A stretch of 58,471 nt of DNA from Prochlorococcus sp. AG-409-O23. GTDB lineage: Bacteria; Cyanobacteriota; Cyanobacteriia; PCC-6307; Cyanobiaceae. The notes beneath the pieces are model-generated. The model saw only the letters and a list, made by a program, of their open reading frames with translations, did no database searches and was not told the origin of the DNA. The DNA lies in contig QCKL01000007.1 in NCBI GenBank assembly GCA_003215355.1, positions 1-58,471 of the forward strand, read 5' to 3'. Shown piece by piece: positions 1 to 58,471 of the stretch. Numbering within the stretch: the stretch's first letter is position 1; each line of letters opens with the position of its first letter. The position numbers were made by a program, and so were the translations under genes.

Positions 1-5
1 CCAGT

Positions 6-1799
6 GTGAATGAGAATCCAAGTTCAAACTTGGAACATGTAATCACAACTAATGAATCCAGCTCAAACAAGAAGGAAAACGAAGTTGAACAATTAAATCA
101 GGGAAAAAATCCTTCTGGTAATTCCACTTGTGAAGGATTTGAAGGTTTTGGCTTCAGTGAAGCATTGCTCAAAACACTTTCAGAAAAAGGCTATAAAGAA
201 CCCTCGCCAATCCAAAAGGCTGCCTTCCCTGAATTGATGCTAGGTCGCGATCTAGTAGGCCAAGCTCAAACTGGGACAGGAAAAACTGCAGCCTTTGCAC
301 TCCCAATTCTGGAAAGACTTGAAGCAAGTAAAAGCAGAAGCCTTCCACAAGTCCTGGTACTAGCTCCCACACGAGAGTTGGCCATGCAAGTAGCAGAATC
401 ATTCCGTGCCTATGCCGCTGGTCATCCTCATCTGAAAATTTTGGCAGTTTATGGAGGTGCAGACTTTCGATCCCAAATCATTTCGCTTAAAAGAGGAGTA
501 GACGTAGTCGTTGGGACTCCCGGTCGAGTAATGGACCACATGAGACAAGGGACACTAAATACTTCTGGATTGCGCTGCTTAGTCCTCGACGAAGCAGATG
601 AAATGCTTCGAATGGGTTTCATTGATGATGTCGAATGGATTCTTGAACAATTACCTGATAGCCGACAAATGGTCTTGTTCTCAGCAACAATGCCATCAGA
701 AATACGTAAACTTTCTAAGCGTTATTTAGTTGAACCTGCTGAAATAACAATAAAAAGTCGAGCACAAGAGTCTCGTCTTATTCGACAACGCTTCATTACT
801 CTACAAAATAGTCATAAGCTTGAAGCCTTAAAAAGAGTTCTTGAAGCAGTAACTGGAGAGGGAGTAATAATATTTGCTCGTACTAAAGCAATCACATTAG
901 TAGTTGCCGAATGCCTGGAGGCAGTAGGCCACGACGTAGCTGTACTCAACGGTGATGTACCTCAAAACCAAAGAGAAAGAACAGTTGAAAGGCTGAGGAA
1001 AGGAGGCGTCAATGTACTTGTCGCTACAGATGTAGCCGCTCGAGGGCTAGATGTCGACCGGATAGGGCTCGTCATTAACTATGACATTCCTTTTGATAGC
1101 GAAGCATATATTCATCGCATCGGAAGAACAGGCCGCGCAGGTCGAAGTGGCGAAGCAATCCTATTTGTAAATCCAAGAGAGAGACGTTTTGTTAGCAGTT
1201 TAGAAAGAGCAGTAGGACAACCCATCGAACAAATGGACATACCAAACAACTCGATCATTAACAAAAGTCGATTAGATCGACTTAGGGAGAGACTATGTAC
1301 TGCTGCGACTGCAGGAAGAGAGCACGATAAGGAAACAGACCTCCTAAAGGAATTACTAAAAGAAGTAGGCAAGGATCTTAAACTTGATCCAGAAGAACTT
1401 GCTCTCGCAGCAATAAACCTAGCCGTGGGAACAGCTCCGCTTCTTGTCACAGGTGATGAGAATTGGCTCAAACAATCAGCCAATAGAGGAAAACGGAACG
1501 ATCGTCGCGATGAGAGATATCCCTCACGTCGCAGAAATGAGCGCGAGGGGAATTCCCCAGAGGATCATATGGAGCGTTTCCGGGTGGAAGTCGGTCACCG
1601 CGATCGAGTAAAGCCTGGGAATCTAGTTGGTGCGATTGCAAATGAAACTGGCCTTCAAGGAAGAATGATCGGTCGCATACAAATCTTTGACTGTTTCAGT
1701 CTGGTAGATCTACCAAAGGGAATGCCAGAGAATATCTTTCAGGATTTAAAAAGACTCAAAGTAATGAATAGGGAACTCCAAATTCATAGAGCCAGCTGA
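6..1799 (+). CDS. deaD: DEAD-box ATP-dependent RNA helicase (DeaD/CsdA type)
   Basis: Unwinds RNA duplexes with ATP; relatives act in ribosome assembly, mRNA turnover and cold adaptation. The 597-residue product shows the family motifs in order: Q motif near 50-70, Walker A AQTGTGKT near 86-93, PTRELA, DEAD near 195, SAT, and HRIGRTGRAGR near 370. The C-terminal ~75 residues (from MERFRVEVGHRD) look like a DbpA-type RNA-binding domain, as in DeaD. It is preceded by an Arg-rich low-complexity stretch. The first ~40 residues are a polar extension. The start is taken at GTG 6, but the window opens only five bases earlier, so an upstream start cannot be excluded. The next gene on the strand encodes an RRM protein, another RNA-handling function. 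Confidence 0.95.
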   Translation: MNENPSSNLEHVITTNESSSNKKENEVEQLNQGKNPSGNSTCEGFEGFGFSEALLKTLSEKGYKEPSPIQKAAFPELMLGRDLVGQAQTGTGKTAAFALPILERLEASKSRSLPQVLVLAPTRELAMQVAESFRAYAAGHPHLKILAVYGGADFRSQIISLKRGVDVVVGTPGRVMDHMRQGTLNTSGLRCLVLDEADEMLRMGFIDDVEWILEQLPDSRQMVLFSATMPSEIRKLSKRYLVEPAEITIKSRAQESRLIRQRFITLQNSHKLEALKRVLEAVTGEGVIIFARTKAITLVVAECLEAVGHDVAVLNGDVPQNQRERTVERLRKGGVNVLVATDVAARGLDVDRIGLVINYDIPFDSEAYIHRIGRTGRAGRSGEAILFVNPRERRFVSSLERAVGQPIEQMDIPNNSIINKSRLDRLRERLCTAATAGREHDKETDLLKELLKEVGKDLKLDPEELALAAINLAVGTAPLLVTGDENWLKQSANRGKRNDRRDERYPSRRRNEREGNSPEDHMERFRVEVGHRDRVKPGNLVGAIANETGLQGRMIGRIQIFDCFSLVDLPKGMPENIFQDLKRLKVMNRELQIHRAS

Positions 1800-1885
1800 G
1801 ATAACGCCTATGCAAGTCAATAAAATTGAAGAATAAAAGGATCAATAATATTGTTCTTATGCATAACAACAGCACAATCAATCAG

Positions 1886-1914
1886 TCATGAAGCCCTCTC
1901 CTAGGGCTTCATGA
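1886..1914. repeat. Perfect 12-bp inverted repeat downstream of the helicase
   Basis: TCATGAAGCCCT at 1886-1897 and AGGGCTTCATGA at 1903-1914 are exact reverse complements around a 5-nt loop. The position about 90 bases after the helicase stop suggests a transcription terminator or an mRNA 3'-end stabiliser. There is no T-run on either side, so it is not a textbook intrinsic terminator. Confidence 0.6.
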
Positions 1915-2247
1915 CAAAGATATTCATAGGCGATTTTAATAACGTGATGAGTCAAGCTGACTTTCATCATCCATCAAGCATGGCGGAATACACCTGAGAA
2001 TGTTTTCTTAAGAAAATGATTAAAGATCAATCATTAACGTCAGCCAAATCCTTCTGTAAACCAAGAACAATTGAGCAGTTCAACCTCTGATCCAAGAGAA
2101 ACAAAAACAAAACACCAAAAAAGAAAAGTTCATAAATCAGTCTTACCTGTTACCTACCACAATCGGGAAGGATTCTTCTAAAGGTTGGATTTGCTTGATC
2201 TATTTAGGCTAAATGTACTTTTAGAGCCCAATCCACTGTAGTTTGGT
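1915..2247. other. Intergenic region upstream of the RRM gene
   Basis: No ORF of note was seen here. It contains a perfect 14-bp palindrome, TTTTCTTAAGAAAA, at 2003-2016 and an A-rich stretch near 2100-2130. A promoter for the RRM gene probably lies in the later part. TTGCTT at 2191 and TATTTA or TAAATG at 2201-2215 are candidates, but the spacing is poor and I do not assign one. Confidence 0.4.
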
Positions 2248-2367
2248 ATGGCATCAGCTCCAGCTAACAGTACCCAAACGGCTCGCTCCCTAGGCTTCAG
2301 CTTCCAGGCTTCAGCATTCAAGGACTTTCCTTTTTGGACCAAAGCTCCCCTGATCACATCCCACTAG
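2248..2367 (+). CDS. Possible 39-codon upstream ORF in the RRM-gene leader
   Basis: An ATG at 2248 opens a 39-codon frame ending with TAG at 2365-2367, only 11 bases before the preferred ATG of the RRM gene and in a different frame. The product starts MASAPANSTQ and ends APLITSH. Inside it is a direct repeat of GGCTTCAGC (2293-2301 and 2307-2315). I do not recognise the peptide. It could be a translated leader that couples to or regulates the RRM gene, or a chance ORF in a structured 5' leader. No strong ribosome binding site is visible. Confidence 0.3.
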   Translation: MASAPANSTQTARSLGFSFQASAFKDFPFWTKAPLITSH

Positions 2368-2378
2368 TCCCTTTAGGA

Positions 2379-2678
2379 ATGACCATTTACATAGGAAACT
2401 TGTCTTTCCAAGCAGAGCAGGAAGACTTGCTAGATCTTTTCAGCCAGTACGGAGGAGTAAAACAATGCACTCTTCCCCTTGACAGGGAAACTGGAAGGAA
2501 GCGTGGCTTTGCTTTTGTTGAGATGGAAAACGATGCCGACGAACAAAAAGCAATTGACGACCTTCAAGATGTGGAATGGATGGGTCGAATGATCCGAGTA
2601 AACAAAGCCACTCCTCGTGAACGGTCTGGAGGGAACAGAGGTCCCCAAGGCGGTGGCGGTGGCGGCAATCGTTGGTAA
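2379..2678 (+). CDS. RRM-type RNA-binding protein, glycine-rich C-terminus
   Basis: A 99-residue cyanobacterial Rbp protein with one RNA recognition motif and a short glycine-rich tail (GGGGGGNRW). RNP2 is IYIGNL at residues 3-8 and RNP1 is RGFAFVEM in the middle. These proteins bind RNA; in other cyanobacteria many are cold-induced and some help localise photosystem mRNAs. The start is placed at ATG 2379 because family members begin MTIYIGNL. A TTG at 2334 in frame would add 15 residues without similarity to the domain. AGGA lies immediately before the ATG, unusually close for a binding site. It follows a long leader with a possible upstream ORF. Confidence 0.93.
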   Translation: MTIYIGNLSFQAEQEDLLDLFSQYGGVKQCTLPLDRETGRKRGFAFVEMENDADEQKAIDDLQDVEWMGRMIRVNKATPRERSGGNRGPQGGGGGGNRW

Positions 2679-2700
2679 TTACTAAAGATTAAGCACATAA

Positions 2701-2725
2701 GGAAGTCATCTTTTTGATGGCTTCC
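2701..2725. terminator. Hairpin between convergent genes
   Basis: GGAAGTCATC (2701-2710) pairs with GATGGCTTCC (2716-2725), with one G-T wobble, around a TTTTT loop. It lies between the ends of the RRM gene (plus) and the small basic protein gene (minus). It may serve both as a bidirectional terminator, but no T-run follows the stem. Confidence 0.4.
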
Positions 2726-2728
2726 TAC

Positions 2729-2923
2729 CTACTCCGATTCCAAAAGTTCAGCCAGAGTGTCTCTATCCACAGCTTGCTTTTGAAGCATTTGAGAATGGTC
2801 ATGCGGTTGAATTTCTCTTCGGGATTCATCACTCTTAGCTGAAATCTGAGTCCGAATTGCTCGGCGACGTTTTTTAGCCGAAATACGATTGGATCTGTTA
2901 ACAGCTCGAGAATGGTTCATCAA
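2729..2923 (-). CDS. Small basic conserved protein of unknown function
   Basis: A 64-residue product. The N-terminal half is strongly basic (KKRRRAIRTQ near residues 17-26) and the end is acidic (LAELLESE). I recognise no domain. The composition suggests nucleic-acid or ribosome association, which is inference only. It starts at ATG 2923 with a second ATG directly after it. It sits convergent to the RRM gene and divergent from the ABC exporter. The intact frame and charge pattern argue for a real gene, but a chance ORF is possible. Confidence 0.6.
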   Translation of the reverse strand: MMNHSRAVNRSNRISAKKRRRAIRTQISAKSDESRREIQPHDHSQMLQKQAVDRDTLAELLESE

Positions 2924-3059
2924 GCCACCTTTACTTGTACTCTCTTTCTAGCTAAGCCAGTCTCAAAAGACGACCTAAACAAAAAAACCTCATCTAAATT
3001 TCATATCAAGAATATGTTTTGATCATTAACCATTCGAATAAAGATCTTTCCCTAAGGAA

Positions 3060-4868
3060 ATGACTTCATTAATTAATCCTCCACAAAGTACCCTTAGAAG
3101 ACTCGTTAGCAGCCTTAGGAATCAGAGTAATCTCATATTTGCAGCGGCCTCTTGCTCAGTTCTCAATAAACTATTCGACCTTGCTCCGCCTGTTCTAATT
3201 GGACTATCAGTAGATGTTGTAGTTAGAGAGCAAAAATCATGGTTAGCAACTCTTGGCTTTCTGACTGTACCTAGTCAATTAGGGGTACTAGCAATTTCCT
3301 CCTTCTTAATATGGAGTGCAGAGTCTCTATTTGAATATCTATACGGAATATTTTGGCGAAACTTAGCCCAAATTGCTCAGCACTCCTTACGAATTAAGGC
3401 TTACAAGCATCTTCAAAAGCTTGAGATGTCATTTTTTGAAAATGACAATACGGGAAGGCTAATGTCAGTACTTAATGATGATATTAATCAACTTGAAAGA
3501 TTCCTAGATCATGGTGCGAACCAAATCTTACAACTTATAGTTACTGTGCTCATGGTAGGAGGTGCTATGGCAATTTTGGCACCAGGTGTAGCTTTATTTG
3601 CTTTCCTACCTATCCCCTTAATCCTATGGGGTTCAATAAACTTTCAACAGAAACTAGCACCTAGATATAAAGAGGTCAGAGAAAGAGCTGGCGATCTTGC
3701 TGCTCGCCTAACGAACAATCTTGGTGGGATGCTCACTATAAAGAGCTTCGCTACTGAATCATGGGAATTAGAACGTCTAAAAAATGATAGTGATTCATAT
3801 CGAAGAAGTAATAGAAAAGCAATCAAGCTTTCTGCTGCCTTCATACCATTAATTCGCTTCGCAATCCTATTTGCTTTCCTTGCAATTCTAGTTATTGGAG
3901 GTTTTAAAACATGGGAGGGATCTATGGCTGTAGGCACTTATAGCTTCCTTGTTTTCATTACACAAAGATTGCTTTGGCCTTTAACAACACTTGGACATAC
4001 ACTTGATGAGTATCAACGTTCAATGGCCTCAACGAATAGGGTCTTAGATCTAATTGACACTCCAATAAGGATTGCAAGCGGCTCGAAAGAACTTAAGTCC
4101 AATGATGTACTAGGGAAGATACAATTTAAAGGTGTTGGATTTAGCTATGATGAGCGTTTACCAATCTTCCAAGATTTTAATTTAAGTATTCCTGCTGGTT
4201 TTACTGTTGGAATAGTTGGCACAACAGGTTCAGGGAAAAGTACATTGGTGAAATTATTATTGCGCCTTTATTCATTAAATGCAGGTCAAATTCTTTTAGA
4301 TGATATGCCAATAGATACTCTTCGGCTCACTGATCTTCGTAAATCTATAGCTCTTGTCAGCCAAGAGGTTTATCTCTTTCATGGAACAATCGCTGAGAAT
4401 ATTTCATATGGAAGTCCTGAAAAAAATGTTCAAGATATTTATAAAGCTGCTGAGCTTGCTGAAGCATCAACTTTTATCATGGATATGCCTGATGGATACG
4501 ATACTGTTGTTGGAGAAAGAGGTCAGAAGCTTTCCGGAGGGCAACGTCAGCGCATAGCTTTAGCTCGAGCAATACTTAAAGAGGCCCCCATACTAATTCT
4601 CGACGAAGCTACAGCATCTGTAGATAATGAAACAGAGGCTGCTATACAGAGATCTCTTCAAAAAATAACCGCTAACAGGACTACAATAGTAATTGCCCAC
4701 AGATTAAGCACCATAAGGAATGCAGACCAAATAATAGTGCTAGAAGAAGGAAAGATTGTGGAGAAAGGCAGTCATGAAAATCTTCTAAATAATTCAGGAG
4801 TTTACACTGAACTATGGAAAGTGCAGGCAGGATTGCGGGAAAATGAACTGATTAAATCCTCACTTTAA
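3060..4868 (+). CDS. ABC exporter, fused permease-ATPase (MsbA/multidrug type)
   Basis: A half-transporter of 602 residues that should work as a homodimer in the inner membrane, exporting a lipid or hydrophobic compound. The substrate cannot be told from sequence. The membrane domain fills about residues 1-320. The ATPase domain has Walker A GTTGSGKST near 386, the LSGGQ signature near 490, Walker B ILILDEATASVD near 510 and the H-loop AHRLST near 545. AAGGAA sits directly before the ATG. It is a single gene, followed by a convergent PsbP-like lipoprotein gene. Confidence 0.93.
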   Translation: MTSLINPPQSTLRRLVSSLRNQSNLIFAAASCSVLNKLFDLAPPVLIGLSVDVVVREQKSWLATLGFLTVPSQLGVLAISSFLIWSAESLFEYLYGIFWRNLAQIAQHSLRIKAYKHLQKLEMSFFENDNTGRLMSVLNDDINQLERFLDHGANQILQLIVTVLMVGGAMAILAPGVALFAFLPIPLILWGSINFQQKLAPRYKEVRERAGDLAARLTNNLGGMLTIKSFATESWELERLKNDSDSYRRSNRKAIKLSAAFIPLIRFAILFAFLAILVIGGFKTWEGSMAVGTYSFLVFITQRLLWPLTTLGHTLDEYQRSMASTNRVLDLIDTPIRIASGSKELKSNDVLGKIQFKGVGFSYDERLPIFQDFNLSIPAGFTVGIVGTTGSGKSTLVKLLLRLYSLNAGQILLDDMPIDTLRLTDLRKSIALVSQEVYLFHGTIAENISYGSPEKNVQDIYKAAELAEASTFIMDMPDGYDTVVGERGQKLSGGQRQRIALARAILKEAPILILDEATASVDNETEAAIQRSLQKITANRTTIVIAHRLSTIRNADQIIVLEEGKIVEKGSHENLLNNSGVYTELWKVQAGLRENELIKSSL

Positions 4869-4948
4869 AGCCTCTATCATATACAAGAAAAATATAAGCA
4901 TTAATCAACTCATCATCAAATAGGGTTATCACATTTAAACGCTATTAA

Positions 4949-5506
4949 CTATATCAAAAATGTAAATGAGTTGACTACTCTCTCAAATAAGCCTTTCACT
5001 TTCTTCCAACGAGCTTCATTAGTACTAGTAGCGAGTGTATATAAATTACCTCGATCTATTACAACAGTAGCCAGCTCATGACGATCACGATCATTCAATC
5101 GAACAACATACTCTAAATCATAATAAGTATGTCCATAAGCCTGACGTTCATCAGCCTTCAATAATTCGACTTCACGGCCAGTCCCCTCTGGAGCGATAAT
5201 CTCACTCATTAGCCTTTCTCCAACAACCTCAGGACTACCAAGAGCTTCAAGGTCAACATCCTTGGCGACTTCAGAAACAACCAAACTCAAAGTCTCATCA
5301 CTATTGATTAAATCGTGGAAAACAACTTGTGGGCCACCGCTCACTGAAACCCTCGTCCATCCAGTGGGATAAAGGAAGGCATACCTACCATCAGGACTCT
5401 GGAAGGAATTCAAACCCGCAGTACCTCCTGCTGAACATGCGCCCAGGAGAAGGACTAGAGAAAAGGCCAAAAGCACACGGACTGAGGAGCGCACAATTTC
5501 AACCAT
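4949..5506 (-). CDS. PsbP-like photosystem II lipoprotein (CyanoP)
   Basis: A 185-residue precursor. Residues 1-24 form a hydrophobic signal ending in the lipobox LLGAC, so Cys24 should be lipidated and the protein held on the lumenal side of the thylakoid. The rest matches the PsbP fold, for example FQSPDGRYAFLYPTGW near 35-50 and the end KKVKGLFERVVNSFTF. Cyanobacterial PsbP homologues associate with photosystem II, probably during assembly, and are not required for oxygen evolution as plant PsbP is. It is divergent from recR. Confidence 0.9.
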   Translation of the reverse strand: MVEIVRSSVRVLLAFSLVLLLGACSAGGTAGLNSFQSPDGRYAFLYPTGWTRVSVSGGPQVVFHDLINSDETLSLVVSEVAKDVDLEALGSPEVVGERLMSEIIAPEGTGREVELLKADERQAYGHTYYDLEYVVRLNDRDRHELATVVIDRGNLYTLATSTNEARWKKVKGLFERVVNSFTFLI

Positions 5507-5626
5507 CGATAAAGCACTAGACCTTTGATCATTCTGCCGGAGTCTTGTAATTACTGACAGGAGATTCCTAAATATCGAGTATTCACGTTAAACACTGCTT
5601 AAATTCTCAATATCTGCAGCGGAACC

Positions 5627-6226
5627 CTGAGCGGCTTTACCCGACCACTGGCTCGTCTCATTGATCAGTTTGAACAACTGCCTGGTATAGGCCCTAGAAC
5701 GGCCCAAAGACTTGCTTTGCATTTGTTGCGACAACCAGAAGAAAAAATCCACAACTTCTCAAATGCCCTTCTAGCAGCTCGCAGCCAAGTTGGACTATGC
5801 CAAAGGTGCTTTCACTTGAGCTCGGATCCAGAATGCGAAATCTGTCGAAATGATCAAAGATCAAAAGATCTGATTTGCGTTGTAGCTGACTCTCGAGACC
5901 TAATAGCCCTAGAAAGAACACGAGAATATAAAGGGAGGTATCACGTGCTAGGAGGCCTAATCTCTCCAATGGACGGAATTGGGCCTGAAATGCTTCAAAT
6001 CTCAAGCCTCGTTAAAAGAGTCGACCAAGCTTCAATCAAAGAAGTGATACTTGCTCTGACTCCAAGCGTCGAAGGTGACACAACTAGCCTTTACCTTGCA
6101 AGGCTTTTAAAGCCTTTTACGAAAGTCAGTCGTATTGCGTATGGTTTACCAGTAGGGAGCGAGCTTGAATATGCAGATGAAGTGACACTAACCCGTGCAC
6201 TTGAAGGTCGTAGAGATATGGAATAG
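5627..6226 (+). CDS. recR: Recombination mediator RecR, non-canonical start codon
   Basis: RecR works with RecF/RecO to load RecA on gapped DNA. The frame encodes the helix-hairpin-helix [14 protein letters not shown], a Cys4 zinc finger (CQRC...CEIC), the TOPRIM segment from ICVVADS and the C-terminal [11 protein letters not shown] region. The first ATG, GTG or TTG in frame is TTG 5717, which would delete the helix-hairpin-helix. The frame stays open upstream to a TAA at 5600, so initiation is probably at CTG 5627 (199 residues, matching the family length of about 200), or at ATT 5603 or ATT 5660. The start given is therefore an estimate. lipA follows after 9 bases. Confidence 0.88.
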
Positions 6227-6235
6227 GAAGAACAC

Positions 6236-7168
6236 ATGTCAACCCCCATACCTACGAATCGTAGACAAACTCCTTACACCAAATCCCTACCGAAAGAGAG
6301 GCTCCCAGAGTGGATTAAATCATCTCTAGGAAAAGTCTCTCAGATTGAGAATGTTCAGAGTCTTGTTAAGAAGAACAGACTGCACACTATCTGCGAAGAA
6401 GCTCGGTGTCCTAACCGAGGAGAATGCTATGCCGCAGGAACAGCTACATTTCTTCTGGGTGGATCTATTTGCACAAGAAGTTGTGCATTCTGCCAAGTAG
6501 AGAAAGGCAAGCCTCCAGAGACAGTTGACATGCTAGAAGCAAATCGAATAGCTGATGCAGTTCATCAGCTAGGGCTCCGTTATGTAGTCATTACTTCTGT
6601 GGCGAGAGACGATCTTCCTGATCACGGCGCAAGCCTTTTCAAAGACACTATGAGAGCAATTCGGAGAGTTAATTCGAACATTGCGATTGAAGTTCTTACA
6701 CCTGATTTCTGGGGAGGATATAGCAACATAAAAGAAGCATTAAAAGCTCAAAGAGAGCGACTTTCATTAGTACTAGCGTCTCAACCAGTATGCTTCAATC
6801 ACAATCTGGAAACAGTTGAGCGGCTTCAAAGAGAAGTCCGTCGAGGTGCAACCTACGAGCGTTCATTAGGGCTATTAAAAATGTCGAGAGAAATTGCTCC
6901 AAGTATTCCATCCAAGTCTGGATTAATGCTTGGTCTAGGGGAACGACGCGAAGAAATTATTCAGACCCTTAAAGATCTTCGATCAGTAAATTGCCAACAA
7001 GTCACTTTGGGACAATATCTACGTCCCTCTCTAGCTCATCTTCCTGTCCAACATTATTGGACTCCAAAAGATTTCAAAGAATTTGGCGATATAGCCAGTG
7101 AACTTGGTTTCAAGAAAGTAAATAGTGGTCCCTTAATTCGTAGTAGCTATCACGCGGAAGAAAATTGA
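6236..7168 (+). CDS. lipA: Lipoyl synthase (radical SAM)
   Basis: Inserts two sulfur atoms into protein-bound octanoate to make the lipoyl cofactor of 2-oxoacid dehydrogenases and the glycine cleavage system. Both iron-sulfur clusters are visible: the auxiliary cluster C53-x4-C58-x5-C64 (in ICEEARCPNRGEC) and the radical SAM cluster C79-x3-C83-x2-C86. The conserved end NSGPLIRSSYHAEE is present. At 310 residues the length is normal. It lies 9 bases after recR, probably co-transcribed. Its last 19 bases overlap the end of the convergent GNAT gene. Confidence 0.96.
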   Translation: MSTPIPTNRRQTPYTKSLPKERLPEWIKSSLGKVSQIENVQSLVKKNRLHTICEEARCPNRGECYAAGTATFLLGGSICTRSCAFCQVEKGKPPETVDMLEANRIADAVHQLGLRYVVITSVARDDLPDHGASLFKDTMRAIRRVNSNIAIEVLTPDFWGGYSNIKEALKAQRERLSLVLASQPVCFNHNLETVERLQREVRRGATYERSLGLLKMSREIAPSIPSKSGLMLGLGERREEIIQTLKDLRSVNCQQVTLGQYLRPSLAHLPVQHYWTPKDFKEFGDIASELGFKKVNSGPLIRSSYHAEEN

Positions 7169-7701
7169 TCATAAGGATCAATCCCCTGAGAGACATACCA
7201 AAGCAAGCAACTCCTTTTAAGAACTTCTTGGCAATCAGCCGTCATTAATGAACCTGCACCACCCCAAACTGTTCTCAAAGGCAAATCAAGGGGGGCAGCC
7301 CCAAGCTCTCTAGTAGTACGAAAACCACGCCTTTGGAAGTAACGCACCAAGAGTGCATGTTGATGATCATCATCACGAATCGCAAGTAACCTGGCTTGCC
7401 TGCATGGTGTTTCTTCCAAAGCCCAGGCCATGGTTGCAGCCCAAATCAGATGGCCAACTCCAACAGGCCCATTCGGCAGCACATTCATCGTGTCAAGCTG
7501 CAATCCTTTTAATCCGCTATAAGCCCAAGCCTTCATATCTCCTAAAATCTGGATCTTCTTTGGCTCCAATTCCTTTGCTACAACAAGCCTTAGTGCCCAT
7601 AAGTTAAGAGGTCGTTGAACTTGAATTCGCAACAAAAGGCCCTCTGCTGAAGCCTGCCTTTCCAAATTTATTAAATCAACATTATTCAATTTTTTTCTCA
7701 A
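7150..7701 (-). CDS. GNAT-like acetyltransferase, cyanobacterial
   Basis: A 183-residue protein resembling cyanobacterial and plastid GCN5-related acetyltransferases. Support comes from GVGHLIWAATMAWAL followed by ARLLAIRDDDHQHALLVRYFQRRGFR, which looks like the acetyl-CoA-binding strand/helix and the aromatic-rich C-terminal strand of the fold. The acceptor substrate is unknown. It is the last gene of the lysA-to-GNAT minus-strand unit, overlapping trhO by 4 bases and the 3' end of lipA by 19 bases in the convergent sense. Confidence 0.7.
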   Translation of the reverse strand: MRKKLNNVDLINLERQASAEGLLLRIQVQRPLNLWALRLVVAKELEPKKIQILGDMKAWAYSGLKGLQLDTMNVLPNGPVGVGHLIWAATMAWALEETPCRQARLLAIRDDDHQHALLVRYFQRRGFRTTRELGAAPLDLPLRTVWGGAGSLMTADCQEVLKRSCLLWYVSQGIDPYDQFSSA

Positions 7702-8648
7702 TTAATAGTAGAAGAAGCAGACTTATTAAGTTGATCAAAATGCTTCTGACGATCAGCAAACCTCGAGCGATCTTCCTCAGTAAAAATATCCTCACAATAG
7801 TGACATTGAATCCCTCTCAAATAGCTCAGACTCTGGCGATCCTCTGAGTTAAGCGGCATACCACATGCATAACATAGAGAGTGTTCTCCTGGAGACAAAT
7901 CATGGGTTAAGGAAACTCTTTGGTCAAATACAAAACACTCACCTAACCAAAGACTTTTCTCCTTAGGAGTATCCTCAAGATATCTAAGGACTCCACCGCG
8001 AAGATGATGAACTTCAGAGAATCCTTCATCGATCAAATAAGAAGTTGCCTTCTCACAGCGTATGCCTCCTGTGCAAAACATAGCTATTCGTTTTGAAGAA
8101 GATTTTTCAATAGAGTCACCAAGATGCTTCTTCACCCAAGAAGGAAACTCTCGAAAGGAATTCGTGTGAGGATTCAAAGCTCCCTTGAAAGTTCCAATGC
8201 CAATTTCATACTCATTGCGAGTATCAATAACTAAAGTTTCTGGATCATTAATATAATCATTCCAATCTCTTGGCTCAACATAAACTCCCACATTACTATT
8301 AGGGTTAACACCACTTATGCCCATTGTGACGATTTCAGGCTTTTGCTTAACCTTGAATCTTCGAAAGGCCTGCTTATTCGTCCAACTAAGTTTAATTTCT
8401 AGAGGATTTAAGTACACACAAGAATTAATTCTCCCCAACAATGAATCCACACCTTCGGCCGAGCCGCAAATAGTGCCATTAATTCCTTCACATGCAAGGA
8501 GAATAGTCCCCATAACTTGATATTTATCTGCAGCACAAACCAAATCCTTTTTAAGCTCAGAAATGCGACTTTGATCCAGTGGCAAAAACGAATAAAAAGC
8601 AGCTACTTTAAATTGATTATCAGAAGAAAGTCTGTCAGGTATTTTCAT
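7698..8648 (-). CDS. trhO: tRNA uridine(34) hydroxylase, rhodanese family (TrhO/YceA)
   Basis: Members hydroxylate C5 of the wobble uridine in tRNAs using molecular oxygen. The 316-residue product has the N-terminal domain, then a rhodanese domain with active-site Cys192 in MFCTGGIRCEKA. A Cys-rich C-terminal segment follows (CYACG and CHYCE), which probably binds a metal. The ATG overlaps the last base of bioB, and the gene overlaps the following GNAT by 4 bases, so the genes are likely translationally coupled. Confidence 0.9.
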   Translation of the reverse strand: MKIPDRLSSDNQFKVAAFYSFLPLDQSRISELKKDLVCAADKYQVMGTILLACEGINGTICGSAEGVDSLLGRINSCVYLNPLEIKLSWTNKQAFRRFKVKQKPEIVTMGISGVNPNSNVGVYVEPRDWNDYINDPETLVIDTRNEYEIGIGTFKGALNPHTNSFREFPSWVKKHLGDSIEKSSSKRIAMFCTGGIRCEKATSYLIDEGFSEVHHLRGGVLRYLEDTPKEKSLWLGECFVFDQRVSLTHDLSPGEHSLCYACGMPLNSEDRQSLSYLRGIQCHYCEDIFTEEDRSRFADRQKHFDQLNKSASSTIN

Positions 8649-9646
8649 TAGGGATTGAACTCAGAACTGATCTGAACTCCAGCCTGAGAAAGCAACTCTC
8701 GATCAGAAGCTATTGCTGGATTTGAAGTTGTCAGAAGACTATCTCCATAAAAAATAGAATCTGCTCCCGCCTGAAGGCAAAGAATCTGCGCTTCTCTACT
8801 TAGTTGCTCCCTCCCTGCGCTCAGACGGACCCTGCTTTTAGGCATAAGGATTCTTGCAGTTGCTACCATCCGAACCATTTCTAGAGGGTCAACAGAAGGG
8901 CACTCCTCTAAAGGAGTGCCTTCTACCGCTACAAGCGAATTGATAGGGACACTCTCAGGATGAGGACTCATATTTGCTAAAACCCTGAGCAAGGAAGCCC
9001 TATCTATTGTCGACTCTCCCATCCCAATAATTCCACCACAGCAAACTGTGATCCCAGCTGCACGAACCCTTTTTAAAGTCTCTAAACGCTCTTGATAAGT
9101 TCGTGTAGTAATAATTCGTTCATAGTGTTCAGGGCTTGTATCAAGGTTGTGGTTATAAGCAGTTAGTCCTGCATCAGCCAAACGTGAGGCCTGTTCATCA
9201 GTCAACATGCCAGCAGTTACACAAGCCTCTAAGCCAAGCCCACGAACCCCACGAACCATGGAAAGCATCGCTTCAAATGGTTCTCCATCACGAATCTCCC
9301 GCCAAGCCCAACCCATACAAAATCGATCAGCACCAGCTTCCTTAGCGGCCTTAGCACGCTCAAGGACTGGTTGTACTGAAAGCTCAGGCTGCCCAGTGAC
9401 ATCGCTACTGTTGTACATCGACTGAGAGCAATAAGCACAGTCTTCCTCGCATCCACCAGTTTTAACGCTTAAAAGAGATGCCAATTGGACCTTATAGCCT
9501 GGATTGGCAGCCCTATGAATCATCTGAGCTTTCCACAGCAAATCCATAAGTGGCTCTTCCAATAAGCTCCTTACTTCATCCAACCTCCAGTCATGACGAA
9601 GGGAAACTGATAAATCATTTTGAGCCTTCGTGTAAGACAGATTCAT
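8648..9646 (-). CDS. bioB: Biotin synthase (radical SAM)
   Basis: Converts dethiobiotin to biotin, the last step of the pathway. The radical SAM cysteines are C66, C70 and C73 in [12 protein letters not shown]. Further family signatures include [10 protein letters not shown] and GIIGMGES. At 332 residues the length is normal. It lies 20 bases after uppS in the same minus-strand unit. The other bio genes are not in the window, so here bioB travels with envelope and tRNA genes. Confidence 0.97.
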
Positions 9647-9666
9647 AAAAGAAAAACTTCTGAGTT

Positions 9667-10464
9667 TCAGGATCCAAGGCGATCCGAAGTAATTGGATCT
9701 ATCCCCCCAAATCGTCTACATCTTGTTTGGTAATCAGCGAGTGCTTGAATAAGAGCGGCCGCATCAAAATCAGGCCAGAGGACATCAGTTACATGAATTT
9801 CTGCATATGCCAATTGCCAAAGTAGAAAATTACTAATCCTTCTCTCTCCACTTGTACGTATTAATAAATCCGGATCAACTTCACTACCTGTAAAAAGCTC
9901 GTCAGCAAAAATATTCTCATCAATCAATTCTGGATCTAGCTCTCCTCTCGCACTACGTCTTGCAAGTTTTTGAGCAGCAAGAACAAGCTCCCGCCTACCC
10001 CCATAGTTTGTACATACATTAAAGCGAATCCCTGTATTTGAAGCTGTGAGCTCTCTTGCCTCTGCAATTAATTCTTTCAACCTGTTAGGAAGGGGTTCTA
10101 GGTCTCCTAAAAAACTAATTCTGACTTGTTCACTTTGTAATGAGTCAAGCTCACGCTGCAATACACGCTCAAAAAGAGTCATAAGAAAATTCACTTCATC
10201 TCCTGGCCTTGACCAATTCTCAGTAGAAAAAGCATAGACAGTTAATGTCCTTATTCCCCATTCACTACATAGACGCAAAGTAGTTTTAAGAGCTTCTACA
10301 CCAGCACGATGGCCCATAATTCGGGGCAAGCCTCTAGCTTTTGCCCACCTCCCATTCCCGTCCATAATCACAGCCACATGCGAAGGCATCCTGTGAGGAT
10401 CCAAGCCTGTTGGGTATGTACAAATCCTTGAATGATCTGTAGTAATAGCTGGAGAGCGACTCAC
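9667..10464 (-). CDS. uppS: Isoprenyl transferase, undecaprenyl diphosphate synthase type
   Basis: Makes the long cis-polyprenyl diphosphate that carries peptidoglycan and polysaccharide precursors. The signature [19 protein letters not shown] is at residues 30-48 with the catalytic Asp35, and [11 protein letters not shown] and the late [15 protein letters not shown] are present. The length of 265 residues is normal. The start overlaps the end of the diadenylate cyclase gene by 4 bases, which suggests translational coupling of c-di-AMP and lipid-carrier synthesis. Confidence 0.96.
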
Positions 10465-11369
10465 TGAAGAGGCTCCTTTTTAGAGCTAGGGCTATTAACG
10501 CTAGCCCTACTAGGGGTACCTTTGCTTTCAAAGATTGCTTTAGAAGGCTTTGCATTGCTCGCATTGCCAAGAGATCCCTTTGGGCTTCCTGTCCCAACAG
10601 ATGCTCCTACTAAATCTTTAAGAAGATCTAACAGGCGGCTACTCGTTATTGGTCGTTCAAGTCGTCCTTGGTTTGCTAATGAAAGAGTTCCTGTCTCCTC
10701 TGACACCACCACACAAATACACCTATCGAAACGCTCTGTTATGCCAAGCGCTGCAAGGTGACGAGTCCCATAGCGACTAATGCCCTGTCTAGACAAGGGC
10801 AAAATCACCCCCGCAGAAATAATCCGATTCCCCTTAACTAAAACAGCACCATCATGAAGCGGTGTATCAGAAGCAAAAAGATTGAGCAATAACTCAGTAG
10901 ACAAGTGAGCATCAATAGGCACGCCAGGATATAAAAAATCTTCCGGTCTAAGGTCACTTCCCATATCAACCACTACTAGAGCTCCTCGACGACTCTGAGA
11001 AAGCCTTCCAGCCGCCTCACTTAGCTGATTGACAGTAGTTTCATTCGCACGAAACTCCCTCTGTGGGTTACCTAAAAGGACTGCCAACCTGCCCGTACCA
11101 AGCAATTCCATCAAGCGTCTCAGTTCACCCTGCCAAAGAATTGCAAGTGACAAAGAACAAGCCAAAACCAAAGCATCAACAAATTTTGAGGTAATTGGCA
11201 GGTTCGCAAATCTCTGTACAAACCATGCAAGTGAAACAAGAAATAGATATCCCCTTAACAACCAAAGTGTCCTGGGCTCATTAACCCTTGTGAAAAGCAA
11301 TACTCCCAGACCAGATGCAAACAAGACGTCAAGGAGTATGCGCAGATCTACTAACCCCCAAAAAGTCAC
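10461..11369 (-). CDS. cdaA: Membrane diadenylate cyclase (CdaA), makes c-di-AMP
   Basis: Condenses two ATP into cyclic di-AMP. Residues ~1-80 hold hydrophobic segments as in CdaA. The DAC domain follows, with DGA at 173-175 ([13 protein letters not shown]) and [12 protein letters not shown]. The motif usually written RHR reads RHL at 203-205 ([11 protein letters not shown]). The last ~45 residues are a Ser/Gly/Lys-rich tail with no fold apparent. The start is GTG 11369, with AGGAG directly against it, so a slightly later start is possible. It lies 19 bases after lysA and overlaps uppS by 4 bases. A PgpH-type phosphodiesterase that should degrade the product lies at 44690-46795. Confidence 0.92.
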
Positions 11370-11388
11370 TCCTGCAAAGCAGTCTGCC

Positions 11389-12768
11389 CTAGCCTAACTC
11401 TACGAAGCGATCCGGGAGGACGTCAAATCTCAATAGATCCTCTGGACGCTCTCTTCTTTGAACCAAATCAGCCTGGCCACAATTGACCACAACTGCCGCT
11501 GGGCGAGGGATTCGGTTGTAATTTGAACTCATCGATGAGTTATATGCACCAGTTCCAAATACCCCAATAACCTCACCGCTTCTGCAATAAGGCAGGGGAA
11601 GATCCTTAAGCAATACATCCCCAGATTCACAATGCTTGCCTGCAATCGTGACAATCTCTTCTGCTGAAGACAATGGTCGATCAACTAAGCATGCGGTGTA
11701 TTTTGATTCATATGTGATTGGACGAGGGTTGTCACTCATCCCCCCATCTATAGAAAGGTATTTACGAATACCAGGGATCTTTTTTTGAGATCCCACCCGA
11801 TAAAGCGTTATTCCTGACGTAGCGACAAGAGAACGTCCTGGTTCACAAATTAATCTTGGTAAAACAAGCTTTCGAACTTCGCAGGCCTCAGTAACTGCTT
11901 CTGCAATACCTTTCACCCATTCTTCTATCGAAGGAGGATCATCTGATTCAACATATTTAACTCCTAATCCTCCACCAACATTCAAATCTTCTACCGGATG
12001 TCCCAATTCTCGTGCCAGCTTAAGAGCATCAGCCATTACAGCAGCTAAATCCCTGTGAGGTTCTAACTCAAATATCTGAGATCCTATATGTGCATGTAAT
12101 CCATTTAATTTTGCCCAACTGGAACTTCTAAGCTGCAAAAGTACTTTTTCTAACTGATCAAGGTCAAAACCGAATTTGCTGTCTAAATGGCCTGTTCGTA
12201 TGTATTCATGTGTATGGCATTCTATTCCGGGAGTGAAGCGCAGCATAAGATTTGCAGGGCGCTTACCCTGTGGAATCATTTCAGATAGTCGATCAATATC
12301 ATGCTGATTATCAATAACAATTGTCACTCCATTTTGATAGGCAAAGCAAAGTTCTTGATCAGATTTATTGTTACCATGAAGAACTATTTTAGATCCAGGT
12401 ACACCACCCTTTAAAGCCGTCAATAACTCACCCTCAGACACAGCATCAAGACCCATACCCTCAGACGCAATTATGCTACTCAAAACCAAAGAACTATTGG
12501 CCTTTGATGCATATAGAGCAAGTGATTCACCTCCATAATACTTATCTAAAGCATTCCTATAAGCACAACATGCTGCTCTTAATGTCGCTTCATCAAGAAC
12601 ATAAAGCGGGGTCCCATAACGATCAGCCAACTCACTTAGCAAACATCCTCCAACAAGCATCCTTCCATGCCCATCAATCTCAGAAGTAATCGGAGAAAGG
12701 TTGCGGTTAGGGCTAAGAGGATCTTGCCCAGACTCATATGGACTGTATTTAGCCATGAAGTTGGACAA
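11389..12768 (-). CDS. lysA: Diaminopimelate decarboxylase
   Basis: PLP enzyme for the last step of lysine synthesis, acting on meso-diaminopimelate, which is also a peptidoglycan residue. Recognisable features are YASKANSS with the PLP lysine, the histidine of GLHAHIGSQI, the glycine-rich GGGLGVKY, EPGRSLVA, and GVFGTGAYNSSMSSNYN near the end. At 459 residues it has a modest N-terminal extension. It is the first gene of the minus-strand unit and divergent from rimI across a 56-base gap that must hold both promoters. An in-frame ATG four codons later is also possible. Confidence 0.96.
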   Translation of the reverse strand: MSNFMAKYSPYESGQDPLSPNRNLSPITSEIDGHGRMLVGGCLLSELADRYGTPLYVLDEATLRAACCAYRNALDKYYGGESLALYASKANSSLVLSSIIASEGMGLDAVSEGELLTALKGGVPGSKIVLHGNNKSDQELCFAYQNGVTIVIDNQHDIDRLSEMIPQGKRPANLMLRFTPGIECHTHEYIRTGHLDSKFGFDLDQLEKVLLQLRSSSWAKLNGLHAHIGSQIFELEPHRDLAAVMADALKLARELGHPVEDLNVGGGLGVKYVESDDPPSIEEWVKGIAEAVTEACEVRKLVLPRLICEPGRSLVATSGITLYRVGSQKKIPGIRKYLSIDGGMSDNPRPITYESKYTACLVDRPLSSAEEIVTIAGKHCESGDVLLKDLPLPYCRSGEVIGVFGTGAYNSSMSSNYNRIPRPAAVVVNCGQADLVQRRERPEDLLRFDVLPDRFVELG

Positions 12769-12824
12769 ATGAGAGAGACTGAAAGAGCAATTTAAAGATT
12801 CCCCGCCCTAGCAAAAAACCATTA

Positions 12825-13298
12825 ATGCTTAAACCCATTTTCACAGTAAAGCCCGAAGGTTTAGATGTGTCCTCATTGAGTATGAAACATCTGGCTGCAT
12901 GCCTTGAACTTGACGAGCTTGCACTTGGAGGGCTTTGGACTAGCGCACAATGGCAAAAAGAATTAAATGATACAGAGAGGCTTTGTCTGGGAATCTTTAA
13001 TGACTCAAAACTAATAGCTCTTGCTTGCGGCTGGCTAATAGTGGATGAACTTCATATCTCTGCGATAGCCGTTCATCCAAAACATCGCCGATGCGGCTTG
13101 GCTCATATGATTCTGACAAAGTTGCTAGAAAATGCCCAAATAAGAGGCTCGAAGAGAGCAACATTAGAAGTTCAAAGCTCAAATACAGCAGCAAAGGCTC
13201 TATATAAACACTGCGGATTTATAACTAAAGGATCAAGAACCAATTACTACAAAGATGGCAGTGATGCACTAATACTTTGGAGAAATTTAGGCTTCTAG
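12825..13298 (+). CDS. rimI: Ribosomal-protein alanine N-acetyltransferase (RimI type)
   Basis: A 157-residue GNAT protein. The acetyl-CoA loop is visible as VHPKHRRCGLAHMILTKLL, followed by ATLEVQSSNTAAKALYKHCGF, the hallmark of RimI-like enzymes that acetylate the N-terminus of ribosomal protein S18. The exact substrate is inferred. ATG 12825 is preceded by AT-rich DNA without a clear binding site. It is followed after 199 bases by clpC. Confidence 0.87.
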   Translation: MLKPIFTVKPEGLDVSSLSMKHLAACLELDELALGGLWTSAQWQKELNDTERLCLGIFNDSKLIALACGWLIVDELHISAIAVHPKHRRCGLAHMILTKLLENAQIRGSKRATLEVQSSNTAAKALYKHCGFITKGSRTNYYKDGSDALILWRNLGF

Positions 13299-13497
13299 CC
13301 GCCTCAAAAGAATAGGCTTCATTCAGTGCGGATTACCGTCCAAGAGACACATACAATCCACACATATTTATAACTTGATTATTACTTTTTAAAGCTGAGG
13401 TAGCCTGAAACCAAAAGGATATCTCCAAAAGGACAATCCCACAACATTCGCTGACCAATCCTGATAGGTTGGATATACATGCAACAAGGCTTGAAGG

Positions 13498-16077
13498 ATG
13501 TTCGAGCGGTTTACCGAGAAGGCCATCAAGGTGATCATGCTTGCTCAAGAAGAAGCACGACGACTTGGTCATAATTTTGTTGGTACCGAACAGATACTCC
13601 TAGGCCTTATTGGAGAAGGAACCGGCGTCGCCGCAAAAGTTCTCAAATCAATGGGGGTAAGCCTTAAAGATGCAAGGGTTGAAGTTGAGAAAATTATTGG
13701 ACGTGGCTCAGGGTTTGTTGCCGTTGAAATTCCTTTTACACCTCGAGCAAAAAGGGTCTTAGAGCTATCCCTAGAAGAAGCACGACAACTCGGGCATAAC
13801 TACATAGGGACAGAGCATCTTCTATTAGGACTCATTCGAGAAGGTGAAGGAGTAGCCGCAAGGGTGCTCGAGAACCTAGGAGTAGACCTTTCAAAAGTTC
13901 GTACTCAAGTAATCAGAATGCTTGGAGAGACTGCTGAAGTTTCGGCCGGTGGTGGTGGTGGAAAAGGCTCTCTAAAAACTGCAACTCTCGACGAATTTGG
14001 TACGAACCTAACCAAATTGGCTAGTGAGTCAAAATTGGATCCCGTGGTAGGAAGGCACAACGAAATCGATCGTGTTATCCAGATACTTGGAAGACGTACA
14101 AAAAACAATCCAGTACTAATTGGGGAGCCAGGTGTAGGTAAAACAGCCATTGCAGAAGGCCTAGCCCAGCGAATTCAACAAGGCGATATACCAGATATAC
14201 TGGAAGAAAAAAGAGTTTTAACTCTTGATATAGGCCTATTAGTTGCAGGGACTAAATATCGTGGCGAATTTGAAGAACGACTAAAGAAAATAATGGAAGA
14301 AATTAAATCTGCAGGCAACGTGATTTTAGTAATAGACGAAGTGCATACACTAATTGGGGCAGGCGCTGCAGAAGGCGCAATTGATGCAGCCAATATTCTC
14401 AAGCCAGCATTAGCAAGAGGAGAACTCCAGTGCATCGGAGCCACAACTCTTGATGAATACAGAAAGCACATAGAAAGAGATGCAGCACTTGAGAGACGCT
14501 TTCAACCAGTAATGGTTGGAGAGCCTTCAATAGAAGACACTATTGAAATACTTCGTGGACTTAGAGAGCGCTATGAACAACACCATCGATTGAAAATTAC
14601 TGATGAAGCACTTGAGGCAGCTGCCAATTTAGGAGATAGATATATTTCCGATAGATTTCTTCCAGACAAAGCAATAGACCTAATAGATGAGGCAGGCAGT
14701 CGAGTAAGGTTACTGAATTCAAAGCTTCCGCCAGAAGCCAAAGAAATAGATAAGGAGTTAAGGAAAGTCCAAAGAGAGAAGGAAGAAGCTGTTCGCAACC
14801 AAGATTTCACTCAAGCAGGAGAGTTGAGAGAAAAAGAAGTAGAACTCAGAGATAAAATTAGGGCTATCTTACAAAATACACGCAAAGAAAAAATAGAAAC
14901 TAATTCCAGTGAAGATTCACCAAAAGGAGAAACAGTTGGCAGTGAATCTCAACAAGATGGATCATCAATTGCTACTGATGTATCACCACAAAATATAGCC
15001 ACTCCAATAGTTAATGAAGAAGACATCGCGCATATTGTCGCTTCTTGGACAGGAGTTCCAGTCCAAAAGCTGACAGAGAGTGAATCCGTAAAGCTACTAA
15101 AGATGGAAGACACTCTCCACCAAAGGCTAATAGGCCAGGACGAAGCTGTAAAAGCTGTTTCCAAAGCAATTCGCAGAGCAAGAGTTGGGCTTAAAAATCC
15201 AAACAGACCGATTGCAAGCTTTATTTTCTCTGGACCAACTGGAGTGGGCAAAACCGAATTAACAAAAGCTCTTGCTACCTATTTCTTTGGTAGTGAAGAG
15301 GCAATGATTAGACTTGACATGTCAGAATTCATGGAGCGACATACTGTCAGCAAACTAATAGGTTCTCCTCCTGGATATGTGGGGTTCAATGAAGGAGGCC
15401 AACTAACTGAGGCTGTCAGGAGAAGACCTTATACAGTTGTTCTTTTTGATGAAATCGAGAAAGCACACCCAGACGTATTTAATCTTCTTCTTCAACTCCT
15501 TGAAGATGGGAGGTTGACTGATTCAAAAGGAAGAACAGTTGATTTTAAAAATACACTAATTATTATGACCTCAAATATAGGTTCAAAAGTTATTGAGAAA
15601 GGTGGCGGTGGGCTAGGTTTCGAGTTCTCAGGTGAGAATGCAGAAGACAGTCAATACAACAGAATACGTTCTCTGGTTAATGAAGAGCTAAAACAATATT
15701 TCCGCCCAGAGTTTCTTAATCGTCTGGATGAAATAATTGTTTTCCGACAACTTACACGTGACGAGGTAAAAGAAATTGCCGAAATAATGTTAAAAGAAGT
15801 ATTCTCTAGAATACAAGACAAAGGCATAACTCTTACCGTCTCAAATGCATTCAAAGAGAGACTTGTAGAGGAGGGTTATAACCCATCATATGGAGCTCGA
15901 CCACTTCGTCGTGCTGTCATGCGTCTTCTTGAAGATAGTCTTGCAGAAGAAGTTCTATCTGGAAGAATTAAAGATGGCGATGAAGCAATAGTAGATGTGG
16001 ATGAGAACAAGCAAATTGTGGTTCGCAGCAATGATCAGACTCCTATCAAGCAAGAGCTTGCAGGTTCAGGAGTTTAG
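13498..16077 (+). CDS. clpC: ATP-dependent Clp protease ATP-binding subunit ClpC
   Basis: AAA+ unfoldase that feeds proteins to ClpP. The 859-residue protein has two N-terminal Clp repeats, Walker [14 protein letters not shown] near 209, a UVR-type middle segment ([20 protein letters not shown]), a second Walker [13 protein letters not shown] near 579, and the C-terminal D2 small domain. Between the middle segment and D2 (about residues 460-500) is a low-complexity Ser/Gln/Thr-rich linker. TATAAC at 13369 is a possible -10 element, giving a leader of about 120 bases, but this is weak. Confidence 0.97.
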
Positions 16078-16114
16078 GAAGAAATAAATCTCTATAGATC
16101 CATATTCAACAATT

Positions 16115-17242
16115 ATGCATTCTGTTCATTCCCACGCGATATCACCTGCCAAAGTTCTTCGAGGTAATAATGCTTGGCTTAAAGGGAAAAAACTAATCCC
16201 TTTACTGTGCAAGAAGCCTCTAATAATTGGGCGTAGCAAAGTAACTGCTTTGTTACGTCATAAATTGATGATGGACCTTAATAATCAAGGAATATATCCA
16301 GTCTTAACTGAATTACAATATGACTGTTGTGAAATTGACTTAAAAAGGCTAAAAGAGCAAGCAATAAATAATGGCTGTGATGGAATAATTGCTTCTGGCG
16401 GAGGGAAAGTTCTTGATTCAGGGAAGCTCATAGCAAGCCGTTTAAACTTACCTTGCATAACAATTCCACTTAGTGCATCAACCTGCGCAGGTTGGACAGC
16501 ACTAGCAAATATTTACTCTACAAATGGAGCATTTATAAAAGACCAAGTCTTAGCAAATTGCCCGAACCTATTAATATTTGACTACACCTTGGTACGCTCA
16601 GCACCCTCAAGAACACTAAGGAGTGGGATAGCTGATGCTATAGCCAAATGGTATGAAGCATCGCTTAGTAGCAGTGTTAGCGATGATGCTTTAGTCCAAC
16701 AATCTGTCCAAATGTCAAGAGTATTGAGAGATCAACTTTTAATGGATGGTGACAAAGCCTTTAATTCTTCAGATGATAATGCGTGGGCAAGAGTTGCCGA
16801 CAGTTGTGCTCTAACTGCAGGTCTTATAGGGGGCATAGGAGGTGCAAAATGCAGAACTGCAATTGCCCATCCTCTTCATGATGGTCTAACTCAAATCCAA
16901 TCAAGTAAAAATTCTCTTCATGGAGAGATAGTTGGTTTTGGAATACTAGTGCAATTAAAATTAGAAGAGTTCATCAATGGAAGCCAACTGGCAAGTCAAG
17001 CAAGGCTGCAACTTCTTCCTTTCCTGAGAAGACTTAATTTGCCTGTAAGTCTTCAAGAACTTGGTCTTTCCAAAATAAGTATTAGTGAACTTAGAACTGC
17101 CTGTGATTTTGCTTGTAGGGATGGATCAGAGATTCATCATCTACCATTCAAAGTAAATGCAAACCTACTACTTGAAGTGATTTCAAGTGATATGAATGAA
17201 AGGTGTAATTCTTCTACTAAAGTCTTGGGAAAAGTAAAATAA
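16115..17242 (+). CDS. Iron/zinc-dependent alcohol dehydrogenase family, GldA-like
   Basis: A 375-residue protein of the glycerol-dehydrogenase/dehydroquinate-synthase superfamily. The nucleotide loop is ASGGGKVLDSGKLIA, followed by PLSASTCAGWTALANIYS as in GldA. The metal site appears intact: Asp in SGIADAIAKWYEA, His in AIAHPLHDGLT and His in LHGEIVGFG. Likely substrates are glycerol or a glycerol phosphate, but this cannot be decided from sequence. A hydrolase and a DUF2993 protein follow almost without gaps, which suggests a lipid or polyol context. It lies 37 bases after clpC. Confidence 0.82.
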   Translation: MHSVHSHAISPAKVLRGNNAWLKGKKLIPLLCKKPLIIGRSKVTALLRHKLMMDLNNQGIYPVLTELQYDCCEIDLKRLKEQAINNGCDGIIASGGGKVLDSGKLIASRLNLPCITIPLSASTCAGWTALANIYSTNGAFIKDQVLANCPNLLIFDYTLVRSAPSRTLRSGIADAIAKWYEASLSSSVSDDALVQQSVQMSRVLRDQLLMDGDKAFNSSDDNAWARVADSCALTAGLIGGIGGAKCRTAIAHPLHDGLTQIQSSKNSLHGEIVGFGILVQLKLEEFINGSQLASQARLQLLPFLRRLNLPVSLQELGLSKISISELRTACDFACRDGSEIHHLPFKVNANLLLEVISSDMNERCNSSTKVLGKVK

Positions 17243-17267
17243 ATTGACTTGGTCCAATAAAAGTTTG

Positions 17268-18161
17268 ATGTCTAACTCTCCTAATGGGAAAATATTATTA
17301 GATCAACTAAGAAATAATCTTCTGGATCCCCTAGCACGTGAACTAATTGCTCAAGTGAAATGGTGGCATATAGAAGGTATGTCTAAACAAAATAGTGAGG
17401 AATATCCAGTCGCAATTACTGGAAGAGGTAAACCAATATTATTACTTCATGGATTCGACAGCAGCTTCCTCGAATTCAGGCGTTTAGTACCGTTACTTCA
17501 AAATCATCATCAATTAATAATTCCAGATATGCATGGATTTGGATTTTCACCAAGACCATCTAGTTCTAAATATGGTAAAGACGAACTGCTTAAACATCTA
17601 GGTAAGGTTCTCTCAAAGTTAGAAAGTAAGTCCCCTATTGGATTAATAGGTGCTTCAATGGGAGGGGCAGTAGCAATGGAACTTGCCAGACGTCATCCGT
17701 CGAGCATCGAAAGAGTCCTTTTACTTGCTCCTGCAGGACTAACAGGACGACCAATGCCAGTGCCTCCAATATTGGACAGATTAGGGGTATGGTTCCTTAG
17801 CCAGCCAAAAATCAGAAAAGGATTATGTCGACAGGCCTTTGCCGACCCAATTGCAAGTGTTGGGGAGCCCGAAGAACAAATTGCTTCAGCACATTTAAAT
17901 ATTAAAGGGTGGTCTCAATCACTGGCAGCATTTGCAAGAAACGGCGGATTGGCAAATTGTGGATTACCTCTACCTAATCAACCTTTTCATGTGATCTGGG
18001 GAGAAGAAGATCGTATTCTTACAGGGACTCAAAAAGACGATTCTTTATCACTATTAGCTCCTCACGTAGAGGAGATTCCAGATTGTGGACACCTTCCACA
18101 TCTTGATAAACCAGAAGTTGTAGCTAAAAGATGGTTAGAAGGCTTCCCTGCGAATGGATGA
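17268..18161 (+). CDS. Alpha/beta hydrolase
   Basis: A ~300-residue alpha/beta-hydrolase fold protein. The oxyanion region is LLLHGFDSSFLEF, the nucleophile elbow is GASMGG with Ser, the acid is in HVIWGEEDRI and the catalytic His in PDCGHLPHLDKPE. The substrate is unknown; many cyanobacterial relatives are esterase- or lipase-like. The start is placed at ATG 17268 (MSNSPNG). A TTG at 17244 in frame, two bases after the previous stop, would add 8 residues. Its end overlaps the next gene by 8 bases. Confidence 0.85.
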   Translation: MSNSPNGKILLDQLRNNLLDPLARELIAQVKWWHIEGMSKQNSEEYPVAITGRGKPILLLHGFDSSFLEFRRLVPLLQNHHQLIIPDMHGFGFSPRPSSSKYGKDELLKHLGKVLSKLESKSPIGLIGASMGGAVAMELARRHPSSIERVLLLAPAGLTGRPMPVPPILDRLGVWFLSQPKIRKGLCRQAFADPIASVGEPEEQIASAHLNIKGWSQSLAAFARNGGLANCGLPLPNQPFHVIWGEEDRILTGTQKDDSLSLLAPHVEEIPDCGHLPHLDKPEVVAKRWLEGFPANG

Positions 18162-18792
18162 AAAAGTATCGACTAAAAAGAGGCCTATATTAAAAATAAT
18201 TGAAAAAGGTCTACAGCTTTGGCTAAGAAGCAAGTGCGAAGCAGTTAACGATATAAGTCTAGAATTAAATGGTTCAACAACTGAATTACTTAGAGGTCGG
18301 CTGGAAAGCATCAAAGTTATTGCAGAAGAGATAATTTTCAATAGGCTGCCAATTGAAAATATCAAATTAGAAAGCAAAGATTTAAATATAAGATTTAATA
18401 TTTTCAACTCGAATGAAAGATTAGTGCTTAAAGAAAGCTTTGAGGTCAAAGGAACTGTTTCTTTTAGAGGGTCAGAGCTAAATAAAATTCTACTTAATGG
18501 TCCATGGAGTTGGCTTGGGGACTGGCTTGCAAAGGAGCTTATGGATAGCATAAAGCTTAATGAATTCAAGCTCGAAGATGAGAGTCTTTTATTAGAGGTA
18601 ATCACAGAAAATCAAACTGAAAAGATCTCAGCAAGCTTCTCAATAAGTGCAAAAAAAGGAAGATTATTCTTCAAAAGGAATGGGCAGGAAAATGAAGTAT
18701 ATTTGCCAATGGATCAATCTATAATAATCAGCGATGTAATACTAAATGGCGGCCTGATCTACATAACTGGTAAATCAATTGTAAAAACATAA
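18154..18792 (+). CDS. DUF2993 (LmeA-like) protein
   Basis: A 212-residue protein of the DUF2993 family, common in cyanobacteria and actinobacteria. The region from SKCEAVNDISLELNGSTTEL and LRGRLESIKVIAEEI is typical. The actinobacterial member LmeA binds phospholipid and affects lipomannan; no role is settled in cyanobacteria. No signal peptide is evident. It overlaps the hydrolase gene by 8 bases and is convergent with cdsA, a phospholipid synthesis gene, after a gap of 3 bases. Confidence 0.78.
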   Translation: MDEKVSTKKRPILKIIEKGLQLWLRSKCEAVNDISLELNGSTTELLRGRLESIKVIAEEIIFNRLPIENIKLESKDLNIRFNIFNSNERLVLKESFEVKGTVSFRGSELNKILLNGPWSWLGDWLAKELMDSIKLNEFKLEDESLLLEVITENQTEKISASFSISAKKGRLFFKRNGQENEVYLPMDQSIIISDVILNGGLIYITGKSIVKT

Positions 18793-18795
18793 AAT

Positions 18796-19686
18796 TCACT
18801 TACTCAATAAGGGAATTATCAGTGTGACTCCATAATAAACAACTGCTGGTGTAAACAAATAACTATCAATTCTGTCTAGGATTCCTCCATGACCAGGCAA
18901 TGCATCTCCGGAATCTTTAAGCCCTGCATTTCTCTTCATCATTGATTCTGTTAAATCTCCAACCAAAGCAAACAATGCTACCAATGCTCCCAACAAACCT
19001 CCCAATAAGAAACCTAAATTCCAATCAAATAATTCACCTGCAATTGAACCAACTATCACTGCGCAAAGCAATCCGCCTATAGCCCCTTCAACTGTTTTAC
19101 CAGGAGAAATTTGAGATAAAGGTCGGCTTCCAAAACTACGACCAACAAAATAAGAGCCAATGTCGCTGGCGACAATCATCAAACAAGCTACTAAAGTTAT
19201 TGCCATTCCAGAATTGATTGAACTTGAAAAAGAGTTAGGTAAGTGATGTAGCCCTGGAGCAAGTTCAACATCGCTCAAATTTCGCAATCTGAGCCAATGA
19301 CTTGGAAGAAACCCCAAATAAAATAAACCAAATATCGAAGCCGCAACATCTGCAATTGAGCCCGTTATAGGCTGAAGTAATAACCAGCCACAAATAGCGG
19401 CACCAGATAGAGGCAAAACAGCTGCAGTCAACTCTGAAGGAAGTCCACCATTTACTCCCATCTCGGTACTCAGAAGTAATAATTGACAAGCTACCAATGT
19501 AGTTTTTGTAGCTGGTCTAATCCCAGTGAACTGAGCCATGCGGAAAAACTCCAACAAAGCCAAGTGGACAATCACACCCAAACCAATAGTGAACCACCAG
19601 CCTCCAAGACCTACAACCAACAAGCCAAATAAGCCTGCAGAAAGGCCACTAATAAAGCGATTACCAAGAGGTACTGATGCCATCAA
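18796..19686 (-). CDS. cdsA: Phosphatidate cytidylyltransferase (CDP-diacylglycerol synthase)
   Basis: Makes CDP-diacylglycerol from phosphatidate and CTP for phosphatidylglycerol synthesis. The 296-residue integral membrane protein has many hydrophobic helices and the family signature near the C-terminus, with SDIGSYFVGRSFG, SPGKTVEGAIGG and the final KRNAGLKDSGDALPGHGGIL stretch holding conserved Asp and Lys residues. Two consecutive ATGs open the frame. It is convergent with the DUF2993 gene. Confidence 0.95.
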   Translation of the reverse strand: MMASVPLGNRFISGLSAGLFGLLVVGLGGWWFTIGLGVIVHLALLEFFRMAQFTGIRPATKTTLVACQLLLLSTEMGVNGGLPSELTAAVLPLSGAAICGWLLLQPITGSIADVAASIFGLFYLGFLPSHWLRLRNLSDVELAPGLHHLPNSFSSSINSGMAITLVACLMIVASDIGSYFVGRSFGSRPLSQISPGKTVEGAIGGLLCAVIVGSIAGELFDWNLGFLLGGLLGALVALFALVGDLTESMMKRNAGLKDSGDALPGHGGILDRIDSYLFTPAVVYYGVTLIIPLLSK

Positions 19687-19956
19687 TATTTAATAATAGG
19701 TCTAGTCTGAAAGATTAAATCAGTTGATTCTTTTTCAGAAAAAAACTTTAATAAAGTAGCCATTACATCAAAATAGAAGTACTACTAATATATCCAATAT
19801 GCATGGAATTTAAAGAAATTAAATCTTTCCAGTTTTTAAGTCCCACATAATTCCTAATTACTAAAATCATGAGATTAGAGTATATGAGCGCATTTAAAAA
19901 TTGCCCAAGAGAATCTCTACTTGATAATAATGTCATATATAAAGTCATATCAGAAT
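19687..19956. other. AT-rich intergenic region with no clear gene
   Basis: About 270 bases between cdsA and the decarboxylase, both on the minus strand. It should hold the cdsA promoter. A 78-codon minus-strand frame spans most of it but begins inside the decarboxylase 3' end and encodes nothing recognisable. I see no terminator with a T-run. Confidence 0.4.
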
Positions 19957-21354
19957 TTACAAGACCACTTTTACATATAGAGGAATCTGCTCTGGCCATA
20001 ACCTTTGCTGTTCAATAAGCCAGTGAACTCGGTTTTGGTCAAGCTCCTCACCAGGAACAAGCATTGGGATGCCAGGAGGGTAAGGACAAATGAACTCTGC
20101 AGATACTCTCCCAACCGTGTCATTTAAAGGAATACTCTCCCAAGGTGCTCTACAAGCTAATCCGCAATCCATTAAAGGGACATTTAAGAAAGGTATTGGT
20201 GGAGCATTAAAAGGTGGTAGTGAGGAACGATTAGAGAAACTCGAGATAAGGCCATCCCATCGCTTTCTAAAAAGATTTGCCAATCTTTTGTGATGAGCAA
20301 GTCCTAAACAGAAAGTTAGGCAACCTGGTTCTGGAAGCTCCGCCACAAGACCTCGCGAAATCAACCAATTGTCGGCTTCAAATCCACTTATTCCTGCTTT
20401 CGCAGTATGCAAGATTAGACGCAAAGGGTCCTGGTTCTCTAGCAAAGGCAACCCAATTTTTCGAAGCTGACTAGCAAGTCCTCTAGCTTCGTTAATCCGA
20501 GCTCTTAGCTTCCTTTTCCCAGAAGGTTTGCTGAACTCTCTAAGAGTTGCCTCACATGAGGCAAGAAATAAGGCACTTGGGCTGGATGTTTGCAACCAAG
20601 CAATACTCCTCTCCACTGCAATCCTGTCAACTCGACAACCTTGCATCCAAAGCACAGCAGTCTGAACAAGCCCTGAAGCAGATTTGTGTAAAGAATGTAC
20701 AACTAAGTCAGCACCAGCTTTTAAAGCCGAGCCAGGCAAGTTTTCATCTACTGCTGCAGCGAAATGTGTGCCATGTGCTTCATCAACCAAAACAGGCCAT
20801 CCTCGCTGATGAAGTTGCGCTATTAAAGGGCTCAGATCAACTGCGTAGCCCTGATAAGAAGGATGCACTAATACAGCCGCAGAGATCTCAAAAAAGCTTG
20901 AATCCAATGTATCAAGCACTTTTTGCAACCAAATTCCATCAGGAGGGAGAACATGACCACGATCTCTCTCAAATGGCAAATCAAAGAGGACTGGTTTGAT
21001 GCCCCCCAATACGCAGGCATTAATAAGACTTCGATGAATATCACGAGGCATCAAAACTGACTGCCCAGGTCTTGCAATTGAAAGAAGAGCAGACTGCAAA
21101 AGACCTGTCGCTCCATTTACGCCATACCAACCTCGTTGAGCTCCAAAATCCTCAGCAGATTTTTGCTGACTCCTAAAGACCTCGCCATTCTCATCAAGAG
21201 GGCCACCAAACCCCGGGAGTTCTGGTATATCCCAAACACCCGCCCGCTTACTTAAGAGAGTTCGAAGTTCGTTAGGCAAGGCTGCCCCTCGCCCATGAGC
21301 TGGCAAAAAGAAACTATGACCGAGATAACGAGTAAGAAGGGAGGAAAGACCCAT
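19957..21354 (-). CDS. Orn/Lys/Arg decarboxylase family protein (PLP, fold I)
   Basis: A 465-residue PLP enzyme of the group III decarboxylase family, short form without the N-terminal wing domain of the enterobacterial enzymes. The PLP lysine is K224 in VVHSLHKSASG. The Asp that binds the pyridine nitrogen is in LVDEAHGTH at 189-197. The N-terminal LPAHGRG and the late CPYPPGIPMLVPGE are family signatures. The substrate could be arginine, lysine or ornithine, so the product is a polyamine or cadaverine. Divergent from the ABC1 kinase gene. Confidence 0.88.
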   Translation of the reverse strand: MGLSSLLTRYLGHSFFLPAHGRGAALPNELRTLLSKRAGVWDIPELPGFGGPLDENGEVFRSQQKSAEDFGAQRGWYGVNGATGLLQSALLSIARPGQSVLMPRDIHRSLINACVLGGIKPVLFDLPFERDRGHVLPPDGIWLQKVLDTLDSSFFEISAAVLVHPSYQGYAVDLSPLIAQLHQRGWPVLVDEAHGTHFAAAVDENLPGSALKAGADLVVHSLHKSASGLVQTAVLWMQGCRVDRIAVERSIAWLQTSSPSALFLASCEATLREFSKPSGKRKLRARINEARGLASQLRKIGLPLLENQDPLRLILHTAKAGISGFEADNWLISRGLVAELPEPGCLTFCLGLAHHKRLANLFRKRWDGLISSFSNRSSLPPFNAPPIPFLNVPLMDCGLACRAPWESIPLNDTVGRVSAEFICPYPPGIPMLVPGEELDQNRVHWLIEQQRLWPEQIPLYVKVVL

Positions 21355-21412
21355 AAAAGTATCTTGGGTTTCTAAAGTCTGAAGAACAACGTTCCAGTTT
21401 GGTCTGTTAAAA

Positions 21413-23110
21413 GTGTCAACAACGTATTCTTATTCAGATGAAAGGGAAGCGCCAATGCGCTATGACCCCAATATTGATCTTTTTTGGCTAATTCTCAAAC
21501 CATGGATATGGATTCCGAGGATTTTTCAAATAATCACTTCATTAGTTCTATTTTTGAGCAAATTGTTCCTTCAGGGAGCAAGTGAAAACAAAGAAGTTCA
21601 GAAAAAGCTTGCCAAAAATCTACTTACTACACTTATCGAATTGGGTCCTTGCTTTATCAAAGTTGGACAGTCCCTATCAACTCGTCCAGATCTAGTTAGG
21701 CGTGACTGGCTTGAAGAGCTAACAAATTTGCAAGATAATCTCCCACCTTTTAAGCATGAACAAGCTCTTCAAATTCTAGAGGAAGATCTAGGAGCCCCAG
21801 CGGAACAAATCTTTGAGGAGTTCCCAAATAGTCCAATTGCTGCAGCAAGCCTTGGTCAAGTTTACAAAGCTAGATTACAGGGTAATTATTGGGTGGCAGT
21901 AAAAATACAACGTCCAGATCTTAGATTCATATTAAGAAGAGACTTGGTCATAATAAAAGTGATTAGCATAATTACTTCACCCATACTTCCTCTAAATCTT
22001 GGCTTTAGTCTAGGTGAGATAATTGATGAATTTGGTCGCAGTCTATTTGAAGAAATAGATTATGAAAAAGAAGCAGATAATGCTGAGCGCTTCTCTGAGC
22101 TCTTTGCAGATAATCCTGCCGTGACAATTCCTAGAGTAGAAAGAATGATTTCTTCTCGTAGAGTAATTACAACAAGTTGGATAGAAGGTACAAAGCTTAG
22201 AGAGAATAAAGATCTCTTAGAAAAGAATCTTGACTCATCTTCTCTTATTAGAACTGGAGTAATAAGTGGTATCCAACAACTTCTTGAGTTCGGATATTTT
22301 CACGCCGATCCACATCCAGGAAATATGTTTGCTTTAGAAGGAAAGACTGGCGATCTGGGTCATTTAGCCTACGTAGATTTTGGAATGATGGACTCAATCT
22401 CTGATGAAGACCGACTTATTCTAACTGGAGCAGTTGTCCATCTAATAAATAAAGATTTTGAGAACCTCGCTAGAGACTTTCGAAATCTAGGGTTCCTTAA
22501 CAAAAAGAAAGATCTAACAAATATCGTACCTGTTCTTGAGGAAGTGCTTGGTGGAACACTAGGCGATAAGGTTGAAACATTCAATTTCAAGGAAATAACT
22601 GATAAGTTTTCAGAATTAATGTTTGATTACCCCTTCCGTGTACCTGCTCGTTTTGCATTAATAATCCGTGCAGTAGTTAGCCAGGAAGGCCTAGCACTGA
22701 GACTAGATCCTGAATTCAAAATAATTGCTGTAGCCTATCCATATGTAGCAAAGCGTCTTCTCGCTGGTGATACAAAAGAAATGCTCAATATACTTTTAGA
22801 CGTAATATTTGATCTCGACGGCAGGCTTCGAATAGATAGGGTAGAGAACCTTTTAAAGGTTTTAACCAAAGACTCAGAAAATGCTAGCTCTGAATTAATA
22901 CCTGTCGCAGGAGCTGGCATCAAGTTAATTCTTAGCCAACAGGGTAAATCTTTAAGGAGGAATCTACTTATGACTCTAATCAAAGATGACAGACTTAGCA
23001 CCCAAGATATGAAAAACCTATTAAAGCTATTAGGCAGGACATTTGGTCCCAGTAAAATTGCAAAGGGAATTGTCCAACGTATCAACCCATTGGTTACTGG
23101 AAAGATATGA
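21413..23110 (+). CDS. ABC1/AarF/UbiB family atypical kinase
   Basis: A 565-residue protein of the UbiB-like kinase family. Signatures are KVGQSLSTRPDLVR, the Ala-rich loop AAASLGQVYKARL replacing the P-loop, the Lys in VAVKIQRP, FHADPHPGNMF and YVDFGMMDS. In cyanobacteria and plastids such kinases act in quinone/tocopherol metabolism at thylakoids and plastoglobules, so plastoquinone metabolism is a reasonable inference. The start is GTG 21413; ATG 21455 is an alternative. The promoter shares a 58-base gap with the divergent decarboxylase. Confidence 0.92.
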   Translation: MSTTYSYSDEREAPMRYDPNIDLFWLILKPWIWIPRIFQIITSLVLFLSKLFLQGASENKEVQKKLAKNLLTTLIELGPCFIKVGQSLSTRPDLVRRDWLEELTNLQDNLPPFKHEQALQILEEDLGAPAEQIFEEFPNSPIAAASLGQVYKARLQGNYWVAVKIQRPDLRFILRRDLVIIKVISIITSPILPLNLGFSLGEIIDEFGRSLFEEIDYEKEADNAERFSELFADNPAVTIPRVERMISSRRVITTSWIEGTKLRENKDLLEKNLDSSSLIRTGVISGIQQLLEFGYFHADPHPGNMFALEGKTGDLGHLAYVDFGMMDSISDEDRLILTGAVVHLINKDFENLARDFRNLGFLNKKKDLTNIVPVLEEVLGGTLGDKVETFNFKEITDKFSELMFDYPFRVPARFALIIRAVVSQEGLALRLDPEFKIIAVAYPYVAKRLLAGDTKEMLNILLDVIFDLDGRLRIDRVENLLKVLTKDSENASSELIPVAGAGIKLILSQQGKSLRRNLLMTLIKDDRLSTQDMKNLLKLLGRTFGPSKIAKGIVQRINPLVTGKI

Positions 23111-23153
23111 TCAAAGAGATTCCCATTATTGAAACCAAACTATCTATTATTCT

Positions 23154-23612
23154 ATGAAAAGGCTAATTAACTTCCTAATTGGAAGCATTACTGACAAGAG
23201 AGCTTTAAGCTTGGTCAACTCTAACCTTGACGAGTCAATTGCAGAATATGTTCCAGAACCAATAATTCATAACCCAATCCTGATGATTGGGGTTGGAGCT
23301 TTGGTTACCGTGATATTTGGAGTATCATTTGCTCGCCTAATGCAAAAAAAATTAATAAATTGGGAACAAGAAAAGATATCACCACTCCCACTAGGAAGCT
23401 GGCAAACATCTATAAGTTGGGCAGGTGCATTAATGGGGTTAACATTGTTCTCAACAGGAACACTCCAAATTGTAGATTTTGATCCATTAAAATCACTTTT
23501 CTTCTCTCTTACTTTTGCAATACTTTCAGGAGTAATAATGTGGAGGGTAATTAATGATTTAATGATTCAAGTAGCAAAAGGAGAGGTAAAAGAGTTTGAT
23601 GATTATTTCTGA
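23154..23612 (+). CDS. Conserved cyanobacterial membrane protein, function unknown
   Basis: A 152-residue protein with three likely membrane segments: about residues 42-60 (LMIGVGALVTVIFGVSFA), 84-105 (ISWAGALMGLTLFSTGTLQI) and 112-135 (LFFSLTFAILSGVIMWRVI). The N-terminal ~40 residues and the end (KEFDDYF) are polar. I recognise no functional motif. It sits 43 bases after the ABC1 kinase and 39 bases before the pseudouridine synthase, perhaps one transcript. Confidence 0.75.
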   Translation: MKRLINFLIGSITDKRALSLVNSNLDESIAEYVPEPIIHNPILMIGVGALVTVIFGVSFARLMQKKLINWEQEKISPLPLGSWQTSISWAGALMGLTLFSTGTLQIVDFDPLKSLFFSLTFAILSGVIMWRVINDLMIQVAKGEVKEFDDYF

Positions 23613-23651
23613 TTTGCACATTAATATCTAGTCCTCAAAGAAGGTAGCCGA

Positions 23652-24383
23652 ATGGCAAAACAAAGGCTCCAAAAATTAATTTCATCCGCCGGAATCTGTT
23701 CGAGGCGTCACGCCGAAAAACTTATCGAGCAAGGTCTTGTCACAGTTAATGGACAACCAGCCCAAATTGGCGACTTAGCTGATTCAGAAAATGACGCCGT
23801 AATTGTCAATGGATCCCCCTTAAAAATAGATGCTTATTACAAAGTAATTCTTATCAATAAACCAATAGGGGTAATTAGCAGCTGTCAAGACCCAAGAGGA
23901 CGCACCACTGTGATAAGCCTTATCCCATCAAAGCTCCGAAAAGGCCTTTATCCAGTAGGAAGATTAGATTTTGATAGCCGAGGAGCATTACTTCTCACAA
24001 ACCACGGCAAACTAACTCTAGAATTAACTCATCCAAGATATGCACATACAAAGACCTACGAAGCTTGGGTAAAAGGTCGACCCTCTTCAGATTCCCTATC
24101 AAAGTGGAGAGATGGCATACTTCTTGATGGTAAACCAACCTTAAGTGCAGATATAGAGCTTTTAGAAGCAGCTCACACAAAATCCTTGCTACAAATTATT
24201 TTAAGAGAAGGGAGAAATAGACAGATTAGGCGTATTGCTGATCTATTAGGCCACCCTGTGATTGACTTGAAAAGGACTGCAATTGCCGAATTACAACTGA
24301 ATGGACTAGAAGAGGGGCAATGGCGTCTAATTCCCAAGAGAAAATGGAGTCAAATTTTAACTGTTGGCACAAGCAATAGGTAG
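23652..24383 (+). CDS. rluB: rRNA pseudouridine synthase, RsuA/RluB family
   Basis: A 243-residue protein. The N-terminal S4 RNA-binding domain (RLQKLISSAGICSRRHAEKL) is followed by the synthase domain with the catalytic Asp in VGRLDFDSRGALLLTNHG near residues 100-115, and LREGRNRQIRRIADLLGHPV later. It isomerises a uridine in ribosomal RNA. RluB (23S) rather than RsuA (16S) is a guess from length and similarity. The next gene starts 4 bases after its stop. Confidence 0.9.
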   Translation: MAKQRLQKLISSAGICSRRHAEKLIEQGLVTVNGQPAQIGDLADSENDAVIVNGSPLKIDAYYKVILINKPIGVISSCQDPRGRTTVISLIPSKLRKGLYPVGRLDFDSRGALLLTNHGKLTLELTHPRYAHTKTYEAWVKGRPSSDSLSKWRDGILLDGKPTLSADIELLEAAHTKSLLQIILREGRNRQIRRIADLLGHPVIDLKRTAIAELQLNGLEEGQWRLIPKRKWSQILTVGTSNR

Positions 24384-24387
24384 GAAA

Positions 24388-25308
24388 ATGAGATTAATAT
24401 TCCCCTGGGATTCGTTAAATTCAAATAAAACTCAAGAGGTATCAAATAGCAATTCAGAGGAGTCATCCATTGAGGCCGGTAAGATATTAAAGGCGCGAAG
24501 AGAGAAATATGGGCTAAGCAGAAATGAACTAGCAAAAAAAACAATGATAACTACGTCAGTATTGGAAGCGATTGAGAATGGGTGGTTAAACAAACTACCA
24601 GAGAAAGCCTACCTTCCCTCAATGCTTTCTCGTCTTGAAGAAAAGCTAGACCTACCTCTAGGGAGCCTAAATGGAATACTCAACAACAAACTCATGTCTA
24701 CAGATTCACAAATACTCCCCACATTTACTCCTGGGAACATAGATCTTTTCAGCACATGGCAAGGAAGTATCGTTTATTGTATTGCGATTATTGGAAGCCT
24801 ATTCGCACTGAATCATCAGCAAAGGAATATAGCCTATCAGAATCAGCAATCACTACGACCAATTTCTCCTCGTCAATCAACTGATCAAAGCACAAGTGAA
24901 ATTTCCAAGGGTTTATTAGGAAGTCCTCTCAATAACGAAATTAATTCTAAAGATAAGATTGGTAAGTACAAAACCCTCAGGAACACATTTTTGGGTAAAT
25001 TTATAAATCCCAAAAAGCCAGGCTGGTTAATTATGGAGATAAGTAATCCAAGTAATTTGTTAATTAAAAGTGGTCAAGATGTGCAAGCTAAGATTGGCAA
25101 TGTCAAAGGAAGCATAAGAATGCGATTAATACCTCCCGTCCTAATAAAGTCAGATCCCCCACTGGCATCCAAAGATAAAATAAAGTGGAAAGGCAAAGAA
25201 TTAAATATAGATTCAAACAACAATGGATCTTATAAGTTAGAAGATCTCTCTAATAGTTTACTTGCACCTACAAATGAACGCCCCCAAAAGACACCTCGCT
25301 CTCCATAG
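24388..25308 (+). CDS. HTH membrane protein, RodZ-like
   Basis: From ATG 24388 (preceded by TAGGAAA) the product has 306 residues. An XRE-type helix-turn-helix covers residues ~30-95 (AGKILKARREKYGLSRNELA and EAIENGWLNKLPEKAYLPSM), followed by one membrane segment near 130-145 (GSIVYCIAIIGSLFAL) and a polar periplasmic tail. This layout matches RodZ, the cytoskeletal protein that links MreB to the envelope. The C-terminal beta domain is weakly conserved. The last 79 bases overlap the 3' end of malQ on the other strand. Confidence 0.72.
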   Translation: MRLIFPWDSLNSNKTQEVSNSNSEESSIEAGKILKARREKYGLSRNELAKKTMITTSVLEAIENGWLNKLPEKAYLPSMLSRLEEKLDLPLGSLNGILNNKLMSTDSQILPTFTPGNIDLFSTWQGSIVYCIAIIGSLFALNHQQRNIAYQNQQSLRPISPRQSTDQSTSEISKGLLGSPLNNEINSKDKIGKYKTLRNTFLGKFINPKKPGWLIMEISNPSNLLIKSGQDVQAKIGNVKGSIRMRLIPPVLIKSDPPLASKDKIKWKGKELNIDSNNNGSYKLEDLSNSLLAPTNERPQKTPRSP

Positions 25309-26795
25309 GATTCCAATGAATTAACAACAGCATCGTCGTAGGATTTCAACCTCCATTGCCAATTAGTCCCTACTGTACCTGGAGTATTAAATCTTGCTAT
25401 ATCGCCTAAAGAAAGAAGATCCTGAATAGGGGCAACAACAATTCCAGCTTGAGTCGCGAGGCCCAAATCAATCAATCTCCACGCGGGACAATTAAAAGGG
25501 CTATTAAATCTCTTTTCTAATTTTTTCCTAGATTCATCATCTAAGGATTCCCACCATCCAATAGTAGTTTGATTGTCATGAGTTCCTGTATATACAACCC
25601 AGCTATTACCTCGAATATTTTCAGGAAGATATGGATTATTAGAGTCACCATCAAAAGCAAATTGAAGGATTTTCATTCCAAAAAGACCAAATTGATCCCG
25701 AAGATTTTCAACTTCTGGAGTGACAACACCAAGATCTTCAGCAACTAATGGTAAATTCCCTTCACAATCTTCTCTCAATAGAGTTAATAACTCCGCACCG
25801 GGAGATAACTTCCATTCGCCATCCTCGGCTGTGGTTTTATCTCCTGGGACAGCCCAATAAGCCGAAAGGGCTCGAAAATGATCAAGTCTTAACAAATCAA
25901 CTTGCTCAAGTTGACGAGCGACTCGACTCCTCCACCAGCTGAATTGATTTGAACTGTGAATTTCCCAGAGGAATACAGGTGTCCCCCAAAGTTGTCCAGT
26001 ATTAGAAAAATAATCAGGTGGCACCCCGCTCTGAATATCTAAATCACCTCCAGAGTTAATTGAGAAGAGAGAGCGGTTGCTCCAAACATCTGCACTATCA
26101 CGAGAGACATAAAAAGGTAAGTCGCCAAAAAGTAAAACTCCAACCTCCCGCGCCAAAGTCTTCAGTGCTTGCCACTGGCGGTCAAGATGCCATTGCAGAA
26201 GACGATGTTCAAGTAAGTTCTGATCATTTTGTGCCTTCCAACTTTGCAAGGCATCTAACTGATAAGAAGCAAGCTCCTTTGGCCATTCCCACCATGGACT
26301 TCCATCATTTTGTCGACGTAACTCCATAAAAGAGACATGATCTTCAAGCCAAGATTGTTTGGCGCACCACAAATGGAAAGCATTTCGCCTATCTGTGGGT
26401 TGTGTTTCCCATTCATTTATCAAGGCCTTACCAAGGATTACACTTCTTTCTTCTGCCAAAGTAAAGTCGATTAAAGAACTATTGTGCTTAGTCGAACTTG
26501 GCAACTGATCAATAACCTCTGAGCGTAAGAACCCTTCTTCTACAAGATCCTTTGCATCTAAAAACCACGGATTGAGAGCAAAGCTTGAAGGCGAGCTATA
26601 TGGTGATCCATTCGAATCAGTAGGAGCCAATGGGAGAAATTGCCAAACGCTTATGCCATTACGAGCAAGCAATAGCAACCAATCTCGTGAAGGAGCTCCA
26701 AAACTTCCACAAACAGGGCTTTCAGGTAAAGCCGTAGGGTGGAGTAATACCCCAATGGTGCGAACCAAAGGTGAACTGGTTTGAACCATAAGCAA
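25230..26795 (-). CDS. malQ: 4-alpha-glucanotransferase (amylomaltase)
   Basis: Rearranges alpha-1,4-glucans; in cyanobacteria it works with glycogen breakdown. The 521-residue protein is a GH77 enzyme: GVLLHPTALP at the N-terminus, FALNPWFLD, GDLPFYVSRDSADVW, LRLDHFRALSAYWAVP with the catalytic Asp, VAEDLGVVTPEV with the acid Glu, and YTGTHDNQTTIGWW. The length is normal. It is convergent with the RodZ-like gene (79-base overlap) and divergent from the LCP-like gene. Confidence 0.96.
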   Translation of the reverse strand: MLMVQTSSPLVRTIGVLLHPTALPESPVCGSFGAPSRDWLLLLARNGISVWQFLPLAPTDSNGSPYSSPSSFALNPWFLDAKDLVEEGFLRSEVIDQLPSSTKHNSSLIDFTLAEERSVILGKALINEWETQPTDRRNAFHLWCAKQSWLEDHVSFMELRRQNDGSPWWEWPKELASYQLDALQSWKAQNDQNLLEHRLLQWHLDRQWQALKTLAREVGVLLFGDLPFYVSRDSADVWSNRSLFSINSGGDLDIQSGVPPDYFSNTGQLWGTPVFLWEIHSSNQFSWWRSRVARQLEQVDLLRLDHFRALSAYWAVPGDKTTAEDGEWKLSPGAELLTLLREDCEGNLPLVAEDLGVVTPEVENLRDQFGLFGMKILQFAFDGDSNNPYLPENIRGNSWVVYTGTHDNQTTIGWWESLDDESRKKLEKRFNSPFNCPAWRLIDLGLATQAGIVVAPIQDLLSLGDIARFNTPGTVGTNWQWRLKSYDDAVVNSLESYGERGVFWGRSFVGASKLLERSSNL

Positions 26796-27034
26796 GCAGA
26801 GAAGGTACTCTCCCTATAACATCAAATAAATTCCTATCCCTGTGTAGGAATACGAAAAAAATTGGAGGTCTAATAATCTTAAAAGATAAAACACTGCCTT
26901 GGCAGTTCTTTCTGCGTATTCCCAGACATAAATAAATAAGATATATATATATAATTCACTATAAGAGGTATTTCAAGGCTGACCCTAATACTTAAAGTAG
27001 GGAAGCAATAGAAAGCTCAGATTTCTTGGAAAGA
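26796..27034. promoter_or_regulatory. Divergent control region of malQ and the LCP-like gene
   Basis: About 240 bases hold three short structures: an inverted repeat ATTCCTA (26830-26836) / TAGGAAT (26845-26851), a near-palindrome ACTGCCTTGGCAGT at 26893-26906, and a run of TA repeats at about 26940-26952 leading into TATAAT at 26950-26955. TATAAT is a good -10 hexamer for the LCP-like gene, although no good -35 is found 17 bases before it. The palindromes could be operators, but this is inference. Confidence 0.4.
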
Positions 27035-27988
27035 ATGCCTATCAGGAAAAATCCCCCACAGACTTCGCGCAGTGTTAATGGTCAGTGGCTAGGTAAATAT
27101 CCTGGCATAACATTACATCGTATTGGTACTGCAATTGGCGGATTCTGGATCGCAGGTTCTATCCTTAAAATTTTCTGGCCAATTCCTGATCAAATAACTA
27201 ATTTCGGTTCCAATTTGAATATAAATACTTCAAATATAGTGAATCTTAAGGCCCCAGTTCATTTATTTGTTGTCGGAATAAGTGACTCAGGAGAACAGGT
27301 TCAAGGTAGTTCTTATGAAGAAGTACTCAGTCTCATCTTGATGAAAGTAGATAGTCAAAAACCTCTAAAGATCCTTCAACTGCCTACTGAGTTGGGAGTT
27401 AAATTACCTGGCTTTGAAAAAGCCAGGTCACTTTCATTTGCCTTTAGGGAAGGAGGCATATCACTGTTTGCAGATGTTATTTCAGAAATACTGGAGCTCC
27501 CAAAGGGGGCTAGAAAGCGGTATATAATTTTTACACCTAAATCTTTGAGCAAACTTTTAGCTGAGGTTGGCGAGATAAATATCAATCAAAATAGTACTTT
27601 TAAGTCAAGAGCAAACACAAAAGATCTAGCGGATAAAAACTACAAAACACTCAGCCCTAATCAAGCAATAAAGTTCACATTCTACAATGTTGAGAATCGT
27701 GATTTCATCAAACAAAGATGGCACAGGGAATTATTAATGCATGGGATATATAGAAAATTAGCCTCTCAAAAAAATTACAAAAGCCTTCCAAGAGTAACTA
27801 AATTAGTCTTGAAAGAAGTTCAGACAGACTTGGCATATGATGAATTAATGGCTATTAGTTCAGCCGCAATTGGCAGCAATAAAAATCCAATAATTACACA
27901 ACTTCCCCTAGCGCCACGTTCAGGCAATTCAACATTGAGGCAACTTGCAAGTAGCAATGAAAAGTGGATGTGGTCAAAGAATAATTAA
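27035..27988 (+). CDS. LytR-CpsA-Psr (LCP)-like membrane protein, degenerate
   Basis: A 317-residue product with one membrane segment near residues 28-48 (GTAIGGFWIAGSILKIFW) and an external domain. The order of elements resembles LCP proteins, which attach glycopolymers to the cell wall: HLFVVGISDSG (normally LGVDxR), LILMKVD, ILQLPTELGVKLPG (normally IPRDT) and YIIFTPKSLSKLLAEVGEI. The catalytic Arg and Asp of the usual motifs are absent, so it is probably a binding or scaffold relative, or not active in the usual way. The start is ATG 27035; TTG 27026 is in frame. Confidence 0.6.
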   Translation: MPIRKNPPQTSRSVNGQWLGKYPGITLHRIGTAIGGFWIAGSILKIFWPIPDQITNFGSNLNINTSNIVNLKAPVHLFVVGISDSGEQVQGSSYEEVLSLILMKVDSQKPLKILQLPTELGVKLPGFEKARSLSFAFREGGISLFADVISEILELPKGARKRYIIFTPKSLSKLLAEVGEININQNSTFKSRANTKDLADKNYKTLSPNQAIKFTFYNVENRDFIKQRWHRELLMHGIYRKLASQKNYKSLPRVTKLVLKEVQTDLAYDELMAISSAAIGSNKNPIITQLPLAPRSGNSTLRQLASSNEKWMWSKNN

Positions 27989-27999
27989 ACATATAAACT

Positions 28000-28527
28000 T
28001 CAGAGATTAAGGAATCTAATTCTTCCTTTTAAGAGCGCAACTAAAGCCTGAAGATCCACATCTAAATCATATTTAGCATTGTCTAGTTCCATTGCTTCAG
28101 TGAAAGATTTCTTTTGAATGCATCCGCACCAAGGAAGCCCATCAAGGCGACGCTCATTATTTCTCCAAACTCCACCTACTTGAACAATTCCTATAAGGGG
28201 TACAGAAAGAATTGCACAAAGAGCCACATAGGCTGCTGCTGAGCCAGGGATATCCCCAGAAGACAAAGGTGAAGCTGTCAAGATTATTGGTTGCCGCCAT
28301 GCACCCAATGCTTCTAACCAACTCATTCCATTGGTTCTAGTAATTGCAACATCTCCAGTTAAATTGACCAGGCCTTTTTCTCTAGGCAGTGAACTCAGTA
28401 TTTGATCAGGGCATTGGCTACAAGAGTATTCAAGGAAAGTTCCACCCCAAGCATTAGCCAGGGCAGCAATTACTGCTGGCTTGTTTGACTGGTCTGAGAG
28501 TTGACCAACGCCAACCACAAAAGGCAT
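28000..28527 (-). CDS. Conserved protein, faint similarity to BioD-like proteins
   Basis: A 175-residue product from ATG 28527 (ATG 28539 would add MICH). I do not recognise a family with certainty. PIILTASPLSSGDIPGSAAAYVALCAILSVPLIGIVQVGG recalls, in position and character, the middle of dethiobiotin-synthase-like P-loop proteins, where it precedes VVLN; I cite only the order of elements. No P-loop GxxxxGKT is present, so ATP binding as in BioD is unlikely. Cys residues occur in CSQC and WCGC. It is convergent with the LCP-like gene and divergent from prs. Confidence 0.6.
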   Translation of the reverse strand: MPFVVGVGQLSDQSNKPAVIAALANAWGGTFLEYSCSQCPDQILSSLPREKGLVNLTGDVAITRTNGMSWLEALGAWRQPIILTASPLSSGDIPGSAAAYVALCAILSVPLIGIVQVGGVWRNNERRLDGLPWCGCIQKKSFTEAMELDNAKYDLDVDLQALVALLKGRIRFLNL

Positions 28528-28625
28528 ATGACAAATCATTGTCCGACCATAACGTCATAAAGAAAATTGGAGATGGGCCATCACAGCATTACGATCAGTA
28601 TGAAGCGATATTGCGCGCGGGCATC

Positions 28626-29621
28626 GTGACCACTTTCCTTACCGCAGCACGGATGGAACAAGAAAGCCCCAGCTATGACACCCGAAGGTTACGACTATTT
28701 AGCGGGACCTCCAATCCTGCATTGGCAAGAGAAATTGCTGCTTACCTTGGCATTACTGATGGGCCTCTGGTTTGCAAAAGGTTTGCAGATGGAGAGCTAT
28801 ACGTTCAGATCCAACAGTCAATAAGAGGATGCGATGTATTTCTCATTCAACCAACATGCGCTCCGGTTAATGACAACCTCATGGAGTTGATGATCATGGT
28901 AGATGCCTGTAAACGTGCCTCAGCAAGACAAATAACAGCCGTCATCCCTTACTACGGATATGCGAGAGCAGATCGTAAAACTGCTGGTCGCGAATCTATT
29001 ACTGCCAAGCTCACTGCCAACTTATTAGTCAAGTCAGGAGTAGACAGAGTACTAGCTATGGATTTGCATTCTGCCCAGATTCAAGGTTATTTCGATATCC
29101 CCTGTGACCACATTTATGGGTCGCCAGTTTTAGTCGACTATCTATCTACTAAAGAGTTGGGTGAGATTGTCGTTGTCTCTCCGGACGTTGGAGGAGTGGC
29201 AAGGGCCAGAGCATTTGCTAAGCAAATGAAAGATGCACCTCTAGCCATAATTGATAAACGACGTTCAGCACATAACGTTTCTGAAAGTCTGACAGTGATT
29301 GGAGATGTCGCTGACAAGACAGCAATACTTATCGATGACATGATCGATACAGGCGGAACTATTTGCGCTGGTGCAGAACTACTTAGGAAGGATGGGGCTA
29401 AAAGAGTAATAGCTTGTGCTTCGCATGCAGTGTTCTCTCCTCCAGCATGCCAGAGGTTATCTGCAGACGGGCTTTTTGAACAAGTCATAGTGACAAATAG
29501 TATTCCTCTTTCCTCAGAGCAAAATTTTCCTCAATTGGAGATTTTATCAGTAGCAAATATGCTAGGAGAGGCTATTTGGCGAATACACGAAGAGAGTTCG
29601 GTAAGTTCTATGTTCCGCTAA
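28626..29621 (+). CDS. prs: Ribose-phosphate pyrophosphokinase
   Basis: Makes PRPP from ribose 5-phosphate and ATP for nucleotides, histidine and tryptophan. Signatures are RLRLFSGTSNPALA, RFADGELYVQIQ, YYGYARADRK, VLAMDLHSAQIQGYFDIP and the PRPP loop LIDDMIDTGGTI. Homologues start about 20 residues before RLRLFSG, so GTG 28626 (MTTFLTAARM, 331 residues) is chosen; ATG 28653 is the alternative. The frame stays open further upstream without similarity. Confidence 0.95.
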   Translation: MTTFLTAARMEQESPSYDTRRLRLFSGTSNPALAREIAAYLGITDGPLVCKRFADGELYVQIQQSIRGCDVFLIQPTCAPVNDNLMELMIMVDACKRASARQITAVIPYYGYARADRKTAGRESITAKLTANLLVKSGVDRVLAMDLHSAQIQGYFDIPCDHIYGSPVLVDYLSTKELGEIVVVSPDVGGVARARAFAKQMKDAPLAIIDKRRSAHNVSESLTVIGDVADKTAILIDDMIDTGGTICAGAELLRKDGAKRVIACASHAVFSPPACQRLSADGLFEQVIVTNSIPLSSEQNFPQLEILSVANMLGEAIWRIHEESSVSSMFR

Positions 29622-29704
29622 AATAAAGATATTTTTCTAGCCCTAATATAAATTAATTACAAGTCAAAAGTCAATTTCGAAAAGCATAATGCACCTAAGT
29701 ATAG

Positions 29705-32308
29705 TCAATTAAGCATTAAACTAATTACCTCACGTGTATTTGCCGAAAGTTCTAATTTACTCATTTGCTTAAGAGACCTATATATCTCCTCACTATGCGG
29801 GTTAGTATAACTTTTCCATCTGCTAAATACCTTTGAGAGCCTTGAAGCAGTGATAGGATTATTTAAATCAAGAATAGCCAATTGATCGGCCATGAAGTTA
29901 TAACCACTTCCATCAATCGCATGAAAGAGCTTTGTATTGGCAGAGAACCCACCTAATACTGCACGTATTGCATTTGGTGCCATAGGATCAAATTTCGGAT
30001 GAACTAATAATTCTTTTACCCTCTCAAGTCCATCATCCCTTGGAGTTGATGCCTCCAAACCAAACCAAGTGTCAAGTATCACTGGCTTTTCCTTCCACCG
30101 GTCAAAGAAAGTTTTCATAGCAATTTCCCTCTCTCCACAATCAATAGGTTGCAAAGCAAGAAGTGCTGCACGTGCCAACGTCATCGAATTTCCACTTACT
30201 GCTTCCATTGATTCATTGAGTATTTCACTGTCACCAGCAGCTGCTAAAAAGTCCCAAGCCAAAGCAGTCAATTTGCGTTCACCCTGACCAAGTGGCCAAT
30301 TCTTAGACCAAGCAACGCGACTTTTATCAAGTAAAGCTCTTAATTGATTAGCCAGGTTTCTTCCTAGAAATTCCTTAAAGGACATTCTTGCTTCATATAA
30401 AGCAATTGGATTAACAGAAGTCTGTAGATCCTCTAATTCAGCTAATCCAGGGATGCTTAATAAGCTTGCAATAACATTAGGGTCTTCATCATCACAAGAA
30501 GAAACCAAATGATCCAAAGCAAAAATTAAGCTCTCCTCCAGCTCAATATCAGGATTTAGTGATGCCCTAGCTAAAATTGATTCTCGAATTAGTGATTGCC
30601 CAGCCTCCCAACGAGAGAAAGGGTCATCATCTGACTTCAAAAGTTCTAGATACTCAGCACGAGATAAATCACAATCCCACTTAACTGGGGCAGAAAAGTT
30701 TCTGAAAATTGATATTGCCGGTTTTTTTGGTTCAATGGGAAGATTCTCGAGACAGAAGACCTGCTCACGCTGATCAAGAATTAACAAATGTTCTTTACTA
30801 AGTCGACCCTCAGAAGAGATTACTAAGAGAAGTATAGGAATGACGAGAGGTTCTTTTGAGGAGCTCGAAAATATTTGCTTACATTTAATGATCAGTTTTC
30901 CTGATTTAGAGTCCCATTCACGTTGAATTAAGACCTCAGGAGTTCCAGACTGGTAATACCATAATTTAAATTGATTAATATCAAAATTTATAGGCACTTT
31001 GTTTAGTAATGCAGCATCATAAATTGAATTAACAAAATCCTCTGTCGTTGCTGCACACCCATCAAACCTTTTCACATAGAGATCTATACCACACATGAAA
31101 CTTTTCTGACCAACTAAGGTCTTAAGCATACGTATTAACTCAGCACCTTTCTCATAAATTGTAGTTGTGTAGAAATTATCTATTGAAAGATATTCACCTG
31201 GCTTTACTGCATGAGAAGTAGGTCCAGAATCTTCTCGAAATTGAGTATTTCTTAAAAAAGATACATCTTCAATTCGCTTTACTGCAGCTGAATGTAAATC
31301 AGAAGTGAAAGACTGATCTCTAAAGACCGTCAAACCTTCTTTCAAAGAAAGTTGAAACCAGTCTCTACATGTTATTCGATTCCCTGTCCAATTATGGAAG
31401 TATTCATGAGCTACAACACTTTCAATTCTTTCTAATTCTGAGTCAGTAGCCGTAGAAGAATCTGCAAGTATTAACTTGGAATTAAAGATATTTAGACTTT
31501 TGTTCTCCATTGCTCCCATATTGAAGTGCCTAACTGCAACTATGTTGTACTCATTCAAGTCATACTCCAATCCATATACTGACTCATCCCAAGCCATAGC
31601 TCGCCTTAAAGATTGAAGTGCATGTGCTGTATAAATCTCGTCCCCAGCTTCAACATGTAGTCGAAGAATGATTGATTTTCCAGACGAAGTTTTATAGGTA
31701 CCTTTCACCTCATTTAGAGTGCCAGCTACTAAAGCAAAAAGATAAGATGGCTTAGGGAAAGGATCCATCCATAATGCTTCATGCCTAGATGCATCATTTT
31801 GGAGCTTGCCAGTTCGTATTAGATTTCCATTAGAAAGCAAAGCAGGGTATTTTTTAGCATTTGCTTCTATTCTTACTTGATACTTGCTAAGCACATCTGG
31901 CCTATCTGGATGATAGCAAATTCGTCGAAATCCTTCGGCTTCGCATTGAGTAGTTAAAAGATCTCCACTTAAATAAAGGCCCTCCAATGAAGAGTTATTA
32001 AAAGGGTTTATCTTGCAACTAATTGACAACTTAAAAGGCCTTTCTGAAATCTTTTGAATTACCAATTCTTCAGAGCTTAATCTATATAAATCAGTTGACA
32101 ATAATGATCCATTTACGAAGACAGATTCTAATTCCAGTTGAACACCTTTGAGAACCAAAGGTGTATTCTCAAGTGATAATGGTTCAATCTGCATAACACT
32201 CAAGACCTTTACGTGGTCTTCATGCAAACTAAAGTCAAGCTCAATGCTTGGAATTCGAAATGGATACTCAGAGTAATCCGAAAGCTTGACAAGTCTCTCT
32301 TTAATCAT
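29705..32308 (-). CDS. pepN: Aminopeptidase N (M1 metallopeptidase)
   Basis: Removes N-terminal residues from peptides in the cytoplasm. The 867-residue protein has the substrate-binding GAMEN motif at 265-269 and the zinc site H301-E302-x2-H305 with E324 (HEYFHNWTGN and SLKEGLTVF). The size and the long helical C-terminal domain match the E. coli PepN type and not the shorter eukaryote-like type. A single gene, with flanking gaps of roughly 80-130 bases. Confidence 0.96.
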   Translation of the reverse strand: MIKERLVKLSDYSEYPFRIPSIELDFSLHEDHVKVLSVMQIEPLSLENTPLVLKGVQLELESVFVNGSLLSTDLYRLSSEELVIQKISERPFKLSISCKINPFNNSSLEGLYLSGDLLTTQCEAEGFRRICYHPDRPDVLSKYQVRIEANAKKYPALLSNGNLIRTGKLQNDASRHEALWMDPFPKPSYLFALVAGTLNEVKGTYKTSSGKSIILRLHVEAGDEIYTAHALQSLRRAMAWDESVYGLEYDLNEYNIVAVRHFNMGAMENKSLNIFNSKLILADSSTATDSELERIESVVAHEYFHNWTGNRITCRDWFQLSLKEGLTVFRDQSFTSDLHSAAVKRIEDVSFLRNTQFREDSGPTSHAVKPGEYLSIDNFYTTTIYEKGAELIRMLKTLVGQKSFMCGIDLYVKRFDGCAATTEDFVNSIYDAALLNKVPINFDINQFKLWYYQSGTPEVLIQREWDSKSGKLIIKCKQIFSSSSKEPLVIPILLLVISSEGRLSKEHLLILDQREQVFCLENLPIEPKKPAISIFRNFSAPVKWDCDLSRAEYLELLKSDDDPFSRWEAGQSLIRESILARASLNPDIELEESLIFALDHLVSSCDDEDPNVIASLLSIPGLAELEDLQTSVNPIALYEARMSFKEFLGRNLANQLRALLDKSRVAWSKNWPLGQGERKLTALAWDFLAAAGDSEILNESMEAVSGNSMTLARAALLALQPIDCGEREIAMKTFFDRWKEKPVILDTWFGLEASTPRDDGLERVKELLVHPKFDPMAPNAIRAVLGGFSANTKLFHAIDGSGYNFMADQLAILDLNNPITASRLSKVFSRWKSYTNPHSEEIYRSLKQMSKLELSANTREVISLMLN

Positions 32309-32437
32309 TAGGTCTGAATAATGTGATTTCGTAATTAGATTTTAATCGCAAATAATCTGATTAGATAGAAAGAATAATTTTCAAAAGGTAACTCCAATAA
32401 GATATTCCTTGAGGAACCATTTTTCAGTCATTTTCTT

Positions 32438-32851
32438 CTAATCATTCTTGTTCATCACGGCCTTAACCTTTGCTTTTACATCATCAGGAACTTGTTTAGG
32501 GCAAAACTGCAAAGCGCCAGTAACTATCTGAAACTCTGCGCCTGAAAAAAGTTGTTTATTGGTCAACTTCTTCTTTCCAGCCGAAGCAACAAATCCACCG
32601 TGTCGTCCATTAAGAACTTGCGTATAGGTTGAGGCCGCAATTCCTACTGCCTTTGGAAAATCAACACCTGCTGATCGAGCATTGCAAAGATATGAAGCGC
32701 CAAGACCTCTATAAAGATAAATTTCCTCTTGGGATGCAGGCTTTGTCTTTGTTTTTTTCTTCGCAAAAGCCGCATCAGTGCACAACGCAAGTGGTGCAAA
32801 AATCAAGACTGATAAAAGGATGTGCCGCAATGGACGAGAAAAGATACTCAC
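32438..32851 (-). CDS. Small exported protein of unknown function
   Basis: A 137-residue precursor starting at GTG 32851. Residues 1-30 form a signal peptide (basic SRPLRH, hydrophobic ILLSVLIFAPLALC, then DAAFA before KKKTKTK), so the mature protein is probably periplasmic or lumenal, about 107 residues and basic. Two cysteines in the mature part (YLCNARS and LQFCPK) could form a disulfide. I recognise no family; the pattern is typical of a conserved picocyanobacterial hypothetical. Confidence 0.7.
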   Translation of the reverse strand: MSIFSRPLRHILLSVLIFAPLALCTDAAFAKKKTKTKPASQEEIYLYRGLGASYLCNARSAGVDFPKAVGIAASTYTQVLNGRHGGFVASAGKKKLTNKQLFSGAEFQIVTGALQFCPKQVPDDVKAKVKAVMNKND

Positions 32852-33034
32852 TAGTTCAATTGGAATGTGTAGCTATGGTGCCTTACTTGCCCATTATCTG
32901 ACCAATACAAATTCAATTGGAGGCTTTTAAAGCACCCTCAAAGGCAGAAACTAGTTCAAAAAGCACCTAAGAGTTTTATAAATCGAGGTAAGGCCGCATA
33001 ATGTGTTCTTCATTATTGCCAGGCGCTCGCCGCT

Positions 33035-34180
33035 GTGGATGGGCTAGAAGTCGATGAAAGACCACAGCTCAGGCTTGTGCTTGTAGCTGCTCGCAACCAC
33101 CTCTCAAGGGGGGATCTGAGATCGCTTATTAATTTCTTAGAGAGAGAAGACTGTGGCTTCAACGTAACTCTGCAGGTGTCCGACCCTAGTGATCAACCAG
33201 AGCTTCTTGAACTTCATCGCCTTGTCGCTATTCCTGCTCTAGTAAAGCTTTCGCCTGGAACGAAGCAGGTATTTGCTGGGAGCAGCTTGTTCCAACAGCT
33301 AAAAAGCTGGCTCCCTAGATGGCAACAGGAAGGAGTAGTAACTGGGTTAGGACTTAGCCTTAGTCCATCAGAACTTGATGGAAGCCGAACTCAAAAAGAA
33401 TTGCAATTAGAAGACGAGCTTCTGGTCTTAAGGCAAGAGAACCAAACCTTGACAGATCGTCTCCACTCTCAAGAAAGATTACTAAGGATGGTTGCACATG
33501 AATTACGTACACCTCTAACTGCAGCTGCACTTGCAGTACAAAGTCAAAAACTTGGTCAGATCGATATAAATAAATTTCAAGACGTAATTAATCGGCGCCT
33601 TCAAGAGATCGAATTACTGTCTAAGGATCTCCTTGAAGTAGGCAGTACTCGCTGGGAAGCCTTATTCAATCCGCAGAGACTTGATTTAGCAAATGTTGCC
33701 GCTGAAGCGATTCTTGAACTGGAAAAGCTTTGGTTGAGAAGAGGAATTGGAATTAACACTGATATCCCGACTGATCTTCCAAAAGTGTTCGCGGATCAAA
33801 GAAGAATGCATCAGGTTCTTTTGAACCTTATGGAAAATGCACTGAAATTCACCCAGAGCGGTGGAAAGATTTCAATCTCAATGCTGCACCGCACTAACCA
33901 ATGGGTACAAGTAAGCGTCTGTGACAGTGGACCAGGGATTCCAGAAGAAGAGCAGGAGCGCATTTTTCTTGATCGTGTCCGATTACCTCAAACTTCAGGT
34001 CTTACATCTGGCTTCGGGATTGGCCTTTCGGTGTGTAGGCGAATTGTAGAAGTACATGACGGTCGAATTTGGGTGGTTTCTAAGCCTGGTGAAGGTGCTT
34101 GCTTCTACTTCACGGTTCCTGTCTGGCAAGGACAAGGCAAGGAAGAAGACGCCTTGACGGAGGGTGAGGTTGGCCCGTAG
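33035..34180 (+). CDS. sasA: Adaptive-response sensor kinase SasA (circadian output)
   Basis: Histidine kinase that reads the KaiC clock and phosphorylates RpaA. Residues ~10-98 form a KaiB-like thioredoxin-fold sensor ([19 protein letters not shown] and [13 protein letters not shown]). The phospho-accepting histidine is H155 in [12 protein letters not shown]. The ATPase part has [25 protein letters not shown] and [18 protein letters not shown]. No membrane segment is seen. The start is GTG 33035. The kai genes are not in this window. A tRNA gene follows. Confidence 0.95.
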
Positions 34181-34183
34181 CTT
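34154..34183 (+). promoter_or_regulatory. Possible promoter of tRNA-Glu inside the sasA end
   Basis: TTGACG (34154-34159) and TAGCTT (34178-34183) are spaced by 18 bases, which would start transcription about 30 bases before the tRNA. The -35 is close to consensus, the -10 poor (3 of 6). Co-transcription with sasA is the alternative. Confidence 0.25.
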
Positions 34184-34223
34184 TCGAAGGTGGTCAAGTG
34201 CATTTAGGTGCGACCACGGCCTC

Positions 34224-34296
34224 GCCCCCATCGTCTAGAGGCCTAGGACACCTCCCTTTCACGGAGGCGACAGGGGTTCGAATCCCCTTGGGGGTA
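34224..34296 (+). tRNA. tRNA-Glu (UUC)
   Basis: A full cloverleaf can be drawn. The acceptor stem is GCCCCCA (34224-34230) with TGGGGGT (34289-34295), the anticodon stem is CCTCC/GGAGG around the loop CTTTCAC with anticodon TTC, and the T arm is AGGGG TTCGAAT CCCCT. The discriminator is A at 34296; CCA is not encoded. In cyanobacteria charged tRNA-Glu also feeds 5-aminolevulinate and thus chlorophyll synthesis through glutamyl-tRNA reductase. Confidence 0.97.
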
Positions 34297-34377
34297 TTAA
34301 AGATTTGAAAATTAGTTGTAACCGACTGGTCTAAGAGGAATATCTAATCTTGAATTACTACTCAAAATTCATAAAAG

Positions 34378-34983
34378 TCAATTGCTCATCTGAAACCCAG
34401 AGGCAGCTTGTTCCACGGCCAGAAGATTATTTGAAAGATCTTCTCTCAAATGCTGTTCAATCAAAGCTACTGGCATCCCAATACAACCTTGGACTGTTAA
34501 TTCATAAAGCAAGCAACTCCCAGAACCTCCAGCAAGCTCCCTAATCCTCCAAGAGCCTTCAAAGCGTCTGAAATCTCCTTTGATCAAATGAAACCTCAAT
34601 ACTCCTGCAGAACGGTCTTCATTCAACTCCAAATGGACCTGAGCGGAGAATCTGAATCCAAAAAATTCCTGTGAACCAACCTGCTTTAAATGGACACAGT
34701 CTCCTTTCCTAGAAATCACTGAGCTACTGGAAAGATTTGGGATGAATTCACTCAGATGATCATAGTCAGTGAGAACAGACCAGATAGGAGCAATATTTAA
34801 TGGGGTTCTTAATTGAGCCGCAAGTCTTCTAACACCATTCGGCAATCTCTCCATTGTTTGCTCAATGGTCTGACGATTCAAAACATTTGAATCCATTGGC
34901 TCAACAAGCTCTGTTTCAGCTGAAATCTGATGTGCAGAAAGAGATTCCAACTGGGTAACTTGCACTCCTAAGGACAAGAACAA
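34378..34983 (-). CDS. SRPBCC/START-like (polyketide cyclase/dehydrase) protein
   Basis: A protein of up to 201 residues. The part after about residue 55 matches the SRPBCC lipid-binding fold: IAPIWSVLTDYDHLSEFIPNL, then VISRKGDCVHLKQVG, FRFSAQVHLEL and GSWRIREL. Such proteins carry hydrophobic ligands; the ligand is unknown here. The start is uncertain: TTG 34983 gives the longest form, and ATG 34896 (MDSNVLNRQ) keeps the whole domain. It lies between tRNA-Glu and petH, divergent from the latter. Confidence 0.75.
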   Translation of the reverse strand: MFLSLGVQVTQLESLSAHQISAETELVEPMDSNVLNRQTIEQTMERLPNGVRRLAAQLRTPLNIAPIWSVLTDYDHLSEFIPNLSSSSVISRKGDCVHLKQVGSQEFFGFRFSAQVHLELNEDRSAGVLRFHLIKGDFRRFEGSWRIRELAGGSGSCLLYELTVQGCIGMPVALIEQHLREDLSNNLLAVEQAASGFQMSN

Positions 34984-35077
34984 TACAGAAACCTTTGCAA
35001 AGATGTGGACAAATTGCCCAGTGAATCAGCTGTGCCAATCCCAAAACGTGACCTATAGCAGCCACTTTCTTAGCTAA

Positions 35078-36211
<1,134 letters not shown>

Positions 36212-36232
36212 ACCTTATTAGCTTTAATTACT

Positions 36233-36286
36233 TTTCCTAGAGAAAGGCCCTATTCATTAGATTAGATAGGTGATTTCTCTAGGAAA
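36233..36286. terminator. Long imperfect hairpin between petH and zwf
   Basis: TTTCCTAGAGAAA (36233-36245) and TTTCTCTAGGAAA (36274-36286) are exact reverse complements. Within them CCTAT (36249-36253) and ATAGG (36266-36270) can pair too. It begins 21 bases after the petH stop and so probably ends or protects the petH message. A short AT-rich stretch follows, but no strong T-run. Confidence 0.5.
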
Positions 36287-36429
36287 GATTTCTCCTAAAA
36301 AACCTGAAAAATTAAGTAGAAATTCCCTAAAGCTTTTTGGGCATCCGAGGACAAAGCATGGCGAGATGCTCAAGAGCCACTTCAATTTGATCATTATTGG
36401 TCAATCTAGTCGGCATAGAGCCGTGTCCA

Positions 36430-37953
36430 ATGTCAATGTCGATCACTAACCCATTAAGAGAAGGACTACGACAAGAAAGAGTCATCGCCCCACAATGTCT
36501 TGTCATTTTCGGAGCCAGTGGAGATCTTACCCATCGCAAATTGGTCCCTGCTCTTTTCCAGTTATTTAAACAACGAAGATTGCCAAGTGAATTTGCAATA
36601 CTTGGATGTGCCCGTAGACCCTGGAGCGATAAAGAGTTCCGTCAGAAAATGGCTATTGGGTTACAAGAAGAAATAGAAGAGAATTTATTTGCCTGGGAAC
36701 AATTCTCAGAAGGTCTTTTTTATGAGCCAGTTGACCTTCAAAAACCTGAGGATTTATTAAGATTAGCTGTCAGATTAGAAGAGATTGATCGTCTACGTGC
36801 AACTCATAGCAATAGAACTTTCTATTTATCTGTTTCTCCTAAGTTTTACGGAAGTGGATGCCAATCTCTTGCAGCCGCTGGGCTACTCAATGATCCAAAA
36901 CGAAGTCGTTTGGTTATTGAAAAACCTTTCGGAAGAGATTTTGGAAGTGCTCAGTTCTTAAATCAATTAGTTCAAAACTGTGCTCAAGAAAGTCAGATCT
37001 TCCGAATAGATCATTACCTTGGGAAAGAGACAGTTCAGAATATCCTTGTACTCAGATTTGCTAATTCAATATTCGAACCAATATGGAATAGAAATTACAT
37101 CTCAAGCATTCAAATTACCGCTGCAGAAACAGTAGGAGTAGAAGATCGCGCTGATTATTACGAAGCCTCAGGAGCATTACGTGACATGGTACAAAACCAT
37201 CTCACACAAATGCTTGCAATAACTGCAATGGAGCCTCCAGGTCACTTCGATCCAGAAGCTATTCGCAATGAGAAAGCAAAAGTTCTTCAGGCTGCCAGGC
37301 TGGCTGATGAAATAGAACCTTGGAACTGTTGCGTTCGTGGTCAATACTCAAAAGGAGGAACAAAAGAATCACCTCTTGTTGGTTATAGAGATGAACCAGG
37401 GGTAAATCCCAATAGCACAACTGAAACTTACGTTGCTACAAAAATCTTCATAGATAATTGGAGATGGCAAGGAGTGCCCTTTTATGTTCGAACAGGTAAA
37501 CGTCTAGCAAAGCGCCTTAGTGAAGTAGTACTAACATTTAGGGAAGCCCCTGTTCACCTTTTTGATGCTGCTGGAGGTAGCCCAACATCAAACCAATTGA
37601 TTCTTAGAATTCAACCAGACGAAGGGGCAGAGTTTCGCTTTGAAGTGAAATCTCCAGGCTCAGGAATGCGCAGTCGTCCAGTTGAGATGGAGTTTTCATA
37701 TGACCAATCCTTTGGAGAGCCTTCAGACGAAGGTTATGTGAGGCTGTTGGCCGATGCGATGCTTGGCGATCCAACACTTTTTACGAGAAGCGATGAAGTT
37801 GAAGCTGCATGGAGGCTATACACACCACTTCTCGAGCTAATTGAAAACAGTCCTTGGGAGTTGCCTATCTACCCATATGAATCAAGAACTTGGGGACCTG
37901 CAGCAGCAGATGCTCTACTAGCTAAAGATGAATTGCTCTGGCGACGTCCTTAA
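36430..37953 (+). CDS. zwf: Glucose-6-phosphate 1-dehydrogenase
   Basis: First step of the oxidative pentose phosphate pathway, making NADPH at night from glycogen. From ATG 36430 (MSMSITNPL) it has 507 residues. The nucleotide motif is GASGDLTHRK at 28-37 and the substrate-binding RIDHYLGKE lies near residue 190. Frame-open codons upstream to 36397 do not resemble the family. A third ATG at 36436 is also possible. opcA follows after 42 bases, and together they form the usual cyanobacterial unit. Confidence 0.96.
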   Translation: MSMSITNPLREGLRQERVIAPQCLVIFGASGDLTHRKLVPALFQLFKQRRLPSEFAILGCARRPWSDKEFRQKMAIGLQEEIEENLFAWEQFSEGLFYEPVDLQKPEDLLRLAVRLEEIDRLRATHSNRTFYLSVSPKFYGSGCQSLAAAGLLNDPKRSRLVIEKPFGRDFGSAQFLNQLVQNCAQESQIFRIDHYLGKETVQNILVLRFANSIFEPIWNRNYISSIQITAAETVGVEDRADYYEASGALRDMVQNHLTQMLAITAMEPPGHFDPEAIRNEKAKVLQAARLADEIEPWNCCVRGQYSKGGTKESPLVGYRDEPGVNPNSTTETYVATKIFIDNWRWQGVPFYVRTGKRLAKRLSEVVLTFREAPVHLFDAAGGSPTSNQLILRIQPDEGAEFRFEVKSPGSGMRSRPVEMEFSYDQSFGEPSDEGYVRLLADAMLGDPTLFTRSDEVEAAWRLYTPLLELIENSPWELPIYPYESRTWGPAAADALLAKDELLWRRP

Positions 37954-37995
37954 AGACGACTCAATCTATCTAAACAACTATTAGTTATTTAAGTA

Positions 37996-39303
37996 ATGTC
38001 TCCTCAACTAACGCTACAAAAACCACTTCAACTACCTCCTAAAGAAATTCCAAGCTACTTAGAGCAACTTTGGTCTAAAGATCAGCCTGGAAATACAGGT
38101 GCAAATACATTTTGCTTACTAATATGGCAGCCCGCCTGGATCGAGCAAGAGCTTGTGAGAACTGGGCAAATATCTGGGCCAATAATAGGGACACAACATA
38201 AAGAACTTATCAATGCTGCTCGAGAGACAGTTTTGAACGAGGATTTACCTCACAGCACACCGCCTTTAGGCACAGCGGTAGAAAAAACCCTTTCTACAAA
38301 AAATGGAGATAATCAAGGAGAAGATCTCAGAGGACAACATATTGATGCTGCCATTAGTGAGCTTCAACCAAGGAGATTAATCACCTTTGCGCCAACACTT
38401 CAAAAGAATGATGGTCTTGAGGCACTAGTAGCTGCATATTGTCCTCTACCAGAAGAAGGTGGTGGCAACTCGGCTTGCGGAGACGTTGTCGTACTTAGAG
38501 GAGACATAACTTCACTTGGCAATGGTTTAAGTATTCTCAAAGATTTATTGCCAACAGAATTACCATCTTGGCTCTGGTGGAACGGAAGCTTAGATGAAGC
38601 ACCAGAACTATTCAATCGACTTGCTATAGAAAACAGACGCCTAATTATTGATACGGGAATTGGAGAACCATCCCATTGTCTAAATCTTCTACAAGGAAGA
38701 GTAGCTGCCGATCAAGCAATCAATGATTTGAATTGGTTAAGACTAAGAAGCTGGAGAGAATCTCTTGCAATGGTATTTGATCCTCCTCATAGGAGGGATG
38801 CACTTCAAAGTGTAGTCAATTTAGATATAGATATACAAGGCAATCACCCAGTCCAAGGTCTTCTTTTGGCAGGGTGGATTGCAGACAAGCTTGGATGGGA
38901 AATAAATGACTGCAAAGAGACGGAAGGAAATGCAATAGAGGCAAAGTTCGGACGTCAAGATGGGACCAATGTCAATTTCAAGTTATTGCCATTGCCAGTA
39001 GGAAAGCCGAGCATTCATCCTGGTCAAATAGTTGGAGTTCGCTTAATTTGCAAGCCAAAGGTAAATTCCAAAAACTCTCTTTGCGTAATCCTTGGAGCTG
39101 AGTCTGGAGAATGCATGAGACTTGAAGCCGGAGGGATGGCAAGCATGGAACTTTTAGAAGAAGTAGTGCCTATTCAAAGCAATTCATTAGAGATGGATGT
39201 AGCAAGGCTTCTAAGTACTAGCCGAGGCAGCACTAGTCCTCTATTAGCAGCTGCTGCACCTATAGCAGCAAAGCTACTTAAGCTGGCCCAACCTCAGGGT
39301 TAG
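37996..39303 (+). CDS. opcA: Glucose-6-phosphate dehydrogenase assembly protein OpcA
   Basis: Cyanobacterial OpcA is needed for full activity of G6PDH, as an assembly factor or allosteric effector that is redox-responsive. The 435-residue protein matches the family in length and in the blocks ELPSWLWWNGSLDEAPELFN, RRLIIDTGIGEPSHCLNLL and LNWLRLRSWRESLAMVFDPP. It is directly downstream of zwf and 24 bases before cobB, so probably in one operon. Confidence 0.95.
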   Translation: MSPQLTLQKPLQLPPKEIPSYLEQLWSKDQPGNTGANTFCLLIWQPAWIEQELVRTGQISGPIIGTQHKELINAARETVLNEDLPHSTPPLGTAVEKTLSTKNGDNQGEDLRGQHIDAAISELQPRRLITFAPTLQKNDGLEALVAAYCPLPEEGGGNSACGDVVVLRGDITSLGNGLSILKDLLPTELPSWLWWNGSLDEAPELFNRLAIENRRLIIDTGIGEPSHCLNLLQGRVAADQAINDLNWLRLRSWRESLAMVFDPPHRRDALQSVVNLDIDIQGNHPVQGLLLAGWIADKLGWEINDCKETEGNAIEAKFGRQDGTNVNFKLLPLPVGKPSIHPGQIVGVRLICKPKVNSKNSLCVILGAESGECMRLEAGGMASMELLEEVVPIQSNSLEMDVARLLSTSRGSTSPLLAAAAPIAAKLLKLAQPQG

Positions 39304-39327
39304 GAATCCCTACCAAACAAAGCCAAT

Positions 39328-40755
39328 ATGGCATGTGTAATTGCTGCCCCATCTAGTGGTAGTGGCAAAACCCTATTAAGCCTTGTGCTCACTGCTTGGT
39401 CACGCTCTCGCGACCTAGATATTCAACTATTCAAAGTAGGTCCAGACTACTTAGACCCTCAACAACTTTCTAAAGTTTCTCGCAAACCATGTCGCAATTT
39501 AGACCTAATACTTTCAGGGAAAGAATGGGTAAAAGAAACTTTCCAACACTTTGGGAGCGCAGCTGATTTAGCTCTCGTCGAAGGGGTAATGGGCCTATTT
39601 GATGGTGTTGGCAGCTCTGATATAGGAAGCACTGCTGAATTAGCAAAAAGCTTAAGGCTTCCTGTTGTACTAGTAGTTGACGCTGGAGGACAAGCAGCTT
39701 CCTTGGCCGCCTTAGTCAAAGGTTTTAGAGATCAAGACCCTGAGATTAATTTAGCCGGAGTAGTTCTCAATCGAATAAGTACTGAACGACATAAGGATCT
39801 TTTAGAGGATGTATTAGCAACTATTGGCATCAAAATGTTGGGATGGCTCCCAAAAAGTCATCAACTAAATCTTCCAAGCAAGCATCTTGGCCTTGCCCCA
39901 CCTAATAAGCTTGATGAAATTGATGAAAAGAGTAAAGCGTGGGTATCTATTGCAGAGTCAAATTTAGATCTTGAAAGATTCAAACTGCTATTAAAAGCAC
40001 CAATTAAGTCGCAAAGTTCAACAAGCAATTTATACCATTCATTTGTGACATCTCCTTTGAAACAATATCCAATTGCGGTAGCAGAAGACAAGGCCTTTCA
40101 TTTTCGCTATCAAGACACTAAAGATTCTCTAGAAGCTTTTGGTATGCCTGTAATTCCTTGGAGTCCAATAGAAAACGAAGGAATACCTAAAGAAGCTAAG
40201 GGAATAATAATCCCAGGAGGTTTTCCAGAAGAGTTTGCAAAAGAATTAAGTCAATGTTCAAGAAGCTTGGAAGAACTAAGGAGATGCTTTGGACGACTCC
40301 CTATTTATGCAGAATGTGGAGGCATGTTACTTCTAGGAGAAACACTTACTGACCTAAATGGCGAAAGGCATGAAATGGCTGGATTACTACCTATAAATTC
40401 CAAAAAAGGGAACCTTAAAGTGGGTTACAGGTCAATCAAAGGAATTAAAGATAGTCTTGTTATACGTCAAGGAGAACAATTTGTTGGCCATGAGTTCCAT
40501 AGATGGGATATCAATCTTAATAGTTATAAAAGCCGCTTTAATGAACAAGCTAAGATAGACAAATTCAAGGTCGATTTAAATTCGCCTTGGAATATCAAAG
40601 GCTGGGGAATAAGCCAAAGAGAAGAAGGTTGGAGCAATCATATTTTCCATGCGAGCTGGATTCATCTACACTGGGCAAGTTGTACAAAGTTACTTAAGAG
40701 GTGGAGAAATGCCGTTGAAGATTCTACAGAGAAGGGGCAAGATTTTACTTATTAA
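39328..40755 (+). CDS. cobB: Cobyrinic acid a,c-diamide synthase
   Basis: ATP-dependent amidation of cobyrinate (or hydrogenobyrinate) in cobalamin synthesis. A CbiA/CobB protein of 475 residues with the P-loop APSSGSGKT at 7-15, FKVGPDYLDPQ, LVEGVMGLFDG, and a C-terminal class I glutaminase-like domain with the nucleophile Cys in YAECGGMLLLGE and the His pair near VGHEFHRWD. Cobalamin synthesis is expected in marine picocyanobacteria. Its position behind zwf-opcA suggests co-transcription, not shared function. Confidence 0.95.
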   Translation: MACVIAAPSSGSGKTLLSLVLTAWSRSRDLDIQLFKVGPDYLDPQQLSKVSRKPCRNLDLILSGKEWVKETFQHFGSAADLALVEGVMGLFDGVGSSDIGSTAELAKSLRLPVVLVVDAGGQAASLAALVKGFRDQDPEINLAGVVLNRISTERHKDLLEDVLATIGIKMLGWLPKSHQLNLPSKHLGLAPPNKLDEIDEKSKAWVSIAESNLDLERFKLLLKAPIKSQSSTSNLYHSFVTSPLKQYPIAVAEDKAFHFRYQDTKDSLEAFGMPVIPWSPIENEGIPKEAKGIIIPGGFPEEFAKELSQCSRSLEELRRCFGRLPIYAECGGMLLLGETLTDLNGERHEMAGLLPINSKKGNLKVGYRSIKGIKDSLVIRQGEQFVGHEFHRWDINLNSYKSRFNEQAKIDKFKVDLNSPWNIKGWGISQREEGWSNHIFHASWIHLHWASCTKLLKRWRNAVEDSTEKGQDFTY

Positions 40756-40787
40756 GTTATTTGTTTAAGGGGAATCCCAATTATTAA

Positions 40788-42260
40788 TTATTTACTCAGA
40801 GGATTCAAAAGTTGATCCTGCCAAAGAGTTTTCTCAGATTTAGAATTATTGGTCCCAACCAGCCAAACCCCATCAATAGCTCGACTAACTGCAACATAAA
40901 CTAATTGTCTGCGCAAGATGTTATCTTTCGGCCAAAAAACATCAGAAGCCACAAAGACCTCTCCAAAACTACTCCCCTGACTCCTGTGAACAGTAAGAAC
41001 AGAAGCCGGCCCAAGTGAAGCAAAAGCATCTCGGATGAGGAAAAAGCTTCGCCAGAAAGAACGAGCTTCTTTTTTCTCAGATACTTTTGCCTGACATCTT
41101 AATCTATTCAAAGTTTCATCAAGATGGTTTCTAGGGTCAGAGCCTGCTGGAGGTAAAAGCCTAAGGGAAAGTTCTAACTCTCCTGCCCTCACTTTTGCAA
41201 CCAAAGTATTAATTACAGGAACTGACCAGTCGCTCTGCGAAGACAGTCCAAAATCAGCCAAATCACATCTTTCTGGCTTGACATCACTAACAACTAATTC
41301 TCTGTTTGAACCGAGAACCATATCTGGCTCTTCTCCAGCTTCAGCTCCTCCAAAAGATGCAGGTGCCATAACGGCCATCCTGCTAATAAGTACCTCCCCA
41401 GGCAGAACAGGCAACTGATCAGCCATATCTCCATGAATCGCTCGTCTTGCATGTGGCACCAAACTTTCAAGGCTGCGGTTGGTATAGCAAAGGATTCTTG
41501 CTGAATCAGGGCTGTCATTGACTGCAGCTGATTTCAGAGCCGACTTAGCTCTTTTAAGCCAACTGCTCTGATCTAAACAGCCAACAATTCCCTGCTCATT
41601 TTGAATCGTTGGCAAACATGGTGGAGATTTGCATGGCAAATGGCCTTCTCTTAAACAACTAGCTAAATGCAAAACTGGGCCCTGATGCCTTACGACCTCA
41701 TTTAGCTGAGCATTAATAGCCCTTTTCATAGAAAAGACAGGGCTCCCAGATTCACCAATTGGTGGTAACTGAGCAGGGTCTCCAACCAAAACAATTCTTG
41801 TCTTAAAAGGCTGCGCACACTGAAGAACTATCTCTAAAAGTGTGCTGTCGATCATGGAAGCCTCATCGATAAGGACCAATCCCAACTTTTCTAAAGCCTG
41901 TGCTGTCTGGTCGGTTCGCTCACAAATCTCTAAATCATGTTTCCTTTTGAGTTTTAACCTAAGCAACCTGTGAATTGTGGCTGGGTACCAAACAGGCCTC
42001 AATCCTTCAAAGTCAAGCGCCTGGCGAAGCACTCCAACTGCCTTATGAGTTGGTGCAGCGACAGTCCAACAAATGCTTTGCGCCTCAACACTCTGCAAAA
42101 ACCTCATAGAAAGAAATGTTTTTCCACTCCCTGCGTATCCACTCAAGACAAAAGGATTGAGTTGATTTGGCGCGTCCAGCCAAGTTTTAAAGGCATTAAG
42201 AGCATCATGCTGATCAGAGGTCAGCTTCAGAGACTCAGAATTTAGGGATTTATCAGTCAC
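40788..42260 (-). CDS. Superfamily 1 helicase, RecD/Dda-like
   Basis: A 490-residue ATP-dependent DNA helicase or nuclease-associated ATPase. Walker A is GYAGSGKTFLSM at 41-52, Walker B appears in LVLIDEASMID, RIVLVGDPAQLPPIGE is motif III, and the UvrD-C-type end is LTVHRSQGSSFGEVFVASDV. It lacks the N-terminal domain of true RecD, so it is better called RecD-like. It shares 4 bases with the upstream DUF212 gene and forms the end of the folD-crtE unit. Confidence 0.85.
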   Translation of the reverse strand: MTDKSLNSESLKLTSDQHDALNAFKTWLDAPNQLNPFVLSGYAGSGKTFLSMRFLQSVEAQSICWTVAAPTHKAVGVLRQALDFEGLRPVWYPATIHRLLRLKLKRKHDLEICERTDQTAQALEKLGLVLIDEASMIDSTLLEIVLQCAQPFKTRIVLVGDPAQLPPIGESGSPVFSMKRAINAQLNEVVRHQGPVLHLASCLREGHLPCKSPPCLPTIQNEQGIVGCLDQSSWLKRAKSALKSAAVNDSPDSARILCYTNRSLESLVPHARRAIHGDMADQLPVLPGEVLISRMAVMAPASFGGAEAGEEPDMVLGSNRELVVSDVKPERCDLADFGLSSQSDWSVPVINTLVAKVRAGELELSLRLLPPAGSDPRNHLDETLNRLRCQAKVSEKKEARSFWRSFFLIRDAFASLGPASVLTVHRSQGSSFGEVFVASDVFWPKDNILRRQLVYVAVSRAIDGVWLVGTNNSKSEKTLWQDQLLNPLSK

Positions 42261-42769
42261 CCAAATGACAATCCCAACATTTGAGCAAGATGAAGAGGTG
42301 ATCCAATCAAAACTATCCCTGGCAAAGCAATTGATGGGCCAATTAGGCTCCCGACAAGGACTTCTAAACGACTATGTCCAAGGGTTTCCTTTAATTTTTG
42401 CTCAGGCTTACTAGGCCACATTTCTTGCGGCAAAAGGTTAACTCTGGAAGCAGTTAAGCCAGCCGCTCTTCTAACGCCACTAGCGTCATACATGACTACA
42501 AAAGCTAGGGTCACAGCCAAGGCGAATCCTGGATGGCCAAATCCAAGTTGCCAGCCCACTCCAGCAGCAGTTCCAGTAACAAAGGCTGAATGACTAGAAG
42601 GCATACCTCCTGTTTCAAGGAGTACCGCAGGTCGCCATTGTCGGTTTTGGATCAATTCAAAAAACAACTTCATTAATTGAGCAAGTCCACAAGCAAATAA
42701 GGCCCAAGCCAATACAGCGTTATCAAAAAGCGCCAAGATTGGAGGCAAAGAATGCTCAGTGAAGTTCAT
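42257..42769 (-). CDS. Divergent PAP2 (DUF212) family membrane protein
   Basis: A 170-residue membrane protein of the acid phosphatase/vanadium haloperoxidase-related DUF212 family. The conserved core is [20 protein letters not shown], with [13 protein letters not shown] and [15 protein letters not shown] following. PAP2 relatives dephosphorylate lipid phosphates; an isoprenoid pyrophosphate would suit its position just after crtE, but this is inference. It overlaps both neighbours by 4 bases. Confidence 0.85.
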
Positions 42770-43668
42770 CTATCTCGATTAGTGATGTAGTCAGCCAAGG
42801 CCATTAGAGGAGCAGACCTCAAATGCCAAGGTTCTAAAACTGCTTTGGCTTGATTAACTAACTCATTAGCCCTCTTTCGAGATTCATCCAATCCAAGCAA
42901 CTTTGGATAGGTGGTCTTATCAGCAATTAGATCTTTACCAGCGGTCTTACCAAGCACTTCGCTACTAGCAGTTACATCCAGAATGTCGTCAATAATTTGA
43001 AATGCCAAACCAATCCCTCTTGCATAAATACTTAGTGCGGCCAGCAAATCATCATCAGCCCCTCCAATTAAAGCTCCACAAGTAACGCAGGCCTTTAGGA
43101 GTGCCCCTGTTTTATGAAGGTGAATAAACTCCAAAGTGTCAAGGTCTACCTCTTTACCTTCAGATTCAAGGTCCACTACCTGACCTCCTACTAAACCTGG
43201 CGCTCCTGCAACTAATGAAAGCTCTCCTACTACCCTTAGGAGCCTTTCTGAAGGGACTCCAGGACTGCGAAGAGCCACCATTTCAAATGCTCTTGTCAGT
43301 AGAGCATCACCAGCAAGGATAGCGACTGCATCTCCATAAACCTTGTGATTGGTTGGACGGCCCCTTCGAAGGTCATCATTGTCCATGGCTGGTAAATCGT
43401 CATGAATCAATGACATTGTGTGGATCATCTCCAACGCAACAGCTGTTGGGAGAGCCTTATCTGAATCCCCTCCTGCAAGTTCGCAAGCAGCAAGACAGAG
43501 GATTGGCCTAAGCCTCTTCCCTCCAGCAAGCAAGGAATACCTCATTGATTCCCTTAATTGCTCTGGCCTCTCAGGTCCTAAAGAACCATCAAGTGCTTCC
43601 TCAACACGCGTTCTGGCCTTGACCAGATAAGCGGAGAATTCGAAAGAAGAACTTACCGCTTCGGCCAT
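42766..43668 (-). CDS. crtE: Geranylgeranyl diphosphate synthase
   Basis: Makes C20 diphosphate for carotenoids, the chlorophyll phytyl chain and quinones. The 300-residue trans-prenyltransferase has the first Asp-rich motif [20 protein letters not shown] at about 88-107 and the second as IIDDILDVT near 225-233. The start of the DUF212 gene overlaps its end by 4 bases, and folD lies 42 bases upstream on the same strand. Confidence 0.95.
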
Positions 43669-43710
43669 AAAAAATAACTAGTTGGCGAGATTCTCTCAGG
43701 CATCAAAGCT

Positions 43711-44619
43711 TCATGGGAGCAAATCACTCAAGCTGAAGGACAAACCGCAATGGTGCTGCCATCTACTTACAGTATTTACAAGAAGCATTGACACAGTCAT
43801 AGGACCTACTCCACCTGGAACTGGAGTTAAAGCTCTAGCAATCGGATCAACCTCTTCAATCTTTACATCTCCACAAAGAATTGCTTTAGCTCCACCAGCA
43901 TCTGAAGAAGCATTAGAAAGCCTGTGAATTCCAACATCTACGACTACAGAATCAGGCTGAACATGTTCTGCACCAATCATCTGAGGCTTCCCTGCTGCGA
44001 CAATCAACAAATCAGCCTGTCGTGTCAAATCAGATAGATCTTTAGTCAATGAATGCGCTACACAGACTGTGGCATTAGCAGCCTGGAGCATTAAGGCCAT
44101 TGGTTTACCTACAAGTATGCTTCGACCAACAACAACAGCTCTTTTACCCTCTATTTCGATCTGATTATGAGTTAATAAAGCCATCACTCCTGCTGGGGTA
44201 CATGAGCGAGGTCCAGGCTCTCCTTTAAGCAATCGACCTAAATTCAAAGTATGAAGGCCATCAGCATCTTTATCTGGATCAATGGCTTTAAGGACTTCAA
44301 ATTCGTCAATACTGCTTGGTAATGGCAACTGCACAAGTATTCCATCTACAAGTTTATTGGAATTAAGAGATTGAACCTCTTTAATTACCTCGCAAGTAGA
44401 AATATTTGCTGGCAGGTGCAATCCAAAGCTTTGGACACCTATACGAGCACAGGCCTTTTCTTTATTTGAAACATAAACTGCACTAGCTGGATCATCCCCT
44501 ACTCGAATAACAGCCAACCCTGGAGGGCGACCAACCTCAAGGATTCCTTTAGATATTTCAGCCGATAAGCGCTGCTCCACTTCCAGCGCGAGCTTCTTAC
44601 CATCTAGCCTAAGAGCCAT
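43711..44619 (-). CDS. folD: Methylenetetrahydrofolate dehydrogenase/cyclohydrolase FolD
   Basis: Bifunctional enzyme of one-carbon metabolism, interconverting 5,10-methylene-THF and 10-formyl-THF. The 302-residue protein has [18 protein letters not shown] with the catalytic Lys, [25 protein letters not shown], the nucleotide loop [12 protein letters not shown] and the end [19 protein letters not shown]. The length is normal. It heads the minus-strand unit and is divergent from the HD phosphodiesterase gene across 70 bases. Confidence 0.96.
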
Positions 44620-44689
44620 AAATTCTCAAATGTCTAATACCAGCATGCACCGAATAGATAGCTAGCGTTAGCTTGAATTAAAGAAGTCT

Positions 44690-46795
44690 GTGGCCAGAAT
44701 TCCTAAATTCAATAATTTATGGCGAAGCTGGGTGCGTAATGAATCACCTAGGCGATCAGTACTGCATTGGTCTGCTCCGTACAAAGCAACTCTGTTTTTA
44801 GTTAGTGTTCTAGTTGCCCTTATTTCAAGCTGGCATTTACTTGTTGAACCAGACCTCAGGCCTGGAATTCCCGCACCATTTGATGCAATTGCTCCTGAGA
44901 GTGCCCTAGTTGAAGACAGCGCAGCCATTCAACAAAAAAGGTCTGATCTAATTCCTAGGACATTTGTTCAAGTCATTGATTCCCAAGAATCAAACAAATT
45001 AAAAAATCAGCTAAATAGACAGCTTGGTGAACTTGAGCTTGTAGCAAGTAGTAGCGATGGTGATCGTATTGGGCCTATAAATCTCAGCCCTCAGGAAGAG
45101 AGCTGGCTTACAAAACGGTCCCAGTTAGCAAGATTGGCTTGGGAAAAGGAAATATCTCTTGCTGCAGAGAAAATGCTTAGCCAAGGGCTTGTAAATTCTC
45201 TTGCTTTTGATCAACTCAAAAATGCATCTTCACTTCAATTAGCATCATTGGGGCAAACAAATAACCCTGCCAGGACAATAGGCAGCAAGCTACTTGCAAG
45301 CACTTTCCATGGTGGGAACAATCTTAAAATTGACCCGACAAGAAGCCAACGGCTAATTGAAGAGCTAATAACAAAACAAGGTGTCCCAACAATTGAAGTA
45401 AACCAAGGAGACTTAATTACAAGAAAGGGAGAACCTATAAGCCCTCAGGCATACGACGTACTGGATCACTTTGGGATGGTTAGTCGCAGTCCTCGCCCAA
45501 TATCTTGGCTTGCCAGTTTCTCTGAGGCCCTTGCGAGCTGCTGGATCCTTTTATTAATTATGAGGAGAGAGAAACCATGCCTTCAAGCTAGACACGGCCT
45601 ACTTGCCTTGGGATTGCTCCTGATTGCACAAGCAAGCAAAGTTTGGTTTGGAGCTGCCGTTAGTCCTTTAGCCGTAATAGTGCCTCCTGCACTTTTACTT
45701 TCACAGGGCATCGGATCAACTTGTGCGTTGGCTTGGGTAGCTATTGGCAGCATGCTTTGGCCTGTACCTGTCAACGGTATTGGAGAAGGAAGGATGCTTG
45801 TTGCATCTGCTGTAGCTGCATTAGTCGCATTTCAGGGTGGTCGTATGAGAAGTCGGGCTCAACTACTCCAAATGGCTGTACTTCTGCCCTTTGGCGCTTT
45901 AGTAGGCGAATGGATTCTGCTGAGAAGTCAAATCACGCCAGCGAATAGCGCATGGGGACGGTTGGCGCCAAACTCAGAAGCTCTTGTCTCTGAAGCCCTT
46001 GTAATGGGAGCGATGCTGATGTTGACAATTCTCCTAGTCCCAATTCTTGAAAGTACTTTTGGACTAATAACAAGAGCGCGTCTAATGGAACTAGCAGATC
46101 AAGAGCGGCCATTACTCCGAAGACTCTCTTCAGAAGCGCCAGGGACCTTTGAACACACACTAATGATCTGTGGGCTAGCCGAAGAGGGAGCTAGAGCAAT
46201 AGGAGCAGATGTCGACCTCATTAGGACAGGGGCCCTTTATCACGACATCGGCAAACTTCATGCACCTGAATGGTTTATTGAGAACCAAACAGATGGAGTC
46301 AACCCTCACGAACAACTAGCCAATCCATACAAAAGCGCAGATATCCTTCAAGCTCATGTAGATGAAGGTCTCAAGCTAGCTCGCCGACACCGACTACCCA
46401 AACCCATAGCTGACTTCATCCCAGAACATCAAGGGACTCTAAAAATGGGCTACTTCCTGCATCTCGCAAAAGAGTCCAATCCAAACGTTCAAGAAAATCT
46501 TTTTAGATATAGAGGACCAACTCCTCGGTCAAGAGAGACAGCAATACTCATGCTTGCCGATGGCTGTGAAGCAGCACTGAGATCTCTTGATCTACAAACT
46601 ACAGATCATGAGGCATCTTTAACTGTTCAAAAAATTGTTGACTCCAGGCAACGAGATGGGCAATTAAAACTAAGCAGTTTAAATAGAGCAGAAGTCGAAT
46701 TAGTTATAAGAGCTTTTGTAAGAGTCTGGAGACGAATGCGCCATAGGCGTATCGCTTATCCAATCCCTTCATCGACAAAAGCCTTCCCTGCGTAA
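44690..46795 (+). CDS. 7TM-HD phosphodiesterase, PgpH-like (c-di-AMP degradation)
   Basis: A 701-residue membrane protein. One membrane segment lies near residues 33-50, followed by an extracytoplasmic region, then a block of several helices at about 275-455 and a C-terminal HD domain. The metal motif is GALYHDIGKLHAPEWF with upstream His in TFEHTLMICG. This is the layout of PgpH, which hydrolyses c-di-AMP to pApA. CdaA in this window supplies the substrate. The start is GTG 44690; divergent from folD. Confidence 0.9.
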   Translation: MARIPKFNNLWRSWVRNESPRRSVLHWSAPYKATLFLVSVLVALISSWHLLVEPDLRPGIPAPFDAIAPESALVEDSAAIQQKRSDLIPRTFVQVIDSQESNKLKNQLNRQLGELELVASSSDGDRIGPINLSPQEESWLTKRSQLARLAWEKEISLAAEKMLSQGLVNSLAFDQLKNASSLQLASLGQTNNPARTIGSKLLASTFHGGNNLKIDPTRSQRLIEELITKQGVPTIEVNQGDLITRKGEPISPQAYDVLDHFGMVSRSPRPISWLASFSEALASCWILLLIMRREKPCLQARHGLLALGLLLIAQASKVWFGAAVSPLAVIVPPALLLSQGIGSTCALAWVAIGSMLWPVPVNGIGEGRMLVASAVAALVAFQGGRMRSRAQLLQMAVLLPFGALVGEWILLRSQITPANSAWGRLAPNSEALVSEALVMGAMLMLTILLVPILESTFGLITRARLMELADQERPLLRRLSSEAPGTFEHTLMICGLAEEGARAIGADVDLIRTGALYHDIGKLHAPEWFIENQTDGVNPHEQLANPYKSADILQAHVDEGLKLARRHRLPKPIADFIPEHQGTLKMGYFLHLAKESNPNVQENLFRYRGPTPRSRETAILMLADGCEAALRSLDLQTTDHEASLTVQKIVDSRQRDGQLKLSSLNRAEVELVIRAFVRVWRRMRHRRIAYPIPSSTKAFPA

Positions 46796-46912
46796 AAAGT
46801 GAGGACAAAATATTTTTATTAATATCAAACAATTAAATTTTTCTTAGTCCCACTATTTAGTCAATATTTAAAAACTAGTTATCTCATACTAACTTCAACC
46901 ATGATCTTTCCG

Positions 46913-47302
46913 TCAGAGTCTGCCACCTCGCCTGTGTATGGGACGACACCAATAAATCAAGGCGAGTAAATTTAATGTAGCCATAAATAAAGACAATCCA
47001 CTTAAAGACTTTTCCTGTTGAACAAGTACTAATCGAACAATGCCATAAGGCAAAGATGCAGACAATGCCATTGATAGAGCAACTATTGCCAATATCACTC
47101 CCCATTTCCTTTCAGAAAGCAACCCCGCAGACGCAACTATTCCAACAACTGCAGCAGGCCATGCAAGACTTATTGCAAGACTGATATTTGCAGTTTGCAA
47201 AGGGGGGCCTGCGAATGCAACCAAACCGATAATTGGAAGCGCTGCAACGTTAGCGAGTAGTCCAATCCAGGTAAGTGTCCAGTACCCATTTGCCTCTTTC
47301 AT
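46913..47302 (-). CDS. Small membrane protein of unknown function
   Basis: A 129-residue hydrophobic protein with four likely membrane segments: about 8-30 (TLTWIGLLANVAALPIIGLV), 38-60, 66-90 and 103-120 (SLFMATLNLLALIYW). The tail is basic (RPIHRRGGRL). No functional motif was recognised. It lies 66 bases downstream of the acidic protein gene on the same strand, possibly co-transcribed with it. Confidence 0.65.
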   Translation of the reverse strand: MKEANGYWTLTWIGLLANVAALPIIGLVAFAGPPLQTANISLAISLAWPAAVVGIVASAGLLSERKWGVILAIVALSMALSASLPYGIVRLVLVQQEKSLSGLSLFMATLNLLALIYWCRPIHRRGGRL

Positions 47303-47368
47303 GACTGAAATTCATACTGCACCTACCGTAAGAAGATAAATGAAAATTGCTCAAAAAAACCTAGTTAA

Positions 47369-47764
47369 TCAATTTTTTGCCTTAGCAGAGGGATCTATCA
47401 AATCATCCAGATCAACTTCTAATGTCCACTCATCAGCAATGCTCTCTGTCTCCGAGAAAGGGTCTTGGGATGAAGTCTCAAGCACTGTTTCAAGAGTTGC
47501 GAACAAAAGGTAAATAGCCTCTTCTCTAGACAAATGAGAAGAAGTCACCGTATGAAGCCAGCCTATGCAAAGGGTTTCAATCTCTTGAAAGGTTGAGCCT
47601 GCAGAGCGCAATGAATCTATGACTATTTGTGAGGAATCAGAATTAACTCCTTCTCCTTCAACTACTACATATCGACTTCCATCTTCACCTAAATAAGTAA
47701 GGCGCCCTTCCTCATCAAACTTGGGCCCATTAATTGGAGTAATTGGGTCAGTAGCCATAGCCAC
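47369..47764 (-). CDS. Conserved acidic protein of unknown function
   Basis: A 131-residue soluble acidic protein. The N-terminal part (FDEEGRLTYLGEDGSRYVVVEGEG) looks like a small beta unit, and the middle is helical (EEAIYLLFATLETVLETS). I do not recognise a family. A second ATG at 47758 is in frame. It is followed by the small membrane protein gene and preceded by a gene-free 275 bases. Confidence 0.65.
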   Translation of the reverse strand: MAMATDPITPINGPKFDEEGRLTYLGEDGSRYVVVEGEGVNSDSSQIVIDSLRSAGSTFQEIETLCIGWLHTVTSSHLSREEAIYLLFATLETVLETSSQDPFSETESIADEWTLEVDLDDLIDPSAKAKN

Positions 47765-48039
47765 CTCTTTACGGTGGATACCTAATTACTAGCGCTGAAT
47801 TGAGAGCAAAGGAACAAACGTTAAGAAGATAATCGTGACAAAAACGAAATATACTCATTTCAAGAACTAAGAAAGTTCACTAAATAACCTTCTCGATCGA
47901 TTAAATGCACTCAGTCCAAATCAATAATTTTTGACTTAAGTCTCCTAATTAGCAATTCTCTGACTAAACAAAAGGTACAGGTAATATCAAAGGTAGAAGA
48001 TTTACCTATTCAATAAAAAATGACTAGCCTACAAAGGAA
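47765..48039. other. Gene-free AT-rich stretch
   Basis: About 275 bases upstream of the acidic protein gene and downstream of the thiamine-binding protein gene. It must hold the promoter of the first. I see no ORF, no hairpin with a T-run and no repeat worth naming. Confidence 0.4.
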
Positions 48040-48339
48040 TTAATCTATTAAAGATTCAACTTTGGAGACCTTCTCTCTAAATGATTGTTTTTTATCTATT
48101 CTTGTATTTACCTTCAAAGTTGTGTATATGCGATTAGCACCTAATTGATGGACTGTTTCATGGCAAGCCTTCACACATTCAAAAACCTTTTCCCATTCTC
48201 CTTCTATAGCTGTTCCATTAGGCCCAAGCTCATAATCAAGGCCAGTTTTCTCTACAACCTTTTGGCAAGCTGCTATAAAAGGAGAAAGGGATATTCCTAC
48301 TCCCAAAGGCACTAAACATAGATCAACACTTACCCACAT
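48040..48339 (-). CDS. MTH1187/YkoF-type thiamine-binding domain protein
   Basis: From ATG 48339 the product has 99 residues, typical of the MTH1187 (thiamine_BP, DUF77) family. The blocks are VSVDLCLVPLGVG, SLSPFIAACQKVVEKTGL, YELGPNGTAIEGEWEKVFEC and GANRIYTTLKVNTRIDKK. Family members form dimers or tetramers and some bind thiamine; the cellular role is unclear. The frame is open 27 codons further up, overlapping the next gene, but without similarity. Lies 26 bases after the 80-residue protein gene. Confidence 0.85.
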   Translation of the reverse strand: MWVSVDLCLVPLGVGISLSPFIAACQKVVEKTGLDYELGPNGTAIEGEWEKVFECVKACHETVHQLGANRIYTTLKVNTRIDKKQSFREKVSKVESLID

Positions 48340-48365
48340 AAGGTGCAGACAAAAAACTAATGAAT

Positions 48366-48608
48366 CTAGTAAGTCAGATGTGGTTGCAAGCCATTGAGTG
48401 GGTATCGGACTGTTCTCCAAGATCCGCTATGAGTCATAACTTCAACTCCAATAGCTCTCTGGCTTAAAGAACAATTCATCCCTTGGCCATCGCACCAGTC
48501 CTTGGCCGCACCAATTGCAGCTTCTATTGAATCGTAAGGAGCATCCAGAACAGGATGGGGACTGCCATCAAGACCCACCAACCTATAAAGCTTGCGATGA
48601 AGCGCCAT
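48366..48608 (-). CDS. Small conserved cyanobacterial protein, unknown function
   Basis: An 80-residue soluble protein: LYRLVGLDGSPHPVLDAPYD, then AAIGAAKDWCDGQG and IGVEVMTHSGSWRTVRYP. The pattern of an N-terminal strand, one helix and C-terminal strands suggests a compact alpha/beta domain. I do not recognise a named family. It is just upstream of the thiamine-binding gene on the same strand, probably one transcript. Confidence 0.65.
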   Translation of the reverse strand: MALHRKLYRLVGLDGSPHPVLDAPYDSIEAAIGAAKDWCDGQGMNCSLSQRAIGVEVMTHSGSWRTVRYPLNGLQPHLTY

Positions 48609-48713
48609 CTATGTTCGCTTGCCCAACTGTCACCTATTTTCTCACGGCTTGGTTGAACATGACAACTGATGATAAAAATAGAGGGTTTTCACCTATAGGA
48701 GAAGAGGCAATTT

Positions 48714-50339
48714 TTAAATGATCGGCCTTGAATCTTCTTGCGGGACAATGTCCCTCTGTGGGTGCAAAGACTTAGTCCCATTTTCTGCAACTAGCCGATT
48801 GAGCGCATTTACATACGCTTGAGCCGCTGCAACTACTACATCAGTATCTGCAGAGTGTCCTGAATAAAGCTTGCCTTGATGTCGTAATCGAATAGTTACT
48901 TCTCCCATTGCATCAATACCTTCAGTAACCGACTTAACTGAAAACTCAATTAATTCATTCGGCTGACCAGCCAACTCATCTAGAGCCCTGCAAACAGCAT
49001 CTACTGGTCCAGTACCCACAGCAACTGCTGTCTCTTCATGGCCATCTTGATTGACAAGAGTAATCGTCGCTGTTGGCCTAAGCGCGCTACCGCAGCTCAC
49101 CTGAACAAGGCGCAATTGAAAGCAAGCTTCAGGCTGCTGAACCTGTTCACTAACTATTGCTTCAAGATCTCTATCCGTAATATCTCTTTTGCGATCAGCC
49201 AAATCTTTAAATCGCGCGAAAGCTTCGTTTAGATCTTCTCTATTCAAGTCATAGCCAAGCTCCTCAAGTCTTGCCCTGACTGCGCTTCTTCCACTTAACT
49301 TTCCTAAAGAGATTCTATTGTCTGAAAGCCCAACTGTTCTGGCATCAACTATTTCATATGTGAGCCGATTTTTAAGTACGCCATCCTGATGAATACCAGA
49401 CTCATGCGCAAATGCATTGGCCCCAACTATTGCCTTATTGGGCTGAACAACCATCCCAGTAAGGTTTGAAACAAGTCTAGAAGTCTTTGTTATTTCTTCA
49501 GTACGAACTGCAGTGAGAGGAGTTGGGCTGGCCTCGTCACGCCCCAAAAAGGGATTGAAATATCTTCGTCGAACATGTAAGGCCATAACCAATTCTTCAA
49601 GCGAGGCATTACCAGCTCTTTCACCTATTCCATTAACTGTGCATTCCAGTTGTCTAGCTCCATTCTTTACTGCCTCAAGAAAATTAGCCACTGCCAAACC
49701 AAGATCATTATGTCCATGTACCGACAAAATAGCTTCATCAATATTCGATACATTTTCATCTATTCCAGCAATTAATTCACCAAATTCAGACGGCGTTGTA
49801 TATCCAACTGTATCTGGAATGTTAATAGTCCCAGCGCCTGAAGCTATTGCAAGTTCTATTACCTCATAGAGAAAAGATGGGTCGCTTCGTGCAGCATCTT
49901 CACAGGAAAATTCAACATCATCTACCAACGATTTTGCATAGCCAACCATCTCAGGGACAATCTTCAGGACTTCTTCTCGACTCTTGCGAAGCTTATGTTC
50001 AAGATGTATATCACTAGTAGCAATAAAAGTGTGAATACGTTTTTTTGGCGCAGGTGCAACAGCTTCAGCACAAGCTTTAATGTCATCTCTTGAAGCTCGA
50101 GCAAGGCCGCAAATAGTTGGTCCGTCTTCGCCACCAACAAGTTCAGCAATTCGATTTACCGCAGCAAAATCTCCCTGACTCGCAAAAGGGAAACCTGCCT
50201 CAATTACATCAACTCCTAATCTTGCAAGTTGTTGAGCAATCGCCAGTTTTTCCTCCAAATTAAGGCTTGCCCCAGGTGACTGCTCTCCATCACGAAGGGT
50301 GGTATCAAAAATTACAACTCGGCCTGGGTCTTTGGCCAT
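48714..50339 (-). CDS. leuA: 2-Isopropylmalate synthase
   Basis: First committed step of leucine synthesis, joining acetyl-CoA and 2-oxoisovalerate. The 541-residue protein begins with [20 protein letters not shown] and has [20 protein letters not shown] with the metal His residues, [14 protein letters not shown], and a C-terminal LeuA allosteric domain (from about residue 400) that allows leucine feedback. The length fits the long form. Confidence 0.97.
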
Positions 50340-50701
50340 AAAGCCACCCTAATAAAGATTTAGTCAGTAATGACTATTGAAATTTAATTCTAATTCAAAA
50401 TGTGATCCCAAATGGGAAGTGCCCCAATTGACTTGTTAGCAGGATCAAGGTTTATATCAAGAATTTTCTTGAATCTTTCTAAATGCCAAGGAAAAAACGG
50501 ATCGAGGCAGAAAGCGATTACATCCTTTAGGAAGCCACATGCAAGTTCTCATAAGGACTTACGACTACTCGCAATGGACTCATTTAGAACATTCCCAAAA
50601 TAAATTGACTATGTGAGATAGAAATTATTTCTCAAATCATCTGATCAGAATTCTTAGAAGCGTAGAAAACGGTATAAATTCGATCAAACGTTGTACAGAA
50701 T
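50340..50701. promoter_or_regulatory. Divergent intergenic region between leuA and the GH57 gene
   Basis: 362 bases that must hold both promoters. A 63-codon plus-strand ORF (50412-50603) is present but has no ribosome binding site or recognisable product. Near the GH57 start, GGTATAAATTCG includes a -10-like TATAAA at about 50673. I found no riboswitch-like fold or terminator by eye. Confidence 0.4.
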
Positions 50702-52270
50702 TTGGCCAAAGGTGAACTCGCCCTGGTTCTTCACGCTCATCTCCCTTATGTGAGATCAGCAGAGTCGGGTTCATTAGAGGAGGACTGGTTTTTCCAGGCA
50801 TTAATGGAGTGCTACCTCCCTCTCATCCAAATTCTGGAAGAGGCAGCATCATCTACTGATAAAGATCCCAAAATAACTATTGGGCTTTCACCTACCCTCC
50901 TCTCTCTTTTAGAAGACTCGGATTTAAAGCAAAGATTCCCTTCTTGGCTTGAAGCTCGTCTTGATCTTCTCAATAATGTTTCAGGGCAACAAAGCAAAGC
51001 AGCAACTCACCTTTCAAACAAAATTAAAAACCAGCTAACTCACTGGAAGACATGTTCTGGAGATCTAATAAGTCGATTCGCAGATCTTCAGAAGTCAGGA
51101 ATTGTGGATCTCCTTACATGTGCAGCCACTCATGGTTACCTTCCGCTTCTTCGAGACTGTCCAGAAACTGTTCGAGGACAATTAAAAACAGCAGTCAAAG
51201 AACACAAACGCTTATTTGGAGTTGAGCCTCTAGGCATCTGGTTGCCCGAATGTGCTTATTACGAAGGTCTTGACCGCTTAATGATTGAAGCCGGTCTTAG
51301 ATATGCAGTTCTTGATGGACATGGACTTCTCCATGCCACGCCTAGACCAAGATTTGGTCTATATGCTCCAATTTGTAGCCGCAATGGTGTGGCCTTCTTT
51401 GGTCGTGATAGCGACTCCACTCTTCCAGTTTGGTCAGCAAAAGAGGGCTATCCAGGAGATCCTATATATAGAGAGTTTCATAGAGATCTTGGATGGGATT
51501 TGCCAATAGATGAGCTAAAAAAGATTGGCATAAATGATTCCAGGCCATTAGGACTAAAGCTTCACAAGGTAACCAACCAAAATTGTCCTCTTGAAGCAAA
51601 AGAAATATATGAACCTTTTCTTGCCAGCGAAAAGGTAAAGGAACATGCAAAGGAATATCTATGTGGACGAAAGACTCAATTAGATCGCCTAACAACGACC
51701 ATGCAGAACAAGCCACTATTAGTGGCACCATTTGACGCAGAACTTTTTGGCCATTGGTGGTTCGAAGGGCCTTCTTTCCTATCCGAATTGTTTCGTCAGG
51801 CAACTCATGAAGGTGTCAAATTCACTCATCTAAAAGACGTACTTACAAAAAGCAAAACACTTCAATTATGTGAGCCCTGCCCTTCTAGTTGGGGTCAAGG
51901 AGGGTTCCACGATTATTGGCTAAATGAAAGTAATTCCTGGGTTGTTCTTGAGTGGAGTAAAGCCGGGCAAGCAATGGTTGATAGATGTAGAAAGAAGATC
52001 TCAAGTCAGTCACAAATAAGAATTCTTCAGCAAGCGGCAAGGGAACTTCTTCTTGCACAGTCTTCTGATTGGAGCTTTATCCTACGTGCAGGAACCACTA
52101 CAGATCTAGCCAGAGAGCGAATAAATCGTCATCTTGAACGATACTGGGTTCTAATTAGAGCCCTAAATAACGCTGAATCACTTCCACAAGAATTTTTGAA
52201 AGATATAGAAAAAGAAGACTGTCTTTTCCCATTAGTTGATATCAAAGACTGGTCACCTAAAGCCAACTAA
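50702..52270 (+). CDS. GH57 glycoside hydrolase, likely 1,4-alpha-glucan branching type (DUF1957)
   Basis: A 522-residue GH57 enzyme with a C-terminal DUF1957 region. Motifs: LHAHLPYVR at 11-19, GIWLPECAYYEG with the nucleophile Glu near 183, and PFDAELFGHWWFEGP with the acid Asp near 345. The C-terminal SDWSFILRAGTTTDLARERI is typical of bacterial GH57 branching enzymes. It probably acts on glycogen. The start is TTG 50702 (MAKGELALVLHAHLPY); ATGs further in would cut the first motif. The last 4 bases overlap the convergent crtL. Confidence 0.88.
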   Translation: MAKGELALVLHAHLPYVRSAESGSLEEDWFFQALMECYLPLIQILEEAASSTDKDPKITIGLSPTLLSLLEDSDLKQRFPSWLEARLDLLNNVSGQQSKAATHLSNKIKNQLTHWKTCSGDLISRFADLQKSGIVDLLTCAATHGYLPLLRDCPETVRGQLKTAVKEHKRLFGVEPLGIWLPECAYYEGLDRLMIEAGLRYAVLDGHGLLHATPRPRFGLYAPICSRNGVAFFGRDSDSTLPVWSAKEGYPGDPIYREFHRDLGWDLPIDELKKIGINDSRPLGLKLHKVTNQNCPLEAKEIYEPFLASEKVKEHAKEYLCGRKTQLDRLTTTMQNKPLLVAPFDAELFGHWWFEGPSFLSELFRQATHEGVKFTHLKDVLTKSKTLQLCEPCPSSWGQGGFHDYWLNESNSWVVLEWSKAGQAMVDRCRKKISSQSQIRILQQAARELLLAQSSDWSFILRAGTTTDLARERINRHLERYWVLIRALNNAESLPQEFLKDIEKEDCLFPLVDIKDWSPKAN

Positions 52271-53499
52271 TCCTTAGAGGCAGAAACCCCAAACAACATT
52301 CCAAGCCTTATCTGCCAAGGGGAAATAGAAAAAAGTTTCAACATCACAATTATCAATCTAGGTAAAGGGAGTGTATTGGCCAGGAATCCAGACCAGTCTT
52401 CTCTAGGAAGGCGAAAGAAAGTAGCAAAAAAACGACGTAAGCGACCCTCGTCGAAACTCATCAATCGTCTTAGGCCAAACTGATAAAGACGGTGTCTTTG
52501 AACAAGCTCAGGAGTCCACAAAACCTGCCAGCCTTTTTTAGCTAAAGCCGCAGAATCCAAGGGAGGATCAATTATGAGTGCATTAGCTAATTGCTTAGCC
52601 AATGCAGGAGCGCGCCTCAAAAGGGCTCCAACCATATATCCAGATGCAGGGTGAACCATGCTTGCTGCTCCACCAAATGCAAGCAAAGGTTGATTACGGT
52701 GAGGCAGAGGCAAATTCATAGGGAATAAGCAATGCTCTTCATGGATAATTTCTTCAATCTCAACACCGCGATGCACAAGTCGAGCATGAAGCCTTTTCTT
52801 CAAAGTTCCTAAAGGTAGAGCTGGCGCACAGGCCAATGAAGTCTCTTCAACGAAAAAGACACCATCACCAAAATCCATCGCATACAAAAATGATGGTGGC
52901 TCCTTCAACTCACCAGCCGCTAAGTGATCTGGACGGAAATCCATAAGAACAAACTGAGATTGTTCAACTGGAGGTGAGCTAAAGCGACCAACTACTCCAT
53001 AGGCTGCTTGTTCAGCGACTGGCCCATGATCTGGCCTCTTAATGAAACGACTTCGATGTCCACTTGCATCAATAACTACCCTGGCCAAATAACTATTACC
53101 AGAAGAACAAACCACCTCAGTCCTAGCCCCTAAAACACGAATCTCTTCAGCAGTTTCAACACACCAACTCAAATCACCACATCGAATAAGCAATGATTTT
53201 TGCAATGCGACTGGATCAAAAAGTCCATAATCAAAATAGTGATCAATTGGCGCCGAACCTTCTTCTCCAAGACCATCACCAAAATAACTAACAGTATTGG
53301 TCCAACGATGGCCCAACAAAGAAGCTAAGCCTAAAGACTCAAGTTCTTCAGCCCAAATTCCATAAGTATTAGGCCACGGTTTGTCAGGTACATGTGAAGC
53401 TAACGCTGTCACTTCAAGTCCTTGCTCTACCAACTCAGCAACAATGCAGAGAGCCGCCGGACCGGCTCCCATCACCAGTACATCGGCACAAATGGTCAA
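52267..53499 (-). CDS. crtL: Lycopene cyclase, plant-like CrtL type
   Basis: Forms the ionone rings of carotenes. The 410-residue flavoprotein has the FAD motif VLVMGAGPAALCIVAELVEQ at residues 8-27, NTYGIWAEELESLGL, VIDASGHRSRF, and the late FGGAASMVHPASGYMVGAL. Beta- or epsilon-ring specificity cannot be settled by eye; picocyanobacteria have both kinds. It lies 2 bases downstream of gyrA, so it probably shares the gyrA transcript. Confidence 0.93.
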   Translation of the reverse strand: MTICADVLVMGAGPAALCIVAELVEQGLEVTALASHVPDKPWPNTYGIWAEELESLGLASLLGHRWTNTVSYFGDGLGEEGSAPIDHYFDYGLFDPVALQKSLLIRCGDLSWCVETAEEIRVLGARTEVVCSSGNSYLARVVIDASGHRSRFIKRPDHGPVAEQAAYGVVGRFSSPPVEQSQFVLMDFRPDHLAAGELKEPPSFLYAMDFGDGVFFVEETSLACAPALPLGTLKKRLHARLVHRGVEIEEIIHEEHCLFPMNLPLPHRNQPLLAFGGAASMVHPASGYMVGALLRRAPALAKQLANALIIDPPLDSAALAKKGWQVLWTPELVQRHRLYQFGLRRLMSFDEGRLRRFFATFFRLPREDWSGFLANTLPLPRLIIVMLKLFSISPWQIRLGMLFGVSASKD

Positions 53500-53501
53500 C
53501 T

Positions 53502-56132
53502 TCAGCTAACAGAGACTTCGTCAATTCCAGTCCCATCACTGGAATCAAGCTGCGCCTCTGTATCCAATTGATCCTGAGGATCAGGTGGAACCAAAACCAC
53601 CTGAGCGAGTCGATCACCTGTATCAAGTCTCTGAAGTCGGACGCCTGTTGCAGCTCGAGATTGTTGAGGGATCTTGTCTGCTCCAGTACGAACAATTACT
53701 CCACGTTCACTGACCAGCAAGAGCTCTTCACCTTGCCCTAAGACCCTCAAACCAACCAACTCATCTCCATCTCGTCTGAACTTCATAGCTCTCAATCCCA
53801 TACCTGCTCTTTTCTGGAGTCGAAACTGAGTAACAGGAACTCTCTTACCTAATCCACTTGCTGAAGCCACCAATACCCAAGGGCCCTCGCCACTAGCAGT
53901 AGAGGCATCCGTTCCCTCCTCTAAAGCTTCATCAGAACTGCTTGCTACTTGATCAGCAAGTTCAGTAGGCAAAACATCCATGCTTACAAGCGAATCACCT
54001 GAGCGCAAGTTCATTGCCCTCACCCCTCTGGCAGTTCTTCCTAAAGGCCTGAGCTCATTATCATTAATGCGGAAGTGGATAGTCATTCCGGCCCTTGATG
54101 CAATCAAAACACTGTCGCCAGACAAAGCAAGCCTTACCCAAGTAAGTGCATCTCCCTCTTCCAATCCAATAGCAATAAGTCCATTAGAACGAATCTTGCT
54201 AAAAGCTGAAACTGATGTTCGTTTAATAAAGCCTCCTTTTGTAAGCATTAATAAATGAGTCTCATCGTCGAAAGATGTCACAGATAAAAGAGATGTAATT
54301 GCTTCTTCTCTAGGAATTGGAAGCAATTGAACCACTGGGGTACCTTTAGCGGCTCTACTGCACTGAGGCACTCGATATGCTGGGAGTGTATAAGAAACAC
54401 CACGGTCACTAAATAACAATAGAGTGTCATGATCATTGCAACTAATAAATAGTTTCACCTCCTCCTCGCCCTGACTACGTGTACCCGCTTTCCCTCGAGT
54501 TCCCCGGCTAGTTGCCTCAAACTCACTAACTGGCATTCTTTTTAGATAGCCAGTTTCGGTAAGCAAAACAACTGATCTTTCATTAGCAATTAAATCAATA
54601 TCATCTAAACCACCTCCAAGATCAAGAATCTCTGTTCGTCTTGGAGTGTAATAGCGTTCACGAAGCTTATTTAATTCATCCTGAATAATGGCAAAAACCC
54701 TCTCTCTACTGTCTAAAATATCTTTAAAGTCTGCAATCTTAGAAACCAAATCCTCATGCTCAAGTCTTATTTTATCTGCCTCTAAAGCAGTTAATCGACG
54801 TAATTGCATCTGAAGAATTGCATCTGCCTGGGTTTCAGTAAGTCCATGCTTATCCTGCAATTGTTTTCTTGCTGTAGCAGTATCAGAAGCTGCTCTTATC
54901 AAGGCAATAATAGGATCAAGCTGATCAAGGGCAAGCAGAAGGCCTAAAAGAATATGATCACGATCCTCTGCCTTGCGTAAAAAATATCGAGTTCTTCTTT
55001 CTATAGTCTCGACTCTAAAGTCTAGGAATACCTGCAACATCTTACGTAGAGTAAGTATTACAGGCTCACCATTTACAAGTGCCAGCATATTGGCACTAAA
55101 ATTAGTTTGTAATGGTGTCAATTTAAAGAGATTATTCAAAACAACCTGTGGATATGCATCTCGTCTTAATTCAACGACTATTCTCATCCCATCGCGATCA
55201 CTTTCGTCTCTAATGTCAGAAATCCCCTCTAACCTCTTATCATTAACCATATCTGCAATACGTTCGATAAGTGCTGCTTTATTTGTCTGATAAGGCAATT
55301 GAGTGACAATTACTGCATCTCTATCTGGCCTGCCAGGCGCTTCTATTGTTTCTATATTCGCAACCCCTCTCATCGTTACCGATCCTTTTCCTGAAAGATA
55401 GGTTTCACGTATTCCATTTCTTCCAAGAATCTGACCACCTGTTGGGAAATCTGGCCCAGTGATTATTTGCATCAAATCTTGATCAGTCGAGTCCGGCTTA
55501 GAAATCAAAGCTTGGAGACCATCGATCAATTCACCAAGATTATGTGGAGGGATATTGGTTGCCATGCCAACCGCTATACCCGATGAACCATTAAGAAGTA
55601 ACTGTGGAATGCGAGCAGGTAAAACAGTTGGCTCCTGCTGAGAGCCGTCAAAATTGTCAGAGAAATCAACTGTCTCAGCCTCAATATCTTCAAGAAGGCT
55701 GTCTGTGGTTAGAGACTGCAAGCGCGACTCGGTATATCGCATTGCAGCAGGAGGGTCATTATCAACAGAGCCAAAGTTGCCATGCCCATCTATCAAAGGC
55801 ATTTGCATTGAGAAATCCTGAGCCATGCGCACAAGGGCGTCATAAACCGCAGTGTCTCCATGAGGGTGATACTTGCCCAACACCTCTCCAACCACTCGAG
55901 CACATTTCCTATAAGGCCTGTCACTTGTAAGCCCAAGCTCATACATCGCATAAAGGATTCTGCGATGAACTGGCTTAAGACCATCTCGAGCATCAGGTAG
56001 AGCCCTACCCACAATGACGCTCATCGCGTACTCCAAGTAGGAGCGCGACATCTCATTACGCAGGTCTGTCTGGATGATCCGATCGTCGGACTCGCCGGGA
56101 CCACCGCTACTGGGGCCCACAGGATCAGCCAT
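53502..56132 (-). CDS. gyrA: DNA gyrase subunit A
   Basis: Type II topoisomerase subunit that cuts and religates DNA. From ATG 56132 (MADPVGPSS) it has 876 residues; ATG 56150 in frame adds six. The catalytic Tyr lies at about residue 133 in [29 protein letters not shown] precedes it, and the C-terminal beta-pinwheel begins near [11 protein letters not shown] GyrA-box-like segment, SRGTRGKAG, supports gyrase rather than topoisomerase IV. crtL follows after 2 bases. Confidence 0.95.
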
Positions 56133-56285
56133 ATAAAAGCTGGATACCAATCACTAGATTATCTCGGCGACTGAAGACTTGTTGACACAAAAAGATCAAT
56201 CAATTGCACTACCAGCTCTCAGCAAGACCATCTACGCATTACTGGTAAAGACTCTTAAAATTAAAAATCCAACTTGGAGCAAGCA

Positions 56286-56879
56286 ATGAGTGAAGATGAA
56301 GTAGCTAAATCACAGGCTGGGGCAAGAAGTTTAGAGACTTCTACATCTTTTACTTCTGCTTCGATGGCATCAACTGGGAAGGAAGTGGTTTTACCTGACA
56401 CATCCCCGAGCAAAGAAGACACTCCAACTATTAAGTCTGCACTTCCTGACAATTCAGCAGGACCTAAACGCACTTTTTCTAATGATCGGTCGTTCCCATC
56501 AGAAAAGCCAACTTCTATAACTAGTTCCACCTCAGACTTGATTGAAGGCGAAGGAGGAGAATGGGATCTTCTTTCCAGGAAGATCAAGACTTGGTGGGAA
56601 GGCCAGCAATCTTCAACCAATTGGAATCAACTTGTTCAACCTGCTCTCATTGCTATAGGCCTAGTCCTTGCAATAACTACATTTAAAATCTATGGCAGGT
56701 TGTTGAACTCTATAGATCAATTTCCACTGGCATCAGGCCTTTTTGAATTAACAGGAATTATCTGGATGATCAAGTTCACAACTTCAAATTTGCTGCGTAG
56801 CAATGATCGCCAGTCCCTGCTTGATCGAACAAAAAATCGTTGGCGAAACTTCATTGGGAGTAAAAACGACAAGCTCTGA
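56286..56879 (+). CDS. CAAD-domain thylakoid membrane protein
   Basis: A 197-residue protein. The N-terminal ~90 residues are polar, Ser/Thr-rich and probably disordered. The C-terminal part is a CAAD-like domain with two hydrophobic helices: PALIAIGLVLAITTFKIYGRLL and SGLFELTGIIWMIKFTT, preceded by the amphipathic WDLLSRKIKTWWEG. CAAD proteins include CURT1-like thylakoid proteins and anchors of aminoacyl-tRNA synthetases. The start is ATG 56286, with GGAG six bases before it; TTG 56274 is an alternative. Confidence 0.83.
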   Translation: MSEDEVAKSQAGARSLETSTSFTSASMASTGKEVVLPDTSPSKEDTPTIKSALPDNSAGPKRTFSNDRSFPSEKPTSITSSTSDLIEGEGGEWDLLSRKIKTWWEGQQSSTNWNQLVQPALIAIGLVLAITTFKIYGRLLNSIDQFPLASGLFELTGIIWMIKFTTSNLLRSNDRQSLLDRTKNRWRNFIGSKNDKL

Positions 56880-56955
56880 ACTCATCAGCTGTTCCCCACA
56901 AAACTGATTTGTCTCGTCTCAGTTGGTAGTTTGACGAGACATTATTGGGCCAGAT

Positions 56956-58119
56956 TTGAATATTCAACTCGGTCGTTCCAAGTTTGTTCGCAGGGCCTAC
57001 GGGATCGATGAGATTGCCCTGGTTCCTGGAGGTCGAACTGTTGACCCCCAAGTCACTGATACAAAGTGGCAAATCGGTGGGATCGAGAGAAAAATCCCCA
57101 TCATTGCCAGTGCAATGGATGGTGTCGTTGATGTAGGAATGGCAGTTGAGCTCTCAAAACTTGGTGCTCTGGGCGTTTTAAATCTTGAAGGTATTCAAAC
57201 GCGCTACGAAGAGACAGCTGAAGTACTTAATCAAATCTCATCAGTTGCAAAAGATAATTTCGTGCCACTTATGCAAGAAATTTATAGCCAACCAATAAAG
57301 CAGGAATTAATTACCAAAAGGATCAAAGAGATAAAGGCCCAGGGAGGTATTGCAGCAGTAAGTGGTACCCCTGCTGCAGCCATCCGTTTTAAAGAGACTC
57401 TTACTCAAGCTGGTGCGGATCTTTTCTTTGTTCAAGCCACAGTTGTATCAACTGAGCACATTGGGCCTCAAGGCCAAGAAAGCCTAGATCTCAAGGATCT
57501 TTGCAAAAGCATTGGGATACCTGTAGCAATTGGAAACTGCGTTACCTATGAAGTCGCAATTGAGCTAATGCGTGCTGGAGCCTCAGGTGTCATGGTTGGC
57601 ATAGGTCCTGGGGCCGCATGTACTTCTAGGGGGGTACTCGGAGTTGGCATACCTCAAGCCACCGCAATAGCAGATTGTGCAGCTGCACGCGATGACTATG
57701 AGAGAGAAAGTGGAAGATATGTACCAGTAATCGCTGATGGTGGCATTGTCACAGGTGGTGACATCTGCAAATGCATAGCCTGTGGAGCTGATTCAGTAAT
57801 GATCGGGTCTCCAATAGCTAGAGCGATAGAGGCACCTGGTAATGGATTTCACTGGGGTATGGCGACACCCAGCCCAGTTCTTCCCCGAGGAACAAGAATC
57901 AAAGTGGGATCGACTGGCACTATTAAAGAAATCCTCCTAGGCCCCGCTCGTTTAGACGATGGAACCCACAACCTTTTGGGTGCAATCAAAACCTCAATGG
58001 GCACCCTTGGGGCCAAATCAATAAAGGAGATGCAAGGGGTTGAGATAGTTGTAGCCCCATCACTTCTCACCGAAGGCAAGGTTTATCAAAAGGCTCAACA
58101 ACTTGGTATGGGGAAATAA
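56956..58119 (+). CDS. guaB: IMP dehydrogenase/GMP reductase family protein without CBS domains (GuaB3-like)
   Basis: A 387-residue TIM-barrel protein. The substrate-binding loop with the catalytic Cys is [15 protein letters not shown] near residues 214-228; the flavin/IMP-type [10 protein letters not shown] and [10 protein letters not shown] follow. The start region [20 protein letters not shown] is typical. No CBS pair is inserted, so it is shorter than standard IMPDH (about 490) and belongs to the GuaB3-like class. The start is TTG 56956. Its location ahead of yfr1 and trxA is conserved in marine cyanobacteria. Confidence 0.93.
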
Positions 58120-58182
58120 AGATCCTTTTTCAAGCCAACGCTTTCTGATTACTTGCTTCACAAGCGTTAGTATCTAAAGGTG

Positions 58183-58241
58183 AGGGCTTTTTAGCCCACA
58201 CACTCCTCACACCACCTTGCCCGAGACGCTCGGGCTTTTTG
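58183..58241 (+). ncRNA. yfr1: Yfr1 small regulatory RNA
   Basis: Between guaB and trxA lies a 5' stem GGGC/GCCC (58184-58187, 58194-58197), then the single-stranded block ACTCCTCACACCAC (58202-58215), the ultraconserved core of Yfr1, then the terminator stem. In Prochlorococcus MED4, Yfr1 maps to the same guaB-trxA gap, is very abundant, and pairs through this core with mRNAs of outer membrane porins. Upstream TATCTA (58171-58176) and TTACTT (58149-58154) are a plausible promoter with 16-base spacing. The 5' end is estimated. Confidence 0.9.
58219..58240 (+). terminator. Intrinsic terminator of Yfr1
   Basis: GCCCGAG (58219-58225) and CTCGGGC (58229-58235) form a perfect 7-bp GC-rich stem with a 3-base loop, followed by TTTTT. 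This is the best intrinsic terminator in the window and forms the 3' stem of Yfr1. Confidence 0.93.
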
Positions 58242-58344
58242 TCTTCACTTTTTGCGACCGTCACATTTCATACTGCTGATGTCACTAAAGACTGATTTCG
58301 GCAAAATCGGTTGCTACATTTCCCCGAGATAACCTCCCTTAGGT

Positions 58345-58471
58345 ATGTCAAGCGCTGCTGCAGTCACTGATTCCTCATTTGAGCAGGAAGTTCTTCAGAG
58401 CGACGTACCGGTTCTCGTAGATTTCTGGGCTCCCTGGTGTGGTCCATGCAGGATGGTTGCACCAATTGTCG
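58345..58471 (+). CDS. trxA: Thioredoxin, 5' part only
   Basis: Protein disulfide reductase that carries light-driven redox signals to enzymes. The visible 42 residues begin [16 protein letters not shown] and include the active site [15 protein letters not shown] with the Cys pair. The window ends inside the gene, so the rest cannot be judged. ATG 58345 is preceded by TTAGGT. Confidence 0.95.

Follow-up and report, generated by a model that had tools for sequence, protein, structure and literature searches.

A yfr1 small RNA gene between guaB and trxA in Prochlorococcus sp. AG-409-O23, and Yfr10-type RNAs with the same core in the same genome

Yfr1 is a small regulatory RNA of nearly all cyanobacteria. 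Its actions have been described in strain MED4, where Yfr2 counteracts the repression that Yfr1 exerts on a porin leader fusion and where binding of ppa is abolished when UCCU in the Yfr1 core is changed to AAAA (PMC6778093), and in Nostoc, where Yfr1 has 11 target mRNAs, many of them envelope-related (PMC6974561). The gene order guaB-yfr1-trxA has been tabulated for most cyanobacteria (PMC2190773, Table 2). We analyzed a candidate copy at the end of a 58,471-nt stretch of DNA (the window), which is the whole of contig C7. The original prediction had recognized Yfr1 here by sequence, structure, and location, and had proposed a search with the Rfam covariance model as a check. This search (Infernal) gave a significant match to the Rfam Yfr1 model, RF01116, on the forward strand at 58180-58238, spanning model positions 1-59 of 59, scoring 58.7 bits against a gathering cut-off of 38 bits (E = 4.3e-9 over the window). 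When 57700-58471 was scanned with every Rfam family at a permissive threshold, this match alone was returned. The features of the locus are as follows.

56956-58119, forward strand: guaB (IMP dehydrogenase family), a 387-aa open reading frame (PF00478, E = 1.6e-48)
58168-58173, forward strand: TAGTAT, a -10-like element of the putative yfr1 promoter, ending 6 nt before 58180
58180-58240, forward strand: yfr1, a gene for a small RNA of some 61 nt with predicted ends; full-length RF01116 match, sole copy in the genome
58180-58201, forward strand: 5' hairpin of 8 bp with a 1x1 mismatch (A58183.A58198) and a UUUU loop, from the fold and base-pair probabilities
58202-58212, forward strand: ultraconserved core ACUCCUCACAC (the undecamer), predicted to be unpaired (probability 0.93-1.00) and near-invariant in a 34-row alignment
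58219-58240, forward strand: intrinsic terminator with a 7-bp stem (GCCCGAG/CUCGGGC), an ACG loop, and a T run at 58236-58240, from the fold and compensatory changes in the stem
58345-58471, forward strand: trxA (thioredoxin; PF00085, E = 1.6e-14 over 42 aa), truncated where the contig ends

The full-length model match, the fold, and the guaB/trxA synteny all agree, with the PF00478 gene upstream and the PF00085 gene, cut short because the window is the whole contig, downstream. The locus is yfr1, and it is the only copy detected by the RF01116 scan of the 1.38-Mb, 69%-complete assembly. Compared by GuaB, the nearest named relatives are genomes of marine Prochlorococcus and Synechococcus, most of them with 73-84% identity, and yfr1 lies directly downstream of guaB in most relatives. 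RF01116 matches were found in 336 of 400 genomes of the same family, and in 234 of the 251 with a completeness of 90% or more.

When folded from 58180, the RNA adopts a predicted structure of (((.(((((....))))).))), 17 open bases, (((((((...))))))), and the T run, at -25.2 kcal/mol; dinucleotide shuffles averaged -11.7 kcal/mol (z = -5.6), and none of 200 was as good. The sequence ACTCCTCACACCAC occupies 58202-58215; downstream of it come a G+C-rich hairpin of 7 bp (58219-58235) and T58236-58240. The intact, unpaired core of the original prediction is thus borne out, ACUCCUCACAC having an unpaired probability of at least 0.93 throughout, as is its intrinsic terminator. The predicted open stretch that holds the undecamer (58202-58218) is 17 nt long, where published Yfr1 RNAs have 16-20 nt; the 3' hairpin with its TTTTT falls within the 6-9 bp, G+C-rich stem and U tail of the family. 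The predicted ends would give a length of about 61 nt, where the family range is 54-69 nt. Among 34 aligned Yfr1 sequences, 7 of the 12 consensus pairs of the hairpins show double changes. Four high-light Prochlorococcus Yfr1 genes (L084, L090, L091, and L094) carry GCTCCTCACAC, in which the first base of the undecamer is changed from A to G; the "perfectly" conserved undecamer therefore tolerates this substitution.

Since yfr1 lies upstream of trxA in 27 of 31 genomes (PMC2190773), the two hairpins might be regarded as a trxA leader or attenuator that controls thioredoxin in cis. We consider this exceedingly improbable: the terminator ends about 105 nt ahead of the trxA start at 58345, the conserved core is unpaired and plays no role in alternative structures, yfr1 stands apart from trxA in some genomes (PMC2190773, Table 2), and Yfr1 has been reported to act in trans (PMC6778093, PMC6974561).

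The 5' hairpin had been described as a 4-bp stem with a 6-base loop. This is only the inner part of an 8-bp hairpin with a UUUU tetraloop; because reading had started 3 nt late, at 58183, the outer three pairs were lost. An 8-bp stem with one mismatch is within the family range, as Yfr1 5' stems are described as 6-10 bp long and may contain a single bulge or internal loop (Voss et al., PMC2190773). The mismatch occupies the fourth position of the stem, which 33 of 40 distinct hairpins from relatives leave unpaired, with eight letter combinations; these relatives were chosen because positions 1-3 and 5-7 pair, and one with an ambiguous start (L017) was counted in two registers. Position 8, for comparison, is paired in 35 of 39 related hairpins. 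In the 34-row alignment, position 4 is open in 24 of the 25 rows with intact flanking pairs. The fourth position thus seems to be kept open while its letters are not conserved, a pattern that suggests a selected internal loop. High-light Prochlorococcus Yfr1 has a perfect 6-bp stem (AUGGGG/CCCCAU), and the outer stem pair differs between the mismatch-stem group and high-light Prochlorococcus, G-C versus A-U. We know of no earlier report of this open position, our literature search not having been exhaustive.

TAGTAT ends 6 nt before 58180, and the printed MED4 Yfr1 sequence starts directly with its hairpin (PMC2190773); we therefore predict the 5' end of the window RNA at about 58180. The start at 58183 given in the original prediction should accordingly be moved, as both the RF01116 match and the 5' hairpin begin 3 nt earlier. 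Of 71 distinct upstream regions, that of the window among them, 55 have a -10-like hexamer at the corresponding place (agreement with TATAAT in four or more of six bases, inside a narrow range of spacings), mostly with 6-nt spacing; approximately 37% of shuffled upstream sequences also contain such a hexamer, and relatedness makes the 55 of 71 less than independent. In strains related to MED4, TATTAT or TATCAT stands 5-6 nt ahead of the first base of the hairpin. No canonical -35 element was found upstream of yfr1 in the window.

These data bear on whether the guaB mRNA instead ends in this region, with the hairpins forming the guaB terminator region and the small RNA being a processed 3' fragment. 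Indeed, yfr1 begins about 60 nt past the guaB stop codon on the same strand, and no further terminator was found between the two. However, in most relatives the distance between the -10-like element and the hairpin is nearly fixed, the core is near-invariant while spacer and loops vary, and yfr1 lies away from guaB in several lineages (PMC2190773, Table 2), which makes a guaB 3' fragment very unlikely. We conclude that the window almost certainly contains a bona fide yfr1, with a putative promoter of its own after guaB, running from about 58180 to a terminator near 58240, both ends being predicted from sequence elements. Protein-only annotation is thereby supplied with an RNA gene and its predicted ends.

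The proposed mode of action of the window RNA follows that of Yfr1 in studied strains. The two flanking hairpins would protect the RNA and keep the core ACUCCUCACAC, with its anti-Shine-Dalgarno-like CUCCU, single-stranded; the core would base-pair with mRNA leaders (in studied strains, those of outer-membrane porins and of further envelope or metabolic genes), usually repressing translation; and RNAs of the Yfr2 family, with a complementary GUGAGGAGU-type sequence near the 5' end, would bind the same core and so relieve repression. We regard this scheme, an open core that pairs with leaders, blocks translation, and is titrated by Yfr2, as probable. The genome encodes three Yfr2/Cyano-1-type RNAs, two of them above the cut-off and the third below it (33.2 bits). 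RNAduplex, which ignores intramolecular structure, was uninformative for Yfr1 and Yfr2, and co-folding with dinucleotide shuffles was used instead. The predicted pairing energies of the Yfr1 core with the three RNAs were -13.5, -15.5, and -12.1 kcal/mol, and for each of them 0 of 200 shuffles was as good; replacement of UCCU by AAAA in the core weakened the predicted pairing to between -3.4 and -6.8 kcal/mol. The modeling thus points to Yfr1-Yfr2 pairing in this genome.

Repression of targets by the window Yfr1 is inferred by analogy with the studied strains. The porin leaders named as candidates in the original prediction are in line with the MED4 literature. The sole OprB porin found in the genome is cut at a contig start, its leader lying beyond the contig end; a search of the genome for SLH domains gave no match, and no ppa was detected in the assembly, which is 69% complete. 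The argJ leader paired with Yfr1 at -4.7 kcal/mol with one choice of start codon and -7.2 kcal/mol with another, hardly better than 45 background leaders, which reached -10.1 kcal/mol at best with a median of -3.1 kcal/mol and whose range includes both values. A genome search for the pattern GTGAGGAG-N(3-12)-ATG gave six matches at four places, compared with one in a reversed control. As target candidates these are unconvincing, three of the four places starting only very short frames; the remaining one precedes a 225-aa open reading frame.

The undecamer occurs in three further exact copies in the genome, all of them in Yfr10-type RNA genes.

Contig C1, 113854-113913, reverse strand: Yfr10-type small RNA gene (L111), Yfr1 core in a hairpin loop
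Contig C3, 74920-74980, reverse strand: Yfr10-type small RNA gene (L112), Yfr1 core in a hairpin loop
Contig C21, 4871-4931, reverse strand: Yfr10-type small RNA gene (L114), Yfr1 core in a hairpin loop

In all three, a hairpin (ACGACA...UGUCG[UG]) surrounds the core, and the terminator behind it has a conserved CUCGAUGAGG loop region; these terminators have a structured loop and were overlooked by a simple terminator finder, but are visible in the consensus fold. Yfr10, detected experimentally in SS120, has likewise been described as carrying its core in a hairpin loop (PMC6778093). As the core motif is common to both, the window locus could in principle be of Yfr10 type as well. There is next to no chance of this, because the window core lies between two hairpins and not in a loop atop a stem, the arrangement described for Yfr10 (PMC6778093), the terminators differ, and RF01116 matches the window copy only.

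The Yfr10-type copies gave no match to any Rfam 15 family. A covariance model built from 32 Yfr10-type copies (R1) matches 59 of 400 family genomes, with several copies in some. On contig C21 (4766-4931, reverse strand), the Yfr10-type gene immediately precedes a Yfr2 gene of the same orientation; in MED4, a Yfr10-type gene upstream of Yfr2 and a joint precursor have been reported (PMC2518516). The 13-mer CCAACGCTTTCTG, at 58135-58147 upstream of yfr1, recurs upstream of this C21 Yfr10-type gene and occurs in none of the other loci compared.

Yfr10-type RNAs were found in 29 of 63 family genomes without a Yfr1 match (a set derived by elimination from the RF01116 list of 400, whose tally gives 64) versus 29 of 336 with one; the Fisher p of 1e-11 is no evidence of substitution, because the genomes are strongly related, many belonging to one genus, and some are incomplete. 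Shared ancestry alone could be the source of the contrast. That a conserved multi-copy Yfr10-type RNA takes over upon loss of Yfr1 is a tentative idea, and we hold it to be rather doubtful. Neither RF01116 nor R1 matches the genome G024 or genomes of genus g9 (e.g., G008), all of them largely complete; a locus in G024 (L198) has the core with a degenerate-looking Yfr1-like flank. The R1 model of this Rfam-unmatched RNA is the more useful by-product of our analysis and worth following over the yfr1 locus, as the RNA may help to explain the life of SS120-like strains without Yfr1.

The window Yfr1 is an ordinary ortholog of an already well-known RNA. It shares with Yfr1 of MED4 and Synechococcus WH 8102 (RF01116) its predicted size, two hairpins, the ACUCCUCACAC core, and the terminator, as well as the guaB-yfr1-trxA order and the -10 spacing, the latter being the same also in high-light Prochlorococcus yfr1 genes. 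Its 8-bp stem with the A.A mismatch resembles that of Synechococcus-like relatives, unlike the perfect 6-bp stem of high-light Prochlorococcus. Yfr10/Yfr18 of Prochlorococcus and Yfr10 of SS120 have the same undecamer core but carry it in the loop of a single hairpin and in another synteny, and the three copies here lack an RF01116 match. The Yfr2 family (RF01701, Cyano-1) belongs to the same network and carries the complement (GUGAGGAGU type), and is therefore a binding partner of Yfr1 and not a homologue. The Yfr1, Yfr2, and Yfr10 genes of the MED4 network are all present in this genome.
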